A stretch of DNA of 64,000 bases from an uncultured Rhodospirillales bacterium (GTDB taxonomy: Bacteria; Pseudomonadota; Alphaproteobacteria; ATCC43930; CGMCC-115725), in NCBI GenBank assembly GCA_903822185.1, contig CAIJOA010000034.1, positions 1-64,000 of the forward strand, given 5' to 3'. A program made the position numbers and the translations under genes. Positions 1 through 64,000 of the stretch are shown here, piece after piece (positions within the stretch are counted from its first letter, which is position 1; each line of letters begins with the position of its first letter). The notes beneath the pieces are model-generated. The model searched no databases. It had not been told where the DNA came from and worked only from the letters and a program-made list of their open reading frames with translations.

Positions 1-379
1 CGAAGAAACGCGCAGCCTTCGCGTCTATCCGGCGCTGTCGGATATCTGGAACATGGTCGCGCGCACGGCCTATACCCAGCTTCAATATTCGCCGCTGTTG
101 CTCGCGGGCACCGTTCTAGGCCTCGCGGTTACCTATCTTGCACCGCCCTTGTTGATGTTCACCACGGGCGCGTCTGCTTATTTCGGCGCGATCGCCTGGC
201 TCGGTATGGCAATCGCCTATGAGCCGATCCTTCGTTTCTATGGCCTCTCCGTGTTGTGGGCGCCGTTCCTGCCGCTTGCGGCGTTGGTCTATCTTGGCGC
301 GACCGTTGCCTCGGCATGGCGGCACTATCGTGGCCGGGGCGGTGAGTGGAAAGGCCGCGTGCAATGGCCGAAGCCCTAA
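1..379 (+). CDS. hpnB: Hopanoid-associated glycosyltransferase HpnB, C-terminal end (5' truncated)
   Basis: The reading frame is open from base 2 and runs without a start codon to TAA at 377-379, so only about 125 C-terminal residues are in the window. They contain two or three hydrophobic membrane-type segments and finish with an Arg/Gly-rich tail (RHYRGRGGEWKGR), which is the ending I associate with HpnB, a membrane-anchored family-2-like glycosyltransferase of hopanoid loci. The exact reaction of HpnB is not settled in general. Its stop lies 16 bases inside hpnC, so it is translated as part of the hopanoid operon. The catalytic domain is off the left edge, so the name rests on the tail and on context. 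Confidence 0.75.
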   Translation, partial: EETRSLRVYPALSDIWNMVARTAYTQLQYSPLLLAGTVLGLAVTYLAPPLLMFTTGASAYFGAIAWLGMAIAYEPILRFYGLSVLWAPFLPLAALVYLGATVASAWRHYRGRGGEWKGRVQWPKP

Positions 380-1200
380 GCGTCGAAATTCCATCGGGCA
401 AGGATAAGGGTGACGAGAATTTCCCCGTCGGCTCTTTCCTGATCCGACGCGATCTTCGCGTCCATGTTCATGCCTTCTATCGTTTCGCCCGCATCGCCGA
501 CGATATCGCCGATAGTTCGGAACTTGCCGCCGATGAAAAAATTCGCCGGCTCGATCGGATGGAAGCGGTGCTCGATGGGGCGCCGGGGGATGACGCACCC
601 TCGGCGGTCGCAATGCGCGAAAGCCTCCTGACGACGGGAACGACGTTTCAGCATTGCCGCGACATTCTGCATGCCTTTCGCATGGATGCGACCAAGCTGC
701 GCTACGAGGACTGGTCAGATTTGATGAATTACTGCCGCTACTCGGCCTCGCCGGTGGGGCGGCAATTGCTCGACCTTCACGGTGAAAGCCGCGATACCTG
801 GGCGCCGTCGGACGCGCTGTGCAGCGCGCTTCAGGTGCTGAATCATCTTCAGGATGGTGCAAAGGATCATCGCGATCTCGATCGGGTCTATCTGCCCCGC
901 CAGGATCTCGAACGTTGTGGTGCGAGCATCGATGAGCTGCCCGGCCGTAGCACAAGCCCGGGCATGCGCTGCGTGCTCGATCGGCTGCTCGATGGGACCG
1001 ATACGTTGATCGCTGCCGCACAACAACTTCCGGGTGGCGTCAAAAGCCCAGGCTTGCGCCGCGAATGCGCGATCATCGTGAATCTGGCGGAACGGTTGTC
1101 GCGGCGTTTGCGCGACGGCGATCCGATCGCCACGCGGGTAAAATTGACCAAGACCGATTTCGCGTCGGCCCTGGTCGTAGGATTATGGCGCGGCCGATGA
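364..1200 (+). CDS. hpnC: Hydroxysqualene synthase HpnC
   Basis: This 278-aa protein belongs to the squalene/phytoene synthase superfamily. The first Asp-rich motif is DDIAD at about residues 46-50. The second region reads QDGAKDHRDLDRVYLP near 163-178, with the LDRVYLP form typical of HpnC rather than the NGRVYLP form of HpnD. In the family, HpnC converts presqualene diphosphate to hydroxysqualene, the second of three steps from farnesyl diphosphate to squalene. I chose the ATG at 364 because the upstream in-frame GTG at 346 adds only six residues inside hpnB. The gene overlaps hpnB by 16 bases and ends in an ATGA overlap with hpnD. Confidence 0.92.
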   Translation: MAEALSVEIPSGKDKGDENFPVGSFLIRRDLRVHVHAFYRFARIADDIADSSELAADEKIRRLDRMEAVLDGAPGDDAPSAVAMRESLLTTGTTFQHCRDILHAFRMDATKLRYEDWSDLMNYCRYSASPVGRQLLDLHGESRDTWAPSDALCSALQVLNHLQDGAKDHRDLDRVYLPRQDLERCGASIDELPGRSTSPGMRCVLDRLLDGTDTLIAAAQQLPGGVKSPGLRRECAIIVNLAERLSRRLRDGDPIATRVKLTKTDFASALVVGLWRGR

Positions 1201-2048
1201 GCGATATAGCTGCCGCCGATCTGCGCACGATGATCCGCGAAAAAGTCGCGGCGGCGGGGTCGTCTTTTTATCTGGCGATGCGATTGCTGCCGGAGCCACG
1301 CCGCGAGGCGATGTATTCGATCTACGCGTTCTGCCGCGAAGTCGATGACATCGCCGACAGCGACGAACCGGAAGCGGCGAAACGTAAGGCGCTCGAGGAT
1401 TGGCGCGCCGAGATCGACGCGATTTATGCCGGTACGAGCAAGCTTCCGTTGGGCCAAGTCCTGACCGAAGACATGAAGGCCTTCCATCTTCGGCGCGACG
1501 ATTTCATCGCGGTGATCGACGGCATGGAAATGGATGCCGGTGCGCCGATTCACGCGCCCAGCATAGCGGTGCTCGATCTTTATTGTGACCGGGTGGCGAG
1601 CGCGGTCGGGCGGCTGTCCGTGCGTGCCTTCGGGGCGGATTCCGACGCGGCGGATCGCGTCGCCTATCATCTGGGACGGGCGCTACAACTGACGAACATC
1701 CTGCGCGACGTCGCCGAAGACGCCGGACGCGGCCGTCTTTATCTGCCGCGTGATTTGCTCGTCGAGGCAGGAATCACGACCGATGCGCTCGATGAAATCC
1801 TGGCGCATCCGAACTTGCCGCAAGTCTGCGAAAAACTTTCCGTCGTGGCAGAACAGCATTTTGTCGATGCGCATGCCGCGATGGCCGAATGTCCGCCGAA
1901 GGCGATGAAGCCGGCGCGTGCGATGGGTGCGGTTTACCACGCGCAGCTCAACCGCCTACAGCAACGCGGTTGGCAGAAGTTCGCCGAGCCGATCAAACTG
2001 TCGAAACTAACCAAGCTCTGGCTCGCCTTCCGCTACGGCCTCCTATGA
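1197..2048 (+). CDS. hpnD: Presqualene diphosphate synthase HpnD
   Basis: This 283-aa protein is a second squalene/phytoene synthase paralogue. It has DDIAD at about residues 50-54 and the classic second motif NILRDVAEDAGRGRLYLP at about 167-184, the Mg-binding Asp clusters for two prenyl diphosphates. The family role is condensation of two farnesyl diphosphates to presqualene diphosphate. The start at 1197 overlaps the hpnC stop (ATGA). An in-frame ATG at 1185 would add four residues but sits only a few bases after the GGA-rich ribosome site, so 1197 is preferred. The protein is soluble and acts one step before HpnC. Confidence 0.93.
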   Translation: MSDIAAADLRTMIREKVAAAGSSFYLAMRLLPEPRREAMYSIYAFCREVDDIADSDEPEAAKRKALEDWRAEIDAIYAGTSKLPLGQVLTEDMKAFHLRRDDFIAVIDGMEMDAGAPIHAPSIAVLDLYCDRVASAVGRLSVRAFGADSDAADRVAYHLGRALQLTNILRDVAEDAGRGRLYLPRDLLVEAGITTDALDEILAHPNLPQVCEKLSVVAEQHFVDAHAAMAECPPKAMKPARAMGAVYHAQLNRLQQRGWQKFAEPIKLSKLTKLWLAFRYGLL

Positions 2049-3301
2049 GCCAACCCCATCGCGTGCATGTGGTGGGGGCGGGGCTTGCCGGTCTCGCCGC
2101 ATCGCTGACCCTCGCCGAAGCAGGCGTTGGCGTGGTACTGCATGAGGCGGCGCCGCAAGCAGGCGGGCGCTGCCGTTCTTATCTCGATGCGACGCTCGGC
2201 TGCCGGATCGACAACGGCAATCATCTGCTGCTGAGCGGTAATCGCGCCGCCAAACGTTACGTTGATATGATCGGCTCACGTTCGACCTTCACCGGACCGG
2301 GCGAAGCGATCTATCCGTTTCTCGATCGCCAGAATGGCGAACGATGGACGCTGCGTCCGAATGCAGGCAAGTTGCCGTGGTGGGTTCTGTCGCCAAGCCG
2401 TCGCGTTAAAGGCACGCATGTTTTTTCCTACCTTTCCGCGCGGCATCTTCTGAAGGCCTCACCGGAGGCCGTCGTGACGGATCTCCTCGATGCAGGGTCG
2501 GTGCTCTATCGCCGGCTCTGGCAACCGATGGCGATCGCCGCGCTCAATACAGAAGCCGAACTCGGTTCAGCGCGGATGTTCGGCGATATTCTGCAAGAGA
2601 CGCTCGGCGCGGGCGGACGAGATTGTGTGCCGATGATTCCGCGCGAAGGTCTGTCGGAAAGCATGGTCGATCCGGCGCTGGCGCGGTTGCGCGCGAAAGG
2701 CGCCGACATCCGCATCGGGTCGCGGCTGCGCGGGATCGGTTTCGATAACGATCGTGTTGCGTCGCTCGATTTCGACGGAAGCACCGAGGCCATTGAAGCG
2801 AACGATGCCATCGTTCTGGCCGTCCCGTCGGCGGTCGCGCCGCGTCTCGTTCCCGACCTGACCGCGCCCGATGAATACCGCGCCATCGTCAATGCGCATT
2901 ACCGGATCGCCATGCGCGGCGATGCGCCGTGGTTTGTCGGGATTGTCGGCGGTACTGCGGAATGGGTGTTTCGCAAGCCGGATATCTTGTCTGTGACGGT
3001 GAGCGCCGCTGACCGGCTCGTGGACAGGCCGGCTGAAGAACTCGCGCCGTTGCTGTGGCGAGACGTCGCAGCCGCCTTTGGCTTGCCCGAAGACCCGATG
3101 CCGGTCTGGCAGATCGTCAAGGAAAAGCGGGCGACCTTCGCGGCCACGCCGGATCAGATCAAACGCCGGCCCAGCACGGCCACACGCTGGTCCAACCTCG
3201 TCCTCGCCGGCGATTGGACCGATACCGGTATTCCCGCGACCATCGAAGGGGCGATTCGGTCCGGGTTTAAGGCCGCCGCCCGTCTTCTAGGTCACATCTA
3301 A
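2045..3301 (+). CDS. hpnE: Hydroxysqualene dehydroxylase HpnE (FAD-dependent)
   Basis: This 418-aa flavoprotein of the amine-oxidase / phytoene-desaturase fold opens with a Rossmann dinucleotide motif GAGLAG at residues 11-16 and an acidic residue (E34) at the end of the second strand. The C-terminal FAD segment LAGDWTDTGIPATIEGA is also typical. HpnE reductively removes the hydroxyl of hydroxysqualene to give squalene, completing the HpnC-D-E route. The reading frame is open further upstream, but the ATG at 2045 overlaps the hpnD stop as ATGA and begins just before the dinucleotide fold, so it is the obvious start. A gap of 18 bases separates it from shc. Confidence 0.93.
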   Translation: MSQPHRVHVVGAGLAGLAASLTLAEAGVGVVLHEAAPQAGGRCRSYLDATLGCRIDNGNHLLLSGNRAAKRYVDMIGSRSTFTGPGEAIYPFLDRQNGERWTLRPNAGKLPWWVLSPSRRVKGTHVFSYLSARHLLKASPEAVVTDLLDAGSVLYRRLWQPMAIAALNTEAELGSARMFGDILQETLGAGGRDCVPMIPREGLSESMVDPALARLRAKGADIRIGSRLRGIGFDNDRVASLDFDGSTEAIEANDAIVLAVPSAVAPRLVPDLTAPDEYRAIVNAHYRIAMRGDAPWFVGIVGGTAEWVFRKPDILSVTVSAADRLVDRPAEELAPLLWRDVAAAFGLPEDPMPVWQIVKEKRATFAATPDQIKRRPSTATRWSNLVLAGDWTDTGIPATIEGAIRSGFKAAARLLGHI

Positions 3302-3319
3302 ATCCGCTAGATTGCCCTC

Positions 3320-5242
3320 ATGCCTGATACACATAATCCGTCGCTCGACGTCCCGGCGCTCGACGCTGTTGTCGATCGCGCCGCCGCGGCGCTGATCGCC
3401 CAGCAACAACCCGACGGCCACTGGGTCTTCGAACTCGAGGCCGATGCGACGATCCCGGCCGAATTCATCCTGCTGCAGCATTATCTCGGCGAGATCGATG
3501 ATTCGTTACAGGGCGAGATCGCGAAATTCCTGCGCTCGCTGCAGGCCGACCATGGCGGCTGGCCGTTGTTTCGCGGTGGCGATCTCGATCTGAGTTGTAG
3601 CGTCAAAGCCTACTTTGCCCTCAAGGCAGCCGGTGACGATGTCGATGCACCGCATATGGTCCGGGCGCGGGAAGCGATCCTCGCCTGCGGCGGCGCGGCG
3701 CGCGCTAATGTTTTCACGCGAATTCAGCTTGCGCTGTTTGGTGAACTGGCTTGGCGCGGCGTGCCGGTGATGCCGGTCGAGATTATGCTGCTGCCGCGAT
3801 GGTTTCCTTTTCATCTGACCAAGATTTCCTATTGGTCGCGCACGGTCATCGTACCGCTGCTGGTGCTGATGACGCTAAAGCCTTGCGCGCGTAATCCGCG
3901 TGGCATCGGCGTCCGCGAACTATTCCTGCCCGGTACGGAAACTAAGCCGCCGAAGGCATCGGGATCGATTTGGGCATCGATCTTCAATGTCGTCGATGAT
4001 GTGTTGCGGGTCGTTGAGCCGGCCTTTCCGAAGAGCTTGCGCCGGCGCGCCGTCGATAAGGCGGTTGCCTTCGTCACCGAACGTCTCAACGGTGAAGACG
4101 GCCTCGGCGCGATCTATCCGGCGATCGCGAACAGCGTGATGATGTTCGATTGCCTCAAAGTTCCGGTCAGCGATCCGCGCGTCGTCACAGCCCGCGCTGC
4201 CGTGCGAAAGCTGTTGGTGCAAAAGCCGGGACGCACTTATTGCCAGCCTTGCCTCTCCCCGGTGTGGGACACGGGCCTTGCGGCCCATGCGTTGATGGAG
4301 GCGGGGGGCGATACCGCGATGGCGTCGGCTGAACGCGGTCTCGAATGGCTGGTCCCCTGTCAGGTCAATGATGTCGTCGGCGACTGGGCCGTGAAACGTC
4401 CGAACCTTCCGCCGGGCGGCTGGGCGTTCCAATACGCCAATCCGCATTATCCGGATCTCGATGATACGGCGATGGTCGCCTTGGCCTATGACCGCTTCGA
4501 CCGCGCGCGTTATCGCGGTGTTGTCGAACGCGCGACGAACTGGCTTGTCGGCATGCAGAGCCGCAACGGCGGCTGGGCAGCATTCGACGTCGATAACATG
4601 CACTACTATCTGAACTACATCCCGTTCGCCGATCATGGCGCTTTGCTCGATCCGCCGACCGCGGATGTGTCGGCACGTTGCGTCGGACTTTTCGGGCAAC
4701 TGGGCGGTTACGACAATGCGCGCACCACCGGCGTTGATTATCTTCGGCGCGAGCAGGAAAGCGACGGCTCGTGGTTCGGCCGTTGGGGGACGAATTACAT
4801 CTACGGCACTTGGTCCGTTTTGGTCGCGCTGAACGGCGCTGGTGTCGATAAGGCCGATCCGATGATCCGTCGCGCTGTGGCGTGGCTGTTGTCGAAGCAG
4901 CGACCGGACGGCGGTTGGGGCGAGGACGGTCGATCCTACTGGAAGCACCATCCGCGCGGCGAGGGAAAGGCCAGCACACCGTCGCAAACAGCCTGGGCGC
5001 TGTTGGCGCTCATGGCGGCGGGCGAAATGCGGAATGAAGCCGTTGCACGCGGCGTGAATTATCTCGTGACGACGCAGCAGGCACATGGCCTGTGGGATGA
5101 AGAAGACTTCACCGCGGTCGGTTTTCCACGCGTGTTCTATCTTCGTTATCACGGCTATCGCGCCTTCTTCCCGCTTTGGGCGGTGGCGCGTTATCGCAAT
5201 CTGTCGAGCAGCAAGCAGATCAATTATTCCTACGGGCTTTGA
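3320..5242 (+). CDS. shc: Squalene-hopene cyclase
   Basis: This 640-aa terpene cyclase has the length expected for the family. The catalytic DXDD motif appears as DLDD at residues 379-382, close to D374-D377 of the well-studied Alicyclobacillus enzyme. Several QW repeats are visible, including QQPDGHWVFE near the N-terminus, MQSRNGGWAAF in the middle and KQRPDGGWGED and QQAHGLW towards the C-terminus. The enzyme is a monotopic membrane protein that cyclises squalene to hopene and hopanol. It follows hpnE by 18 bases, and its TGA shares one base with the ATG of hpnG (TGATG), so translation is probably coupled. It is also called hpnF. Confidence 0.97.
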   Translation: MPDTHNPSLDVPALDAVVDRAAAALIAQQQPDGHWVFELEADATIPAEFILLQHYLGEIDDSLQGEIAKFLRSLQADHGGWPLFRGGDLDLSCSVKAYFALKAAGDDVDAPHMVRAREAILACGGAARANVFTRIQLALFGELAWRGVPVMPVEIMLLPRWFPFHLTKISYWSRTVIVPLLVLMTLKPCARNPRGIGVRELFLPGTETKPPKASGSIWASIFNVVDDVLRVVEPAFPKSLRRRAVDKAVAFVTERLNGEDGLGAIYPAIANSVMMFDCLKVPVSDPRVVTARAAVRKLLVQKPGRTYCQPCLSPVWDTGLAAHALMEAGGDTAMASAERGLEWLVPCQVNDVVGDWAVKRPNLPPGGWAFQYANPHYPDLDDTAMVALAYDRFDRARYRGVVERATNWLVGMQSRNGGWAAFDVDNMHYYLNYIPFADHGALLDPPTADVSARCVGLFGQLGGYDNARTTGVDYLRREQESDGSWFGRWGTNYIYGTWSVLVALNGAGVDKADPMIRRAVAWLLSKQRPDGGWGEDGRSYWKHHPRGEGKASTPSQTAWALLALMAAGEMRNEAVARGVNYLVTTQQAHGLWDEEDFTAVGFPRVFYLRYHGYRAFFPLWAVARYRNLSSSKQINYSYGL

Positions 5243-5904
5243 TGAATCTCGCCGCGATCACCGGCATGGAAGCAGAAGCGCGCATCGTTCGCGATGCCGG
5301 CTTCAAGGCGATGGCGTCGGGTGGTGTTGAAGCGAATACGTTGTCGGCAGCAGACTTCTGCCTTCGCGCCGGTGCCGAGGCCCTGCTCAGTTTTGGCATC
5401 GCGGGCGCTTTGGCATCGCATCTGCAGCCCGGCGCCCTGCTTATGCCGCGCGGCATTCGCGAAGAAGACGGTACGCGTCATGCCGTCGATACGGAGCTCC
5501 ATCGCCAAGCCGAGAAAATCTTGGCGGCGGCGGGGATCGCGGTGGAAACCGGCGATATGCTCGGCGCTGTCACGGCGGCTGCGTCACCTGCCGAAAAGAA
5601 TGAATTGGCGCGGCGTTGCTACGCGATCGCTATCGATCTCGAAAGCCATCTAATCGCGCGCGTTGCCGCGCAGGCGGGCCGTCGGTTTATCGTCCTGCGC
5701 GCTATTTCAGACAGCGCGACACAGGCATTGCCGCCGGCGGCGGTGAATGGGCTTGGCGCAGATGGAAAACCGGCGCTGGGCCGTGTGCTGGCATCGGTGG
5801 CGCGTGATCCCCGACAAATTCCGGCGCTGATCCATCTCGCCGGCGGCACGCGCCGCGCGCTGTCGGCTTTGACCCAGGCGCTCGCGGTTCGTCCATTCGC
5901 TTGA
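5242..5904 (+). CDS. hpnG: Adenosylhopane nucleosidase/phosphorylase HpnG
   Basis: This 220-aa protein resembles the nucleoside phosphorylase / MTA-SAH nucleosidase superfamily: a GxxAxA stretch (FGIAGALAS) near residue 53, a Met-Glu-like hinge and a late SDSA segment (LRAISDSATQALPP), where the Asp contacts the base. In hopanoid pathways HpnG releases adenine from adenosylhopane to give a ribosylhopane intermediate. I chose the ATG at 5242 because it overlaps the shc stop codon by one base; longer in-frame starts lie inside shc. Its substrate-producing partner HpnH is encoded about 10 kb downstream on the other strand rather than next to it. Confidence 0.88.
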   Translation: MNLAAITGMEAEARIVRDAGFKAMASGGVEANTLSAADFCLRAGAEALLSFGIAGALASHLQPGALLMPRGIREEDGTRHAVDTELHRQAEKILAAAGIAVETGDMLGAVTAAASPAEKNELARRCYAIAIDLESHLIARVAAQAGRRFIVLRAISDSATQALPPAAVNGLGADGKPALGRVLASVARDPRQIPALIHLAGGTRRALSALTQALAVRPFA

Positions 5905-5917
5905 AAGGACAGTGGTC

Positions 5918-6910
5918 ATGAAGATCATTCAATTTAAGACGCCGGGTGATCCCTCGGTGCTTGAACTCGCCGACGCGCCCATTCCGGATGTTGGTGACAC
6001 CGACGTGCTGGTCCGCGCCCACGCGATCGGCGTCGGCATGCCGGATGTCATGATCCGGCGTGGCGTTTATAATTGGATGCCGCCTCTGCCGGCGACGCCC
6101 GGCACCGAGATGAGCGGCATTGTTGAGAAAATCGGTCGGGACGTTAAAAGCCTGAAGGTCGGACAACGCGTCGTCGTCTCGGCGCGGGACCGGTCGCAAC
6201 GCGGTGGTTGTTACGCCGAATATAACGCCACGCCGGAGACCTCGGCTTACGCGCTGCCCGACGGCGCGGATATGGACCTGGCAGCGGCGCTCGCCAATTA
6301 CCAGGTGGCCTATCACCTTCTTTATGACTGCATCACTTTTAAGAAGGGCCAATTGATCCTGATCCAAGGCGCCGCTGGCGGCACCGGCAGTGCATTGGTC
6401 GATCTGGCGATGGAAGCGGGATTAAACGTTATCGGCCTTTGTTCCGGGCCAACGAAGATCGCGTTTGTAAAAGGCTTCAGAGTCGAGCATGTGGTTGATC
6501 GTCAGCGTGATAATCTTGCGGAGTCTGTTGCCTCGATCACCGGTGGTCGCGGGGTCGATTTCATCATGGATTTCGCCGGCGGTCCGGAATTCGTGAAAAA
6601 CCTGTCGATGCTTGCGCCCTATGGCACGGTCGTCAGCTACGCGCAGCTTGCGGGGAAACCCAAGGACGATGTTTATGGCGCGCTGCGGGCGATGTCGGGC
6701 AAGAATCTGAGCATTCGGACGTTTTCGATGCATGTCTATGATCATTGGCGCCAACCGCAGCAGGCGGGGATGCGATGGCTGATCGAGAAGCTCGCGCGCG
6801 GCCAAATCCGGCCAAGGATTTATCGGACCTTGCCACTCGGCGAAGCGCGTCAAGCGCATGAAATTTTCGAAACCGGCGAGGTCATGGGCAAGCTGTTGCT
6901 GAAGCCCTGA
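5918..6910 (+). CDS. Zinc-free quinone-oxidoreductase-like MDR dehydrogenase
   Basis: This 330-aa medium-chain dehydrogenase/reductase has an N-terminal GroES-like domain (about 1-120) and a Rossmann domain with GAAGGTGSALVD at about 150. The usual catalytic zinc ligands of alcohol dehydrogenases are not evident, which points to the NADPH:quinone oxidoreductase branch. The start at ATG 5918 has GAAAGGAC eight bases upstream; an in-frame GTG at 5912 is less likely. It lies 13 bases after hpnG and could be the last gene of the hopanoid operon, but a role in hopanoid metabolism is only a guess from position. The substrate is unknown. A hairpin terminator follows at once. Confidence 0.85.
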   Translation: MKIIQFKTPGDPSVLELADAPIPDVGDTDVLVRAHAIGVGMPDVMIRRGVYNWMPPLPATPGTEMSGIVEKIGRDVKSLKVGQRVVVSARDRSQRGGCYAEYNATPETSAYALPDGADMDLAAALANYQVAYHLLYDCITFKKGQLILIQGAAGGTGSALVDLAMEAGLNVIGLCSGPTKIAFVKGFRVEHVVDRQRDNLAESVASITGGRGVDFIMDFAGGPEFVKNLSMLAPYGTVVSYAQLAGKPKDDVYGALRAMSGKNLSIRTFSMHVYDHWRQPQQAGMRWLIEKLARGQIRPRIYRTLPLGEARQAHEIFETGEVMGKLLLKP

Positions 6911-6923
6911 CATAAAAGAATGA

Positions 6924-6945
6924 CGGCGCGGACCATGCCGCGCCG
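6924..6945. terminator. Bidirectional intrinsic terminator
   Basis: An 8-bp perfect stem (CGGCGCGG / CCGCGCCG) with the loop ACCATG lies between the convergent ends of the MDR gene and the small gene at 6954-7202. A T-rich run follows on the plus strand (TTATCTTT) and another on the minus strand (TTCTTTTATG), so it can serve both directions. Confidence 0.7.
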
Positions 6946-6953
6946 CCTTATCT

Positions 6954-7202
6954 TTAATGTTTGCGAAGCTGCGGGTCTTCGCCGTGGCTGTGACGTTTGC
7001 CTTCGTCTTCGGCTTTGCGAAGCTCGGCGCCTTCGGCACCATCGATCGCTTTTTTGGCTTCGCGGGCCTTCTCCTCGACCTTTCCGCTTTCGGCGAACTT
7101 ATGCTGCTCGGCGTTGTAGGCGCGCGCTGCGGTACGATTGCCTTCGCCTTCGTTCGCCTGATGGTCGGCAACGTCGTCCTTGGGGTGGTGTGCTTTGGTC
7201 AT
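6954..7202 (-). CDS. Small, highly charged hydrophilic protein (82 aa), unknown function
   Basis: This 82-aa protein has no hydrophobic stretch and is rich in Lys, Glu, Ala and His. A helical middle section (SGKVEEKAREAKKAIDGAEG) is followed by a basic His/Lys-rich tail. The ATG at 7202 has a good ribosome site (AGAGGAG) about seven bases upstream. The pattern resembles small conserved charged proteins found widely in proteobacteria with no assigned function; I do not know its role. It stands alone between the convergent MDR gene and the permease gene, and shares the terminator at 6924-6945. Confidence 0.7.
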   Translation of the reverse strand: MTKAHHPKDDVADHQANEGEGNRTAARAYNAEQHKFAESGKVEEKAREAKKAIDGAEGAELRKAEDEGKRHSHGEDPQLRKH

Positions 7203-7288
7203 GTTTCATCTCCTCTGGGCTGCCTGGTATCAAACGGCGCGGGGGAGGATGAGTTGCCTCTCGTGTGAATTGGGCGAAATCGGGGCAG

Positions 7289-9031
7289 CTAGTCCAGAAT
7301 CTGCTGCTGTCGCCGCGCGATATACCAATAGAGTCCCGTTATCGGAATCATCAGCGTGAGCATGATGATCGCAAGCGCGGAGGCTTGGCCGAGGCCTCCC
7401 GCCAGCCAAAGGCTCCATATCAAGACCGGCAAAGTCAGATTTCCCGATGTCGATAAAAAGACGGCGAGGGTCAACTCGCGAAATGTCAGGAGCGCAATCC
7501 ATAAGAAAGCATAGAGCAAAGTCGGAGCGAGAAGCGGCAACAGCACACGGCGAAAGATGCTGGCCAAGGTCGCGCCGCCGACCTGTGCGGATTCCTCCAG
7601 TTCGGTGTGAATCTGAATGAGCCCGGCATTCGTCATGCGCGTGGCGTAGCTTAAGCGGGCGATGACGAAGACGAGGAGCAGAATCCAAATCGTGCCATAA
7701 ATCGGGATGAGGCGCTGCAGGGCGTAAAGCGCGATCAGCAATGCGCCGATGCCGAAGACATTGCCGGGAATGGCGTGCGGCAGGAAGGCCGCGAGATCGA
7801 ACAGGTTGCGAAACCGCAGGCGTGACCGCAACACGACCCACGAAAAGGCAATCGCAATGGCAAGGGTGATTGCCGGCGTCAGGATCGCCAAGAGCGCGGT
7901 GTTCGAAAATCCGGTGATCGCCAGATTCCAAGGCAGGGCGCGATAATGGACCAGCGATAAGGCGGCGATGGCGCGGGCAGACGGAAGCTGGAAGTAGGGC
8001 AGGAACGACGCCCAGGCCAGCAACACGAGCGGCACCAGTTTGCTCAGAACGAAATAGAGGCCGATAAAGCACCATGCGAGGATTGCCTTGCGGCCGATCG
8101 GGAGAAGACGGGGGCGATAGGCTTTGCCTGTCACGACCGCGAAACGGCGCGATCGTTTCTGCATGGTGCCGTACCATACGCTGAGCACCCCGGCGAAGAT
8201 CATCATTCCCGAACTTAAGGCGGCGGCCAGGCCGTAATGCGGGTTCACATCCTGTGGATTGATCAGCAGGTAGAGATAGGTGCTGAAAGTATAGGTTCGG
8301 CTGCTCCAACCGATGATCGCGGGCACATCGAAAGCCGCGAAACTGATGGTGAAGATATAGATCACCGCCGCAAGGATACCAGGCCAGGCGAGCGGGGCGG
8401 TGATCCGGCGAAGGCTCGACAGCGCGCCGGCGCCGCTCATCTGGGCTGCTTCTTCGAGCGACGGATCGAGCGAGCGAAATACCGCTGCCGTCATGATGAA
8501 GGCCAGCGGCGCAAGATTGAGACCCTGAACCCAGCCCATGCCGGCAATGCCGGTAACATCGAAGACCGGCCCGGCGATACCGAATGTTTGCGCCAAGAAA
8601 ACATTGACGATGCCGATGCGCGGATGAAGCAGGAAGAGCCATCCCATCGAGCTGGCGAAATCCGGGATCAGGATGCCGAGCGTCATCAGGGTGAAAAGAA
8701 CGGTCTTGCCGGGAAGGGTGGTTCGCTCCGCCAACCACGCGGTCGGTATGCCGAACAGCAAAGCCACGGCGAGCGAATAAAGCCCGAAGCCGCAGGTATC
8801 GAGAACGACGCGGTACGTCCGGGTATCGGTGAAGACCTCGTGATAATTGCCCAGCCCATAGATCAGCCGTTCATCGGTCGGTGAGCCGCCCACGAAACTG
8901 AGCCACAGCACGACGGCAAGATGTGCCACGATGACCAGGCTGGTGATCACGACGGTCCCGAGCATGAAATGGGGCAGCAGGTCGCGCGTGCGCGATGACA
9001 CGTCCGGCCGATCCTGCGCCAACACCGCCAT
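7289..9031 (-). CDS. Fused ABC permease, iron/thiamine (FbpB/ThiP-like) family
   Basis: This 580-aa integral membrane protein is a tandem fusion of two permease domains with about twelve membrane segments. Each half carries an EAA-type loop that docks an ATPase: SLEEAAQMSGAGALSSLRRI in the first half, ELEESAQVGGATLASIFRRV in the second. This arrangement is typical of FbpB/ThiP-type importers of iron or small organic ligands. I preferred the start at 9031 (MAVLAQDRPD), since the longer frame to 9106 runs into the binding-protein gene. It follows its binding protein by five bases. No ATPase gene lies beside it. It is clearly paralogous to the permease at 51594-53360. Confidence 0.87.
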   Translation of the reverse strand: MAVLAQDRPDVSSRTRDLLPHFMLGTVVITSLVIVAHLAVVLWLSFVGGSPTDERLIYGLGNYHEVFTDTRTYRVVLDTCGFGLYSLAVALLFGIPTAWLAERTTLPGKTVLFTLMTLGILIPDFASSMGWLFLLHPRIGIVNVFLAQTFGIAGPVFDVTGIAGMGWVQGLNLAPLAFIMTAAVFRSLDPSLEEAAQMSGAGALSSLRRITAPLAWPGILAAVIYIFTISFAAFDVPAIIGWSSRTYTFSTYLYLLINPQDVNPHYGLAAALSSGMMIFAGVLSVWYGTMQKRSRRFAVVTGKAYRPRLLPIGRKAILAWCFIGLYFVLSKLVPLVLLAWASFLPYFQLPSARAIAALSLVHYRALPWNLAITGFSNTALLAILTPAITLAIAIAFSWVVLRSRLRFRNLFDLAAFLPHAIPGNVFGIGALLIALYALQRLIPIYGTIWILLLVFVIARLSYATRMTNAGLIQIHTELEESAQVGGATLASIFRRVLLPLLAPTLLYAFLWIALLTFRELTLAVFLSTSGNLTLPVLIWSLWLAGGLGQASALAIIMLTLMIPITGLYWYIARRQQQILD

Positions 9032-9036
9032 CGTGA

Positions 9037-10128
9037 TTATTTGGTCGAGAGAATTTTGACGAGCTGGCCTTTGTTTTCGTCGATCCCAGCCTGCTTCTGC
9101 CACCAAGCGACCGTGACCTCGGTCGCCTTGCCGCCGGCCTTCTCGAAAGCGGCGATCTGTTCACGCGTATGCGAGCCAGGATATTTATGCAGATCCATCG
9201 CCCAGGTCTGCCAAACGAGCTTCTGTCCTTCCTCGGTCATCGTGAACAAGGTGTAGAGCTTGGCGGCATTCGGATGCTGGATGTTCTTCGGTAGGCCGAA
9301 ATAATAATAGCGAATGGAGGTCGCATCCGGCGGCAGGACGTAATCGAGCGGTGCGCCCTTCGCCTGCCACAGCGTCGTCGTCTGGCCGGAGCAATCCATC
9401 ACGATCGCCAGATATTCGCCGTTCGCCAGACGCTCGTTCTCGCCGCAGCGGATAAGACCCGCGATCTGTTTCGACAAAGCGGTGACGTAATCGAGGGTCC
9501 TCTTTACGCCCCACATATCGTCGGACAACAGAACGTCGAAGCCGGCGGCGTAGGGTGTCGAGGCGATGCGGCCTTTCCATTCGGGCTTGAGGAAGTCCTC
9601 AAGCCGCGTGGGTTTCATCGGCGCCAACTGATTATTGTAGGTGAAACCGGACAGTGTCGTGCCGATGCGGATGATTTTGTTGTCGGCCTCGACCTCGTCG
9701 GGACCGACCCGGTCCGGCATATATTGATGCCAATCGACCGGCAGAAAAAAGTCGCGCTGGCTGAGCGGCGACATCTGTGCCGCCGAGCCGAGCAGGATAT
9801 CAACCGATGCCTTCTGCCCCGCCTGATATTCCGTAAGCATCTGGTTGGCGATCCGGGCTGGATCGGAACCAGGGACGAAGTTGATATGGATTGTTGCGCC
9901 GAACGCTTTGGCGATGCCCGCCTCAAACAGACGCGCCCCGGCGCTGCCGCCGAAGACCTCGCCGTTCCAACTCAAGGTCAGCGTGCCTTCTTGGGTCGCC
10001 GCTGCGGCCAGTTCTTTCAGCGCAGCGTTCATGTCGGCGGCGTGAACCCGCCCGGATGAGATGCAATTCAGCAGTGCAACGATAGCGATGGCCGCGAATT
10101 TTCCGATGTGCAGACGCGATCGCATCAT
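9037..10128 (-). CDS. Periplasmic binding protein of an iron/organic-ligand ABC importer
   Basis: This 363-aa protein starts with a Sec signal peptide (hydrophobic residues about 10-25, probable cleavage after RVHA near residue 30) and continues as an extracellular solute-binding protein of the FbpA/PotD-like superfamily. It heads a two-gene operon with the fused permease. Tandem ATG codons (10128 and 10125) follow the strong ribosome site GGGAGGA. The ligand cannot be read from sequence: I do not see an obvious pair of adjacent Tyr iron ligands as in FbpA, and the divergent Rieske oxygenase suggests an organic substrate. That last point is inference. Confidence 0.85.
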   Translation of the reverse strand: MMRSRLHIGKFAAIAIVALLNCISSGRVHAADMNAALKELAAAATQEGTLTLSWNGEVFGGSAGARLFEAGIAKAFGATIHINFVPGSDPARIANQMLTEYQAGQKASVDILLGSAAQMSPLSQRDFFLPVDWHQYMPDRVGPDEVEADNKIIRIGTTLSGFTYNNQLAPMKPTRLEDFLKPEWKGRIASTPYAAGFDVLLSDDMWGVKRTLDYVTALSKQIAGLIRCGENERLANGEYLAIVMDCSGQTTTLWQAKGAPLDYVLPPDATSIRYYYFGLPKNIQHPNAAKLYTLFTMTEEGQKLVWQTWAMDLHKYPGSHTREQIAAFEKAGGKATEVTVAWWQKQAGIDENKGQLVKILSTK

Positions 10129-10266
10129 TCATTCCTCCCGACGACACGGCTTTTCTTTGAAGCGTCATTTTAATTGTCGCGCGCTCTCTTCGGCAATGCC
10201 CAAGATTGACGCGACTCTTTGCGATGCCTAACCTTTTGCCATCGCGTCCGCAGGGAGGGCCGCATC

Positions 10267-11454
10267 ATGGTAACAACGCAAGAAAACGAGCGGCTGACGC
10301 GGGTCGGGCCTGGCACACCGGCGGGCGATATGTTGCGCCGTTATTGGTGGCCGGTTGCCTTCAGCGACGAGATGACGGGCGTTCGCCCTAAGAAGATCAA
10401 ACTGCTGAACGAAGAGTTTGTCCTGTTCCGTGACGGAGCCGAAAAAGTGGGCATGCTGGAGCTTTACTGCGCCCATCGCCGGATATCGCTGGCGCGCGGC
10501 CGCGTCGAAGAGCAGGGGCTGCGCTGCTGCTATCACGGTTGGCTATGGAGCACGGAAGGTAAGTGTCTAGACCAGCCGTGCGAAGAGCCGGGGAAAAGCT
10601 TTACCGACCGTATCGCGCTGCAATCCTACCCGGTCGAAGAAGCCGGTGGTCTGATCTTCGCTTACATCGGGCCGAGGCCGGCGCCGCTGCTGCCGAAATA
10701 TGACCTGCTTCACCATACCGGCGGCACGCGTTACCTCTGGGCCACGACCAACCATAATAATTGGCTGCAATCGGCGGAAAACTCGGTCGATCGCGCGCAT
10801 CTCGCCTGGCTGCATGCGCCGAATTATCCGCGCTACGCGAAGCAGCGTCTGAAAGTCACTTGGACGAAACGCGATTACGGCATGGATTTCGCGACCGCTG
10901 TTGCCAATAGCAATAGTACTGCCGGCGATAACACGAGTTCCTTCATCTTCCCGAGCGCGATGCGTTTTGCGTCAGGCCGGATCGAACAAGGCCCCGGCGG
11001 CCGGCAGAATCTTCGTTTCGGCACGCCGATCGATGACACCTCGATCATGAATTTCTTTATTACGCTGGTGACGACGGCAGACGGAAACTTTACGCAGCTT
11101 TTGCACACACCGCCGGATCAGGAACATCCAGGCCCTTATATTCCGACTGAGCGTGGCGTTTATCGAGGCGTCGATGACGGCTGGTGGGATATCGAATCAA
11201 ACGACCAGGATCGCATGGCAACGGAAGAGCAGGGGCCGCTCTTCGATCGCAGCCGCGAAAATCTTGCCGCGTCCGATCGTGGCATCGTGCTGTATCGTGA
11301 AATTCTGAAGGATGCGATCAAGGCCGTCGAGTTAGGCAACGATCCGATCGGCGTTCTACGCGATCCGGCACATCATACTTATGTCGAATTCGGCACGAAG
11401 CAGCACGACGTGGTCGGCGCTCTATCGGGGATCGCGAAGGTCCCCGCGGAATAA
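10267..11454 (+). CDS. Rieske non-haem iron oxygenase, alpha subunit
   Basis: This 395-aa protein has both metal centres of ring-hydroxylating and O-demethylating oxygenases. The Rieske [2Fe-2S] ligands are C68-x-H70, then sixteen residues, then C87-x2-H90. The mononuclear iron site is D175-x2-H178-x4-H183 with a distal Asp in SDRGIVLYREIL. The layout fits the phthalate / phenoxybenzoate / vanillate demethylase group. The ATG at 10267 has GGGAGG upstream; an earlier ATG at 10219 would add sixteen residues without a ribosome site. No ferredoxin-reductase gene lies next to it, so electrons must come from elsewhere. It diverges from the SBP-permease operon, which may import its substrate. Confidence 0.92.
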   Translation: MVTTQENERLTRVGPGTPAGDMLRRYWWPVAFSDEMTGVRPKKIKLLNEEFVLFRDGAEKVGMLELYCAHRRISLARGRVEEQGLRCCYHGWLWSTEGKCLDQPCEEPGKSFTDRIALQSYPVEEAGGLIFAYIGPRPAPLLPKYDLLHHTGGTRYLWATTNHNNWLQSAENSVDRAHLAWLHAPNYPRYAKQRLKVTWTKRDYGMDFATAVANSNSTAGDNTSSFIFPSAMRFASGRIEQGPGGRQNLRFGTPIDDTSIMNFFITLVTTADGNFTQLLHTPPDQEHPGPYIPTERGVYRGVDDGWWDIESNDQDRMATEEQGPLFDRSRENLAASDRGIVLYREILKDAIKAVELGNDPIGVLRDPAHHTYVEFGTKQHDVVGALSGIAKVPAE

Positions 11455-11456
11455 AA

Positions 11457-11486
11457 GGGGATGCGCCGCAACGGCGGCGCATCCCC
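11457..11486. terminator. Strong bidirectional intrinsic terminator
   Basis: A perfect 13-bp stem (GGGGATGCGCCGC / GCGGCGCATCCCC) with an AACG loop lies between the convergent Rieske oxygenase and NitT/TauT-type binding-protein genes. GATTTTT follows on the plus strand and TTTTATTC on the minus strand. Confidence 0.88.
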
Positions 11487-11492
11487 GATTTT

Positions 11493-12530
11493 TCAGAACG
11501 AAACGTTCATCTCTTTCAAGACTTCGCCGATCAGCTTGGTATCGATGAAGCGCGACTTGTCCACCTTGTCTTTGGGAATGCCCATGGTGCCGACGACAAG
11601 CTTCTCGATATCCCAATCGTAATCGCCGCGCGACGGGTCCATCCGAACGATCCATTTGGTGCGGAGTTCGTCATAGACCTCGGCCGCGCTTTCGGCATCC
11701 ATGCCGTAAGGGTCGGCCTGCAGCACGGCGACGCCGAAGGCTTTGTCCTCGCGCAGTTTGACGGTGCCTTTCACCAAGGCGCGCAAGAAGGCTTTGACCG
11801 TGTCGGGATGCTCGTCGATCAGCTTTTGCGACGTTCCCCAGCCGAGATTGACGCCGGCATTCGGGTCATGGCCCTGTTCCTTGCGGAACGTGTTGTAGTC
11901 GAAGATCTGCTTGAAGCCGGCTTTGCGGATGCGGCCCATGGCGCCGGCATCCATGTTGACGGCATCGGCGGTGTTGGTCATCAGAGTCCCGAAGGAATCG
12001 AAACCTTCGATACGTGTGACTTCGTTCAACCCGATGCCGGCAGCCGTCAAAGATTCGATCCACACCACGTCGATAAGATCGCCGGGACGGGCGGTCAAAA
12101 ACCGTTTGCCTTTCATGTCGGTTAATTTGTTGATCGGTGAATCGCCTTTTACCCAAAATTGGTATGGGAAAAATGCTGACGCCATGGCGATTTCGCGCGC
12201 CGGAGCGTTCTGGCCTTGTACGGCGCGGATCAAGCTCGACGAGCCCCAGCCGAACGTATTCGGATCGGCCAGGATCGCTTGGACGATCTCGCCGTAATCG
12301 CGGAAGCCCGCAACTTTGACGGTCAGCCCCTCTTGCTTGAACGCATCTAGTTTGACGGCCGCGTCATAGCCGGCACGGGGAATATTGATAACCAACGGCA
12401 GCGCGACGGTGATCTGCGATACCGAGAGCTTTGGCGGTGTCGCCGTTTGCGCCTGTGCGTGACCGGCAACGAGAGCGATCAAAGCGGCGGCGGCGATGGT
12501 GGTCTTTTGACGTGTTAAGCGAGAAAGCAA
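11493..12530 (-). CDS. NitT/TauT-type ABC importer, periplasmic binding protein
   Basis: This 345-aa protein has a signal peptide with probable cleavage after HAQA near residue 27, then an SsuA/TauA/THI5-like binding fold (segments such as AILADPNTFGWGSSS and GDLIDVVWIESL). Family members bind sulfonates, taurine, nitrate, pyrimidine precursors or aromatic acids; the ligand here is unknown. The order on the minus strand is ATPase, permease, then this gene, so it is the last gene of the operon. The gap to the permease is 35 bases, and the strong hairpin at 11457-11486 terminates it. Confidence 0.88.
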   Translation of the reverse strand: MLSRLTRQKTTIAAAALIALVAGHAQAQTATPPKLSVSQITVALPLVINIPRAGYDAAVKLDAFKQEGLTVKVAGFRDYGEIVQAILADPNTFGWGSSSLIRAVQGQNAPAREIAMASAFFPYQFWVKGDSPINKLTDMKGKRFLTARPGDLIDVVWIESLTAAGIGLNEVTRIEGFDSFGTLMTNTADAVNMDAGAMGRIRKAGFKQIFDYNTFRKEQGHDPNAGVNLGWGTSQKLIDEHPDTVKAFLRALVKGTVKLREDKAFGVAVLQADPYGMDAESAAEVYDELRTKWIVRMDPSRGDYDWDIEKLVVGTMGIPKDKVDKSRFIDTKLIGEVLKEMNVSF

Positions 12531-12565
12531 GAAATTCCTCCCGTTTTGAATTGTTGTTGATGCGC

Positions 12566-13369
12566 TCAGGTCCAGGCGAGAGCGCGGCGTTCGAGATAGT
12601 CTGTGGCACGGACAATGATCAGTGCAGCCAGCGAGGTATAGATCAGCCAGGCATACATCTCGGGCGTCTTATACATCGTGGCGGTGATGGCGATCTCGCG
12701 GCCGAGACCGCTCGAACCACCGAAAAATTCGGCGACGACGATCAACACCATGCCCAAGGTGATGCCGGTGCGGAACCCAGCCATCAGGTAAGGCAATGAC
12801 GACGGCAGCACGATCGACAGGAAAAGCTTATTGTTCGAATACCCGAAGACGCGTGCAACATCGATCAAGAGGCGCGGTGTTTGTTTGGCGCCGACATAGG
12901 CATTGAACAGCACTGGAAACAGAACACCGATGAAGACGATCATGATGCGCGACATATCGCCCAGCCCGAACAGCATCAGCAGTACGGGATAAAGCGCGAT
13001 GCGCGGCATTGCCGAGAAAAATACCACGTAGGGATCAACGATCTGGCCGAAGGTCTTCCACCAGCCCATGGCGAGGCCGAGCGCCGAGCCGAAAATGCAG
13101 GCGGCAATGACGCCGATCAGATAGGCGTAGCCGGTGAACCAAAGATCGACGAACAGCTGCCCATTCATCAGCATCACCCAGGCGGCTTTGGCGATCGCCG
13201 ATGGCCAGCTGAAGAAAAAAGGATTGATCAAGTCGAAGCGGCCTGCCAGTTCCCATCCGCCGAGAATGACGACGAGAATGAGGAAGCTGATGACGCCAGG
13301 CTGAATCAGCGGTTTACGCGGCGTCGGCGGCTGATCGCCACCTAATTCTTGGACTGCAGACGCTGCCAT
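12566..13369 (-). CDS. NitT/TauT-type ABC importer, permease
   Basis: This 267-aa membrane protein of the SsuC/TauC family has about six membrane segments and the ATPase-docking loop near residues 165-190 (LIDVARVFGYSNNKLFLSIV). Its ATG at 13369 lies 28 bases inside the 3' end of the ATPase gene, so the two are translationally linked. It has the length expected for the family and forms a complete importer with both neighbours. Confidence 0.9.
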   Translation of the reverse strand: MAASAVQELGGDQPPTPRKPLIQPGVISFLILVVILGGWELAGRFDLINPFFFSWPSAIAKAAWVMLMNGQLFVDLWFTGYAYLIGVIAACIFGSALGLAMGWWKTFGQIVDPYVVFFSAMPRIALYPVLLMLFGLGDMSRIMIVFIGVLFPVLFNAYVGAKQTPRLLIDVARVFGYSNNKLFLSIVLPSSLPYLMAGFRTGITLGMVLIVVAEFFGGSSGLGREIAITATMYKTPEMYAWLIYTSLAALIIVRATDYLERRALAWT

Positions 13370-14103
13370 ATATGCTCTCTCAATTCCTGGAATTCGCTCA
13401 GGGTCCGTACCGAATGATCGCGCGTTTTCGGTAGCGTGATCGGTATCTCTTCCATCACCCGGCCCGGGCGCGACGAAAATACGATGACGCGATCGCCGAG
13501 GAAGATCGCTTCCTCAATGTCGTGGGTGACGAGCAGGACCGAGGTCGCTGTCTCGCGCACGACCTTTTGCAGATCGGTCTGCATTGTTTGCCGCGTCAGC
13601 GTATCGACCGACGCGAATGGTTCGTCGCACAGCATCAGCGCGGGGCGTACGGCCAAGGCGCGGGCGATGCCGACACGCTGCTGCATGCCGCCGGATAATT
13701 CCTTGGGCATGAATTTTTCAAAGCCGGTCAATCCAACTCGGGCGATCGCGTCATGCGTTCGTTCCTCGGCTTCGTCCTTTGTCAGACCCGCTGGCCGAAG
13801 TCCGAAGAGAATATTGTCGAGGACATTCAGCCATGGCAGCAAACCGAATTGCTGAAAGACCATTGCGCGTTCGGGGCCGGGGCCTGTAACCGGCTTGCCG
13901 CGCAAGGCGACGGCGCCGGTGTCCGGCTGTTCCAGCCCGGCGACGATACGCAGCAGCGTCGTTTTGCCCGAGCCGCTGGCACCGACGATCGCGACGACTT
14001 CGCCTTCGCCTTGGCGCAGCGTGATGCCGTCGAGAACCTTGAGATAGGATTCGCGTGCCGGGAAGGATTTATGAATTTTATCAATCGTCAGAAAGTCGTT
14101 CAT
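13342..14103 (-). CDS. NitT/TauT-type ABC importer, ATPase
   Basis: This 253-aa cytoplasmic ABC ATPase has Walker A GASGSGKTT at residues 41-49, signature LSGGMQQR at 136-143, Walker B LMLCDE with D160-E161, and the switch His at 194. It resembles SsuB/TauB. It is the first gene of a three-gene importer operon, overlapping the permease start by 28 bases. It is the only importer-type ATPase I see in the window, so it might also serve the ATPase-less importers nearby; that sharing is speculation. Confidence 0.93.
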   Translation of the reverse strand: MNDFLTIDKIHKSFPARESYLKVLDGITLRQGEGEVVAIVGASGSGKTTLLRIVAGLEQPDTGAVALRGKPVTGPGPERAMVFQQFGLLPWLNVLDNILFGLRPAGLTKDEAEERTHDAIARVGLTGFEKFMPKELSGGMQQRVGIARALAVRPALMLCDEPFASVDTLTRQTMQTDLQKVVRETATSVLLVTHDIEEAIFLGDRVIVFSSRPGRVMEEIPITLPKTRDHSVRTLSEFQELREHIWQRLQSKN

Positions 14104-14325
14104 CGACGGCGCGATCTACCAGCCGCGGCTCTCGTGCCGCTTAGGGTGTTTATCCCATCGGGACTGCGTCGAGTCTATCGCTTCTGTGTTGCTGACAGGG
14201 TTTTCGGCCAATCGAACAACGATTCGTTGAATCGGGTCATTTGTCGAAATTTGCAATTCGACCACTGCCCCGGCAAGGTGAGGCTATAGATCGTCAAGAA
14301 ACGAAATCTGGGGAGATGTCGTCGC

Positions 14326-15330
14326 ATGCGGAGCTGGAAAATTGCGCTGTTCGGGGCCGTATGGTTATCGGCCGCAGTCGCTCATGCCGACGAAACGACC
14401 TTAGTGTTCGCGACGGACGGACCGCCCAATACACATGTCGCCGTCCGCGTGTTTCATCCTTGGGCCGATCATCTCAACGCGGTCGGCAAGGGTGTGCTCA
14501 AGCTGGACATCCGCGATGGCTTGGTCATCGTCAATCCCACGAATTTTTATAATCGCGTGATGGACGATGTCGTCCAAATCGTTTGGGGCAGCATCGGCAA
14601 TCTTGCCGGCACGTTTCCACTCTCGGAATTTTCGGCACTGCCGTTTCAAGGCGAGAATTCCGAGAATTCGTCTGTGGCCTTCTGGCGTCTTTATAAGTCG
14701 GGACTGCTCGATTCCGAATTCAAAGATGTCGTGCCGCTGATGATGATCATCTATCCGCAGGCCGAAGTACATCTGGCGAAGCCGCCGAAATCAATTGAGA
14801 CATTGAACGGATTGCGTTTGATGGTGGTGGCAAAAACTGCTGCTGAATTCATTACCGATCTTGGCGGTTCGCCCAGCTCGGTGCCGTTGCCCGATTTGTA
14901 TGGTGGTCTGCAGCGCGGTCTTGTCGATGGGACAGTGATCGCCTGGACCGCGTTCCAACCCTACAAGCTCGGTGAAGTCACGACCTATCATTATGAGACG
15001 CAGCTTGGCGCGTCATCCGGCATGGTCTTCATGACTCGCAAGCGTTACGACGCATTGCCTCCTGAGGCGCGCAAGCTCATCGATGAAAATTCGGGTGAAG
15101 CCGAAAGCCGCACGCTCGGCAAAGCCTGGGACGAGGTGGCTGAAGAAGCGCGTCAACTGGCGAAGTCCGATCCGAAGCAAACCGTTGTGACGCCCACGCC
15201 CGAGCAAACCGTGAAATGGAAAGCGACGGTGCAGCCGGTGACGGACGGTTGGATTCAAAAAAATCCGGCAGGGGCTAAAGTCCTCGCTCGCTTTCGGGAA
15301 ATTTTGACCGATGTAAAAGCAGGCCATTAG
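14326..15330 (+). CDS. Orphan TRAP transporter binding protein (DctP family)
   Basis: This 334-aa protein has a signal peptide (cleavage near AVAHA, residue 22) and the DctP-type fold of TRAP binding proteins; the conserved segment in which an Arg normally contacts a carboxylate reads LNGLRLMVVAKTAAEF. TRAP systems take up organic acids using ion gradients. The ATG at 14326 has GGGGAGA nine bases upstream. The usual membrane partners DctQ and DctM are absent on both sides, so either they lie elsewhere or the protein is solitary. The 222 bases between it and the divergent ATPase gene hold no other gene that I can see. Confidence 0.87.
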   Translation: MRSWKIALFGAVWLSAAVAHADETTLVFATDGPPNTHVAVRVFHPWADHLNAVGKGVLKLDIRDGLVIVNPTNFYNRVMDDVVQIVWGSIGNLAGTFPLSEFSALPFQGENSENSSVAFWRLYKSGLLDSEFKDVVPLMMIIYPQAEVHLAKPPKSIETLNGLRLMVVAKTAAEFITDLGGSPSSVPLPDLYGGLQRGLVDGTVIAWTAFQPYKLGEVTTYHYETQLGASSGMVFMTRKRYDALPPEARKLIDENSGEAESRTLGKAWDEVAEEARQLAKSDPKQTVVTPTPEQTVKWKATVQPVTDGWIQKNPAGAKVLARFREILTDVKAGH

Positions 15331-15528
15331 CGCGCGATAAGCATTGAGCGCTGATTTTCCGCCATTTCCTTGATTATGCCGCGATAAAGCCCCGCAGAAT
15401 TACCGAAATACTCCCCATAAAAGCCTCATTGAAAATCCAAAAGTTAAGGGTTCGCTTGAGGGCGAGCGTGCGGTTTCGATGCCCCCATCAGACCGCAGGC
15501 ATTCGGAATTTCATTGGGAGTTTTCATT

Positions 15529-15885
15529 ATGGCGAAGCATTGGATTGTTGGCGTAGCGGCGATGACCCTGATGTCCACCGCGGCTTTTGCCGACGATATC
15601 ACCACCCATTCATCGACCACGACGACGACGAACAGCGTTCCGGCGATCTCGGGCAGCTACAGCTCGTCCAAGACGCAGAGCACGATCAATGCTGATGGCA
15701 CGGAAGCGAGCAAGAGCACCTCGTACAAGGCCGATGGGTCGGGCACGAGCATGAGCACGCAAAGCCGTGCGGTCGGTCCCGACGGTTCGAAGGTCGAGAC
15801 CTATCACAAGGAACAATCGTCCAGCCTTCCGCCGGTCGAGAGCACGACGACGCGTACGCGCAGCACGACAACCGTCGATCAGTAA
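15529..15885 (+). CDS. Small secreted Ser/Thr-rich protein, unknown function
   Basis: This 118-aa protein has a clear signal peptide (residues 1-21, cleavage after AAFA). The mature part is low-complexity, dominated by Ser, Thr, Lys and Gly, with Thr runs near the start (HSSTTTTTN) and end (ESTTTRTRSTTT). The ATG at 15529 has TTGGGAG eight bases upstream. I do not recognise a family. It is followed 12 bases later by a lipoprotein of similar Thr-rich make-up, so the two probably form one transcript ending at the hairpin at 16132. A cell-surface or periplasmic structural role is possible but unsupported. Confidence 0.75.
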   Translation: MAKHWIVGVAAMTLMSTAAFADDITTHSSTTTTTNSVPAISGSYSSSKTQSTINADGTEASKSTSYKADGSGTSMSTQSRAVGPDGSKVETYHKEQSSSLPPVESTTTRTRSTTTVDQ

Positions 15886-15897
15886 GGCGTCAGGATC

Positions 15898-16092
15898 ATG
15901 AAGAACATCACGAATGCCTTGCGCTTCGCGCTGGGCGCGGTCGTTATCACCAGTGGACTATCGCTCGCGGCTTGCTCGGATGATCCGGTAACCCGGACGA
16001 CGACCACGACGGAGAAGAGCACGACGATCGGTCAGCAGCCGGTTTCGTCATCTTCGACGACGACTGTCACCACGCGTCCAGCCGGTCAATAA
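15898..16092 (+). CDS. Small Thr-rich lipoprotein, unknown function
   Basis: This 64-aa protein has a lipoprotein signal: a hydrophobic core and the lipobox LAAC with lipidated Cys at residue 26, followed by SDD. An Asp at +2 is the inner-membrane retention signal in enterics, but here +2 is Ser, so outer-membrane sorting is allowed. The remaining 38 residues are mostly Thr and Ser, including a five-Thr run. It resembles a lipidated short version of the protein encoded just upstream and is probably co-transcribed with it. No family is recognised. Confidence 0.7.
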   Translation: MKNITNALRFALGAVVITSGLSLAACSDDPVTRTTTTTEKSTTIGQQPVSSSSTTTVTTRPAGQ

Positions 16093-16131
16093 CCGCACTT
16101 TCTTTACGACCGTTTCACAAGCTCATTAAAA

Positions 16132-16164
16132 AACCCGGCCGTCCTGTTGGACCGGCCGGGTTTT
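16132..16164. terminator. Bidirectional intrinsic terminator
   Basis: A GC-rich hairpin (AACCCGGCC...GGCCGGGTT with inner TCC/GGA pairs around TGTT and one bulged C) is flanked by an A run and a T run, as expected for a terminator shared by the Thr-rich pair and the convergent hpnH gene. Confidence 0.82.
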
Positions 16165-16184
16165 CTACGTTCGATCAGCGTTGC

Positions 16185-17321
16185 CTATTCGGCGGCGTCG
16201 GCGCTGACTTTGCGGTTCTTGATCTCGTCGAGCGCGTTCTCGACATGGCGAGAGAAGACGTAGTCGGCCGGGCGTTGGTTATCGAGATTGATCTCGGGGA
16301 CCATTGCACCGTCCGTCTTGGGACCGCGCAGCGCAACGCGTAGGGCCTTCAATGGGTGCTTCGTCGCATCCATGACGGCAGTGGCTTCGTAACCGCTATG
16401 GACCATGCAGTCGGCGCATTTTTCATAATTGCCGGTGCCATAGGCATCCCAGTCGGTCGTCTCCATCAACTCTTTGAAGGTCTTGGTATAGCCTTCGCCG
16501 ACGAGGTAGCAGGGACGCTGCCAGCCGAAATAAGTCCGGGTCGGATTGCCCCAAGGCGTGCAGTGGTAATCCTGATTGCCGGCGAGGAAGTCAAGGAACA
16601 GGCCCGATTGCGAGAACGACCATTTGGTGCCGTTCTTGGCGCGGAAGATGCCGCGGAACAGTTCTTTGGTCTTCTGCCGGTTGAGGAAGTGCGCCTGATC
16701 GGGCGCGCGCTCATAGGCATAGCCCGGTGAGACGGTAATACCGTCGAGACCCATCTCCATCACGGTATCGAAGAAACGCGCAACGCGCTCGGGGTCGGCG
16801 CCGTCGAACAGGGTGCAATTGATGTTGCAGCGGAAGCCCTTTGACTTCGCCAATTTGATCGCCGCGGTGGCGCGCTCATAGACGCCTTCCTGGTCAACCG
16901 CGTGATCGTGCATGTCTTTGTCGCCGTCGAGATGGATCGACCAGACGAAGTAGGGGTTCGGCTTGAACCGGTCGATCTTCTTTTCGAGCAGCAGCGCATT
17001 GGTGCAAAGATAGACGAACTTCTTGCGCGCGATGATGCCTTCGACGATCTCTTCGATCTCGCGGTGGAGTAGGGGCTCGCCGCCGGCGATCGAGACGACC
17101 GGCGCATTGCACTCATCGACGGCTTCGAGGCATTGCGCGACGCTCAGACGCTGATTGAGGATCGGATCGGGATAATCGATCTTACCGCAACCCGAGCAGG
17201 CGAGATTGCAACGGAAGAGCGGCTCAAGCATCAGAACGAGCGGATAGCGCGCAACGCCCATCAGGCGCTGCTTGGCGACATAAGCGCCGACGCGAATCAT
17301 TTGGTGAGCGGGAACGGCCAC
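16185..17321 (-). CDS. hpnH: Adenosylhopane synthase HpnH (radical SAM)
   Basis: This 378-aa radical-SAM enzyme has the cluster motif C38-x3-C42-x2-C45 (CNLACSGC), a glycine-rich SAM segment (SIAGGEPLL), and a C-terminal Cys-containing region (NYEKCADCMVHSGYEATAV) characteristic of HpnH. HpnH joins a 5'-deoxyadenosyl radical to diploptene, starting the C35 bacteriohopanepolyol side chain. It is separated from hpnG and shc by about 10 kb but lies 33 bases downstream of ispH on the same strand, so the pair is likely one transcript linking isoprenoid supply to hopanoid extension. Confidence 0.95.
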   Translation of the reverse strand: MAVPAHQMIRVGAYVAKQRLMGVARYPLVLMLEPLFRCNLACSGCGKIDYPDPILNQRLSVAQCLEAVDECNAPVVSIAGGEPLLHREIEEIVEGIIARKKFVYLCTNALLLEKKIDRFKPNPYFVWSIHLDGDKDMHDHAVDQEGVYERATAAIKLAKSKGFRCNINCTLFDGADPERVARFFDTVMEMGLDGITVSPGYAYERAPDQAHFLNRQKTKELFRGIFRAKNGTKWSFSQSGLFLDFLAGNQDYHCTPWGNPTRTYFGWQRPCYLVGEGYTKTFKELMETTDWDAYGTGNYEKCADCMVHSGYEATAVMDATKHPLKALRVALRGPKTDGAMVPEINLDNQRPADYVFSRHVENALDEIKNRKVSADAAE

Positions 17322-17354
17322 GATCGCTTTCCTTTTGACTGACGTGGGGGTGCT

Positions 17355-18287
17355 TTACTCGACCGGATCGGCGAGTTTGGCAGGCATCCGGAAACGCACG
17401 TTTTCGGTAATGCCGGGCAAGGTTTCGACTTCGACTTTTTCGATGGTCGCCAGCCGGTCGATAACGGCCTGAACCAGATCTTCGGGCGCCGAGGCGCCGG
17501 CGGTCAAACCGACGGCTTTCGCGCCTTTGACCCAAGCAGGGTCTAGCGAATCGGCGTCGGCGATGAGGTAGGCGGGAACGCCTTGTTCGACCGCGATCTC
17601 GCGCAGGCGGTTGGAATTGGAGCTGTTGGCCGCGCCGACGACCAGGACGACATCGACTTCCATCGCCAATTCGCGCGCGGCGTGCTGGCGGTTCTGGGTC
17701 GCATAGCAGATGTCTTTGGTGTCGGGGCCGACAATGCTGGGGAATCGGGCGCGCAGGGCGTCGATCACCGCTCTGGTGTCATCGACGCTCAGAGTCGTCT
17801 GGGTGATGTAGGCGAGCCGGTTCGGGTTGCCAACATTTAGCTGGGCGACTTCCGAGGCTTTGGAGATGAGGTGAACTTTCCCCGTGATTCGGCCCATCGT
17901 GCCTTCGATCTCGGGATGGCCGGCATGGCCGATCAGGATGATTTCGCGGTCCTGGTTGGCGTAGCGCTGACCCTCGCTGTGGACTTTCGAAACCAGCGGG
18001 CAGGTCGCGTCGATGACCGGCAAATCTCGGGATTCCGCTTCGTCCTCGACCGCGCTGGCGACGCCATGGGCGCTGAAAATCGTGACGCTGCCCGGGGGGA
18101 TTTCGGCTAAATCGTCAACGAAAACAGCACCTTTCGCCCGCAACCGCTCGACGACATGTCGGTTGTGGACGATTTCGTGGCGCACATAAACCGGCGGCCC
18201 GTATTTTTCGATGGCGCGTTCGACGATCTCAATTGCCCGCTCGACGCCGGCGCAGAAACCTCGGGGTTGTGCCAGGACCACCCGCAT
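17355..18287 (-). CDS. ispH: 4-hydroxy-3-methylbut-2-enyl diphosphate reductase IspH
   Basis: This 310-aa iron-sulfur enzyme catalyses the last step of the MEP pathway, making IPP and DMAPP. The three cluster cysteines are visible at C12 (GFCAGV), C96 (DATCPLV) and C194 (DICYATQNR), with the catalytic H-P-E motif at 124-126. Its length matches the family. It diverges from dxs, the first MEP-pathway gene, across 243 bases (18288-18530) that must hold both promoters; I could not place the promoter elements convincingly. hpnH follows downstream. Confidence 0.97.
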
Positions 18288-18530
18288 TTTAGGACCTCAC
18301 TTGGCGCGGCGCGACAAACCGCCCGCTACCTATTGCTGCGCCGCATTATACGCTGATTAAACCTATGGCACAAAGCGCTCGATCCGACAATGTGGCGGAA
18401 AAGCGCCCCACCTAAAACCTTGCGTCGTAACCCTAAATTGGTAAGCTGGTAACGAATAGCAAGTTTTAAAACGACCGCGGCTCCGGTCGGGCGACATCGC
18501 CAAGAAAAGGGGCCGGAGAGGATCGATCCG

Positions 18531-20501
18531 GTGGCAAAAGTTTCCGGGACTACGGCCGACGAGGCCGTTGAAGCGACACAACGCGGCAACTGGACGCCTT
18601 TGCTTGATAAAGTGAAGGTGCCGGCTGATCTGCGTAAGCTTCCGGAATCAGATTTGAAACAGGTTGCCGAAGAGCTTCGTCAGGAGCTGATCGACGCCGT
18701 TTCCGTCACGGGCGGTCATCTGGGCGCCGGCCTCGGCGTGGTCGAACTCACGACCGCTATTCATTACGTATTTAATACGCCCGACGACAAGCTGATCTGG
18801 GACGTCGGTCATCAGGCCTATCCCCATAAAATTCTGACCGGTCGCCGCGATCGGATTCGGACCCTGCGGCAGGCTGGCGGCCTTTCCGGCTTCACCAAGC
18901 GTTCGGAAAGCGAATACGACCCCTTCGGCGCGGCCCACAGCTCGACCTCGATTTCCGCGGCGCTCGGCATGGCTGTGGCGCGCGATTTCAAGGGTGACAA
19001 GAACAACGTCATCGCCGTGATCGGTGACGGCTCGATGAGCGCGGGCATGGCCTATGAAGCCATGAACAATGCCGGCTCGATGGATGCGCGCCTGATCGTC
19101 ATCCTCAACGACAACGATATGTCGATCGCGCCGCCGGTCGGTGCGATGAGCGCCTATCTCAGCCGCTTGCTGTCGTCGAAGCCTTATATGAGCCTGCGCC
19201 ATCTGGGCGCAGCGATGGCCAAGCGCTTCCCGCGCGGTCTCGCCAGCGTGCTCGGCCGCGCCGAAGAATACGCCCGTGGCATGGTCACTGGCGGCACCCT
19301 GTTCGAAGAACTCGGCTTCTATTATGTCGGCCCGATCGATGGTCATAACCTCGATCATCTGTTGCCGGTCCTGAAGAACCTGCGCGGCAGCGACGATCGT
19401 GGCCCGGTGCTGGTTCATGTCGTCACGCGCAAAGGCCACGGCTATGCGCCGGCCGAAGCCGCCGCCGACAAATATCATGGCGTCGTCAAATTCGATGTCG
19501 CCACCGGCGCTCAGGTCAAAGCCAAAGCGGGTGCGCCCACCTATCAAAACGTCTTCGCCAAAGGTTTGATTGCCGAAGCCGACCATGATGATCGCATCGT
19601 CGCCATCACGGCAGCGATGCCCTCGGGTACCGGCCTCGATAAATTCGCCGAACGTTTCCCGACGCGCTGCTTCGATGTCGGTATTGCCGAACAGCATGCC
19701 GTAACCTTTGCCGCCGGCATGGCGTGCGAAGGCATGAAGCCTTTCTGCGCGATCTATTCGACCTTCCTGCAACGCGGTTATGACCAGGTCGTCCACGACG
19801 TCGCGATCCAAAGGCTGCCGGTGCGCTTCGCCATGGATCGTGCCGGACTCGTCGGCAATGACGGGCAGACCCATGCCGGTTCATTCGATCTCGCCTTCCT
19901 AGGCTGCCTGCCGCATTTCGTGATCATGGCTCCTTCTGACGAAGCGGAACTCATGCACATGGTCGCAACGGCGACCGCGATCGAGGATGGTCCCTCGGCG
20001 ATACGCTATCCGCGTGGCGAAGGCGTGGGCGTTGAACTGCCGGCGCGTGGTGACGTTCTTCCGATCGGCAAGGGCCGCATCATTCGCGAAGGCACCACGA
20101 TTGCGATTCTCAATCTTGGCACGCGCCTGCAAGAAAGTTTGAAGGCTGCCGACGAGTTGGCTGGATATGGCCTCTCCGTTACGGTTGCCGATGCGCGTTT
20201 TGCCAAGCCGCTCGATACCGATCTGATCGAACGTCTCGCCCGCGAGCATGAAGTGCTGATCACGATCGAAGAAGGTTCGGTCGGCGGCTTCAGCAGCCTC
20301 GTGCTGCATCATCTTGCTACGGTGGGGGCCTTGGATCAGGGCCTGAAGGTTCGCCCGATGGTGCTGCCCGATATCTTCATCGAGCACGACACGCCGGCGG
20401 CGCAGTACGAGCAGGCGGGTCTCAATGCCCGCCACATCACGCAGACGGCCCTCGGTGCGTTGGGCCGGCTCAGCGCTGATCGCGGCTCGGTGCGCGCCTA
20501 A
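18531..20501 (+). CDS. dxs: 1-deoxy-D-xylulose-5-phosphate synthase
   Basis: This 656-aa thiamine-diphosphate enzyme makes DXP from pyruvate and glyceraldehyde 3-phosphate, the entry step of the MEP pathway. The thiamine-binding motif GDGSMSAG...NDND starts near residue 163, and the catalytic Glu of the transketolase fold is in [15 protein letters not shown]. The start is GTG at 18531 with GGAGAGG nine bases upstream. tlyA follows, overlapping or abutting its 3' end. Co-location with ispH and hpnH puts isoprenoid supply and hopanoid extension at one divergent locus. Confidence 0.97.
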
Positions 20502-21243
20502 CATCGCTCTGACGGCAAAAAAGCGACTCGACGTTATTCTTGTCGAACGCGGCCTGGCGGAAACGCGCGCCAAGGCGCAGGCGTTGATTCTTGCCGGCAA
20601 GGTATGGAGCGGCGACCGCAAGCTCGACAAGGCGGGCACGTCTTTTCCCGACGATCAACAGATCGAGGTCAAATCCAAGGACCATCCGTGGGTATCGCGT
20701 GGTGGCATCAAGCTGGCGCATGCGCTCGATCATTTCGCGATTGATGTATCCGGCGTGGTGGCCCTCGATGTCGGCGCATCGACGGGCGGGTTCACCGATG
20801 TGTTGCTCACCAAGGGCGCGGCCAAAGTCTATGCCGTCGATGTGGGACATGGACAGTTAGCCTGGAAGCTACGTCAAGATTCTCGAGTCGCAGTGCTGGA
20901 ACGACAAAACGCACGTTATTTGACGCGTAAGGAAATTCCGGATGTACCCGATATCGTCGTTTGCGACGCGAGTTTCATCGGACTCGAGACGGTATTGCCC
21001 GCAGCGCTCACTTTGGCGGAATCTCCGGCGAAGCTCGTCGCGTTGATCAAGCCGCAATTCGAAGTCGGTCCTTCGCGGGTCGGCAAAGGCGGCGTCGTTC
21101 GCGACCCTGAACTACATCGTGAAGTATGCGATCGTATTACGGCATGGCTGACGACGATCGGCTGGAATGTCGTGGGCGTTGCCGAAAGTCCGATTCGTGG
21201 CCCCGAAGGCAATATCGAGTTTCTCGTCCATGCCACACGCTGA
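20455..21243 (+). CDS. tlyA: TlyA-family rRNA 2'-O-methyltransferase
   Basis: The protein has an N-terminal S4 RNA-binding domain ([21 protein letters not shown]) and an FtsJ-like SAM-dependent methyltransferase domain ([16 protein letters not shown]). TlyA methylates 16S and 23S rRNA; some homologues are called haemolysins. The start is uncertain: conserved sequence begins around 20509 with no nearby ATG, GTG or TTG. The closest standard in-frame start is GTG 20455, which lies 47 bases inside dxs and adds about twenty non-conserved residues; ATG 20425 is further still. A CTG (20509) or ATC (20503) start just after the dxs stop is possible. The 3' end overlaps the next gene by 14 bases. Confidence 0.85.
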
Positions 21244-22486
21244 ACCCATCACGTTGACGATTGATCGAGTCGGTGTTCGCGGCGATGGCATCGGATCGTG
21301 GCGCGGCCAATCGGTCTATGTTCCTTTTACCGCGCCGGGCGATGTCGTTCGTGTAAGCCTCGAAAGCAAACGCGGCCGAGGCCAAAGCGCGACTCTCGAT
21401 GAAATCGTTTCGCCGGGCGCTCGGATGGTTCCACCTTGCGCCCATTTCGGGACATGCGGCGGCTGCGCGCTGCAGCATCTCGATGAAACGGCCTACCTGG
21501 CGAGCAAGACGCAATGGCTTGAAGAAGCCTTGGTGCAGCATCGGGTCACGGCCGAATGTATCTTGCCAATTCAGCAACTACCGGCCGGCACGCGCCGCCG
21601 CGCGCGCTTCCAGATCACGGCGCAGCAGATCGGGTTTCATGCTCGTAGCAGCCATCGTCTGGTCAATCTGCGCGAATGCCATGTCCTCCATCCCGACCTG
21701 ATGGCGATCGTTCAGCCGCTGCGTGGGTTGGCGCGGACACTTCTCTCGTCGAAGCAAATCGGCGAGGCTACCGCGACGCTCAGCGCGAAGGGTGTCGATC
21801 TGTTGCTCGATCTGCCGGATGTCCCCGGAATTGAGGGACTCGAGGCGATGGCGCGTTTCGCGGACTCGCAAGATTTGGCCCGCCTCTCGTGGCGTCATGA
21901 CGGCGAGGTCATTCCCGTCGCGATACGGCGAAAGCCGCAAGTCGCGCTCGCGGGAGTCGCGGTCGATCTTCCGACCGACGCATTTCTTCAGGCCAGCCTC
22001 GACGCCGAAGCGGCGCTGACAAACGCCGTGATGGCGATGGGGGACGGCGCCAAGAACGTTGCCGATCTTTATGCCGGGCTGGGCACCTTCACTTTCGCGA
22101 TGGCGCAACAAGCCAAGGTACATGCCGTCGAAGCAGCCAGCGGCGCGGTGACAAGTCTCGTTCAGGCTGCATCCCGCGCAGGACTCGCCGGAACTGTAAC
22201 CGCGGAGAAAAGAGATCTCGCCGCGAGGCCGCTCGGCGTACACGAGCTTGTGGGGTTCGATACCGTGGTGTTCGATCCTCCCTATGCCGGCGCCAAGGAA
22301 CAATGCGAGGTACTGGCCGGAAGCCAAGTCCGAAAGCTGATCGCGGTTTCCTGCAATCCGACAAGTTTCGCGCGTGATGCCCGCATTTTGATTGATGGCG
22401 GCTATCATTTGGCCGAGGTCCGGCCGTTCGACGCGTTTGTCTGGTCGGCCAATCTCGAACTGGTTGCCCGGTTCGAGCGGCGTTGA
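21230..22486 (+). CDS. Class I SAM-dependent rRNA/tRNA uridine methyltransferase (RlmD/TrmA family)
   Basis: This 418-aa protein has a short N-terminal TRAM-like domain, iron-sulfur cysteines C70-x5-C76-x2-C79 (CAHFGTCGGC) with a later Cys in RECHV, a SAM-binding motif (ADLYAGLGTF), motif IV DPPYAG and the catalytic cysteine segment AVSCNPTSFARD. This is the RumA/RlmD type that makes 5-methyluridine in 23S rRNA. Which uridine is modified cannot be told. The ATG at 21230 overlaps the end of tlyA by 14 bases, making a dxs-tlyA-methyltransferase operon. Confidence 0.9.
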   Translation: MPHAEPITLTIDRVGVRGDGIGSWRGQSVYVPFTAPGDVVRVSLESKRGRGQSATLDEIVSPGARMVPPCAHFGTCGGCALQHLDETAYLASKTQWLEEALVQHRVTAECILPIQQLPAGTRRRARFQITAQQIGFHARSSHRLVNLRECHVLHPDLMAIVQPLRGLARTLLSSKQIGEATATLSAKGVDLLLDLPDVPGIEGLEAMARFADSQDLARLSWRHDGEVIPVAIRRKPQVALAGVAVDLPTDAFLQASLDAEAALTNAVMAMGDGAKNVADLYAGLGTFTFAMAQQAKVHAVEAASGAVTSLVQAASRAGLAGTVTAEKRDLAARPLGVHELVGFDTVVFDPPYAGAKEQCEVLAGSQVRKLIAVSCNPTSFARDARILIDGGYHLAEVRPFDAFVWSANLELVARFERR

Positions 22487-22548
22487 CGCAGGGCGAGGCG
22501 AGGGATAGCGTTGGGGTCTAAACCGACCCTAGGGATGGAGCCGCCATT

Positions 22549-22962
22549 ATGGCCAAGATTCGTCACATCGCGATTTTCTCGGACGACACCGCCAATCTCG
22601 CCAAGTTCTATGCCGATGTCTTCGAGATGAAGATCAACGGCCAGAGCAACGAAGGCGCGTTCTGGATGACCGACGGTTACATGGACATCGCCATTCTGCC
22701 GCGCCGCAACGACATGGCGCCGGAAGGCGTCCATCATTTCGGCATTACGATTGAGCCCGAAGAGAAAGAGGGCGTCATGGCCCGCCTCAAGGAGCGTGGC
22801 CACGAGCGCATGACGCCGCCGCCGGGCCGTCCCTATGTCGAAGATGCGTTGAAGGATGCCGACGGCAACAAGTTCGATCTCTCGACCTCGCGCGTGAAGA
22901 AGGACGGCGAGAAGATCGTGATGAAGGACGAAGAGAAGAAGAAAGAAAAAGAGCTGGTCTAA
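22549..22962 (+). CDS. VOC (glyoxalase/dioxygenase fold) protein with Lys-rich tail
   Basis: This 137-aa protein begins with the vicinal-oxygen-chelate signature IRHIAIFSDDTANLAKFYADVF, split here into its helix-forming half and strand, and has metal-ligand-type residues in HHFGITIEP and a late Asp/Asn region (DADGNKFDLS). The last 25 residues are nearly all Lys, Glu, Asp and Val, an unusual charged tail not part of the VOC fold. Substrate unknown. The start at 22549 has GGAG about ten bases upstream. A strong hairpin follows the stop. Confidence 0.82.
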   Translation: MAKIRHIAIFSDDTANLAKFYADVFEMKINGQSNEGAFWMTDGYMDIAILPRRNDMAPEGVHHFGITIEPEEKEGVMARLKERGHERMTPPPGRPYVEDALKDADGNKFDLSTSRVKKDGEKIVMKDEEKKKEKELV

Positions 22963-22992
22963 GACTGCCTTTTCCTTTCGTCATCGATAATA

Positions 22993-23022
22993 AAAAAGCC
23001 GGGGTTTGATCCCCGGCTTTTT
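22993..23022. terminator. Bidirectional intrinsic terminator
   Basis: A perfect GCCGGGG / CCCCGGC stem extended by A-T pairs, with the loop TTTGAT, is flanked by AAAAA and TTTTT. It lies between the convergent VOC and MFS genes. Confidence 0.9.
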
Positions 23023-23039
23023 CGTCACGAGCGTCCGCG

Positions 23040-24419
23040 TTATTCGGCGGCGGTAACAGTTTCCAGCTTGGCGCGCGCTTCGATCGACGCGTTGCTGTAG
23101 CTGCGCTGATAGAGGCGGCCGAGGCCGATGCAGGCCAGCACCACGACCGCGTAAGGCGCGGCGAGGATATAAAGCAACTCGTTGAGCGGCAGCTTCGCCG
23201 AGAGCAGATAGCCGACGATGATCGGGCCGATGATCGAGGCGATACGGCCCATGCCCGAAGCCCAGCCGACGCCATTACTGCGCATGCGCGTCGGATAGAA
23301 CAGCCCGACTGTGCCGTTCAGTGACGAATGCGTGGCGGAGCAGAAGCCGTGCGCTGCGATTGCCGAGGCCATGATCAGCCAAACCGGAATGCCCGGCGTG
23401 CCGACCGTGACGAGTGCAACGATGGCGATGATCGCCGTGATGACATTCGCCATCGGGCCGATCTTGTCGAGCGGCCGCATGATGAAGATCGCGACGACGA
23501 TGCCGGCGATACCGGCATAGGAGAAGGTGAAGGATGCTTGCGTCGGCGTCAGCCCCGCAGTTTCAAGCACCACGGCAAGCCAGCTCGCGAAGGTGATGTA
23601 AGTCAGACCCTCGGCGAAATAGGCCGTCCACAACAGGGTTGTTGCGATCCATTGTTTACCTTTGAAGAGTTCGGGCAGGACGAGGCCTTTCACCTTTTCT
23701 TGCTGTTGCGCATAGAAACGGGTTTCAGGACCGACATTGCGTTCCGGCGATAGGCTCTGCGCACGGCGGCGCAGCACCGGCGATTCCGGTTTGTTCAACG
23801 CCAGCCACTGCAGCGATTCCGGCAGCATGAAAATCTGCACCACCGCAAGGCAGCCGCCAGCAATCGCGCCGGCAAAAAACACCGCTTGCCAGCCATAGGT
23901 CGGGATGAAGAAGGCTGCGACTTGGCCGATGCCCCAGGTGCCCGTGGGGAAACCGAACAGCGCGATCATGGCGAAGGTCGCGCGATAGCGTTTCGGCGCC
24001 GATTCTGCGAGCAACGCCAAGGTCGTCGGCATCACGCCGCCAAGCCCGATACCCGCGAGAAAGCGCAGATACATGACTTCGTTGATCGTGCTCGCCTGGG
24101 TGATGAGGAGGGCGGGGATGGCGTAGCAGATGCAAGACCAGATCGATCCGGCCTTGCGGCCCCAGCGATCGCCGACATAACCGAAGACCCAGCAGCCGAC
24201 CAAGATGCCGAAGAAGCCGGCGCCGATAACATGGCCCATCGCGCTTTTTTCGATGTGGAACGAGCGGATGATCGCCGGCGCGGCGACGTTCACCGTGCCC
24301 AGATCGAAACCGTCGATGAAAAGCGTCAGCGCGCTGAGCAACAGGATGGCGATATGCTGCCGGCCCAGTTTAGCGTTGCCAACAAATTCGGAAATTTCGA
24401 TCGCCTGCGGCGCGCTCAT
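23040..24419 (-). CDS. MFS transporter, aromatic-acid:proton symporter type
   Basis: This 459-aa protein has about twelve membrane segments, the MFS motif after helix 2 (GYVGDRWGRK) and a long central cytoplasmic loop rich in Arg, Pro and Ser. The pattern fits the AAHS (PcaK/MhpT-like) or sugar-symporter branches, so aromatic acids are a reasonable but unproved substrate class. The ATG at 24419 is preceded by GGGAGGA. It diverges from the two-module gene at 24555. No catabolic enzyme lies beside it. Confidence 0.85.
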   Translation of the reverse strand: MSAPQAIEISEFVGNAKLGRQHIAILLLSALTLFIDGFDLGTVNVAAPAIIRSFHIEKSAMGHVIGAGFFGILVGCWVFGYVGDRWGRKAGSIWSCICYAIPALLITQASTINEVMYLRFLAGIGLGGVMPTTLALLAESAPKRYRATFAMIALFGFPTGTWGIGQVAAFFIPTYGWQAVFFAGAIAGGCLAVVQIFMLPESLQWLALNKPESPVLRRRAQSLSPERNVGPETRFYAQQQEKVKGLVLPELFKGKQWIATTLLWTAYFAEGLTYITFASWLAVVLETAGLTPTQASFTFSYAGIAGIVVAIFIMRPLDKIGPMANVITAIIAIVALVTVGTPGIPVWLIMASAIAAHGFCSATHSSLNGTVGLFYPTRMRSNGVGWASGMGRIASIIGPIIVGYLLSAKLPLNELLYILAAPYAVVVLACIGLGRLYQRSYSNASIEARAKLETVTAAE

Positions 24420-24554
24420 TTAATCCTCCCTCGGGACCCCAGATTTCCCGCATCGTCGTGGGAATTCGGGCCGCCGTCAATCGCTCGGACCCGGCTTGGC
24501 GCGGGAAACCGTCTTATACTACAATCGCCCAACAACGACGTTGCGGAGGAAAAA

Positions 24555-25001
24555 ATGGCGCAAGAAAACACGCTGGCGGAATATCAAGGTCCGATCGAAT
24601 TGGGCATGGTGTTCGACTTGGAGCCCGGCAAGAAACACGTCTATGAGCGCCTGACCGTCACCCGCAAGGAAGGTAATAACATCTGGTGTTACGGCCGCGC
24701 AGGCGAGACCTATCACGAAGAATCTGCTTTTCGCAAACGTGTGGTTTTCGTCTCGCCGACGCCGATTGTGAAAAAGCGCCCGGTGCCAGTGCCGCTGAAC
24801 GGCCGGTACGAAGGACCCATCGAACTCGGCATGAAGTTCGATCTCGAGCCTGCCAAAAAGCACGTCTATGAACGCCTGACGGTCACGCGTAAGGAAGGCA
24901 ATAATATCTGGTGTTACGGCCGGGCCGGTGAGACGTATCACGAGGAAAGTATTTTCCGCGACCGCGTCGCCGTCGTGCCGCCGGAACTGGCGAAGGCCTA
25001 A
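24555..25001 (+). CDS. Unrecognised 148-aa protein made of two near-identical 59-residue modules
   Basis: The ATG at 24555 has GGAGGA four bases upstream. Residues 10-68 and 85-143 are a tandem duplication at a 75-residue spacing, identical at 51 of 59 positions by hand alignment. Each module carries DLEP, KKHVYERLTVTRKEGNN, IWCYGRAGETYHEES and FR-RV. A 16-residue Lys/Pro/Val linker joins them. About half of the conserved residues (25 of 51) use different codons in the two copies, so the duplication is not recent and both modules look strongly conserved. There is no signal peptide or membrane segment. I do not recognise the family. The single Cys per module (C45, C120) and the Trp-Cys-Tyr core could bind a ligand or metal, but nothing proves this. 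Confidence 0.85.
   Translation: MAQENTLAEYQGPIELGMVFDLEPGKKHVYERLTVTRKEGNNIWCYGRAGETYHEESAFRKRVVFVSPTPIVKKRPVPVPLNGRYEGPIELGMKFDLEPAKKHVYERLTVTRKEGNNIWCYGRAGETYHEESIFRDRVAVVPPELAKA
24582..24758 (+). repeat. Module 1 of the tandem protein repeat
   Basis: This stretch encodes residues 10-68 of the two-module protein. It pairs with 24807-24983, 225 bases downstream. The protein identity is much higher than synonymous-site identity. Confidence 0.9.
24807..24983 (+). repeat. Module 2 of the tandem protein repeat
   Basis: This stretch encodes residues 85-143. It differs from module 1 at eight residues: Q/E, V/K, G/A, A/I, K/D, V/A, F/V and S/P in order. Confidence 0.9.
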
Positions 25002-25015
25002 CCAAAGGCCATCGG

Positions 25016-26773
25016 CTACTGCGCGTCGAAAGACTTCATCGTTAGGGAGCCGGGCGGGGCAATCATCAGCGCGATGCGTTGAAGAGCGACCCGCCAGAGC
25101 GTCAAAAGCTGCGTGGGCAGGCTTGCCTGTGCTTCGTCATCATCGCCTAAGACCCTCGATGCGATGGCGCGAATTCCGGATTTTGCCGGCGGATAAAGTT
25201 TCAAGGTCACATCATCACCGGCGGCGATGCCTGCAACTTGCTTCGTCACATCCAGTGCGGTCTTAAAGCCGCCCAACGTATCGACCAACCCGCGCGATTG
25301 CGCGTCGGCGCCGCTCCACACGCGGCCCTTGGCGACAGCTTCGACGGCCTCGGGCGTGAGCTTGCGGCCGTCGGCGACACGCTGCTTGAATCCGCCATAG
25401 ATATCGTCGAGCACGGCATTCAGACGTTCGCGTTCGACAGGCGAGAACCCATCCATCATGCCGAACATGCCGGCATTGGCCCCGGCTTGAATTGAATCGT
25501 AATTGCCGCCGAACTTTTTCAGCAATCCGCCGACAGCGATCTTGCCGGCAACAACGCCGATCGATCCCGTAAAAGTTGCTGGTTCGGCGACGATCTTGTC
25601 GGCAGGGGCGGCGATATAGTATCCGCCCGATCCCGCCACATCGCCCATGCTGACGATGACAGGCTTGCCCGCTTTATGTGCGCGTTGGACTGCGGCCCAA
25701 ATGGTTTCCGATGCCGTGGCGGAGCCACCAGGGCTATCGACGCGGAAGAGGATTGCCTTCACCGCTTTGTCTTCCTGCGCCATACGGAAAGCGCGGACCA
25801 ATTCGTCGGTGTTCGCGCCGCCACTGCCGGTCAGCGGATTGGCTTCGCCGCCAGTGCCGCGCGAAATCATGCCGCTGGCATAGATCAGCGCGATGGTCGG
25901 GCCGCTCTTATGCGCTTCGCCGACATCGTCGTGATAACGCTTCAGGCTGGTCAGATGCGGGCTTGCGCCGAAAGAGGCGACGGCATCCTCGCGCATACCG
26001 ATATGATCGATCAGATGTGCCTTTAAAGCGTCGTTGGTCAGGACCGGCGCGTGATCGATCAGCGTCTTCAACTGAGCCGGATCAATCTTGCGGTCCTTGG
26101 CGACGCCATCGACGATCTGGCCGTAGATTGAATCGACCAGTGCTTGAAGCTCCTCACGTTCCGGCCCGGTCATCCCGGTTTCGGTCATCGTGTTTTCGGC
26201 GTCTTTGAATTCCTCGCGGTGCTCGAAATCCGGCACGATGCCCAGCTTGTCGAGGGTGCCACGGAAATACGGCAACTCGGCGCGCAACCCGACCAGGCCG
26301 ACAAGGCCCATCGGCTGCAACCAGATTTCGTCGAACGCCGCCGCGAGATAATAGCTGCGGGTGCCCGAGCTTAATTCGCCAAAGGTATCGGTATAAGCGA
26401 CAGCGCGCTTTCCCTTGGCGCGGAAGCCGGCAATGGCATCGCGCAATTCCTGAATCTGGGCAATGCCGGCGCTGTTATCACCGATCCGGGCGACGATACC
26501 TTTGATGCGTGGATCGTCGCCGGCACGCTCGATCGTGTTGAGTGTTTGAATCAGCGACATCGAGCTGGCAAAGAGAAGTTGCTGCACGCCGGTATCGGGC
26601 GCTGCATCGGTCAGCGCGCGGCTAAGATCGATGGTCAGGATCGTATTATCGGCCAGCTTCGGTTCGCGCGTATGTGAGAAAATCCAGAGGGCGGCGCCAC
26701 CACAAACCAACAGGAAAACCAGAACGCCGATCGTCGCGAAGAAATTTCGGATGAACCGGCCAATCCTGCGCAT
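25016..26773 (-). CDS. sppA: Signal peptide peptidase SppA, long (67K) type
   Basis: This 585-aa protein has one N-terminal membrane anchor (residues about 7-28) and two ClpP-like crotonase domains, as in the long SppA class. The second half contains the nucleophile region GDVAGSGGYYIAAPADKI and the preceding substrate loop VDSPGGSATAS. The general-base Lys is expected in the first half, in the region GKRAVAYTDTFG. The enzyme degrades released signal peptides in the inner membrane. It follows aroC by five bases on the minus strand and is probably the last gene of the dnaJ-like/fabI/aroC/sppA run. Confidence 0.92.
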   Translation of the reverse strand: MRRIGRFIRNFFATIGVLVFLLVCGGAALWIFSHTREPKLADNTILTIDLSRALTDAAPDTGVQQLLFASSMSLIQTLNTIERAGDDPRIKGIVARIGDNSAGIAQIQELRDAIAGFRAKGKRAVAYTDTFGELSSGTRSYYLAAAFDEIWLQPMGLVGLVGLRAELPYFRGTLDKLGIVPDFEHREEFKDAENTMTETGMTGPEREELQALVDSIYGQIVDGVAKDRKIDPAQLKTLIDHAPVLTNDALKAHLIDHIGMREDAVASFGASPHLTSLKRYHDDVGEAHKSGPTIALIYASGMISRGTGGEANPLTGSGGANTDELVRAFRMAQEDKAVKAILFRVDSPGGSATASETIWAAVQRAHKAGKPVIVSMGDVAGSGGYYIAAPADKIVAEPATFTGSIGVVAGKIAVGGLLKKFGGNYDSIQAGANAGMFGMMDGFSPVERERLNAVLDDIYGGFKQRVADGRKLTPEAVEAVAKGRVWSGADAQSRGLVDTLGGFKTALDVTKQVAGIAAGDDVTLKLYPPAKSGIRAIASRVLGDDDEAQASLPTQLLTLWRVALQRIALMIAPPGSLTMKSFDAQ

Positions 26774-26778
26774 TCAGA

Positions 26779-27849
26779 TCAACCGCATTGCGCGCGATGA
26801 CGCATCATCTGATCGGCCAGCACGACGGCCATCATCGCTTCGCCGACGGGAACGCCGCGAATGCCAACGCACGGATCGTGTCGGCCCTTTGTCGAGACTT
26901 CGATTTCATTGCCGTTGGCGTCGATGCTTCGGCGAGGCGTGAGGATCGAACTGGTCGGTTTGACGGCGAAGCGCACGACGATGTCCTGACCGGTCGAGAT
27001 GCCGCCGAGAATGCCGCCGGCATTGTTCGACAGGAACGCGGGTTTGCCATCAATCATGCGCATCTCGTCGGCGTTCTCTTCGCCTGACAACGTGGCCGCT
27101 TCAAAGCCGGCACCGATCTCCACGGCTTTCACCGCGTTGATGCTCATCATCGCGCTGGCGAGTTCGGCATCGAGCTTGCCGTAGATGGGATCACCCCAAC
27201 CGACCGGCACGCCTTCGGCCACAACCTCGATCACCGCGCCAACGGAACTCCCGGCCTTGCGCACGCCGTCGAGAAAACCTTCCCATTGCTGCGCCATCTG
27301 ACGATCGGGGCACCAGAACGGATTATCATCGATCGCGTCCCATTCCCAGCGATTGCGGTCGATCTTATGCGGACCGATTTGTACCAGCGCCCCGCGAATG
27401 CGAATGCCGTCACCGAGAACTTTGCGCGCAACAGCGCCAGCCGCGACACGCATGGCGGTTTCACGTGCCGAGGAGCGCCCGCCGCCGCGATAGTCGCGAT
27501 TGCCGTATTTGGCCCAATAGGTGTAGTCGGCATGTCCCGGACGGAAGCTATCCTTGATCGCCGCATAGTCTTTCGACCGTGCGTCTTCGTTCTGGATATA
27601 GAGCGACAGCGAGGTGCCGGTAGTCTTGCCCTCGAACACGCCGGACAAGATCTGGACCTGATCCGGTTCCTGGCGCTGCGTCGTAAAACGGTTCTGACCC
27701 GGCTTGCGCTTATCGAGATATTGCTGGATGTCGGGCTCGGCGATCGGAATGTTCGGCGGGACGCCATCGACGACACAGCCGATCGCGGGTCCGTGGCTTT
27801 CGCCCCAACTCGTGAATCGGAAGATCGAACCGAAGCTGTTTCCCGCCAC
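26779..27849 (-). CDS. aroC: Chorismate synthase
   Basis: This 356-aa enzyme of the shikimate pathway converts EPSP to chorismate with reduced FMN. The family signatures are all present: [14 protein letters not shown] near residue 16, the [14 protein letters not shown] and [11 protein letters not shown] segments around 102-130, and [15 protein letters not shown] near the C-terminus. Its length is normal. It lies 10 bases after fabI and 5 bases before sppA, consistent with one operon. Confidence 0.97.
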
Positions 27850-27859
27850 GTCGTTTGCC

Positions 27860-28672
27860 TTAAACGACCGACAGGTCCGGCGCGTCCACGGCCTTCATTC
27901 CCACGACATGATAGCCGCCATCGACGTGATGGACTTCGCCCGTCACGCCGCCGCTGAGCGGGCTCAACAGATAGAGGCCGGCGCCGCCGACATCTTCGAT
28001 CGTGATGTTGCGCTTCAGCGGCGAGTTGTACTGATTCCATTTGAGGATATAGCGGAAGTCGCTGATCCCCGAGGCAGCCAGCGTTTTGATTGGACCGGCC
28101 GAGATGGCGTTGATGCGGATGTTTTGCCCGCCGAGATCGACGGCGAGATAGCGCACGCTGGTTTCCAGCGCGGCTTTGCACACGCCCATCACGTTGTAAT
28201 GCGGCATCACGCGCTCGGCGCCGAGATAGCTCAGGGTGATCGCAGTGCCGCCTTCGGTCATCAACGGGACGGCACGGCGCACGGCGTCGGTGAACGAGAA
28301 GCAGGAGATTTCCATGCTCTTGAGGAAATTGCTCCGCGAGGTCTCGACATATTTGCCTTTGAGCTCGTTCGGGTCGGAGAAGGCGATGGCGTGCACGAGG
28401 AAATCGAGCCGGCCCCAGCGCTTCGCGATCTCGGCATAGGCGGCGTCGAGGCTCGCCTCGTTGGTGACGTCGCAATCGAGCACCATGTCGCTGCCGAGGC
28501 TTTCGGCCAGCGGCTTCACGCGCTTGCCGAACGCTTCACCCTGATAGGTGAAACAGACTTCGGCGCCCTGCGCATGCACGGCCTTGGCGATGGCCCAGGC
28601 AATCGAACGTTCGTTGGCGACGCCCATGATCAGGCCCCGCTTGCCCGCCATCAGCGGCTGTAGATCGGTCAT
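27860..28672 (-). CDS. fabI: Enoyl-[acyl-carrier-protein] reductase (NADH) FabI
   Basis: This 270-aa short-chain dehydrogenase-like enzyme performs the last reduction of fatty-acid elongation. It has the FabI-type dinucleotide region [19 protein letters not shown] and the catalytic Tyr-x6-Lys (YNVMGVCK). The segment [15 protein letters not shown] is also diagnostic of FabI. FabI is the usual target of triclosan. Gene order dnaJ-like, fabI, aroC is common in alphaproteobacteria. Confidence 0.96.
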
Positions 28673-28756
28673 ACATCCATCGCTTGCAAAAATGAACGAA
28701 TCCGCATCCTACAAGGAAGGCCGGGCGGCGGGAAGTCTAGGGCAACAAAAGGCTAT

Positions 28757-29626
28757 TCAGCCCGGATCGAGCTTGGCGCGGACGTCCTGGGCATGGCCGG
28801 CGGTCCAACGCTCCAGGAATTTGATCAATTCCGGGTCCGGCGGGTCGGGCAGAGTGACTTTGAGCTTGATATACTGGTCGCCGGTGGTGGTGCCGGCTGC
28901 GATGCCCTTGCCTTTGAGCCGCATGGTCGCCCCGCTGTTCGATCCCGGCGGGACTTTCAGCGAAACCGCTCCCTGAATGGTGGGTACGGTGATCGTGCCG
29001 CCCAAAACGGCCTCGACCAGCGTTACCGGCACCTCGACATGGATATCCTTGTCCTTGCGGGTGAAAAGCGGATGCGGCTCGATCTCGATTTCGAGGAATT
29101 TCTCACCCAACCGGGGGTCTTTGAGGCGGAGCTTTTGGCCGGCCTCGATCCCGGCCGGAATGGCCACCTCGACATCGCGGCCGTCGCTCAGCGCCACACG
29201 GTGCTTGCCACCGCGTGCAGCCTCCAGAAACGAGACTTTGAGCTTTTGTGACGCCGGTTCGGCGGCGGCGGCCGGTTTGCGGTTGCGGCCGAGGAATTCG
29301 GAGACGAGGTCATCGACGCTGAAACTAGAATTCGCGCGTGCGTTGCCGCGCGCACCGTGACCGCCGAAGCCGCCAGGCCGGAAGGGCGATTTCTCGCTGC
29401 CGTCAGGGCCGATCTCGCCGCGATCGAAGCGCGCGCGCTTGTCGGGATCGGACAGGAAATCATAGGCCGCGGTGATTTCTTTGAATTGCTGCTCGATAAG
29501 CGGCTTGCCGGGATTGAGATCGGGATGAAGGCTCTTCGCCAGCTTGCGATAGGCGCGCTTAATCTCGTCATCCGGCGCGCCGCGCTTCACGCCCAGCACA
29601 GTATAAGGGTCTCTCATTTGTGCCAT
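28757..29626 (-). CDS. DnaJ-class co-chaperone (CbpA-like, no zinc fingers)
   Basis: The protein is about 289 aa. An N-terminal J domain carries the essential HPD triplet (HPDLNPG), then a Gly-rich/Phe region (about 90-115), then a DnaJ C-terminal substrate-binding domain. The Cys-rich zinc region of true DnaJ is missing, which puts it with CbpA/DjlA-type co-chaperones of DnaK. I took the start at ATG 29626 (MAQMRDPY); ATG 29617 is equally plausible and the longer frame to 29659 is less likely. It diverges from pdxH, with about 50 bases between starts. Confidence 0.9.
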   Translation of the reverse strand: MAQMRDPYTVLGVKRGAPDDEIKRAYRKLAKSLHPDLNPGKPLIEQQFKEITAAYDFLSDPDKRARFDRGEIGPDGSEKSPFRPGGFGGHGARGNARANSSFSVDDLVSEFLGRNRKPAAAAEPASQKLKVSFLEAARGGKHRVALSDGRDVEVAIPAGIEAGQKLRLKDPRLGEKFLEIEIEPHPLFTRKDKDIHVEVPVTLVEAVLGGTITVPTIQGAVSLKVPPGSNSGATMRLKGKGIAAGTTTGDQYIKLKVTLPDPPDPELIKFLERWTAGHAQDVRAKLDPG

Positions 29627-29677
29627 TTTGCCCGGATATGATGTTTGCGGCAACGGCATGTCGCACTATCATTTGGA

Positions 29678-30274
29678 ATGCCCATGGAAACCGCCTCTTT
29701 TCTTGCTCCTTTCGATGAATTCACGCGTTGGTTCGACGAGGCCAAAGCCAAAGAGCCTACGTTACCCGAAGCGATGAGCATCGCCACGGCAACGCCAGAC
29801 GGCACACCTTCGACTCGGATGGTGCTGTTGAAGCATTTCGATAGCCGCGGCTTCGTTTTTTATACGAATTTCGAAAGCCGGAAGGGCGACGAGCTCGCCG
29901 CCAATCCGCGCGTCGCGCTGTGCTTTCATTGGAAATCGCTGCTGCGCCAGCTTCGGATCGAGGGCACGGTCGAGGAAGTCACGGTGGAGGAGGCGGATGC
30001 CTACTTCAATTCGCGTGCGCGCGGCTCGCAGATTGCCGCCTGGGCGTCGGCGCAATCACGGCCTTATCCGAACCGCGCTTATCTCGAAAAACTGAATATG
30101 GAGGCCGAGGCACGGTTCTCCGGCGGACATGTGAACCGGCCGCCTTACTGGTCGGGCTATCGCGTCGTTCCGACTTATTTCGAGTTTTGGGAAGACGGCC
30201 ATTCGCGCCTCCATGACCGCCTGATCTATCGCCGCGCAGGCGATGGCTGGCAGACCGAGTTGCTATTTCCCTGA
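29678..30274 (+). CDS. pdxH: Pyridoxine/pyridoxamine 5'-phosphate oxidase
   Basis: This 198-aa FMN enzyme makes pyridoxal 5'-phosphate. The characteristic core is visible: [19 protein letters not shown], then [27 protein letters not shown], and the C-terminal substrate-binding [10 protein letters not shown]. The start at 29678 (or 29684, two codons later) fits the family length. Its TGA shares one base with the ATG of the CDF transporter, so the two are coupled. Confidence 0.94.
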
Positions 30275-31200
30275 TGACGGCTGAGGCGCCGATCGACCCG
30301 AGGCTTAGCGCTCGCCTGATGCGCCGGGCCGCCGTTGCGGTGCTGGTGGTACAAAGCGTGATGATGGCGCTGAAACTTGGTGCCTGGGTCGTTACCGATT
30401 CCGTCAGCATGATGTCGGCATTGATCGATTCCGTACTCGATGTCGCTGCCGCGGTGGTCAATCTCATGGCGATGCGACAGGCATTGGCGCCGGCGGACCG
30501 CGAACATCGTTTCGGTCACGGCAAGATCGAACCTTTGGCCAGCTTGGGCCAGGCTGCTTTCATCGCCGGATCGTCGGTCGTGCTGATGGTCGAGGTTGCG
30601 CATCATATCGTGCAGCCCGTCGCAGTGACGGATACCGGGCTGGGCTTGGTCGTGATGGTTGTCGCCATCGCTGCCAGTTTCGGCTTGATGCAATACGAAC
30701 GTGCCGTTGTCCGCCGTACCGGTTCTTTGCTGCTGAGTGGGGATGCGTTGCATAACGCCGGCGACCTCGCGCTCAATAGCGGTGTGGTCCTGGCGTTGGT
30801 ACTGACGAAATTCTTCGGCTGGTATCTGATCGACCCGATCTGCGGCGGCGCAATTGCACTGTGGATTTTATTCAGCGCCTATCAAGTCGCGCAAAAATCA
30901 ATCGTTCAACTGATGGATCGCGAACTGCCGGACGAGGCGCGTGCCCGCATCCGTAAACTTGCGCTGGCACACCCGGAAATACGCGCCGTGCACGACATGA
31001 AGACCCGCGAGGCGGGGCCGACGGCCTTTATTCAGCTTCACCTCGAAATGGATGGCGCGATGACGCTGCGGGAATCGCATCGTGTTGCCGACGCTGTCGA
31101 GGCTGATATTCTCGAACAGTTTCCGAACGCCGAAATTATCATCCATCAAGATCCGCAAGGCGTTGACGAGAAGCGTCTCGTCTTTCCGCCGGCGGGTTGA
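30274..31200 (+). CDS. Cation diffusion facilitator (FieF/ZitB-like metal exporter)
   Basis: This 308-aa protein has about six membrane segments in the first 200 residues and a cytoplasmic metal-sensing C-terminal domain. The family segment HRFGHGKIEPLASL and the membrane metal site HNAGD (in SGDALHNAGDLALN) are present; an Asp pair in an earlier helix (LIDSVLDVAA) completes a tetrahedral site. Such proteins exchange Zn, Fe or Mn for protons; the metal is not predictable here. It overlaps pdxH by one base and precedes an SDR gene by 13 bases. Confidence 0.92.
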   Translation: MTAEAPIDPRLSARLMRRAAVAVLVVQSVMMALKLGAWVVTDSVSMMSALIDSVLDVAAAVVNLMAMRQALAPADREHRFGHGKIEPLASLGQAAFIAGSSVVLMVEVAHHIVQPVAVTDTGLGLVVMVVAIAASFGLMQYERAVVRRTGSLLLSGDALHNAGDLALNSGVVLALVLTKFFGWYLIDPICGGAIALWILFSAYQVAQKSIVQLMDRELPDEARARIRKLALAHPEIRAVHDMKTREAGPTAFIQLHLEMDGAMTLRESHRVADAVEADILEQFPNAEIIIHQDPQGVDEKRLVFPPAG

Positions 31201-31213
31201 AGGAAGAACGACC

Positions 31214-31951
31214 ATGACGGAACGCAATACATTGCTGCTGACGGGGGCTAGCAGGGGCATCGGCCACGCCACGGTGCGCCGCTTTTCCGAGGCGGGATGG
31301 CGCGTGATCACATCGTCGCGCGAAGACGTACCGTCGGAGTGCAAGCGTGATCCGAACTGGACCCACCATATCCCCGCAGATCTTGCCGATCCGAAAGCCG
31401 TCGAACGTTTTGTCGTCGAAGTGCAGAAGCTTCTTGAGGGTGAAGTGCTTAATGCGCTGGTGAACAATGCAGGCCTCTCGCCGAAGACGCCGTTTCGCGA
31501 GCGGCTTGGTTGTCTCAATGGCGAACTCGACGCCTGGCATGAGGTGTTTCAGCTCAATTTCTTCACGCCCCTTAGTCTGGGGCGCGGCTGCGCGGCGGCT
31601 TTGGCGCGGGGCAAGGGGGCGATTGTCAATGTGACTTCGATTGCCGGCCATGCCGTTCATCCCTTTGCGGGCTCGGCTTATTCGACATCGAAGGCGGCAT
31701 TATCGGCGCTGACGCGGGAGATGGCGGCGGAGTTCGCGCAGTTGGGCGTGCGGGTTAACGCGGTAGCGCCGGGCGAGATCGAAACCCAGATGCTGTCGCC
31801 CGAAACCGAGGTGCTGATCCCCCGTATTCCATTACAGCGTCTCGGCTCGCCGGATGATGTCGCTTCGGCGATCTTCTATCTCTGCGCCGCCGATTCAACC
31901 TATGTGACGGGCACCGAGATATTCGTGACCGGCGGTCAGCATCTCTACTGA
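31214..31951 (+). CDS. Short-chain dehydrogenase/reductase
   Basis: This 245-aa classical SDR has the cofactor motif TGASRGIG near residue 10, NNAG near 87, a catalytic Ser followed by YSTSK, and a C-terminal tail YVTGTEIFVTGGQ typical of the FabG-like group. The ATG at 31214 has AGGAAG upstream; the frame is open further up inside the CDF gene but lacks a ribosome site. The substrate is unknown. The stop codon is embedded in a terminator hairpin. Confidence 0.92.
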   Translation: MTERNTLLLTGASRGIGHATVRRFSEAGWRVITSSREDVPSECKRDPNWTHHIPADLADPKAVERFVVEVQKLLEGEVLNALVNNAGLSPKTPFRERLGCLNGELDAWHEVFQLNFFTPLSLGRGCAAALARGKGAIVNVTSIAGHAVHPFAGSAYSTSKAALSALTREMAAEFAQLGVRVNAVAPGEIETQMLSPETEVLIPRIPLQRLGSPDDVASAIFYLCAADSTYVTGTEIFVTGGQHLY

Positions 31952-31962
31952 CCGCCGCTTTT
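31931..31962 (+). terminator. Intrinsic terminator overlapping the SDR stop codon
   Basis: A perfect 9-bp stem (GGCGGTCAG / CTGACCGCC) with the loop CATCTCTA is followed by GCTTTTCC. The TGA of the SDR gene (31949-31951) is part of the right arm. Confidence 0.65.
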
Positions 31963-31963
31963 C

Positions 31964-33511
31964 CTAGCTGTGATAGTCGGACGGAACCGTTTCGTCGAAG
32001 CGGACGGAGCCTTTGCTCATCGCATTGAAGATCGGGGTCAGGACGATCGCGATGACCAGATTGAGAATGACAGTATAGAACGCGGTATAACCCGGCATCG
32101 CGTAACCGCCGATGGTCAGCGTATAGGTCGCGGTGAGATTCATCACGACGGCCATCGTCGTACCGGCGACGATGCCGACAGCCCAACCGACCAACAGCGC
32201 CCAATCATTGAACCAGCGCGTGTAGGTTCCGAGCATCACGGCGGGCAGCGTTTGGATGATCCAGATACCACCCAATAGCTGTAGCTGAATTGCATACTGC
32301 GTCGGCTCGATGATGATGAAAACCAGCGCGCCGAATTTGACGATCAGCGAAACCCATTTCGCCATCTGGGCTTCTTGCTTGTCGGTCGGGTTCTTGTTGA
32401 TGAATTCGCGATGGATGTTGCGCGTATAGAGGTTAGCGGCGGCGATCGACATGATCGCGGCCGGCACCAGCGCACCGATGCCGACGGCGGCAAAAGCGAT
32501 GCCGACGAACCATGACGGGAAGCTGTGGAGGAACAGCGCCGGAATGGCGAAGTTATTGCCGAACTGCTTAAAGCCGGCGGCGTATTCCGGCAGTGTGCCG
32601 ACGCCGGCGGCGATGGCGAAAAATCCGACCAAAGCCAGTAGGCCGAGCATTAGTGAATAGCCCGGCAGCAAAGCCGCATTACGCCTTAAGGCGCGGCCAC
32701 TGCTGGCGCTGAGAATGCCGGTCAGCGAGTGCGGATAAAGGAAGAGGGCGAGCGCCGAGCCCAGGGCCAGTGTGGCATAGGCACCGTAAGCGCCGGCCGT
32801 GTTGTCGCCGGGAACCGCCAGCAACAATTTCGGCGCCGGAACGGCAGCGAAGATTTTGCCGAAGCCACCCAACTCAATCGGAATGACGATGACGGCGGCA
32901 AAGGCGGTCAGATAGATGAGGATATCTTTGACGATCGCGATCGAGGCCGGCGCGCGGAGGCCGCTCGAATAGGTGAAGGCGGCGAGGATCAGGAAGGCGA
33001 TGATTAGCGGTAAATCGCCGACAAGGCCGGTGCCCGAAATGCCCATGGCGCCGATGACGACCTGAAGTCCGACGAGTTGCAAGGCGATGTAGGGCATGGT
33101 CGCGATAAGGCCGGTCAAGGCGACGGCCAAGGCAAGCCAACGATTGCCGAAACGGCCCTTCACGAAATCGCCGGCGGTAATGTAACCGTGCTTGTGGCTC
33201 ACCGACCAGAGACGCGGGAAAACAAGGAACAGCAGCGGATAGATGAGGATCGTATAAGGCACCGCGAAGAACGCGACGGCGCCGGCGCCGAAGGCCAAGG
33301 CCGGTACGGCAATGAAGGTGTAGGCGGTGTAGAGATCGCCGCCGATGAGGAACCAGGTGACGACGGTGCCGAAGCGCCGCCCGCCAAGGCCCCATTCATG
33401 CAGCAGATCGAGATCGCCCTTGCGCCAGCGTGCGGCGGCGAATCCGAGCCAGGTGATGAACCCGAACAGCAGCACGAAAACGGTCAGTGCGACCCAATTG
33501 ATTTCTTGCAC
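31964..33511 (-). CDS. Solute:sodium symporter (SSS family, MctP/PutP-like)
   Basis: This 515-aa protein has about thirteen membrane segments and SSS family features, including GGDLYTAYTF in helix 1-2, AGDFVKGRFGNRWLA and the helix containing PAAIMSIAAANLYTRNI. Partnering with a small DUF3311 protein 45 bases upstream is typical of the monocarboxylate/acetate-type symporters (MctP). The substrate is probably a short organic acid, by family analogy only. It converges with the SDR gene, with only 12 bases between their stops. Confidence 0.92.
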   Translation of the reverse strand: MQEINWVALTVFVLLFGFITWLGFAAARWRKGDLDLLHEWGLGGRRFGTVVTWFLIGGDLYTAYTFIAVPALAFGAGAVAFFAVPYTILIYPLLFLVFPRLWSVSHKHGYITAGDFVKGRFGNRWLALAVALTGLIATMPYIALQLVGLQVVIGAMGISGTGLVGDLPLIIAFLILAAFTYSSGLRAPASIAIVKDILIYLTAFAAVIVIPIELGGFGKIFAAVPAPKLLLAVPGDNTAGAYGAYATLALGSALALFLYPHSLTGILSASSGRALRRNAALLPGYSLMLGLLALVGFFAIAAGVGTLPEYAAGFKQFGNNFAIPALFLHSFPSWFVGIAFAAVGIGALVPAAIMSIAAANLYTRNIHREFINKNPTDKQEAQMAKWVSLIVKFGALVFIIIEPTQYAIQLQLLGGIWIIQTLPAVMLGTYTRWFNDWALLVGWAVGIVAGTTMAVVMNLTATYTLTIGGYAMPGYTAFYTVILNLVIAIVLTPIFNAMSKGSVRFDETVPSDYHS

Positions 33512-33556
33512 GGCAATCCCCCGATACGATCCGTTTACGTCTGTCGATAAGGCGGC

Positions 33557-33763
33557 TTAGTCTTCCATCGCGAAATAGACGATCGCGTTGAAGATCGCCG
33601 CGATGACCACCCAGGCCAGTTGTCCCCAATAGAAGAAGGGGATGCCGAGTAATGTCGGATCGACCTTGTTGTAGAAGGGCGGCCAGATGGCGACGGCGAA
33701 TTCGAGGAGGAACAGGAGATACCACCAGCTCCAGCCGTGCCGGCTTTTTTGCGTATCTTTCAT
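33557..33763 (-). CDS. DUF3311 small membrane protein, symporter partner
   Basis: This 68-aa protein has two membrane helices (WWYLLFLLEFAVAIWPPFYN and WGQLAWVVIAAIFNAIVYF). The pattern W-x-P-x-(F/Y)-N followed by P-x-(F/L)-G-(I/M)-P-F-F-Y-W is the DUF3311 hallmark. The ATG at 33763 has GGGGGGA seven bases upstream, better placed than the in-frame TTG at 33769. DUF3311 genes usually sit directly before SSS symporters, as here, and are thought to be accessory subunits. Confidence 0.88.
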   Translation of the reverse strand: MKDTQKSRHGWSWWYLLFLLEFAVAIWPPFYNKVDPTLLGIPFFYWGQLAWVVIAAIFNAIVYFAMED

Positions 33764-33832
33764 GGCCAAATCCCCCCGATAGCACCCGCGACAAGGGGGT
33801 GACGCTATCTCAAAGAGCCGGGAGCATCAATA

Positions 33833-34333
33833 TCAGGATCGTTTGGGACGCGGCCGGAACAGGCGGGCGAAGGCTTTGATCGCGCCTAAGCCATGATAGA
33901 CGACCTTGAGACTTCCCAGAGACAGAATCACCGCGGCAATCGTATCGAGTTCGTCGAACAGCCATAAGTCGGCATCGCTGCCACCATATTGGTGTTGGAG
34001 GTGGGATATGTCGCGATAGACGCCCCAGCCCAGCGAAAAGATCAAGAAGACGAGCAGGAAATCGAGTTCGTGATGATGTTCGAGAAAGCGGTCGAAGCGC
34101 TTGGTCCCGATCGTGACATGAAGCGCCTCGTATAGTGCAAATCCGATCAGGATCAACGTCACGATGATGTCGATAGCTTCGATCAACCCGATCTGCTTGC
34201 CGTGCTCGGAAAAATAACGCGTCAGATAATGGCATTCCTCATAGATCGTCCAAAGAATGGCGAGCCATGCGGATATATCGAGAAGGCGGCTGCCGACGGT
34301 GATCGACACGCGACGCAGGTCAGTCGATGCCAC
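33833..34333 (-). CDS. Four-helix membrane protein, unknown function
   Basis: This 166-aa protein has four predicted membrane segments (about residues 18-36, 50-70, 88-106 and 128-148) and a basic C-terminal tail ending RPRPKRS. A His/Glu-rich turn (FLEHHHELD) precedes the third helix. The start is GTG at 34333; no clear ribosome site is seen, but it lies two bases after the stop of the preceding gene, so coupling is plausible. It is the last gene of the hemA run. Family not recognised. Confidence 0.7.
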   Translation of the reverse strand: MASTDLRRVSITVGSRLLDISAWLAILWTIYEECHYLTRYFSEHGKQIGLIEAIDIIVTLILIGFALYEALHVTIGTKRFDRFLEHHHELDFLLVFLIFSLGWGVYRDISHLQHQYGGSDADLWLFDELDTIAAVILSLGSLKVVYHGLGAIKAFARLFRPRPKRS

Positions 34334-34335
34334 GG

Positions 34336-34872
34336 CTAATTTGCGCCGAGCGGAAATTCCGTGAGGATATGGCGGCAGTCATCCTCCAGATCGATCTTGA
34401 TCGACGAGAGGAAGCGGACGACGGCATTGTATGTCGCGATCGACATGAACAATTCGACCATCCGTTCATTATCGAGATGCTGCTGCAGAACCGCATAGGT
34501 CGCATCCGAAACCGCGATGTCGGTGGTCATCTCGCGCGCGGCCTTCAGCACGGCACGGGCGAGGGGATCGAAGCCACCGTCGCGTCCCGCGGTTTCGTCG
34601 GCGATGGCGCGAATCTCGGCGTCGCTGACGCCGACTTTCCGGGCCTCTTCGACGTGATGCACCCATTCATATTCGGTTTTGGTGACGTACCCGACCTGCA
34701 GGATCGCGAGTTCGCGAAGCCGTGGGTCGATTTTTGTGTCGTGACGCAGGTGCATTACCAACTTGCCGAAGAATGGCGCAAGCTCGGGCGCGTTGGCGAG
34801 GGCGCGGCCGATATTGCTGGCGGTGCTGCGTTGATCGCGGTTTTTCGGCTGGGCGTAGGGGATGCGTGCCAT
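34336..34872 (-). CDS. Carboxymuconolactone decarboxylase / AhpD-like protein
   Basis: This 178-aa all-alpha protein has the CMD/AhpD pattern: RLRELAILQVGYVTKTEYEW, then HHVEEARKVGVSDAEI. The AhpD redox pair Cys-x2-Cys is absent, so it is unlikely to be a peroxidase reductase and is closer to the decarboxylase-like or function-unknown branch. The ATG at 34872 is preceded by an in-frame TTG. It sits six bases after the winged-helix gene and two bases before the membrane-protein gene, in the hemA operon. Confidence 0.85.
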   Translation of the reverse strand: MARIPYAQPKNRDQRSTASNIGRALANAPELAPFFGKLVMHLRHDTKIDPRLRELAILQVGYVTKTEYEWVHHVEEARKVGVSDAEIRAIADETAGRDGGFDPLARAVLKAAREMTTDIAVSDATYAVLQQHLDNERMVELFMSIATYNAVVRFLSSIKIDLEDDCRHILTEFPLGAN

Positions 34873-34878
34873 CAAACG

Positions 34879-35403
34879 CTAGCCGCTGATCGCGGCGCGA
34901 TGGGCTTCGAGATTGGCGATGTCGCGGTCGATCCAATCGAGGAAGATGGTCGGCGTCCCGACACTGCGGTTGCGGACATCGAGCAGCCGCGACAGTTCGC
35001 TTTCGACTGTTTCGACGATATGCGCGCGCTGCACGTCTTGTTCGCTTTCGGGCAGCAAGGCGAGAAAGCGCAGTTTCAAGCGAAGGGCGAGGCGGCTGAT
35101 ATCGCCTTGACCCTGGCTGAGACGGGCCTGCAGCAAGTCGTGCAGCACCACGCGGCCTTCGGGCTTGATCCGCATAGTCGCGTTGTCGGCCATGCCTTGT
35201 CCATTCACGGGTTCGATCAGCCCTTGGACATGCAGCATCTCGATCGAGCTGCCCATCAGATCAAGCGACGGCCCGACGAAATTGCTGGTGAAGTAGCGAA
35301 CCTCCGCCGCGAGTTCGCCATAGGCGCGCGATTGCTCCGCTAACAAACCCAGCGCCATCAAACGAATGGCTTCGGCGGGGATGAGCGAGCGGTCGCGAAA
35401 CAT
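34879..35403 (-). CDS. Winged-helix (PadR/MarR-like) protein, probable regulator
   Basis: This 174-aa protein has an N-terminal region compatible with a winged helix (AEAIRLMALGLLAEQSRAYGEL, then a recognition-like helix and SSIEMLHVQGLIEPVNG as wing) and a helical C-terminal half with Arg/Leu heptad-like spacing (LSRLALRLKLRFLALLP) that could dimerise. I think it is a transcription factor, but I cannot name a family with certainty. It begins three bases after the hemA stop, so it could autoregulate the haem operon. Confidence 0.65.
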   Translation of the reverse strand: MFRDRSLIPAEAIRLMALGLLAEQSRAYGELAAEVRYFTSNFVGPSLDLMGSSIEMLHVQGLIEPVNGQGMADNATMRIKPEGRVVLHDLLQARLSQGQGDISRLALRLKLRFLALLPESEQDVQRAHIVETVESELSRLLDVRNRSVGTPTIFLDWIDRDIANLEAHRAAISG

Positions 35404-35406
35404 CGG

Positions 35407-36612
35407 TTAGGCGACGCGCCGGATCGGCAGCCGCGCCCAGACATCGGTCAGGGCCGCGACCAGCTTTTCGATATCGGCGTCGGAATGTTGCGGCGTCGGC
35501 GTCAGACGCAGACGTTCGCCGCCATGCGGCACCGTCGGATAATTGATCGGCTGCACATAGATCGAATGCCGTTCCATCAGCGCGTCCGATGCTTCCTTGC
35601 AGAGCTGCGCGTTGCCGACGAAGACCGGCACGATATGGCTGGCCGATGGCATCACGGGCAGGTTGGCTTCGCGCAAACGGCGCTTCAGCAGGGCGGCGCG
35701 TTCCTGATGCCGTTCGCGCAGGTCGCGGGCCGATTTAACGTAGCGGATGCTCGCGACGGCACCGGCGCAAATCGCCGGCGGCAGTGAGCTGGTGAAGATA
35801 AAGCCCGGCGCGTGGCTGCGGATGAAATCGACCATGCCGGTCGATCCTGCGACATAGCCGCCGATAAGACCAAAGCCCTTGGCCAGCGTTCCCTGGATGA
35901 TATCGACCTTATCGACGACGCCGTCGCGCTCGGCAACACCCGCGCCTTTGGCGCCGTAAAGTCCGACGGCGTGGACCTCGTCGAGATAGGTCATCGCGCC
36001 ATAACGATGCGCGATATCGCACAATTCGCCGATCGGGGCGATATCGCCGTCCATCGAATAAACGGATTCGAAAACGACGAGCTTCGGTCGCGCCGGATCG
36101 GCTTGCGCGAGCAGGCGGGCGAGGTCGGCGGTATCGTTATGCTTGAAGATATGTTTTTCGGCGCGGCCGTGACGGATACCTTCGATCATCGAAGCATGGT
36201 TCAGCGCATCCGAATAGACGATGCAGCCGGGCATCTGGCTGGCGAGAGTGGCGAGCGCTGCTTCGTTCGCGACATAGCCCGAGGTAAAAACCAGTGCGGC
36301 GGGCTTTTCATGAAGCGAAGCCAGTTCCTGCTCGAGCTGCACATGATAATGGGTCGTACCGGAGATATTGCGGGTGCCGCCGGCGCCGGCGCCGGCCCTG
36401 TCGATGGCTTCGTGCATCGCCGCCCGCACGGCGGGGTGCTGGCCCATGCCGATATAATCGTTGGAGCACCAGACGGTGATGTCCTTGCCGCTTTGATGAT
36501 CGAGCGCCTGCGGGAAGGAACCGGCCTTACGTTCGAGGTCGGCGAACACGCGATATCGGCCCTCGGCGCGAAGCGCGCCCAGTCGCGTTTTGAAAAAACC
36601 CTCGTAATCCAT
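35407..36612 (-). CDS. hemA: 5-aminolevulinate synthase (C4 pathway)
   Basis: This 401-aa PLP enzyme of the alpha-oxoamine synthase family makes 5-aminolevulinate from glycine and succinyl-CoA. It carries [10 protein letters not shown], the glycine/CoA region [28 protein letters not shown] and the PLP-binding Lys in [12 protein letters not shown]. Presence of this Shemin-type enzyme supports an alphaproteobacterial origin. I chose ATG 36612 (MDYEGFF) with GGAG eleven bases upstream over a GTG at 36651. It heads a compact run with three small genes downstream. Confidence 0.95.
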
Positions 36613-36712
36613 CGGTCGATCAACTCCGCCCGGCCCATATCCAGCCGACACCTTGAATTATACGACCAAACGCCTCTGCCGCCACCCCCGCAATGGGGCC
36701 TGATGTCGCGCC

Positions 36713-38086
36713 TTAGGCGGCCGAAAGCTGCGGCGCGACGGCTGCCAGGGCAGCATCGAATCGGCTCCAGATTTCGTCGATTTCCGCTTCGGTAATGATC
36801 AATGGCGGGCAAAACGCGATTGTGTCTCCGGCGAGCGCCCGAACGATCAGGCCACGTTCCTGGCAGGCGGCGGTGACGAGGCCGCCGACGCCGCGCGACG
36901 GATCGAAAGACGCCTTGGCGGTCTTGTCGCGGACAAGTTCGACCGCTCCGATCAATCCAACCCCACGCGCTTCGCCGACGAGGGGATGGGCGGTCAGCCG
37001 GTCCAGCCCGGCGATGAAGCGAGGCGAGGTGCGTCGCACATGCCCGACGATGTCGCGCTCCGCGTAGATTTTAAGTGTTTCGAGGGCGACGGCGGCGCAT
37101 ACCGGATGGCCGGAATAGGTAAAGCCGTGCGCGAACGCGCCCAGCTTATCGCTTTGTCTCAGTAGGCCCTGGTAGATTTCCTCGGAAATGATCGTCGCCG
37201 ACAGCGGCAGGTAGGCCGAGGTCACCGCTTTGGCGATGGTCAGAATATCGGGCTGGATGCCGTAGGTTTCGGAGCCGAACATATTCCCGGTTCGGCCGAA
37301 GCCGCAAATCACCTCGTCGGCGATCAGCAATACGTCATGTTTTTTCAGCACCGCTTGGATCTTTGGGAAATAAGTCCGCGGTGGCAGGATGACGCCACCG
37401 GCGCCCATGATCGGCTCGGCGATGAAGGCGGCGACCGTGTCCGGATTTTCGCGCTGGATTTGCAAGTCGAGACTTTCGGCCAACCGAGACGCGAAATCTT
37501 CCTCGCTCTCGCCGGCATGGGCATAGCGATAGTGATGCGGGCAATCGGCGTGGCGGATGTTCTCGATCGGCAGATCGAAATCGCGGTGATTGGGGGCGAG
37601 GCCGGTCAGGCTAGCGGTGGCGACGGTGACGCCATGATAGCCTTTGACCCGGCCGATGATCTTCTTCTTGCGATGCCGGCCCAGCGCGTTGTTGTAGTAC
37701 CAGACGATCTTTACCGCCGTGTCGTTGGCTTCGGAGCCGGAATTGTTGAAGAACGCCTTCGACATTTTCACCGGCATCATCGTGACCAGCTTCTCGGCCA
37801 GTTCGGCGACGGGCTCGTGCGATTTGTTGGTGAAGCCGTGATAGAAGGGCAACTGCCGCATTTGCTTTGCTGCGGCCTCGGCCAACCGTTCCTCGCTGAA
37901 TCCTAGCGACGCACACCAGAGGCCCGACATCGCTTCGATATATTCCTTGCCGTTTTCATCCTTCACATAGATGCCGCGCCCTTCGGTGATGACGAGCGGT
38001 CCGTGTGCCTCTTGTTGTTGCAGATTCGTATTGGGATGAAGGTGATAGGCGATATCGAGGCCGGCGATCGAATTGGGCAAGGGCAT
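36713..38086 (-). CDS. Class III omega-aminotransferase
   Basis: This 457-aa PLP-dependent enzyme of the omega-amino acid:pyruvate / putrescine aminotransferase group has FFNNSGSEANDTAVK near residue 105, the PLP-stacking segment GYHGVT, FIAEPIMGAGGVI, LIADEVICGFGRTG and the Schiff-base Lys in LTIAKAVTSAYLP. The start at 38086 (MPLPNS) lies 13 bases after the dppC-like stop; a longer frame would run into that gene. It ends the importer operon, so the imported compound may be an amine or omega-amino acid. That is inference from position. Confidence 0.93.
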   Translation of the reverse strand: MPLPNSIAGLDIAYHLHPNTNLQQQEAHGPLVITEGRGIYVKDENGKEYIEAMSGLWCASLGFSEERLAEAAAKQMRQLPFYHGFTNKSHEPVAELAEKLVTMMPVKMSKAFFNNSGSEANDTAVKIVWYYNNALGRHRKKKIIGRVKGYHGVTVATASLTGLAPNHRDFDLPIENIRHADCPHHYRYAHAGESEEDFASRLAESLDLQIQRENPDTVAAFIAEPIMGAGGVILPPRTYFPKIQAVLKKHDVLLIADEVICGFGRTGNMFGSETYGIQPDILTIAKAVTSAYLPLSATIISEEIYQGLLRQSDKLGAFAHGFTYSGHPVCAAVALETLKIYAERDIVGHVRRTSPRFIAGLDRLTAHPLVGEARGVGLIGAVELVRDKTAKASFDPSRGVGGLVTAACQERGLIVRALAGDTIAFCPPLIITEAEIDEIWSRFDAALAAVAPQLSAA

Positions 38087-38099
38087 CGGAGAGACTTTC

Positions 38100-38984
38100 T
38101 TAGAGGCGGCGTTCGGCGCGCGGGTCGAGCGCATCCTGTAGCCCATCGCCCAGGAAATTACAGGCGATGACGGTGACGAAGATCAACAGACCGGGATAAA
38201 GCGCAAGCTGCGGCGCGAAGGCGATCGTCTCCTGCGCGCCGGTCAGCATGTTGCCCCAACTTGCGATCGGCGGCTGAACACCTACACCGAGAAAGCTCAG
38301 CACCGATTCCAGCAGAATGATTTCGCCGACCGCAAGGGTCGTCGCGACGATGATCGGCGAGGCAAGGTTAGGCAGAATATGAACCAGCATGATCCGGGCC
38401 GAGCTTGCGCCCATCGCCTCGGCGGCGCGAACGAAATCGCGGCTGCGCAAGGATAGGGTCGCGCCGCGGACGATACGCCCGACCGTGGTCCAGCCGACGA
38501 ACGCGACGAGGACGATGATGCGATAAAGGCTGATCGCTTCGGAATCGACGAGCGAGGTCGGGACGCCGATTTTCTTGAGATCGATCGCCGCCAGCACGAT
38601 CAGCAACGGCAGCAGCGGCAAGGCAATCATTCCGTCCGTCGCGCGCATCAGAACGGCATCCGTCCTGCCACCGCGAAATCCGGCGAAGAGTCCGATGGCT
38701 GTGCCGAACCCGGCGGCGGCAAGCGCAGCGACGATGCCGACCATGAGCGACACACGGCCGCCTTGCAGCAGGCGCAGCATCAAGTCGCGGCCGATCTCGT
38801 CCGTGCCCAGCGGATGGATCAGCGAGGGCGAGGCGAGACGGCGATAAAGATCGACACCGCCCCATTCCTGGCCGGCCAACGGCGCCAAGATCGGCACGAT
38901 GAAGGCCGCGCAGGCGAGGACGAGCAGAAGACTTCCGCTCCAAGCGACACGCCGATCACGCCATGCATCCCGCCACCGTCTCAT
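38100..38984 (-). CDS. Dipeptide/nickel-type ABC permease, DppC-like
   Basis: This 294-aa membrane protein has about six helices and the OppC/DppC ATPase-docking segment (FVRAAEAMGASSARIMLVHILPN, read in two parts here). N-terminal residues (LASPSLIHPLGTDEIGRDL) match the family. It overlaps the DppB-like gene by four bases (ATGA). The matching ATPases DppD and DppF are not in the window on either side. Confidence 0.92.
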   Translation of the reverse strand: MRRWRDAWRDRRVAWSGSLLLVLACAAFIVPILAPLAGQEWGGVDLYRRLASPSLIHPLGTDEIGRDLMLRLLQGGRVSLMVGIVAALAAAGFGTAIGLFAGFRGGRTDAVLMRATDGMIALPLLPLLIVLAAIDLKKIGVPTSLVDSEAISLYRIIVLVAFVGWTTVGRIVRGATLSLRSRDFVRAAEAMGASSARIMLVHILPNLASPIIVATTLAVGEIILLESVLSFLGVGVQPPIASWGNMLTGAQETIAFAPQLALYPGLLIFVTVIACNFLGDGLQDALDPRAERRL

Positions 38985-39934
38985 CGGTAACTGATCCGGG
39001 GATCGATGACAGCATAGGCAATGTCGGCGGCGAGATTGGCGAGCAGCACGGTCAGCGTCGCCAGCAAGAGACCCGCGAGCGCCAGGTTGAAGTCGTTGCC
39101 CTGGATCGCATCGTAGATGAGTTTGCCCATACCGGGATAAGCGAACATCGTCTCGGTGATCAGCGCGCCGGAAAACAACGAGCCGAAGCTCAGCGCCAAG
39201 ACGGTGACGACAGGAATGAGCGCGTTGCGGAGCGCGTGCCGGGTTAGTACCCGGGTTTCACCGGCGCCTTTGGCGCGGGCGGTGCGAATAAAGTCCTGCC
39301 GCAAGGTTTCGATCATCGACGCCCGGATATAGCGCAAATGCCCACCCATGCTGGCGAGCGTCAGCGTCGCGACCGGCAAGACCAGATGCTGCAGCCGATC
39401 CGGGATGCTGCCGTCGCCGATGGTGGCGATTCCGCCTGCAGGTAAAACGCCGAGACCGGCAGCGAAGATCAGGATCAGCATCAAGGCTAGCCAAAAGGGC
39501 GGCACCGAGATGCCGGCAAAGCAGAGCATGTTCACTGCGCTGTCGATAGCGGAGCCCGGCTTGCGCGCCGCGAGGATACCGAGCGGCAAGGCCAGTGCAT
39601 AAGCGCAGATAATGCTGGCACCCATCAGCAGCGCCGTATTGCCGAGCCTCGGCAGCAGAACCTCGAACGCGGGCTTCACGTAAAGACGGGAATAGCCGAA
39701 GTCGCCGGTGAGTGCGGCTTTGGCCCAGGCGAAGTAGCGTTCGATCAACGGGCGGTCGAGGCCGTAGAGCGCCTTGAGCCGAACGGCGTCGGCGGGCGTC
39801 AGATGTGGGTTCGACGAAATCATCAGGTCGATCGGATCTCCGGGCATCAGCCCGATCAACGCATAAATGACGAAGGACATGATCGCCAACACGGCGGCGA
39901 CCTGCAGCAGCCGCATCGCGACAAAGCGGCTCAT
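38981..39934 (-). CDS. Dipeptide/nickel-type ABC permease, DppB-like
   Basis: This 317-aa membrane protein has the DppB signature region (YGLDRPLIERYFAWAKAALT, then GDFGYSRLYVKP) and the docking segment DFIRTARAKGAGETRVLTRH. The ATG at 39934 overlaps the binding-protein stop at 39931 (ATGA); the open frame further upstream is inside that gene. It forms the transmembrane channel with the DppC-like protein. Confidence 0.92.
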   Translation of the reverse strand: MSRFVAMRLLQVAAVLAIMSFVIYALIGLMPGDPIDLMISSNPHLTPADAVRLKALYGLDRPLIERYFAWAKAALTGDFGYSRLYVKPAFEVLLPRLGNTALLMGASIICAYALALPLGILAARKPGSAIDSAVNMLCFAGISVPPFWLALMLILIFAAGLGVLPAGGIATIGDGSIPDRLQHLVLPVATLTLASMGGHLRYIRASMIETLRQDFIRTARAKGAGETRVLTRHALRNALIPVVTVLALSFGSLFSGALITETMFAYPGMGKLIYDAIQGNDFNLALAGLLLATLTVLLANLAADIAYAVIDPRISYR

Positions 39935-41613
39935 TTGGCAGCCTGCACGCCGGCGCGTCGCCAGTTCTCGACCCACAATGTCGAAGGCGCGGAATGGCCG
40001 GTCGGGTCGAGCCCTTCAAGCCAGTGCGGCAGCACGAATGCTTCGGCCCGGAAATAAAGCGGCAGAGAGGGGAGATCTTCGGCATAGAGCGCCTGAAGTT
40101 GCTGCCAGAGTTGCTGGCGCTTGTCGCGATCGAGTTCGGTTTCGATGGCGTCGATCAGACGATCGGCTTCCGGGCTGCGGTAGTCGTCGAAATTCTCGCC
40201 GCTCCAACCGTTCTCGGCGCTCGGCACCTGATCGGAATAAAGCTCGCCGCGCGGCACGTTCTCGGGGGCGGACACCCAAGCGAACATGGCCATGGTGAAA
40301 TTACGACGGTTGACGGTGCCGCCCAACAGAACGCGTGCCGGCTGGTTTTTCAGTTTTACCGAAATGCCGATTTGCCGCCATTGGGCCTGCAGCACCTGCT
40401 CGATCATCTCGCGCGTCCGGTTGCCCGATGTGGTCGCCAGTTCGAGCGTCAGCGGTGTGCCGTCTTTGCGGCGGATGCCGTCGCTCGATATTTTCCATCC
40501 TGCGCCGTCGAGCAACGCGCTCGCTTTGGCGGGATCGTAATTGTAGCGCGGAACGTCGCTGGAATAGCCGGGGTCGAGCGTTGGCAGAAGGCTGTCGGCG
40601 ACCGGGTCGCGGCCGGAATAGATCTGGTCGCTGATCGCCTTGCGGTCGATGCCGAACATCAGGGCCTGCCGCACCGACTTGTCGGCCAGGATCGGATTGT
40701 CGAGATTGAGATCGATATGCTCGAAGGACAGGCCAGGCTTGTAGGTCAGTCTGAAATCCTTGCCGTGCTGCACCTCGAAGCCCAGAGCCTGATCGAGGGA
40801 CAGGCCGAGTTCGCCGGCGATCATATCGAGCCCGCCCGCCAACAGATTGGCCTGAAGCGCGGCGGTATTCTCGACCGCCCAGATGACGATCCGGCTGAAA
40901 TAGGGCTGCTTGCCACCCCAATAGGGATTGCGCACCAGCACGACGTGCGAGCCGGGCGATAGCTCGGCGATGCGGTAAGGGCCGTTATAGAGTCCGGGAT
41001 TGGTCGGATCGGTATCGTACAGCGTGTGAAAGCGGTAGGTCGCCGGATCGGCGAAGGCAGCGCGCTCGAGATGCGCCGGCAGGATTTCGAAGTCGTTGTG
41101 AATCGCATAATCGAACGTCACGCGGTCGGATGTGATCGTGAAGGTCTTATCGTCTTTCACATCGATTTTGAGAATGCGGCGATATAGATCCGAATCAATG
41201 ACTCCGCTTTTCGGATTCTTGCCGACTTCATAGCTGAAGACGACATCTTCGGTCGTGACCGGCACGCCATCGCCCCAGCGCGCTTCCGGTCGGATCGTAT
41301 AGGTGAGCTTCATACCGGTCTTGCCGTTGCCGAGATCGACCTTTTCGGCGAGACCGTTCTCGATGCTCGGCAATTCGACGCACATCAGGCAGACCGGTTT
41401 CCAGTCGGTATCGTAGCTGGTCAACGGCCGGCGCACCGCGCCGAGGACATAGACCTTAGCCACCATGGAATCGATAACGGGATTGAGCGTCGCGGGGAAT
41501 TGGGTAATGCCGATCGATATCTCGTCGGCGGGGCGCAGAGGCGCAGCCTCAGCAGCAAAAGCCGCTAGGCATATAGAGAAACTAAGGAGAAGGAGTGTTG
41601 TCGCTCGCCGCAT
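39931..41613 (-). CDS. Family-5 periplasmic binding protein of the dipeptide/nickel-type importer
   Basis: This 560-aa protein has a signal peptide (residues about 1-22, cleavage near AAEA) and the SBP_bac_5 fold; the typical KDGKTWTFTLR-type strand appears as LTYTIRPEARWGDGVPVTTEDV, split across residues about 98-120. These proteins bind peptides, nickel, opines or other amphipathic ligands. It is the first gene of a four-gene operon with two permeases and an aminotransferase. The ligand is unknown. Confidence 0.92.
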   Translation of the reverse strand: MRRATTLLLLSFSICLAAFAAEAAPLRPADEISIGITQFPATLNPVIDSMVAKVYVLGAVRRPLTSYDTDWKPVCLMCVELPSIENGLAEKVDLGNGKTGMKLTYTIRPEARWGDGVPVTTEDVVFSYEVGKNPKSGVIDSDLYRRILKIDVKDDKTFTITSDRVTFDYAIHNDFEILPAHLERAAFADPATYRFHTLYDTDPTNPGLYNGPYRIAELSPGSHVVLVRNPYWGGKQPYFSRIVIWAVENTAALQANLLAGGLDMIAGELGLSLDQALGFEVQHGKDFRLTYKPGLSFEHIDLNLDNPILADKSVRQALMFGIDRKAISDQIYSGRDPVADSLLPTLDPGYSSDVPRYNYDPAKASALLDGAGWKISSDGIRRKDGTPLTLELATTSGNRTREMIEQVLQAQWRQIGISVKLKNQPARVLLGGTVNRRNFTMAMFAWVSAPENVPRGELYSDQVPSAENGWSGENFDDYRSPEADRLIDAIETELDRDKRQQLWQQLQALYAEDLPSLPLYFRAEAFVLPHWLEGLDPTGHSAPSTLWVENWRRAGVQAAK

Positions 41614-41640
41614 TTGCTGGCGAGCATAGCACGGCTCAGC

Positions 41641-41817
41641 TTAAGCGGCGCGGGAACGCTCGGTTAGCTTCACGAGGCTGTGCAGCGGCAGGAGGTCGAG
41701 AGTCTCGCCGAAGGTCGCATCGACGTCTTCGGCCTGCTGGCTGATGCGCACGACGTCTTCCTCGACGAGGAAGCTGATCTTGGCGCGGCGCGCGGTGAAG
41801 GGGGTCGGCTGAGACAT
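41641..41817 (-). CDS. Small 58-aa protein, unknown function
   Basis: The 58-aa protein starts at ATG 41817 with AGGAA nine bases upstream. Its first part is basic (TPFTARRAKISF), its middle acidic (LVEEDVVRISQQAEDVDATF), and the end reads LLPLHSLVKLTERSRAA. It has no signal peptide or membrane segment. A longer frame to 41961 exists, but the added residues look non-coding in composition. Family not recognised. It lies 27 bases upstream of the importer operon on the same strand and could share a transcript. Confidence 0.55.
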   Translation of the reverse strand: MSQPTPFTARRAKISFLVEEDVVRISQQAEDVDATFGETLDLLPLHSLVKLTERSRAA

Positions 41818-41950
41818 AGCGATCGTTCCTGTTCGAGACGGCAACGTTACCGAAAATTTGGTCTTAAATGGTTTAAAAAACATTAACGAAGTTGACCGAT
41901 TGCTCCAACCTTTATGAAACAAAGGCGTTTCGTTTTTGTCGAATAGATGC

Positions 41951-42106
41951 ATGAAGGTCACAGTCTTTGCGTTTCAACACAGCAAGAAACGCTATGCGGA
42001 TCGTTATCTGCGACGGGCTGCCGCACCTGAAGTCATGCCAAGCCTTCTATCGTTGGCCCCGAAGGGCCATCTAACAATCTTGTCATCAAGCGAGCCTTCG
42101 TCATGA
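41951..42106 (+). CDS. Possible 51-aa upstream ORF coupled to the DUF488 gene
   Basis: An ATG at 41951 opens a 51-codon frame (MKVTVFAFQHSKKRYADRYL...) that ends in TGA overlapping the DUF488 start codon as ATGA at 42103. The N-terminal third is basic and coding-like, the rest Ser/Pro/Leu-rich. No convincing ribosome site precedes it. The overlap may be chance; a translated leader is the alternative. The rest of the 285-base gap 41818-42102 is AT-richer than its surroundings, with nothing else that I can call. Confidence 0.25.
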   Translation: MKVTVFAFQHSKKRYADRYLRRAAAPEVMPSLLSLAPKGHLTILSSSEPSS

Positions 42107-42645
42107 CGGTCTTCACCATCGGCCATTCGACCCGCGACATCGACGGTTTCATCGACGCATTGACGGCTGCGGGTGTCGAGATGGTCGTCGATGCGCGACG
42201 GTTTCCGAAATCGCGGCGTTATCCGCATTTCAACGACGACAATCTCGCGCCGGTCTTGGCGGCGCGGGGCATCGGCTACCGGCACGTGGCGGCGTTGGGT
42301 GGGCGACGTGGCAAAGACCTGTCGCAGACTCTCTCGCCGCATACGCTCTGGCGCGAAGAGGCCTTTCGCAACTATGCCGATTATGCTGAAACACCCGAGT
42401 TTCAGGCCGCTTTCGATGTGCTGATGCAATTAGCGCGGGAGCAAGCCGTCGCGGTCATGTGTGCCGAGGCGGTGTGGTGGCGGTGTCATCGCCGTATCGT
42501 GACGGACTATCTGATCGCGGCTGGCTTCGCCGTCGAACATATTTTCGATACGCATAAGCGTGAGCCGGCAAAACTGACGGACGGCGCCGTTATACGCACC
42601 AACAAGACTCTTCTTTACGAAGGGACGCAGCCGCGGCTGTTGTAA
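42103..42645 (+). CDS. DUF488-family protein
   Basis: This 180-aa protein opens with the DUF488 hallmark TIGHSTR and continues with VVDARRFPKSRRYPHFN, LGGRRGKDL, and a central Cys/Trp-rich helix (VMCAEAVWWRCHRR), all features of the family. DUF488 members are small cytosolic proteins with no firm biochemical role. It lies near three unrecognised genes. Confidence 0.9.
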   Translation: MTVFTIGHSTRDIDGFIDALTAAGVEMVVDARRFPKSRRYPHFNDDNLAPVLAARGIGYRHVAALGGRRGKDLSQTLSPHTLWREEAFRNYADYAETPEFQAAFDVLMQLAREQAVAVMCAEAVWWRCHRRIVTDYLIAAGFAVEHIFDTHKREPAKLTDGAVIRTNKTLLYEGTQPRLL

Positions 42646-42657
42646 TCGGAAGCCGAT

Positions 42658-43248
42658 CTAAGCGCGCAGGCGGCCGATCTTCTCGCTCTCAGCCAAAGTG
42701 TCGCGCAGCGCCTGGTCGGCCTGAAACGTCATCTTGACGAAAGCGCGGAGGAAAGAGTCCGTTCGCGGCAACTGGAAGTAGGTTTGCTCTTCCTGTCCTT
42801 CGCCACGTCCCGACACCATGATGGTCGCATCCTGCGGCGTCAGGACCATCTCGTACAAACCGACACCGGGGCCGGTCACATATTCGACGACGCGATGGCG
42901 CTTGCTGCCTTCAGCCTCGGGGCGAATGGTCATGCGATAGGGGATGCGGTTCGACGTCGTTTCGATGAGGGCGCGCGAGAACGGACGCAGAAAAGCTTCG
43001 TCGAAGCCCAGCACGGCCATCGGCTGATCGTTCGAGGCGGCCGAACGAATATCGAGCGTCGCCCACAACGAAGCACGGCCGCCGAAATAATCGACGGACG
43101 CGAGATCGAGATTGATCGCGTCGATCGGCTGCGGCGCCGTCTCGGCGTCGCTGCAGAGAAAGGCGAAACAGGCAGGCTCGCGGCGCAACGACAGAGTCGT
43201 GGCGGCCTCGAGGTTCCAGTCGGTTAGCGCGTTTAGCGGCTCGTTCAT
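42658..43248 (-). CDS. Unrecognised 196-aa protein
   Basis: This soluble-looking 196-aa protein has no signal peptide or clear membrane helix. The middle (about 100-160) is rich in beta-prone residues (PYRMTIRPEAEGSKRHRVVE, then GPGVGLYEMVLTPQDATIMV), and the C-terminus forms an amphipathic helix (LRAFVKMTFQADQALRDTLA). I do not recognise a family. The ATG at 43248 faces a long AT-rich divergent region with a predicted promoter and two inverted repeats. It converges with the DUF488 gene. Confidence 0.75.
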   Translation of the reverse strand: MNEPLNALTDWNLEAATTLSLRREPACFAFLCSDAETAPQPIDAINLDLASVDYFGGRASLWATLDIRSAASNDQPMAVLGFDEAFLRPFSRALIETTSNRIPYRMTIRPEAEGSKRHRVVEYVTGPGVGLYEMVLTPQDATIMVSGRGEGQEEQTYFQLPRTDSFLRAFVKMTFQADQALRDTLAESEKIGRLRA

Positions 43249-43311
43249 GACTTCGGGTTCTGCCGAAAAGAGGGTCGTTCAACGGTTGTATTCAACCCCA
43301 GGCTCGTTAAT

Positions 43312-43327
43312 GGACAAATAATTGTCC
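43312..43327. promoter_or_regulatory. Inverted repeat, possible operator
   Basis: The perfect dyad GGACAA-ATAA-TTGTCC lies between the predicted minus-strand transcription start (about 43337) and the ATG at 43248. A repressor site in the leader is plausible, but no regulator is identified. Confidence 0.35.
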
Positions 43328-43343
43328 TCAAACCAATCAATAT

Positions 43344-43372
43344 AATTTATCTATAATTCTATATAAATGCAA
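43344..43372 (-). promoter_or_regulatory. Candidate sigma70-type promoter for the 42658-43248 gene
   Basis: Read on the minus strand, TTGCAT (43372-43367) and TAAATT (43349-43344) are separated by exactly 17 bases in an AT-rich context. Each matches the consensus only partly. The -35 abuts the 15-bp inverted repeat. Confidence 0.35.
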
Positions 43373-43407
43373 ATATTCAGTATTAAGCGAAATTAATACT
43401 GAATATT
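43372..43407. repeat. Perfect 15-bp inverted repeat with 6-base spacer
   Basis: The arms are AATATTCAGTATTAA (43372-43386) and TTAATACTGAATATT (43393-43407), with GCGAAA between them. It sits between divergent genes and has no T-run, so it is not a terminator of either. An operator or a structured leader element fits better. Confidence 0.8.
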
Positions 43408-43445
43408 ACTGGAAATTTCGCGCCGTATTTATTTGTTTTGATTTG

Positions 43446-43517
43446 ATGGTAAAACGCTCTGTTAAGTCCATAAGCCTATTACTGCGGTGTACCGCGTCAT
43501 TATTTTGGTTTGCATGA
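43446..43517 (+). CDS. Possible 23-aa leader peptide
   Basis: An ATG at 43446 opens a 23-codon frame with a basic start (MVKRSVK) and a hydrophobic end, terminating in TGA that overlaps the start of the next gene as ATGA. No ribosome site is obvious. It may be chance, but it mirrors the overlap at 42103. Confidence 0.2.
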   Translation: MVKRSVKSISLLLRCTASLFWFA

Positions 43518-44086
43518 TCAATCTTCCTGATGTTTTGACTCAAGTCCTCGCCGCGATCGGTCCCGAAACCGAAACCCGGATGGGCGAGCTGATCCACGAA
43601 TTCGGCACGATCCCGCTCAGCGAAGAAGACCGTCTTTCGGCGTTGGCCGGGGCGATCGCCACGATCGCGGTGACACGCTATCGCAAGCATCGCATGACGT
43701 TTATTGCGGCGCTCTGCGGCTGGTCATTGGAAATATCGAATGCGATGATGCCGCCGCCGTTGCCGGCCGGCCGGTTACGTCCGGCGGGGCCGATCAACGA
43801 AGCCCAGGACACTTTGTTGGGCGGGATCGAGGCGATCCTGCATCTGATGACGGACGCGGGCACCGATCCGCATCATTGTCTAGTCGCCGAATTGGCCGTC
43901 ATCGCGCGGCTGCTGGGTCAATATAATGCCAGCTCGATTCATCTGGTGCTGACCGCGGCGACCCACGCGATTGAGGATACGGCGTGGCACACCGGCTGCG
44001 TCGTGCCGGTCTGTTTGCTGGACGCAACGACGCTTTTGGGACGCGACACCAATATCGCGCTGGTCGCCCCGCGCGGCACGGCCTAG
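43514..44086 (+). CDS. Unrecognised 190-aa protein
   Basis: The start is ATG 43514, or GTG 43487 with nine more residues. The protein is largely helical with alternating Leu/Ala-rich segments (LSALAGAIATIAVTRYRKHR and LVAELAVIARLLGQYNASS), a Pro-rich turn (MMPPPLPAGRLRP) and a hydrophobic C-terminus with two Cys. It could be membrane-associated, but no helix is long and pure enough to be sure. Family not recognised. It diverges from the 196-aa unknown and converges with the ABC-F gene with one base between. Confidence 0.7.
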   Translation: MINLPDVLTQVLAAIGPETETRMGELIHEFGTIPLSEEDRLSALAGAIATIAVTRYRKHRMTFIAALCGWSLEISNAMMPPPLPAGRLRPAGPINEAQDTLLGGIEAILHLMTDAGTDPHHCLVAELAVIARLLGQYNASSIHLVLTAATHAIEDTAWHTGCVVPVCLLDATTLLGRDTNIALVAPRGTA

Positions 44087-44087
44087 C

Positions 44088-45965
44088 TCAGGCGTCGCTT
44101 TCGGCTTCTTCCATCGCCTGCGCGGCGGCCATCCATTTCGCCTCGGCCGCGGCAAGCGATGCGGCCAGATCGGCCTGTTCGCGCAGTAATTTCTCGATCC
44201 CCGCGCCACCTTCGTAGGTCGTCGGATCGGCCAGCCGATCGTCGATGACCTTTTTCTTGGCCGTCAGGTCGCTCATGATCTTTTCGGTCGCACGCACTTC
44301 CTTGCGCAGCGGCTCGATCTCACGGCGGCGGCCGGCCGAGGCCTTACGATCGTCACGGCGTTGCTTTTTCTCCGCCTTCGACAACGGCGGCTCCGACGAG
44401 GTGGACGGCGCCAAGAGCGCACGCCGGTAATCTTCAAGATCGCCGTCATACGGTTTGACGGTGCCGTCGCCGACCATCCATAGCCGGTCGGCGGTCAGCG
44501 ACAATAAATGCCAGTCATGGCTGATGAGAACCACCGCGCCGGCGAATTCATTGATCGCCTGTACCAACGCCTCGCGCGCTTCGATATCGAGATGGTTGGT
44601 TGGTTCGTCGAGGATTAGCAGGGGCGGGGCATCGACCGTCATGATCGCAAAGGTCAGCCGCGCCTTCTCGCCGCCCGACAGTTTTTCGGCATCGACGAAG
44701 ACCTTATCGACGCCGAAACCAAAGCGGGCAAGTCGCGCCCGCACCGCTTCGGGTGTCGCTTTCGGCATCAGCCGGGTCAGATGATCGAATGGCGTCGCCT
44801 TCGGATCGAGCTCTTCGATCTGATGCTGGGCGAAATAGCCGCAACGGAAACGCGGCGCGCGCCGGACCTCGCCCGTGCTCGGCTGCAGTCGTCCCGCAAG
44901 CAGACGCGCAAAGGTGGATTTGCCGTTGCCGTTCGCGCCGAGCAAAGCGATACGGTCGTCGGGATCGAGGCGCAAATCGAGATGGCTGAGGATCGGCTTT
45001 CCGGTTTCGTATCCGACGGCAGCGCGATCGATATTGACCAGCGGCGGCGCCAGTTCCTGCGGCTCGGGGAAAACGAACCTGACCGGCGGTTCTTCGGCTG
45101 ACAGCGAAATCGGTTCCAACTTGGCAAGGGCCTTAATGCGGCTTTGTGCCTGCCGGGCCTTGGTCGCCTTGGCGCGGAAGCGATCGACGAAGTCCTGCAG
45201 GCGCTTACGCTCGCTTTCCTGCCGGGACGCCAACGACTTCTGGCGCGACATCGTCTCGCGCCGCAGCCGGGTGAAGGCTTCGTAGCCTCCCGTATATAAG
45301 GTGAGCTTCAACTCACCGAGATGAAGGATATGGTCGGCGACCTCGTCGAGGAACTGCCGGTCATGGCTGACCAGCAGCAAGGTCTTCGGATAACGGCGGA
45401 GGAACTCGGCCAGCCAGATCGACGCTTCAAGATCGAGATGGTTGGTCGGTTCGTCGAGCAGCAGAACATCGGGTTCCGAGAACAAGGCCGCCGCGAGCGC
45501 GACGCGCATGCGCCAACCACCGGAGAAAGTCGAAAGCGGCCGGTTCTGCGCTTCGTGATCGAAGCCGAGGCCGTTGAGAATGCCGGCCGCCCGCGCCGGC
45601 GCCGAATGAGCATCGATGGCGGCAAGCGCTTCGTGAATATCGGCGACGCGCAGGCCGTCGGTCGTGGTTTCGGCTTCTTCAAAAAGCTTGGTGCGGCGCT
45701 CATCGGCCTCGACCACCATTTCCAGCGGCGTGGTCTTGCCCGCTGGCGCTTCCTGGGCGACGAAGCCGATACGCGCGCCGTTGGGCAGGCTGACTTCGCC
45801 GCCGTCCGGCTGCAGCGTGCCGCGAATGAGTTCGAGCAGCGTCGATTTGCCCGCGCCGTTGCGCCCGATCAGACCGACTTTCCAGCCGTCGGCGATTTGC
45901 ACCGTGGTGGCGTCAAGCAGCGTCCGCCCGGCAATGCGGTATGTAAGATCCGATATGGTCAGCAT
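44088..45965 (-). CDS. ABC-F family ATPase (Uup/YheS-like)
   Basis: This 625-aa soluble protein has two ABC domains and no membrane part. Walker A motifs are GRNGAGKST (residues 34-42) and GANGNGKST; signatures are TFSGGWRMRVALA and KLSGGEKARLTFA; both Walker B segments read LDEPTNHLD. The interdomain linker is Arg/Lys-rich, and the C-terminal coiled coil (KAEKKQRRDDRKASAGRRRE onwards) resembles Uup/YheS. ABC-F proteins act on ribosomes, and Uup-like ones also affect DNA transactions. Which subfamily applies needs alignment. Confidence 0.94.
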   Translation of the reverse strand: MLTISDLTYRIAGRTLLDATTVQIADGWKVGLIGRNGAGKSTLLELIRGTLQPDGGEVSLPNGARIGFVAQEAPAGKTTPLEMVVEADERRTKLFEEAETTTDGLRVADIHEALAAIDAHSAPARAAGILNGLGFDHEAQNRPLSTFSGGWRMRVALAAALFSEPDVLLLDEPTNHLDLEASIWLAEFLRRYPKTLLLVSHDRQFLDEVADHILHLGELKLTLYTGGYEAFTRLRRETMSRQKSLASRQESERKRLQDFVDRFRAKATKARQAQSRIKALAKLEPISLSAEEPPVRFVFPEPQELAPPLVNIDRAAVGYETGKPILSHLDLRLDPDDRIALLGANGNGKSTFARLLAGRLQPSTGEVRRAPRFRCGYFAQHQIEELDPKATPFDHLTRLMPKATPEAVRARLARFGFGVDKVFVDAEKLSGGEKARLTFAIMTVDAPPLLILDEPTNHLDIEAREALVQAINEFAGAVVLISHDWHLLSLTADRLWMVGDGTVKPYDGDLEDYRRALLAPSTSSEPPLSKAEKKQRRDDRKASAGRRREIEPLRKEVRATEKIMSDLTAKKKVIDDRLADPTTYEGGAGIEKLLREQADLAASLAAAEAKWMAAAQAMEEAESDA

Positions 45966-46023
45966 GGGGCTATTCTAGCGTGTTGCGCGCGCTCTGCTAT
46001 TGTCGAAGCAGGAGAAAATGAAG

Positions 46024-46632
46024 ATGAGCGACGATATCCAAGCCCAATCGGCGATTCGCCATGTGGTCGAAAACTGGGTGGTCTATCGGGATTCCGGGAA
46101 TTGGGACCGATTTCGTACCGTGTGGCATGAAGACGCACGCATGCACTCGACCTGGTTTCGCGGCAGCGCCGAAGATTTCATCAGCCATGCGGCGAAGTCC
46201 TGGGGCAAGGGTGGGGTGAGTTGCCATTTCCTCGGCGGTTCCGCGATCGAGATCGTCGGCAATCGCGCTATCGCCCAGACCAAGAAGCGCATCGATTCAC
46301 GTCAGACGCTTGAAGGTGTGGTCTGCGACGTTGTGGTGACAGGCCGGTTCTACCAATTTTTCGAGAAGCGCGACGGCCGGTGGGCGATCGTCCTTCACCA
46401 GGGCATTTATGAGAAAGATCGCGCCGACCCGGTCGATCCGAATGCGAAACTGACGCTCGATCCGGCGCTGCTGGCGCAATTCCCCGAAGGCTATCGCCAT
46501 CTCGCCTATGGCCAGACCAAATCAGGCTTCGAGGTGATGCGCGATTTACCGGGGCTGCGCGGTGCCTCCGTCGAGCGGCTTTATGCGGCCGGTGCGTCCT
46601 TTCTCACAGGTAACGCGGCCTATTACGAGTGA
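46024..46632 (+). CDS. SnoaL/NTF2-like protein
   Basis: This 202-aa protein has an NTF2-like cone fold in its first 130 residues: the helix [20 protein letters not shown], then W-H-E-D-A-R-M and the strand segment [20 protein letters not shown]. Members bind small hydrophobic ligands or act as hydratases and dehydratases. I preferred the ATG at 46024, with GGAG nine bases upstream, over ATG 46018 or TTG 46000. Its TGA overlaps the GTG start of recQ. The function is unknown. Confidence 0.8.
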
Positions 46633-48470
46633 CCTCATCCGATGACATGGCGACAGCAGCCCTGACGCTGCTGCGCGAAACATTCGGCTATCCCGAGTTT
46701 CGCGGTTATCAGGCCGACATCATCCGCCACGTTTCGGAGGGCGGCGACGCGCTGGTGCTGATGCCGACCGGTGGCGGCAAGTCGCTATGCTATCAAATCC
46801 CGGCTCTGCTGCGGCCCGGCATTGGCATCGTTGTCTCGCCGCTGATCGCACTGATGAAAGATCAAGTCGATGCGCTGCGTCAGCTCGGCGTGCGCGCGGC
46901 CTATCTCAATTCGAGCCTCAGTCTTCCAGAAGCTTCCGAGGTCGAGCGCGGCATGCGCGACGGCTCGCTCGATCTCGTTTATATCGCGCCGGAACGGCTG
47001 GTGACGCCGCGATGCCTCGATCTGCTGACCAAGTGCAAGCCGGCGCTTTTCGCCATCGACGAGGCGCATTGCGTTTCGCAATGGGGCCATGATTTCCGGC
47101 CTGAATATCTCAAGCTTTCGGTCCTGCACGAGCAGTTCCCGACGGTACCGCGCATCGCCTTAACCGCGACGGCGGATGGGCCGACGCGCAGCGATATTCT
47201 CGAACGGTTGGGCCTCCAGAATTCGCGCATCTTCGCCGCCAGTTTCGATCGACCGAACATCCGCTATCGCGTCGCGGGCAAGAACGAACCGAAAAGCCAG
47301 TTGTTCGAATTTCTCCAAGCCGAGCATCCGACCGACGCCGGCATCGTCTATTGCCTGTCACGCAAGCGCGTCGAAGAAGTGGCGACGTTTCTTTGCACCA
47401 AGGGCCGCGTCGCTTTGCCCTATCATGCAGGCCTTGATCCCGGCATGCGCGAGCGCAACCAGGATCGGTTTCTGAAGGACGAAGGTATCGTGATGGTCGC
47501 GACCATCGCCTTCGGCATGGGTATCGACAAACCGAACGTGCGCTTCGTCGCTCATCTCGATGCGCCGAAGACGTTGGAGGCTTATTACCAGGAGACGGGC
47601 CGCGCCGGCCGCGACGGTCTGCCGGCCAATGCCTGGATGACCTACGGCATGGCCGATATCGTCACCCTGTTGTCGTTGATGGAAAGCGGCAACCTGTCGG
47701 AACGGCAGCGCCGCATCGAACGGCAAAAATTGGATGCGTTACTTGGCTATTGCGAGACGCCCAAATGCCGGCGCCAGGTCCTGCTCAGCTATTTCGGCGA
47801 GCGCGATCATCCGCCTTGCGGCAACTGCGATAACTGTCTGCGGCCGGTGCGGGTGTGGGACGGTCTGGTCGCGGCGCAAAAAGCGATCTCCGCCGTCGTC
47901 CGGACCGGACAGCGTTTCGGCGCAGCTTATTTGATCGACGTGTTGCTGGGTAAGGCGACGGAACGGATCAAAGGCTTCGGCCACGACCAGTTGAAGACGT
48001 TCGGCGTCGGGGTCGAGCTTCGCAAGGAGGAGTGGCAGGCGGTTTTCCGTCAGCTGGTGGCGATGGGGCATCTGGCTGTCGATGTTGAAGGCCATGGCGG
48101 GCTCTACACCAACGAGAGCGCGACCGGCGTGTTGCGTGGCCAAGTTCCGGTGACCTTACGCAGCGACGTCAACGAACCGAAACGCCGCGAGAAACGCTCA
48201 TTGCCGGCGGCTGCCGATGCGATGAACTCACCGGAAGACGAAAAGCTCTGGCAGGCGTTACGCGCGTTGCGCCTCTCGCTGGCGCGCGAGCAAGGCGTGC
48301 CGCCTTACGTGATCTTCCATGACGCGACGCTCGCCGACATGGTCCATCGCCGGCCTGGCAATCTCATTGCCCTGTCGGAAATTCCAGGTATCGGCGCGAG
48401 CAAGCTCAAACGCTATGGCGACATCTTCCTGAAAACGATCGCCGAGACCGCCGTCGAAACGGCCGACTAG
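46629..48470 (+). CDS. recQ: ATP-dependent DNA helicase RecQ
   Basis: This 613-aa 3'-5' helicase has Walker A GGGKS at residues 48-52, DEAH at 144-147 with the RecQ aromatic loop [14 protein letters not shown], motif [10 protein letters not shown], zinc-binding cysteines (CETPKCRRQ and CGNCDNC), an RQC winged-helix region and a C-terminal HRDC domain ([20 protein letters not shown]). It acts in recombination and replication-fork repair. The start is GTG 46629, overlapping the upstream stop; ATG 46647 is an alternative six residues later. Confidence 0.96.
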
Positions 48471-48472
48471 TC

Positions 48473-49402
48473 TTAGGCGACGGCCCGCGCCGTGGTTTCG
48501 GTCTTCAGCCGCTTACGGAAAAGATTCGAGATTGCCATCCGCGCCGCCTTGAACGAGCTGTTGTCTTGGGCTGCGCGGTGGACGAGATCGATCGAGATCG
48601 TGCGCGTCGATTTGAGCGGAATACGAACGAGTGATCCTTCGCGGGTTTCGTCAGGCGCGCTCAGCGCGGGCAGAATCGCAACCCCGACGCCTGCCCGAAC
48701 CATCAATTTCGTCGCGCCGACGCAATCGGAGATGGCGACAACATTCGGCTGCAGTCCGCGATCGGTGAACATCGACTGCACCAGTTCGCCGTATCCGGCA
48801 CGGGGCTCGTTGATGACGAGCGCTTCGGCAAGCAGCTCGTCCATTTCGACGCCGCCGGCTTTCTGACTCAAGCGATGACCCGGTGGAACGAAGATCGCCA
48901 TGTCGATCTCGCCGACGCATTCGCGGTGCAGCTCGGGAAGGATGCGATGGGGATGGATCTCGACCACGATTCCCAATTCGAGCGCGTCCTGCAGGACCAT
49001 TCGTTGAACTTTTGGCGAAGGCGCAGTCACAAGTTCGAGCCGCGTCTTGGTCAGGGGCGGATGCAGCGATTCAAGCGCCAGCGGCACGGCGAAAGGCGAG
49101 ATGCCGGAACTGACGCCGAGTGAAAGGCTTTGATCCGCACCATGGCGCAATTGGCGGGCGACGTCGTGAAGCCCGGACATGCTGCCGAGGGCCTGCTCTG
49201 CCTGGGCGAGAAACTTTCTGCCCAGGAAAGTGACACTGACATCGTTCATCGAACGCAGGAACAAGGGAAAACCCAATTCCTCTTCGAGCAGCATCACTTG
49301 CTGGCTGATCGAGGGTTGGGACAGTCGCAGACGTTTGGCGGCGCGGCTGAACCCGCGTTCGTCACGGACGGCGATGGCGTAACGCAATTGACGTTCGTTC
49401 AT
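48473..49402 (-). CDS. LysR-type transcriptional regulator
   Basis: This 309-aa regulator has an N-terminal winged helix (residues 1-60, with AAKRLRLSQPSISQQVMLLE as the helix-turn-helix) and a periplasmic-binding-protein-like effector domain. It diverges from the alpha/beta hydrolase operon at 49606 across 203 bases, the usual arrangement for a LysR activator controlling a catabolic operon. The effector is unknown. Its stop is two bases from the recQ stop. Confidence 0.94.
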   Translation of the reverse strand: MNERQLRYAIAVRDERGFSRAAKRLRLSQPSISQQVMLLEEELGFPLFLRSMNDVSVTFLGRKFLAQAEQALGSMSGLHDVARQLRHGADQSLSLGVSSGISPFAVPLALESLHPPLTKTRLELVTAPSPKVQRMVLQDALELGIVVEIHPHRILPELHRECVGEIDMAIFVPPGHRLSQKAGGVEMDELLAEALVINEPRAGYGELVQSMFTDRGLQPNVVAISDCVGATKLMVRAGVGVAILPALSAPDETREGSLVRIPLKSTRTISIDLVHRAAQDNSSFKAARMAISNLFRKRLKTETTARAVA

Positions 49403-49501
49403 ACTGTATCCCCCGTGCGGGACGCGATCCCGCGCCTATCAACTTCAGTGTTGAACTACAGCGGTTTAAGCAAATCATATGCCGTATCGACAGGGTACCC
49501 G

Positions 49502-49524
49502 ATAAGCCTGTCCTATTGGCTGAT
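49502..49524. promoter_or_regulatory. Candidate LysR-type binding site
   Basis: An imperfect dyad, ATAAGCC-N9-GGCTGAT (six of seven pairs), lies in the divergent gap between the LysR gene and the hydrolase operon, where such sites normally occur. It contains a T-N11-A core. This is a pattern match only. Confidence 0.3.
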
Positions 49525-49605
49525 ATATTTTCGCTCTTGGACCGCGAGGCTCCTGCCGGGTTAGCGTAGTGCACAGGCCCCGATCTAACTGACAGGAGAC
49601 GCCGT

Positions 49606-50460
49606 ATGCCCAAGGTAAAGATTCCCAATGGCTTGGAACTCTACTACGAGGTGCATGGCGAGGGTGATCCCCTTGTTCTCGTCGCCGGCACGGGGTCGCA
49701 CTGGCAGAAATGGGGCATGTATCAACTCCCGTTTTTCGCCAAGCATTACAAGACCATCGTCTATGATCATCGCGGCACCGGTAAATCGGACATGCCGGAT
49801 GTACCCTACACGATCCCGATGTTCGCCGACGATCTGGCGCAACTGCTCAATGCAATCGGCATCAAAGAACGGGCGCACATTGTCGGTCATTCTATGGGCG
49901 GCCAGGTTTCTCAGCAATTCGCGATCGATTTCCCCGATAAGGTGAATGGCCTCGTTCTGGCCGATACCGGCTCAGGCCCGTTCGATGGGCATGACTTCGA
50001 GCGCGGTATTCCGATCGATACCTGCATGACCTTCTCGCGGGTCGATGGCTCGGTCGCGGAACGTCTCAAGGATTCTCACCTGGGCGAGTTCTGGTACACG
50101 CCTGAATTCCGCAAATCCCAGCCCGAAATCATGGCGAAGATCATCGAAGTTGCGATGGCCGATCCGCCGCCGCTGAAGCCCTATCTCCGCCACATCATCG
50201 CCCGGCAGAATTTTAACGTCACGAACAAGCTGGACCGGATCATCTGCCCGACGCTGATCATGGTCGGCGAAGACGACAAATTCGCCGAAGGCACGGGGGC
50301 ATTCATCAAGCAGTGTCGCCACCTTTATACGAAGATCCGGGGCTCCAAGCTGGTCGTCGTGCCGCATGCGCGCCACGGCATTTTCTGGGAACAGCCGGAA
50401 TTCGTGAATAAGACGATCCACGAATTCCTTAAAACCATCAAACCTGCGGCCGCGCATTGA
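49606..50460 (+). CDS. Alpha/beta hydrolase
   Basis: This 284-aa hydrolase has the nucleophile elbow G94-H95-S96-M97-G98, an oxyanion region (VLVAGTGSHWQKW), DHRGTGKSD, a likely acid in MVGEDDKFAE and a late His in ARHGIFWEQPE. The family includes 3-oxoadipate enol-lactonases, C-C bond hydrolases and esterases; I cannot choose between them. The start has ACAGGAG upstream. It is the first gene of a LysR-linked operon, and its TGA overlaps the TTG start of the next gene. Confidence 0.92.
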   Translation: MPKVKIPNGLELYYEVHGEGDPLVLVAGTGSHWQKWGMYQLPFFAKHYKTIVYDHRGTGKSDMPDVPYTIPMFADDLAQLLNAIGIKERAHIVGHSMGGQVSQQFAIDFPDKVNGLVLADTGSGPFDGHDFERGIPIDTCMTFSRVDGSVAERLKDSHLGEFWYTPEFRKSQPEIMAKIIEVAMADPPPLKPYLRHIIARQNFNVTNKLDRIICPTLIMVGEDDKFAEGTGAFIKQCRHLYTKIRGSKLVVVPHARHGIFWEQPEFVNKTIHEFLKTIKPAAAH

Positions 50461-51557
50461 GCGCCCGCCGGGCGAGCTGGAGAATAAGACGGGTTCTGGC
50501 GGCACTTTTGTTGTGCGGTGTCGCGTCAGTTTCTCAGGCGGCGACGCTCGATCAACTCGTCGCCGGCGCGAAGAGCGAAAGCGAACTACGCGTCACGCTG
50601 TTCCCCCGGATCACGCCCGATGTCGTGAAGAAGCTCGAGGCAGCATTCAATGCGCGCTACGGCACACAGGTTACCATTAGCGCCGATCTGACCGGCAGCT
50701 ATTCGGAAAAGGCGGCGCAGGGCGTTATCGAATATAAATCCGGCGCGCGTACTTCTTATGACGCAATGGTGCTGCCGGAACAGGCTTTTGCCGCGCTCGA
50801 CACGGCCAAGGCGATCGAACCGATCGACGGCTGGGATGCGATGCTTCCCGAAGGTACCAATAAGACGGTTAGTCCCGGTCCTATCGCCGGGCGTGGGTTC
50901 GTGACGTATGATCAATATTGGGGTTATGCCTATAACCCGGAAAAGATCACCAAGGCGGAGCTGCCGACGACGCTAACGGCCGCTGCCGATCCTAAATACG
51001 CCGGCAAGCTGGCGATCTCCGATTTCGCAAGCAACTGGACCTATGCGCTGCTTGCCTATACGCCCGAAGAATTCTTGAAAATTGCGGCGGGCCTCGGCCG
51101 CAACCGCGCGGCGATGCTTCATCCCATCCAGATGGCGCAACATGTCGCTCTCGGCGAATACGCCGTCGGTTTGTTTCAAAGCACTGAACAGGTCATTGCC
51201 GTCAACCAGAAGGGTCCGAAGATCGTGGCGGCTCTGTGGGGTGATGTCGTGCCCCGCGGCAAGTTGCTCTACACCGTTCGCAAAGGCGCGCGTGCCCCGA
51301 ATGCGGCAAAGCTCTTTACGCTCTGGATGACGGGCCGCGAGGCGGTGACCTTGTCTGGCGGGGCGATCGATCTGGGCAGTGCGCTCTATCCTGGCACCGA
51401 AGCGATCGACCAGGCATTGGCGATGGCGAAGGAGACGGGCGCAAAGCCGGTTTCGTTCTTCGACAATGACGAGCAATACGCAAAACTCAACTGGCTCTCC
51501 ACCAAGGTCGGAACCGATTATACGCGCAATCTGACCAATGCCATCCGAGGCCAATAA
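50457..51557 (+). CDS. Periplasmic binding protein, iron/organic-ligand ABC importer (second copy)
   Basis: This 366-aa protein has an Arg-rich signal peptide (cleavage near VSQA, residue 28) and an FbpA-like extracellular binding domain (FPRITPDVVKKLEAAFNARY, then YDAMVLPEQ). The most likely start is TTG 50457, overlapping the hydrolase stop (TTGA); no in-frame ATG precedes the signal peptide. With the next gene it forms an SBP plus fused-permease pair like that at 7289-10128. Ligand unknown. Confidence 0.85.
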   Translation: MSARRASWRIRRVLAALLLCGVASVSQAATLDQLVAGAKSESELRVTLFPRITPDVVKKLEAAFNARYGTQVTISADLTGSYSEKAAQGVIEYKSGARTSYDAMVLPEQAFAALDTAKAIEPIDGWDAMLPEGTNKTVSPGPIAGRGFVTYDQYWGYAYNPEKITKAELPTTLTAAADPKYAGKLAISDFASNWTYALLAYTPEEFLKIAAGLGRNRAAMLHPIQMAQHVALGEYAVGLFQSTEQVIAVNQKGPKIVAALWGDVVPRGKLLYTVRKGARAPNAAKLFTLWMTGREAVTLSGGAIDLGSALYPGTEAIDQALAMAKETGAKPVSFFDNDEQYAKLNWLSTKVGTDYTRNLTNAIRGQ

Positions 51558-51593
51558 ACGGGTGCTGGTAACCGGATGATGGGCGAGGCGTAG

Positions 51594-53360
51594 GTGTCCA
51601 GCGGCTTGATCGAGATACCGGTCGTCCGATCCGTCTCGCGCCGCTGGACCTTGCCGACATGGGATGCCGGACTCTTTATCTGCGCCGCCATCGCCTGGTC
51701 CGCGGCTATCTTCATCCTCGTTCTGCTTGGGCTTGTCATCTGGATGAGCTTCATTCCGGGACTTCCCGGCGATCCCGGCCTCACGCTCGATAACTACGCT
51801 GACGTTCTTTTCCACAACACGGTTTTCATCGCCCTCGGAAATAGCCTTGTCGTCGGCATTGGTACCGTCGTGATCAATATCCTTTTCGCGGTGCCGATCG
51901 CCTGGCTGGTCGAACGGACCGACCTTCCCGGCAAGACGCTGATCATCACGCTGATTGCGTTGAGCATTCTCATTCCTGGTTTTCTCAAGGCGATGGGTTG
52001 GATCTTGCTGTTGAGCCCGCAGATCGGGATGGCGAATGTCTTTCTGATCGATTTGTTCGGCCTCAAGACTGCGCCGTTCAATATTTATGGCCTCGGCGGC
52101 GTGATCCTGATCCAGGGGCTGACCTTCACGCCGGCAATGTTCTTTCTGATTAGCGGCAGCATGCGGTCGGTCGATCCGACGCTCGAAGAGGCTGCATCAA
52201 TGGCCGGTGCGTCCCGGTTGAAGACGATCGTGCGGATAACGGCGCCTTTACTGTGGCCGGCGATTCTTGCTGCGCTGATCTATAATTTCGTTTCGGCGAT
52301 GTCGCTTTACGAGATCGCAGCGCTGCTCCTGGGCAATCGCACGCCGGTGCTATCAACGGAATTGTTCCTCAACGTCCGGTCGGCGGGCGGCACGATCAAT
52401 CTCGCTGCGGCGGCCGTCTATGGCGTGTTTATGATGGCGATCGCGATCGGCGCGTTATGGGTTTACGCCCGCGTGACGCGGCGTGCCGAACGCTATGCGG
52501 TTGTGAGCGGCAAGAGCTATCGGCCATCGCTGGTGAAACTGGGCCAGTGGCGCTGGCTCGCTTTCGGCTTCATCGCGTTTTTCTTGCTGCTCGACGAATT
52601 TCTGCCGCTTCTCACGCTGTTATGGATGTCGCTTTTGCCGTCGCTTGAAATGCCGTCGGTCGCGGCATTCCAGCATGCGGGGTTCGGACGTTATCGCGAT
52701 GCCTGGAACCTTCTCGGCGGCTGGGGAGTCTTCGGCAACACGGTCGCACTCCTCGTCATCAGCTCGGTATCGGTCGTTATCGTCTCGCTCGCGATCTCGA
52801 TCATCACTATGCGCTCCCGTCTGCCGGGGCGGCGTGCGCTCGATGCTATTGCCATGCTGCCGCATGCGGTTCCCGGCATCGCCTTTGCCTTCGCGCTGCT
52901 CGTCTTCGGTATTCTCCTCAACCGCTTCGTCGGGCTGCCGCTCTATGGCAGCCTTTCGATTATCTTCCTCGGCGTGTTGGTCGAACGTATTCCGTTCTGT
53001 ACCCGGATCACCAATGCGGCGTTGCTACAGCTTCACAAGGAAATCGACGAAGCCGCGGGGATTTGTGGTGCGACGCGTCTTCAGACGATTTTCCGCATCA
53101 TCGTGCCTTTGATCGCGCCGTCGCTGGCTTATTCCGCGACGTGGATCGCATTGCTGGCGCTGCGTGAGGTGACGATTCCACTGTTGTTGTCGGGTCCCGA
53201 GAACGTCGTCGTCTCGGTTCGTATCTGGACGCTCTGGGCAACCGGCCAATATGGCGCGGCGGCGGCGGCGGCGATCGGCGTTTCGATGTTCGTTCTCGTC
53301 GCGATCCTCATGCCATCGATCCGCTTCGGCGTGCGCGCTTGGCGCGGCATCGGCACTTAA
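51594..53360 (+). CDS. Fused ABC permease, iron/thiamine family (second copy)
   Basis: This 588-aa tandem permease has about twelve membrane helices and two docking loops (TLEEAASMAGASRLKTIVRI and EIDEAAGICGATRLQTIFRI). Between its halves it shares the peculiar segment AVVSGKSYRPSL with AVVTGKAYRPRL of the permease at 7289-9031, so the two are paralogues. The start is GTG 51594 with a GAGG-type site upstream. No ATPase gene is present in this operon. Confidence 0.88.
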   Translation: MSSGLIEIPVVRSVSRRWTLPTWDAGLFICAAIAWSAAIFILVLLGLVIWMSFIPGLPGDPGLTLDNYADVLFHNTVFIALGNSLVVGIGTVVINILFAVPIAWLVERTDLPGKTLIITLIALSILIPGFLKAMGWILLLSPQIGMANVFLIDLFGLKTAPFNIYGLGGVILIQGLTFTPAMFFLISGSMRSVDPTLEEAASMAGASRLKTIVRITAPLLWPAILAALIYNFVSAMSLYEIAALLLGNRTPVLSTELFLNVRSAGGTINLAAAAVYGVFMMAIAIGALWVYARVTRRAERYAVVSGKSYRPSLVKLGQWRWLAFGFIAFFLLLDEFLPLLTLLWMSLLPSLEMPSVAAFQHAGFGRYRDAWNLLGGWGVFGNTVALLVISSVSVVIVSLAISIITMRSRLPGRRALDAIAMLPHAVPGIAFAFALLVFGILLNRFVGLPLYGSLSIIFLGVLVERIPFCTRITNAALLQLHKEIDEAAGICGATRLQTIFRIIVPLIAPSLAYSATWIALLALREVTIPLLLSGPENVVVSVRIWTLWATGQYGAAAAAAIGVSMFVLVAILMPSIRFGVRAWRGIGT

Positions 53361-53370
53361 AGGAAGGGCT

Positions 53371-53823
53371 ATGGACGCAGAATCGCGGCGCATCATCGAA
53401 TGGGATTGTCAGCAAGTTTTGACGCGTTTCATCAATTGCCTCGATGCGCGGGATTATGACGGTCTTTCCGCATGTTTCGCGCCGGATGGAGTCTGGTTTC
53501 GCCCAGGTGGACCCGTTCGCGAGCCGAGTGCCATCCATGCTGCGGTCGCCGGCCGTCCCGATCCCGCGTCGCTCACGATCCGTCATGTCATCAGCAATAT
53601 CGTCGTCGATCCACTCGATGAGGACCATGCCGAGGCCGTGACCTATCTGACCGTCTATCGTTATGAGGGCGCGCCCTCTGAAAAGGGGCTGGCGCCTTTG
53701 CTCGGTCCTTACATGGTTGGTGTCTCGACCAACAAGCTGGTCCGCGTCGGCACCAAATGGCGGATTTCCGAAAAGCGGACGCAACGCATTTTCGAGCGTA
53801 GCGCATCACAGGGGCCATCATGA
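53371..53823 (+). CDS. SnoaL-like (NTF2 fold) protein
   Basis: This 150-aa protein has the SnoaL-like polyketide-cyclase/aromatic hydroxylase small-subunit fold: the helix QQVLTRFINCLDARDYDGLS, then F-A-P-D-G-V-W and the C-terminal strand KLVRVGTKWRISEKRTQRIF. Such proteins are isomerases, cyclases or beta subunits. The ATG at 53371 has AGGAAGG upstream, ten bases after the permease stop. Its end overlaps the next gene as ATGA, so it may work with the flavin enzyme downstream. Confidence 0.85.
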   Translation: MDAESRRIIEWDCQQVLTRFINCLDARDYDGLSACFAPDGVWFRPGGPVREPSAIHAAVAGRPDPASLTIRHVISNIVVDPLDEDHAEAVTYLTVYRYEGAPSEKGLAPLLGPYMVGVSTNKLVRVGTKWRISEKRTQRIFERSASQGPS

Positions 53824-54944
53824 AGTTTAGCTATTTCCATCTGATGCCCTGGGCCGAGATGAAGGAGCCGGACCAGGATTGGCCGGTTTCTAACCGAAGC
53901 TTCGTGCCAGAACGCGGCACGGAACTTTATAAGGGCTACATCGATGCGATGGTCTATGCCGAGGAATGTGGCTTCGACTGGGTCGGCTGTAACGAGCATC
54001 ATTTCAGCCCCTATGGACTGATGACCAATTGCAATCTGATCGGCGCGGCGCTGACGCAGCGGACGAGCAAGATCGGTATCGCGATGTGCGGCAATCTCGT
54101 GCCGTTGCTCAATCCGGTTCGTGTTGCCGAGGAATATGCGATGCTGGACGTCATGTCCGGCGGCAGGCTTATCGCCGGCTTCATGCGGGGCATTCCGCAC
54201 GAATATGTCGCCTATAATATTCCGCCCGAAGAATCATGGGGCCGGCTGGGTGAGGCGTTCGATCTCATCGTCAAAGCCTGGACGGCACGCGATCCCTTCG
54301 CCTGGAACGGCAAATTTTATCAGTTCCCCGAAGTATCGATCTGGCCGCGCCCGCATCAGCAATCCCATCCACCGATCCTGGTATCGGCGTCGAGTCCTGA
54401 ATCGGCGCGGTTCGCCGCCCAGCACCGTGCGATCATGGGTATCGTGATGATCGCCGATCTAGCATCGGCCAAGGAATCGATCCGGGTCTATTACGAAACC
54501 GCCCGTGCGGCGGGTTGGGAACCGACGCCGGATCATATTCTGGTCGGTGCACATACCTGCGTGGCTGACACGGCCGAAGAGGCCAAGCACTATCTCGGCG
54601 AGGGTACGAAATATCTTTATGACGTGCTGATGGGCGGCCCCCGTACGGCGCAACGCCGTGTCGTCCAGACGCCTGGATATTACAACGACGCGACGATGGT
54701 CAGCCGTCTCGCGGCCAATCGCACGACCTTGAAGACGATTACGATCGACGAGCGCATCGAACGAGGACTTGTCCTCTGCGGGACACCCGACATGGTCGTC
54801 GATCAGGCCAAACGGCTCCATCGCGAACTGGGCCATGGCATCATGCATATCAATATGAAGATCGGGAATATCCCCGATGACGTGGTGCTGCGTTCGATGA
54901 CGTTGTTCGGCAGTGAGGTCATGCCGAGGTTAAGGCCGCTTTGA
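53820..54944 (+). CDS. LLM-class flavin-dependent oxidoreductase (luciferase-like)
   Basis: This 374-aa TIM-barrel flavoenzyme of the bacterial luciferase family begins with the typical strand FSYFHLMPW, then CGFDWVGCNEHHFSPYGL, AMLDVMSGGRLIAGFMRGIP and the C-terminal GTPDMVVDQAKRLHRELG. These enzymes use reduced FMN to oxidise or cleave organic substrates. It ends a five-gene operon that imports and presumably degrades an organic compound. The identity of the substrate is open. Confidence 0.92.
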   Translation: MKFSYFHLMPWAEMKEPDQDWPVSNRSFVPERGTELYKGYIDAMVYAEECGFDWVGCNEHHFSPYGLMTNCNLIGAALTQRTSKIGIAMCGNLVPLLNPVRVAEEYAMLDVMSGGRLIAGFMRGIPHEYVAYNIPPEESWGRLGEAFDLIVKAWTARDPFAWNGKFYQFPEVSIWPRPHQQSHPPILVSASSPESARFAAQHRAIMGIVMIADLASAKESIRVYYETARAAGWEPTPDHILVGAHTCVADTAEEAKHYLGEGTKYLYDVLMGGPRTAQRRVVQTPGYYNDATMVSRLAANRTTLKTITIDERIERGLVLCGTPDMVVDQAKRLHRELGHGIMHINMKIGNIPDDVVLRSMTLFGSEVMPRLRPL

Positions 54945-54959
54945 TCGCCTGAGTATCGG

Positions 54960-55943
54960 CTAGTGGAATAGTCGATCGAACAATCCGGGCCTAAGAACTA
55001 ATGGTAATTGAACTTTTGCGGGATCGCCCGGAAGTTGGGGCGGTATCGGGGGCAAAGGCGAGGCGGCGCGTATCATGCGCAGTATTTGGGTATCACTATC
55101 AGGACAGCCCGTCCCTTGCGCTATTTTCGCGTCGAGAATAGTTCCGTCACGTTGGAAGACCAAATCAACCGATAAACTTATGACTTTGCCCTGAGAGCAC
55201 TTGTCATCCGGTGTTTTCAAAAAGCGGGCAATGCGAGCTCTAAGTTTTTCGAGATAGTCATCGGCTGTGCCATCGCGCGAATCATTACCGATTTCCGCGC
55301 GCCCGGCGCCGACTTCGCCACGCCCTTGCCCACCAAGACCTTGCGTCGCCGAACCAGTCGTCGTGGATGAATTGGTCGCAGCGGTCGCGGCTGCGGCGTT
55401 TGTCGGCGAAGCAGACGGCACCGCCGCGCTTTGCGTCGGCGTGGAGGGCGCTGGCGGCTGCGGCGTTGTCGGATGGGGCGCCGTCGGTTTGTGGGGCGGG
55501 ATGGGCGGCAATTCGGCGACACGAGCCAGCGGCGCGTCCGTCGTTATCGTCTCGCGCAATGGCGGGGTCAGGACCGGAGGTGTCGGGTCTGGTGGCGTCT
55601 CGGCTTGAGCCTCTGCGGGTGTATCTGGTGCCGGCGGTTCCTCGGCGGGGGTTGCGTCACTCGATCCGGCACGAGCGGCGGCTGCGGCGAGACTGTCGCC
55701 GGGACCATCGCCCGCTGCGCCGGATTGGCCGCTCTTTTCAGCGACGACCTCAACCGGAATGGCCGGGATCGGGACAACCTCATCCGGTTCCGGCCAGGGG
55801 AGGTTGATGAGAATGAGGAGAACGATCGCGTGAAAAAGCGCCGAGAAGAAAACGCACGCGACGAGACGCCAGCGGTCTTTCCCGCGCGTTCTTACGTCGT
55901 CGAACTTAAAGCCAAGAACATCGGGCGCATCGACCGTATTCAT
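54960..55943 (-). CDS. TonB-like energy transducer, Cys-containing variant
   Basis: This 327-aa protein has one N-terminal membrane helix with the TonB-type S34-x3-H38 pair, a very long Pro/Ala/Thr-rich periplasmic spacer, a Gly-rich patch (GLGGQGRGEVGAGRA) and a TonB-like C-terminal domain ending near MIRAASPLPP. It lacks the usual YP of the domain and instead has two Cys (KCSQG, GCPDS) that could form a disulfide. It overlaps the neighbouring TonB gene as ATGA. No exbB or exbD is adjacent. Confidence 0.8.
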   Translation of the reverse strand: MNTVDAPDVLGFKFDDVRTRGKDRWRLVACVFFSALFHAIVLLILINLPWPEPDEVVPIPAIPVEVVAEKSGQSGAAGDGPGDSLAAAAARAGSSDATPAEEPPAPDTPAEAQAETPPDPTPPVLTPPLRETITTDAPLARVAELPPIPPHKPTAPHPTTPQPPAPSTPTQSAAVPSASPTNAAAATAATNSSTTTGSATQGLGGQGRGEVGAGRAEIGNDSRDGTADDYLEKLRARIARFLKTPDDKCSQGKVISLSVDLVFQRDGTILDAKIAQGTGCPDSDTQILRMIRAASPLPPIPPQLPGDPAKVQLPLVLRPGLFDRLFH

Positions 55944-56833
55944 CGCCCGCTTTGATAATTTACGTTCATGATGAAGCGTACGGCGGGGTCTTTGTAGCTC
56001 TCCGGAAGCGGGGGAAGCGGGGAGGCCGCTCTAATCATCTCCAGCGTTGCACTGTCGAGAAGCTGATATCCGCTCGCCTTTTCGATCCAGGCGTCGAGCA
56101 CTCTTCCGCTGTGATCGACGACAAACGAGAGCGTGACCACGCCATCCTGCTTTCGTGCTTCGGCGTCGGCCGGGTATCGTTTGAACTGATTGATGCGGTT
56201 GAAAGCCTGGGTGGCGTAATTATCGCGCGCCGTGACCAAGGAATGAGGAGCAAGCTGCCTGTTGTTGGTGCTGCCGCTCGTGCTCGGCGGTTCTAGCGGC
56301 TTGCCGTTGACCCCCTCATGCAGCAGCGCGCTCACGTTTTCGTTTGTCGGTGCGGGCGACGGTGTCGGGGCAGGTGGTTTGGCCGCAACCAGCGGCGTGG
56401 GTTTCGGCGGCGGCACGGGCGCGGGGGCCGGTGCGGAAATTACCGGGGGCTTCTCTTGAGGCGGCTTTTCTGCCGGCGGTTGCTTGAGTGGTGTCGCCGA
56501 TGCCGTGGGCTGAGTAGGCGCTCTAGCGCTGAGGTGTTCGAACGGCAGGGCGGACATGGTGGGAGTCCGCGTCAACAAGGACGTATCGTTGCCGCGCGGG
56601 ACGACCGGCGTTTCCGGAACGGAATTCTCATACCGCATGCTGATCGTGACCGGAATGGCGACGTTCACTTCCTGCTGTCTTTCCGTCCAATTGTGGTCGA
56701 GCGTGAAGAAAAACAGAAAATGGCAGCATACGGACAGAAACAGAGCCCAACTAAAGCCGCGGATTTCGCGCTGTTCGGTAAAAGTTTCGTCTGCTATCGC
56801 TAGCCAATCTTTTGGCAGGGTCGCTTGGGTCAT
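55940..56833 (-). CDS. TonB-like energy transducer
   Basis: This 297-aa protein has one membrane helix (about residues 28-46) with the S34-x3-H38 pair, a Pro/Lys/Ala spacer, and a C-terminal domain with KRYPADAEARKQDGVVTLSF, the classic YP motif followed by a strand, and MIRAASPLPPLPESY. It should link ExbB/ExbD in the inner membrane to outer-membrane receptors. It is the first gene of a two-gene tandem. No receptor or ExbBD gene is in the window. Confidence 0.88.
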   Translation of the reverse strand: MTQATLPKDWLAIADETFTEQREIRGFSWALFLSVCCHFLFFFTLDHNWTERQQEVNVAIPVTISMRYENSVPETPVVPRGNDTSLLTRTPTMSALPFEHLSARAPTQPTASATPLKQPPAEKPPQEKPPVISAPAPAPVPPPKPTPLVAAKPPAPTPSPAPTNENVSALLHEGVNGKPLEPPSTSGSTNNRQLAPHSLVTARDNYATQAFNRINQFKRYPADAEARKQDGVVTLSFVVDHSGRVLDAWIEKASGYQLLDSATLEMIRAASPLPPLPESYKDPAVRFIMNVNYQSGR

Positions 56834-56898
56834 CGTCCCTTGTGTCTAACCCTATTCGGATAAACACTAGACGCTGCCGAACCGTTGCGAAAGCCGTT

Positions 56899-57672
56899 AT
56901 GCCGAAATTTGCCGCCAATATTAGTACGCTCTTCAACGAGTTACCGTTTCTTCAGCGATTCGCGGCGGCGAGACGGGCCGGCTTTCAGGCCGTCGAATTC
57001 CAAGGCGCGTACGAGTTTTCCGCCGCCGATATCGCACACGAGATCAAAGCAGCCGGCGTCGTTCCGGTGCTGCTCAATGCGCCGATGGGCGCGGCGGGCG
57101 AACGCGGTTTGGCGGCGCAGCCGGGCCGCGAGACGGATTTCGATGCGACCATCGAAACGGCGCTGTCCTATGCACGCGCCATCGGCTGTCCGCAGATTCA
57201 CGTTCTTGCCGGCTTCGCGACGGACGATCGCGCGGCGCAGGAATCCACCTATGTCGCCAATCTCCAGCGTGCCGCGGAGATCGCGGCGCGAGACGGCGTC
57301 ACCTTGCTGATCGAGCCGCTCAATCTGCGCGACAACAAGGGTTATTTTCTTTCGACCACAACGCAGGCGATCGCGCTGCTGGATCGAGTCGCGTGCAAGA
57401 ACGTGGCGCTGCAGTTCGATTTTTATCACTGCCAGATTTCCGAGGGCGGGTTGGCGCAGCATGCGCGCGATCTGCACGGTCGCTATCCCCATGTCCAAAT
57501 CGCGAATGTTCCAGGCCGTCACGAACCCGATCTCGGCGAAGTCCATTTTCCGTACCTGTTCGATCTCCTCGATGAGCTGGGCTATGCCGGCTGGGTCGGG
57601 TGCGAATACCGGCCAAAGGCTGAAACGCTGGCCGGCTTGGGCTGGGCGCGGCGGTGGGGTATCGGGAACTGA
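56899..57672 (+). CDS. hyi: Hydroxypyruvate isomerase family protein
   Basis: This 257-aa TIM-barrel protein of the xylose-isomerase-like group has the metal-binding Glu in LLIEPLNLRDNKGYF, the region LQFDFYHCQISEG, and a final GWVGCEYRPKAET with a further Glu. This is the Hyi / 2-oxo-tetronate isomerase pattern of glyoxylate metabolism. I took ATG 56899; the longer frame to 56812 lies over the divergent tonB start. It faces the TonB pair and precedes the FAH gene by 48 bases. Confidence 0.88.
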   Translation: MPKFAANISTLFNELPFLQRFAAARRAGFQAVEFQGAYEFSAADIAHEIKAAGVVPVLLNAPMGAAGERGLAAQPGRETDFDATIETALSYARAIGCPQIHVLAGFATDDRAAQESTYVANLQRAAEIAARDGVTLLIEPLNLRDNKGYFLSTTTQAIALLDRVACKNVALQFDFYHCQISEGGLAQHARDLHGRYPHVQIANVPGRHEPDLGEVHFPYLFDLLDELGYAGWVGCEYRPKAETLAGLGWARRWGIGN

Positions 57673-57720
57673 CCATACTCACCTTCTAAGATAACTGTTT
57701 TCAAAAAGAGGCTGAGAATC

Positions 57721-58569
57721 ATGAAATTATTGCGCCATGGAACGACCGGTAAGGAAAAACCCGGCATTCTCGACTCGAATGGCAAAATTCGTGATTTGTC
57801 CGGCGTCATCGCCGACCTGACGCCGGATCAACTTGCCCCCGCGGCACTGGATCGCTTGCGCGCGATCGACCTCAACAGCCTGCCGCTGGTTCCGGGTGAT
57901 CCGCGCATCGGAACGCCGGTCGCTCAGACTTCGAAGCTCGTTTGCATCGGGTTGAACTACCACGACCACGCCAACGAGACCGGTAATCCGATCCCGAAAG
58001 AGCCGGTCGTCTTTATGAAGGCGATCAGCTCGATCGTCGGACCGAACGACGATGTGATTCTACCCAAGGGCGCGACCAAGGGCGATTGGGAGGTTGAGCT
58101 CGGCATCGTCATCGGCACCAAGGCTCAGTACGTGTCCGAGCAAGATGCCCTCAAGCACGTCGCCGGCTATTGCATCGTCAACGACGTCTCGGAGCGTGCC
58201 TTCCAGATGGAGCGGGGCGGGCAATGGACCAAGGGCAAAAGTTGCGACACTTTTGCGCCGATCGGGCCGTGGCTCGTGACGGCGGACGAAGTGCCAGATC
58301 CCCAGGCGCTCGACGTCCTCTGCGAGGTCGGCGGTCAGGTTATGCAAAAGGGAACGACGCGCAACATGATCTTCTCCTGCGCGCATATCGTCAGTTATCT
58401 GAGCCAGTTCATGACGCTTTTGCCGGGCGATATCATCCCGACGGGAACGCCGGCCGGGGTCGGTTTGGGCATGAAGCCACCACGCTTTTTGAAGCCGGGC
58501 GAAACGATGCGCCTGACGGTGACGGGGCTGGGCGAGCAAAGACAACGAGTCGTGGCTTTCCCCGCTTGA
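57721..58569 (+). CDS. Fumarylacetoacetate hydrolase family protein
   Basis: This 282-aa protein has the FAH fold: GLNYHDHANETGNPIPKEPV, the metal-binding acids in GDWEVELGIVIG, then VNDVSERAFQ and LPGDIIPTGTPAGVGLG. Members are hydrolases or decarboxylases of beta-diketo or 2-keto acids, such as ureidoglycolate lyase-like or acylpyruvase enzymes. The presence of hyi upstream is compatible with glyoxylate or sugar-acid metabolism, but the substrate is not determined. Confidence 0.92.
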   Translation: MKLLRHGTTGKEKPGILDSNGKIRDLSGVIADLTPDQLAPAALDRLRAIDLNSLPLVPGDPRIGTPVAQTSKLVCIGLNYHDHANETGNPIPKEPVVFMKAISSIVGPNDDVILPKGATKGDWEVELGIVIGTKAQYVSEQDALKHVAGYCIVNDVSERAFQMERGGQWTKGKSCDTFAPIGPWLVTADEVPDPQALDVLCEVGGQVMQKGTTRNMIFSCAHIVSYLSQFMTLLPGDIIPTGTPAGVGLGMKPPRFLKPGETMRLTVTGLGEQRQRVVAFPA

Positions 58570-58590
58570 TTTTGTGGCGCAGGCAAGGGG

Positions 58591-58626
58591 ATTCGCGCTA
58601 AACTAAATTTCTTTTAGTATTCGCGC
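58591..58626 (+). promoter_or_regulatory. Leader with direct and inverted repeats upstream of the cold-shock gene
   Basis: ATTCGCGC occurs at 58591-58598 and again at 58619-58626. Between the two copies lies the perfect dyad ACTAAA-TTTCT-TTTAGT (58602-58618). The ribosome site AGGGG and ATG 58636 follow immediately. It may be an operator or a temperature-sensitive RNA structure; both are guesses. Confidence 0.35.
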
Positions 58627-58635
58627 AGGGGTACC

Positions 58636-59328
58636 ATGTACGACCAACGCCGCCCGGGATATTTCCGGAACGATGAGCCTCAGACCGGTCGCCGGGTCGA
58701 GGCCAAGGTGAAATGGTTCAATTCGGCCAAAGGGTTCGGCTTCGTGACCCTAACGGACGGAACCCCCGATGCGTTCCTCCCGATGGCGATTTTGCGCCGC
58801 GCCGGATATGACGATATCCGCGAGGGTGCCTCAGTGACGTGCGAGGTTGGCGCCGGTGCCAAGGGCCCGCTGGTCGTCAATGTCCTCAATGTCGATAACA
58901 GCACGGCGGCGCCTGCGCCGCGTGGCGGTGGCGGCGACCGGGGCGGTGGTGACAGCTATCGTGGCGGAAACGATGGCTATCGCGGCGGCGGCGGTGGCAA
59001 TGATGGCTTCCGGGGCGGCGGCGACCGGGGTGGCGACAGCTATCGCGGCGGCGGTGGTGACAGCTACGGTTCGCGCCAGAATTTCGGTGGCGGCGGTGGT
59101 GGTGGATCCGGCCAGGCGGCCCAATCGGTCGAAGGCGCGGTCAAATGGTTTGAGCCCGATAAGGGATACGGCTTCATTTCGCCCGATGGCGGCGGCAAGG
59201 ACATTTTCGTCCATATCACGGCGCTGCGCCGGAGTGGGATCGAAACTCTCGGGCCGGGCCAGCGGGTTCAGGTCGATGTAATCAATGGCCGGAAAGGCCT
59301 CGAAGCTGACCGCGTGGTCGTGATCTAA
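58636..59328 (+). CDS. Double cold-shock-domain protein with RGG-type linker
   Basis: This 230-aa nucleic-acid-binding protein has CSD1 at about 20-87 with RNP1-like KGFGFV (32-37) and a degenerate RNP2 (DAFLP, 45-49). CSD2 at about 165-230 has KGYGFI (176-181) and a normal DIFVH (189-193). The linker (97-157) is almost all Gly, Arg, Asp, Ser and Tyr, with seven RGG triplets. Two-domain cold-shock proteins are common in alphaproteobacteria; the eukaryote-like RGG linker is the notable part. It probably binds RNA and may chaperone it. Confidence 0.93.
58924..59106 (+). repeat. Low-complexity Gly-rich coding repeat
   Basis: GGCGG-type units here encode the RGG linker of the cold-shock protein. 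The frame is kept throughout and it is coding sequence rather than a satellite. Confidence 0.85.
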
Positions 59329-59429
59329 AAAGCACTATCTCGCCGAAGTTGACCTCCAGGCAGCGACCCGGAGGTTCGGTTGCGCTATAAGGCGTGTAGC
59401 GCTTCGGCGAGTGGTAGTAGGTGGGTAGC

Positions 59430-60059
59430 ATGGACTTACAGGATACAATCAGGACCTATCGGCTTTTCTCCGGGTCCTACGATTATGTTTTTGGACCGGT
59501 TTTCCATCCGGGACGCAAAGACGCGGTTCAAATTGCGAATGCCCGCCCGGCCCAGCAGATTCTCGAAGTCGGCGTCGGCACTGGTCTTTCGCTCCCTTAT
59601 TTCCGTCCCGATTCTGAAGTCACCGGTATCGACGTTTCGGCCGAGATGCTGGCCAAGGCGCGGAACCGGGTCGAAAACAAAAATTTGAAGCACGTGAAGG
59701 CGATCCTCGAAATGGACGCCGAAAAGATGAGCTTCCCCGACAACAGCTTCGATGCCGTACTCGCATTGTACGTCGCGTCGGTGGTTCCCGATCCGGCGCG
59801 TTTCGCTGCCGAGATGCGCCGCGTCTGCCGTCCCGGTGGGACGATCGTGATCGTCAATCACTTCGCAACCGAAACCGGATTCATGCGCATCGTCGAGCGC
59901 GTTCTCGCGCCGCTCGCCGGCTTCATCGGCTTCCACGCCGACTTCTCGCTCGATAATTTCCTCGAGGTCAGCAAGCTGACCGTGCGCGAGATCAAGCCGA
60001 GCAATCTCTTCGGCTATTGGCGCCTGCTTCGCTGCATCAACGAGAAGCCGGCCGTCTAA
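59430..60059 (+). CDS. SAM-dependent methyltransferase, PmtA-like
   Basis: This 209-aa class I methyltransferase has motif I ILEVGVGTGLSLPYF, GIDVSAEMLAKAR, and motif IV-like ALYVASVVPDPARF. The N-terminus (YRLFSGSYDYVFGPVFHPGR) matches the PmtA phosphatidylethanolamine N-methyltransferase group of alphaproteobacteria, so phosphatidylcholine synthesis is a good guess. I chose ATG 59430 with AGGTGGG upstream over GTG 59421. It converges with the FAD oxidase gene. Confidence 0.85.
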   Translation: MDLQDTIRTYRLFSGSYDYVFGPVFHPGRKDAVQIANARPAQQILEVGVGTGLSLPYFRPDSEVTGIDVSAEMLAKARNRVENKNLKHVKAILEMDAEKMSFPDNSFDAVLALYVASVVPDPARFAAEMRRVCRPGGTIVIVNHFATETGFMRIVERVLAPLAGFIGFHADFSLDNFLEVSKLTVREIKPSNLFGYWRLLRCINEKPAV

Positions 60060-60068
60060 CGGCCGCCG

Positions 60069-60098
60069 CTCGCGCCGCGATCACGGCGCGAGGATTTT
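60069..60098. terminator. Intrinsic terminator overlapping a stop codon
   Basis: A perfect 9-bp stem (CTCGCGCCG / CGGCGCGAG) with the loop CGATCA is followed by GATTTTCC on the plus strand. The stem overlaps the stop codon (60081-60083) of the minus-strand oxidase gene. Confidence 0.65.
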
Positions 60099-61499
60099 CC
60101 CCGGATTCATGATGCCGTCGGGATCGAGCGCATGTTTTACGCGGCGCATTAATTCGATCTCGATCGGCTCTTTATAATGCGCCAGCTCGTCGCGCTTGAG
60201 ACGGCCGATGCCATGTTCCGCGCTGATCGAACCGTTGAGCCCGACCGCGATGTCATGGACGATGCGGTTGAGGTCCGGCTGAAGCTTTAGGAACGCGGCT
60301 TTCTCGCCCTCCACCGGCTGATGGATGTTGTAGTGAATATTGCCGTCGCCGACGTGGCCGAAGGCATTGGGCCGAATGCCCGGTACGTGGCGTTCGATGG
60401 CTTCGCCGGCACGCGTGATGAAGGTGGCAACTTTGCTGACCGGCACGGAGATGTCGTGTTTGACGCTGCCGCCTTCATATTTTTGCGCTTCGACCAGGCC
60501 TTCGCGGATACGCCATAGATCGCGCGCCTGATTGCTGCTGGCGGCGATGACGCCGTCTTTGACGAGGCCGGCTTCCATGCTGTCGGCAAGAAAACGCTCA
60601 AGCGATTCTTTTATCCCGCCGTTCGCTTCGCTCGACGACATTTCCATCAGCACATACCACGGATATTGTGCCGCGATCGGATCGGTGACGCCGACATGCT
60701 TCATCGCCATATCGATGCCGAAGCGCGACAGCAATTCAAACGCCGTTAGCTGATCGCCGCTGGCCTGACGCGCGCGCGAAAACAATGCCATGACGTCTTC
60801 GACGCGCGACAAGGCAAGGAAAGCGGTTTCGATTTGCTTGGGCATCGGGAACAGCCGCAAGGTCGCCGCGGTGATGATGCCGAGCGTGCCTTCGCCGCCG
60901 ATAAACAATTGCTTCAAATCATAACCGGTATTGTCTTTGCGCAGCGCCCGCAGCCCGTGCCAGATGCGGCCATCGGGAAGCACCGCCTCGATACCGAGCA
61001 CGAGCGAACGCGTGTTGCCGTAGCGCAGGACGGCGATGCCGCCGGCATTGGTGGAGATGTTCCCGCCGATCTGACAAGTGCCTTCGGCGCCGAGGCTCAA
61101 CGGATAGAGGCGATCGACGGCTTCAGCCGCTTTCTGGATATCGGCGAGAATGCAGCCCGCTTCGGCGGTGATCGAGAAATCGATCGGATCGATGTCGCGG
61201 ACGCGGTTCATGCGGCTGAGGCTAAGGACGATACCCTTGCCGTCTTCCCACGGCACCGCGCCGCCGGCGAGGCCGGTATTGCCGCCTTGCGGAAAGATCG
61301 GCGTTTTGGTTTCGGCGCAAATCTTGACGATCGCGGCGACTTCTTCGGTCGAGTTGGGGCGCAACACGGCGAGGGCTGCGCCGAAATAAGTGCCGCGTTC
61401 CTCGCGAAGGAAAGGCTCCATCGCCGTGTTGTCGGTGATGAATCCCTTGTCATCGACGGCCTGTTTGAGGCGGGACAGGATTTCTGAGGTCTGAGGCAT
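60081..61499 (-). CDS. FAD-linked oxidase (D-2-hydroxyglutarate / D-lactate dehydrogenase type)
   Basis: This 472-aa flavoprotein of the VAO/PCMH family has the FAD-binding PQGGNTGLAGGAVP near residue 74, GNISTNAGG near 150, and the C-terminal cap with GHVGDGNIHYNIH, whose His and Asp are typical of GlcD/D2HGDH-like enzymes. It oxidises a D-2-hydroxy acid, passing electrons to quinone or ETF. The exact acid cannot be chosen. It follows the Sua5 gene by 20 bases on the minus strand. Confidence 0.92.
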   Translation of the reverse strand: MPQTSEILSRLKQAVDDKGFITDNTAMEPFLREERGTYFGAALAVLRPNSTEEVAAIVKICAETKTPIFPQGGNTGLAGGAVPWEDGKGIVLSLSRMNRVRDIDPIDFSITAEAGCILADIQKAAEAVDRLYPLSLGAEGTCQIGGNISTNAGGIAVLRYGNTRSLVLGIEAVLPDGRIWHGLRALRKDNTGYDLKQLFIGGEGTLGIITAATLRLFPMPKQIETAFLALSRVEDVMALFSRARQASGDQLTAFELLSRFGIDMAMKHVGVTDPIAAQYPWYVLMEMSSSEANGGIKESLERFLADSMEAGLVKDGVIAASSNQARDLWRIREGLVEAQKYEGGSVKHDISVPVSKVATFITRAGEAIERHVPGIRPNAFGHVGDGNIHYNIHQPVEGEKAAFLKLQPDLNRIVHDIAVGLNGSISAEHGIGRLKRDELAHYKEPIEIELMRRVKHALDPDGIMNPGKILAP

Positions 61500-61519
61500 C
61501 GCTTTACCTTCGTCGTTAT

Positions 61520-62464
61520 TCAGCGCTTCGCCGCGCGGCGAAGCCGGTCGTTGATCGCACGCCCAAGTCCTTGCTCCGGAATCGGCATCACGGCAATCGC
61601 GGTAAAGTCGGGTCTGTCCAGCCGGCGCAGCATGGCGAAAAGATTGGCGGCGGCTTCATCGACATTGCCGCTGCGACTGAGCCACAGCGTTTCGGCCGCG
61701 CCCGGCAATGTGTCGGGTCCGAAGGCGAGCAACGCTTCGTCGGCGGCAACCGACGATGCGTTTAGCCGCACGGCGATTTCGGGCGCGTAATGGCTCTCCA
61801 TCATGCCGGGGGAGCGCGGCGCCTCCTGCGTACCGGTTGCGATTTCGATAGGCCCCAAGACCGTCTCCAGCATTTCGACGGTGATGCCGCCTGGCCGTAA
61901 CAGCACCGGATGAAGTCCGGTCATGTCGAGCACGGTCGATTCAACCCCGACCCGGCACGGACCACCGTCGAGCACTCCGGCGATGCTGCCTGCCAATTCC
62001 TTCAGCACATGCTGCGTATCGGTCGGGCTGACGCGGCCTGAACGGTTCGCAGATGGCGCGGCGATCGGTCTTCCGGCCTGGCGAATCAGCTCCAACGCCA
62101 GCGGATGAGCGGGGACGCGAAATGCCAGCGAATCCAGGCCCGCGCTTGCCAGTAGCGAGATGTTGCACTGGGGGGCACGGCGTAAAACCAAACTCAGCGG
62201 ACCCGGCCAGAATCGCTGCATCAACAGGGCGGCACGGCCATCAACCTGCGCCAGCCGTTCGACCTGATCCGCCTTGGAAAGATGTATAATCAAAGGGTTG
62301 AAGCTTGGTCTTCCCTTTGCACGAAAGATCGCGGCGACGGCGTCGTCATTGGTTGCATCGGCGCCGAGCCCATAGACCGTCTCCGTCGGGAACGCGACCA
62401 GCTCGCCGGCGCGGAGCATCGCGGCGGCTTGGTCGATCTGGGCGGGCTGTAGATGAAGTGTCAC
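61520..62464 (-). CDS. L-threonylcarbamoyladenylate synthase (Sua5/TsaC)
   Basis: This 314-aa protein has an N-terminal YrdC-like domain with FPTETVYGLGAD and FRAKGRPSFNPLIIHL, the Lys-Arg-Ser/Pro motif that binds ATP and threonine. A C-terminal Sua5 domain (about 200-314) makes this the long form. The product is the carbamoyl donor for the t6A modification of tRNA. It diverges from the ParA gene by 61 bases. Confidence 0.95.
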   Translation of the reverse strand: MTLHLQPAQIDQAAAMLRAGELVAFPTETVYGLGADATNDDAVAAIFRAKGRPSFNPLIIHLSKADQVERLAQVDGRAALLMQRFWPGPLSLVLRRAPQCNISLLASAGLDSLAFRVPAHPLALELIRQAGRPIAAPSANRSGRVSPTDTQHVLKELAGSIAGVLDGGPCRVGVESTVLDMTGLHPVLLRPGGITVEMLETVLGPIEIATGTQEAPRSPGMMESHYAPEIAVRLNASSVAADEALLAFGPDTLPGAAETLWLSRSGNVDEAAANLFAMLRRLDRPDFTAIAVMPIPEQGLGRAINDRLRRAAKR

Positions 62465-62525
62465 GTTGCTCTGGCATTACGGTTGCAATGGACGGTATAG
62501 GCTTCGCAGGCGGCTGGAGGCAAAC

Positions 62526-63167
62526 ATGCCAGGCACGGTCATTACCATCGCGCAGCAAAAGGGCGGCGCCGGCAAAACGACGCTCGCCATTCATCTGGCG
62601 CTGGCTTGGGCCGCGCTGGGTAAGCGTGTCGCCATCCTCGATATCGACCCCCAGGCCAGTCTCTCGACCTGGTTCAAACTGCGTAATGCGCGAACCGGCA
62701 AAACCGGCCCGGTGATCGAAGCAACCGCCGTATCTGGCTGGCGCACCGCCGGCGAGGTCGAACGACAGGCGCGCGACCATGACATCGTCCTGATCGACAG
62801 TCCGCCTCATGCCGAAACCGAAGCCCGTATCGCCGTGCGCGCCGGCAAGCTCGTCCTTATTCCGGTTCAGCCGTCGCCGATGGATCTCTGGGCGACCAAG
62901 CCGACGCTGGAATTGGCCCGTGCCGAAAAGGTGCCGGCGCTGTTGGTCCTCAATCGGGTGCCGTCGCGCGCCAAACTGACCGGTGCGATGCTCGAAGCCT
63001 TCAACGCGCTCGACGTGGCGATGGCGGAAACGCAAATCGGTAATCGCGTCGGTCTGGCCGCTGCGATCAATGAGGGGCAGGGGATTCTCGAATACGATCC
63101 ATCGAGCAGCGCCGCGGCCGAGATCAAGAAGCTCGCCGAGGAAGTGCTGAAGCGGTTAGGGCGCTAG
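62526..63167 (+). CDS. ParA/MinD-like ATPase
   Basis: This 213-aa P-loop ATPase has a deviant Walker A (QQKGGAGKTT) at residues 10-19, LDIDPQASLSTW as the A' region, and IDSPPHAE as Walker B. It is short, with no N-terminal DNA-binding extension, and has no ParB gene beside it, so it resembles orphan ParA proteins that position chemotaxis clusters, carboxysomes or other cargo. ATG 62526 has GGAGG six bases upstream. It overlaps the convergent CysQ-like gene by four bases. Confidence 0.92.
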   Translation: MPGTVITIAQQKGGAGKTTLAIHLALAWAALGKRVAILDIDPQASLSTWFKLRNARTGKTGPVIEATAVSGWRTAGEVERQARDHDIVLIDSPPHAETEARIAVRAGKLVLIPVQPSPMDLWATKPTLELARAEKVPALLVLNRVPSRAKLTGAMLEAFNALDVAMAETQIGNRVGLAAAINEGQGILEYDPSSSAAAEIKKLAEEVLKRLGR

Positions 63168-63934
63168 TTTTTTCCGCGCGCGAGAAATTCGGGATTGCGA
63201 AAGTTCGGCTTACCGTAGCGTAACGGTGTGCCGTCCCATTGCGTAACGCTACCGCCGGCGGCCTCGAGAATGGCGTGGCCCGCGGCCGTATCCCATTCCA
63301 TCGTCGGGCCGAAACGCGGATAGAGATCGGCAGATCCTTCGGCGAGAAAACAGAATTTCACGGCGCTGCCCGAAGTACGCGTCTGCGGTGCGTCCAACGT
63401 CGCGATGTAATCCGCCAGCTTTGTATTGTTGCCGTGCGACCGGCTGCCGGTGACGACGGCACCAGACGCCGGTATCGCGCGCGTGTGAATGGCAACCGGT
63501 TGAGTGTTTCCGTCCTGGCGCGTTGCCGTGTCGAATCCGGCGGCGGCATAGGTGACGTTGGCTACCGGCACATGAATAACGCCGAGGATCGGTCGATCGC
63601 CCTCGATGAGGCCGATACTGACGCAAAACTCACCGTTCTTGGCCACGAACTCCCGTGTGCCGTCCAGCGGATCGACCAGCCAGAAACGCTCGGACGCTTC
63701 GGGCTTGGCTCCGCCCGCCATCATTTCCTCGGCGATCACCGGTATCTCTGGCGCAGCTTTGGTCAGGGCGGCGATGATGATCCGTTCGGCATGCTCGTCG
63801 GCTTCGGTGACGGGCGAGGCGTCGAATTTTTTGCGGACATCGAAAGGCGTGGCGTAAATATCGAGGATCGCGGCAGCCGCTTCGCGCGCGGCCTGCCGCG
63901 CAGCATCGAGCAGGTGGCGCAGATCGGGACTCAT
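63164..63934 (-). CDS. cysQ: 3'(2'),5'-bisphosphate nucleotidase, CysQ-like
   Basis: This 256-aa member of the lithium-sensitive phosphatase superfamily has PVTEADEHAE, the metal motif DPLDGTREF and the C-terminal EWDTAAGHAILEAAGG. CysQ removes PAP formed in sulfate assimilation; inositol monophosphatase-like activity is the alternative. I chose ATG 63934, since the longer frame to 63985 covers the divergent SRAP start. Confidence 0.92.
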   Translation of the reverse strand: MSPDLRHLLDAARQAAREAAAAILDIYATPFDVRKKFDASPVTEADEHAERIIIAALTKAAPEIPVIAEEMMAGGAKPEASERFWLVDPLDGTREFVAKNGEFCVSIGLIEGDRPILGVIHVPVANVTYAAAGFDTATRQDGNTQPVAIHTRAIPASGAVVTGSRSHGNNTKLADYIATLDAPQTRTSGSAVKFCFLAEGSADLYPRFGPTMEWDTAAGHAILEAAGGSVTQWDGTPLRYGKPNFRNPEFLARGKN

Positions 63935-63968
63935 TCCGCTAGAATAGCGCGGAAAGGAGCGAAGCGCG

Positions 63969-64000
63969 ATGTGTGGCCGTTTCATGCTGAAAAGTTCGGT
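63969..64000 (+). CDS. SRAP domain protein (YedK/HMCES-like), N-terminal start only
   Basis: ATG 63969 has AAGGAG nine bases upstream and reads MCGRFMLKSS before the window ends. MCGRF is the defining N-terminus of SRAP proteins: after Met removal, Cys2 forms a covalent link to abasic sites in single-stranded DNA. Only ten complete codons are visible, so the rest is inferred from this motif. Confidence 0.75.
   Translation, partial: MCGRFMLKSS

Follow-up and report, generated by a model that had tools for sequence, protein, structure and literature searches.

An orphan gene of two tandem, near-identical modules in an uncultured alphaproteobacterial genus

Why should two neighbouring modules of one small protein be almost the same in amino acid sequence and differ in their codons? 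The question is raised by an orphan gene at 24555..25001 (+ strand) of the window, by which we mean the whole 64,000-nucleotide stretch of Rhodospirillales DNA that was analysed. The gene starts with ATG 24555, has 148 codons (24555-24998) and ends with a stop at 24999-25001. The original prediction described two tandem 59-residue modules, identical at 51 residues, and this description was exact. Module 1 covers residues 10-68 (24582..24758, + strand) and module 2 residues 85-143 (24807..24983, + strand); alignment with the orthologue described below places a proline-rich linker at residues 69-84 (24759..24806, + strand). A BLASTP comparison of one module with the other gave E = 3e-39, so that their likeness is not due to chance. 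At the DNA level 137 of 177 positions are identical, and the 40 differences fall 9, 5 and 26 times on codon positions 1, 2 and 3, as in a constrained coding frame. Among the 51 identical residues, 26 use the same codon and 25 a different one, as had been predicted for about half of them.

Gene, expression signals and orthologue

The reading frame stays open far 5' of ATG 24555. We nevertheless place the start there, because a Shine-Dalgarno sequence, GGAGG (24545..24549, + strand, read directly), lies 5 bases 5' of this ATG, and because the orthologue starts at the same aligned residue. A motif scan of 721 bases around the gene gave two promoter-like sites against 0.2 expected. One is a sigma-70-like pair, TTGGCG-18-TACAAT (24496..24525, + strand); it has a counterpart 5' of the orthologue, TTGGCA-18-TAGAAT, aligned to it and with the spacing of 18 counted by eye. 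The other, at 24876, is inside the gene and was set aside, as was a single terminator-like site, against 1.1 expected. Rfam at gathering cut-offs gave no match in window positions 23000-26000.

In G012, the only other genome of the genus in the sample, an orthologue of 147 amino acids and 58% identity occupies the same place (4746-5186 of its contig, L007). Like the window protein, it is laid out as two modules, and its linker is partly conserved. Because this two-module orthologue sits at the same place, the gene is real. Neither copy contains a stop.

No characterised family matched the protein credibly in Pfam, NCBIfam, PHROG, PADLOC or PDB, in line with the earlier statement that the family was not recognised. 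With the whole protein, Pfam returned only DUF7334 and DUF7017, both below cut-off, and PHROG gave three matches at E 0.006-0.007 among the 8 listed. NCBIfam model NF040775, a Nei2/Fpg zinc-finger stretch with a short likeness around WCYGRAGE, reached E 0.00087 (18.8 bits, where the cut-off is 400). With single modules, Pfam gave no family at E 10, SH3-type families included, and in NCBIfam Nei2 and AmcA alone matched, both weakly. NF040775 fell to E 0.18 on module 2 and had no match on module 1; phrog_24381 fell to E 0.26, and for two of the modules no PHROG match was listed at E 1. Because single modules lower these scores, the weak whole-protein matches appear to be inflated by the repeat. 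Three sequence searches of PDB gave best E values of 0.71, 0.94 and 0.25, all of them weak, and PADLOC gave no match.

Age of the duplication and near-identity of the modules

In order to estimate how long the modules have been separate, same-codon counts were compared with independent draws based on codon usage in 48 long window ORFs, picked mechanically, over 58 aligned positions and with Met and Trp excluded; G012 usage rests on 12 ORFs only. The window modules share 23 of 48 codons, against 22.0 expected at random (P = 0.43). Codon matching no better than random indicates that the duplication is old and that both copies are constrained, and it rules out a recent duplication as the source of the near-identity. 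Nei-Gojobori (NG86) estimates, which have large errors over 58 codons, were dN 0.12 and dS 1.53 for the two window modules. The earlier proposal of an old duplication under strong selection on both copies was thus borne out, also by the comparison of synonymous and nonsynonymous rates that it had put forward as a check. The corresponding dN and dS values were 0.45 and 0.75 between the two orthologue modules, 0.45 and 1.86 between the first modules of the two species, and 0.29 and 0.87 between the second modules.

Expressed as a codon memory f (0 for random, 1 for unchanged), the window module pair has f = 0.04. Between the window and G012, eight neighbouring genes range from 0.17 (pdxH) to 0.46 (fabI), and the orphan itself has 0.25. 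Since f of the module pair is below that of these neighbours, the DNA-level separation of the window modules is about as old as the species split, or older. Tail probabilities for the pair are 0.14 at f = 0.20, 0.071 at f = 0.25 and 0.031 at f = 0.30, so neither the lowest neighbour value (0.17) nor that of the orphan itself (0.25) is rejected at the 5% level.

The near-identity holds in the window's lineage, not in general: over the same span the window modules agree at 50 of 58 positions and the orthologue's at 30 of 58. In all four modules 25 of the 58 positions are invariant, many of them with charged or with aromatic side chains (K, H, Y, E, R, W). The orthologue pair shows the opposite combination, f = 0.50 yet 30/58 protein identity, where the window pair has f = 0.04 and 50/58. 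The two window modules alone share a residue at 13 sites, 12 of them within residues 22-57 and the other at 15; orthologue-type sharing occurs at five sites (11, 19, 61, 65 and 67), none inside residues 22-57. Clustering this strong arose in a fraction 0.0038 of 20000 shuffles.

Such clustering is the pattern that gene conversion of the core between the window modules, at about the time of the species split, would leave, and the near-identity could then be the trace of this event and not the sign of a shared partner. We regard this explanation as rather doubtful. Codon sharing is at the random level for the whole modules and also in the core (18 of 34 against 15.5), and f of the window pair is below the point values of all eight neighbouring orthologue pairs, so that a conversion would not be recent; after an old conversion, purifying selection would still be required to keep the core identical. 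Two histories fit the data: the modules were converted near the species split, or the ancestral modules already had similar cores and diverged in G012. Under both, the module core has long been kept identical in the window's lineage.

Distribution and gene neighbourhood

Among the 39 genomes of the family, at E 0.001, only the window's genome, which the protein matches once, and G012 gave matches; the other 37 were without. Four further genomes of the order (43 in total), searched with the protein query only, gave none. A four-row profile was run on the family's 39 genomes and on wider samples of the class (385 genomes) and the phylum (398 genomes), the class and phylum searches being done at E 0.01, with only part of the initial candidates scored in many genomes.

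The class sample gave one match outside the window's genome, L005 (E 0.00186). Compared by tblastn with this 3.1-kb locus alone, the window protein scored 36 bits at 38% identity (E 4e-7; module 2, E 9e-6). The match contains two stops and is antisense to a long frame that we take to be htpG-like, and was judged to be chance among hundreds of genomes searched. The phylum sample also gave a single match, L047 (E 0.007); it shares the strand of a presumably TldD-like ORF but is in a different frame, and was rejected as a relative. In the family at E 1, 8 of 39 genomes matched, six of them outside the genus with best E values from 0.0285 to 0.917; the best of the six (L039, E 0.0285), the one inspected, is inside a frame that we assume to be nucleoside-phosphorylase-like, and was likewise rejected. 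With the orthologue as query against 60 relatives at E 0.1, six matches were obtained, namely G012 itself and five at E 0.033-0.099. Among these five, the L066 match has two stops, G022 gave a further match, and L065, L067 and L068 were judged to be chance on a partial view of the alignments. Run against the frames of 29 sppA loci (L009-L037), the profile found the orthologue and then, among the matches listed, nothing better than E 8.8.

Viral contigs, phages and a first genome-contig scan yielded no relative, and short-peptide scans of a genome collection of 84,980 species found only the orthologue's contig. The one plasmid match (E 0.3) is within an IS3 transposase and was discarded. The contig, viral and plasmid scans used short peptides or a single protein as query, and such queries may overlook distant relatives. 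Within the reach of these tools, the orphan is a genus-level gene of two related species. This agrees, within the searched range, with one half of the outcome named in advance as damaging to the original prediction, that only close relatives carry the gene; the other half, accumulation of stops, is contradicted by the two stop-free copies. In PMC11773610 a Umea3 bin, whose site is in Sweden, is listed with genomes of stratified lakes and ponds, recovered from their anoxic water.

Gene order is the same in the window's genome and in G012: dxs, tlyA, rlmD-like, VOC, MFS (reverse), orphan, sppA (reverse), aroC, fabI, dnaJ, pdxH. The VOC (glyoxalase-like) gene is at 22549..22962 (+ strand), and the MFS gene, divergent to the orphan and resembling aromatic acid/H+ symporters, at 23040..24419 (- strand). 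According to neighbour annotation and locus comparison, sppA (25016..26773, - strand), convergent to the orphan, forms the edge of the conserved backbone. The MFS gene scores 269 bits against TIGR00895 (aromatic acid/H+ symporters), below the cut-off of 418.55. The RlmD-like methyltransferase (window 21215-22483) reaches neither of the two NCBIfam cut-offs for RlmD (212.6 against 458 and 161.7 against 183.55).

The sppA gene is present in 35 of the 39 family genomes, and its loci were compared for 30, G000 and G012 among them. In three genomes of one other genus (G035, G036 and G033; loci L013, L019 and L021), the rlmD-like match is 18-21 bases from the sppA match, with no block between. The other 25 loci have no gene of the set past the sppA end, four of them having less than 700 bases of flank. 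Because those three genomes have rlmD-like directly against sppA, VOC, MFS and orphan together are, on locus comparison, an extra block in the window's genus at a boundary that is tight in one other genus. Either gain in the window's genus or loss elsewhere would produce it.

At E 1e-30 the MFS protein matched 14 places in the window's genome, 11 in G012 and 0 to 11 in each of the other 37 family genomes, counts that are lower bounds where only part of the candidates was scored. This is perhaps an expansion of aromatic-acid-type transporters common to a few relatives.

Predicted fold and possible roles

Structure prediction of one and of two modules had been proposed as a check. The single-module model, built from four rows, had a mean pLDDT of 67 and a pTM of 0.49, with strands at 8-12, 22-31, 34-39 and 42-47, a helix at 48-54 and a strand at 55-57, which is an SH3-like strand order. 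The full-length model (two rows) was poor, with a pLDDT of 47, both modules showing the same strand-strand-strand-helix run. A Foldseek search with the module model gave a best E of 0.084 and no match at or below 0.001; SH3, Tudor and myosin SH3-like barrels were frequent among the 50 matches listed (E 0.08-0.4). With VIA-align, Z reached at most 6.0, in matches to the PCAT1 transporter and to Spindlin Tudor barrels, a Z below 8 possibly reflecting a common arrangement only. In a fold search against viral models, most matches were to proteins without a name or characterisation, none better than E 0.014. Five predicted strands, a short helix before the last and a length of about 60 residues are as in SH3-like and other small beta-barrels (SH3, Tudor/Spindlin, myosin N-terminal). 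In contrast to the families of SH3-like barrels, single modules have no Pfam match at E 10, and the fold scores are weak. On the model, the module is somewhat more probably an SH3-like barrel than another fold.

The reading that we tentatively prefer, with less than even confidence, is that of a genus-restricted two-barrel protein whose modules bind the same partner, a bivalent adaptor. An intragenic duplication made the two modules, most simply before the split of the two species. From its own promoter-like site, the gene would express a 17-kDa protein, taken as soluble, consisting of two tandem small beta-barrels with SH3-like strand order and a proline-rich linker. In the window's lineage the protein sequences of the modules have been held nearly the same while their codons became independent. 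Modules held alike with independent codons would most simply mean that both barrels bind the same partner, and the protein would then act as a bivalent adaptor. Our guess is that this partner is a protein or a peptide, more likely than a nucleic acid or a metal. The diverged modules of the orthologue count against a shared partner, module identity not being needed there.

Among the alternatives, a regulator or accessory of the divergent aromatic-acid-type MFS transporter adjoining the orphan in both genomes seems unlikely to us. VOC, MFS and orphan do stand side by side in each of the two genomes of the genus, at the boundary where three genomes of another genus have rlmD against sppA. This linkage, however, rests on two genomes, neighbourhood is by itself weak evidence, and the transporter matches 14 places in the window's genome against one for the orphan. 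A little less probable still is a nucleic-acid-binding double small barrel, KOW- or Tudor-like in use, acting for example on rRNA or mRNA. RNA or DNA binding is common among SH3-like barrels, the window protein is slightly basic (23 K+R, 21 D+E, pI 8.5), and the rRNA methyltransferase genes tlyA and rlmD-like are near. Those genes, however, belong to the conserved backbone and the orphan to the extra block with MFS and VOC, and the orthologue is neutral (23 and 23, pI 6.9); a charge so nearly balanced speaks slightly against a general binder of nucleic acids.

That the protein is metal- or redox-active through the single Cys of each module is very improbable. The window copy does have one Cys per module, which had been taken as a functional feature, but the orthologue has no Cys and carries Ala at both aligned positions, so that conserved metal binding by Cys is not supported and a cysteine-based metal-binding role is, from these alignments, unlikely. 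Neither Pfam nor NCBIfam gave a family above its own cut-off, zinc-binding families included. The zinc finger of Nei2/Fpg glycosylases has four zinc-binding cysteines, unlike the modules of either species.

Apart from one feature, the gene simply adds to the orphan genes known from uncultured alphaproteobacteria, here of a single genus. This feature, the most interesting of the window protein, is that it breaks a rule on tandem domains in the absence of high DNA identity. According to extracts of PMC8201768, adjacent domains in large multidomain proteins are usually less than 50% identical, and extracts of PMC4660218 likewise describe neighbouring homologous tandem domains as divergent in sequence, probably against misfolding. 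Such divergence is thought to limit long-lived misfolding (both sources, in part); transient misfolding is described at any identity, but as longer-lived between identical neighbours (PMC4660218, in part). Periscope proteins, which are surface proteins of high-identity tandem domains, break this rule with repeats that are highly similar in DNA and variable in number (PMC8201768, in part). Like them, the window modules are far above the usual 50%; unlike them, as these extracts describe them, the window modules have 137/177 DNA identity and share codons no more than expected at random. Two modules were counted in both of the two genomes. No surface or stalk feature and no signal peptide was seen by eye in the orphan protein.

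That the two modules found a new, lineage-born family of small barrels, in which adjacent domains are held the same in protein while codons are random, opposite to Periscope, is again an unlikely reading. If true, the neighbour-divergence rule would be broken in the opposite way to Periscope, with fixed copy number and little DNA homology. A natural two-domain protein of 86% identity with independent codons would make a compact and easily made test case for the misfolding rule, and the sister protein, in which roughly half of the residues are the same in both domains, would be its companion.

The linker motif PIVKxRPVxP is common to the window protein and the orthologue, provided that the alignment gaps are placed correctly, and is thus kept in two species. 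Near SH3-like domains, a proline-rich stretch could serve as an internal ligand; the linker itself could be either a ligand or a spacer.
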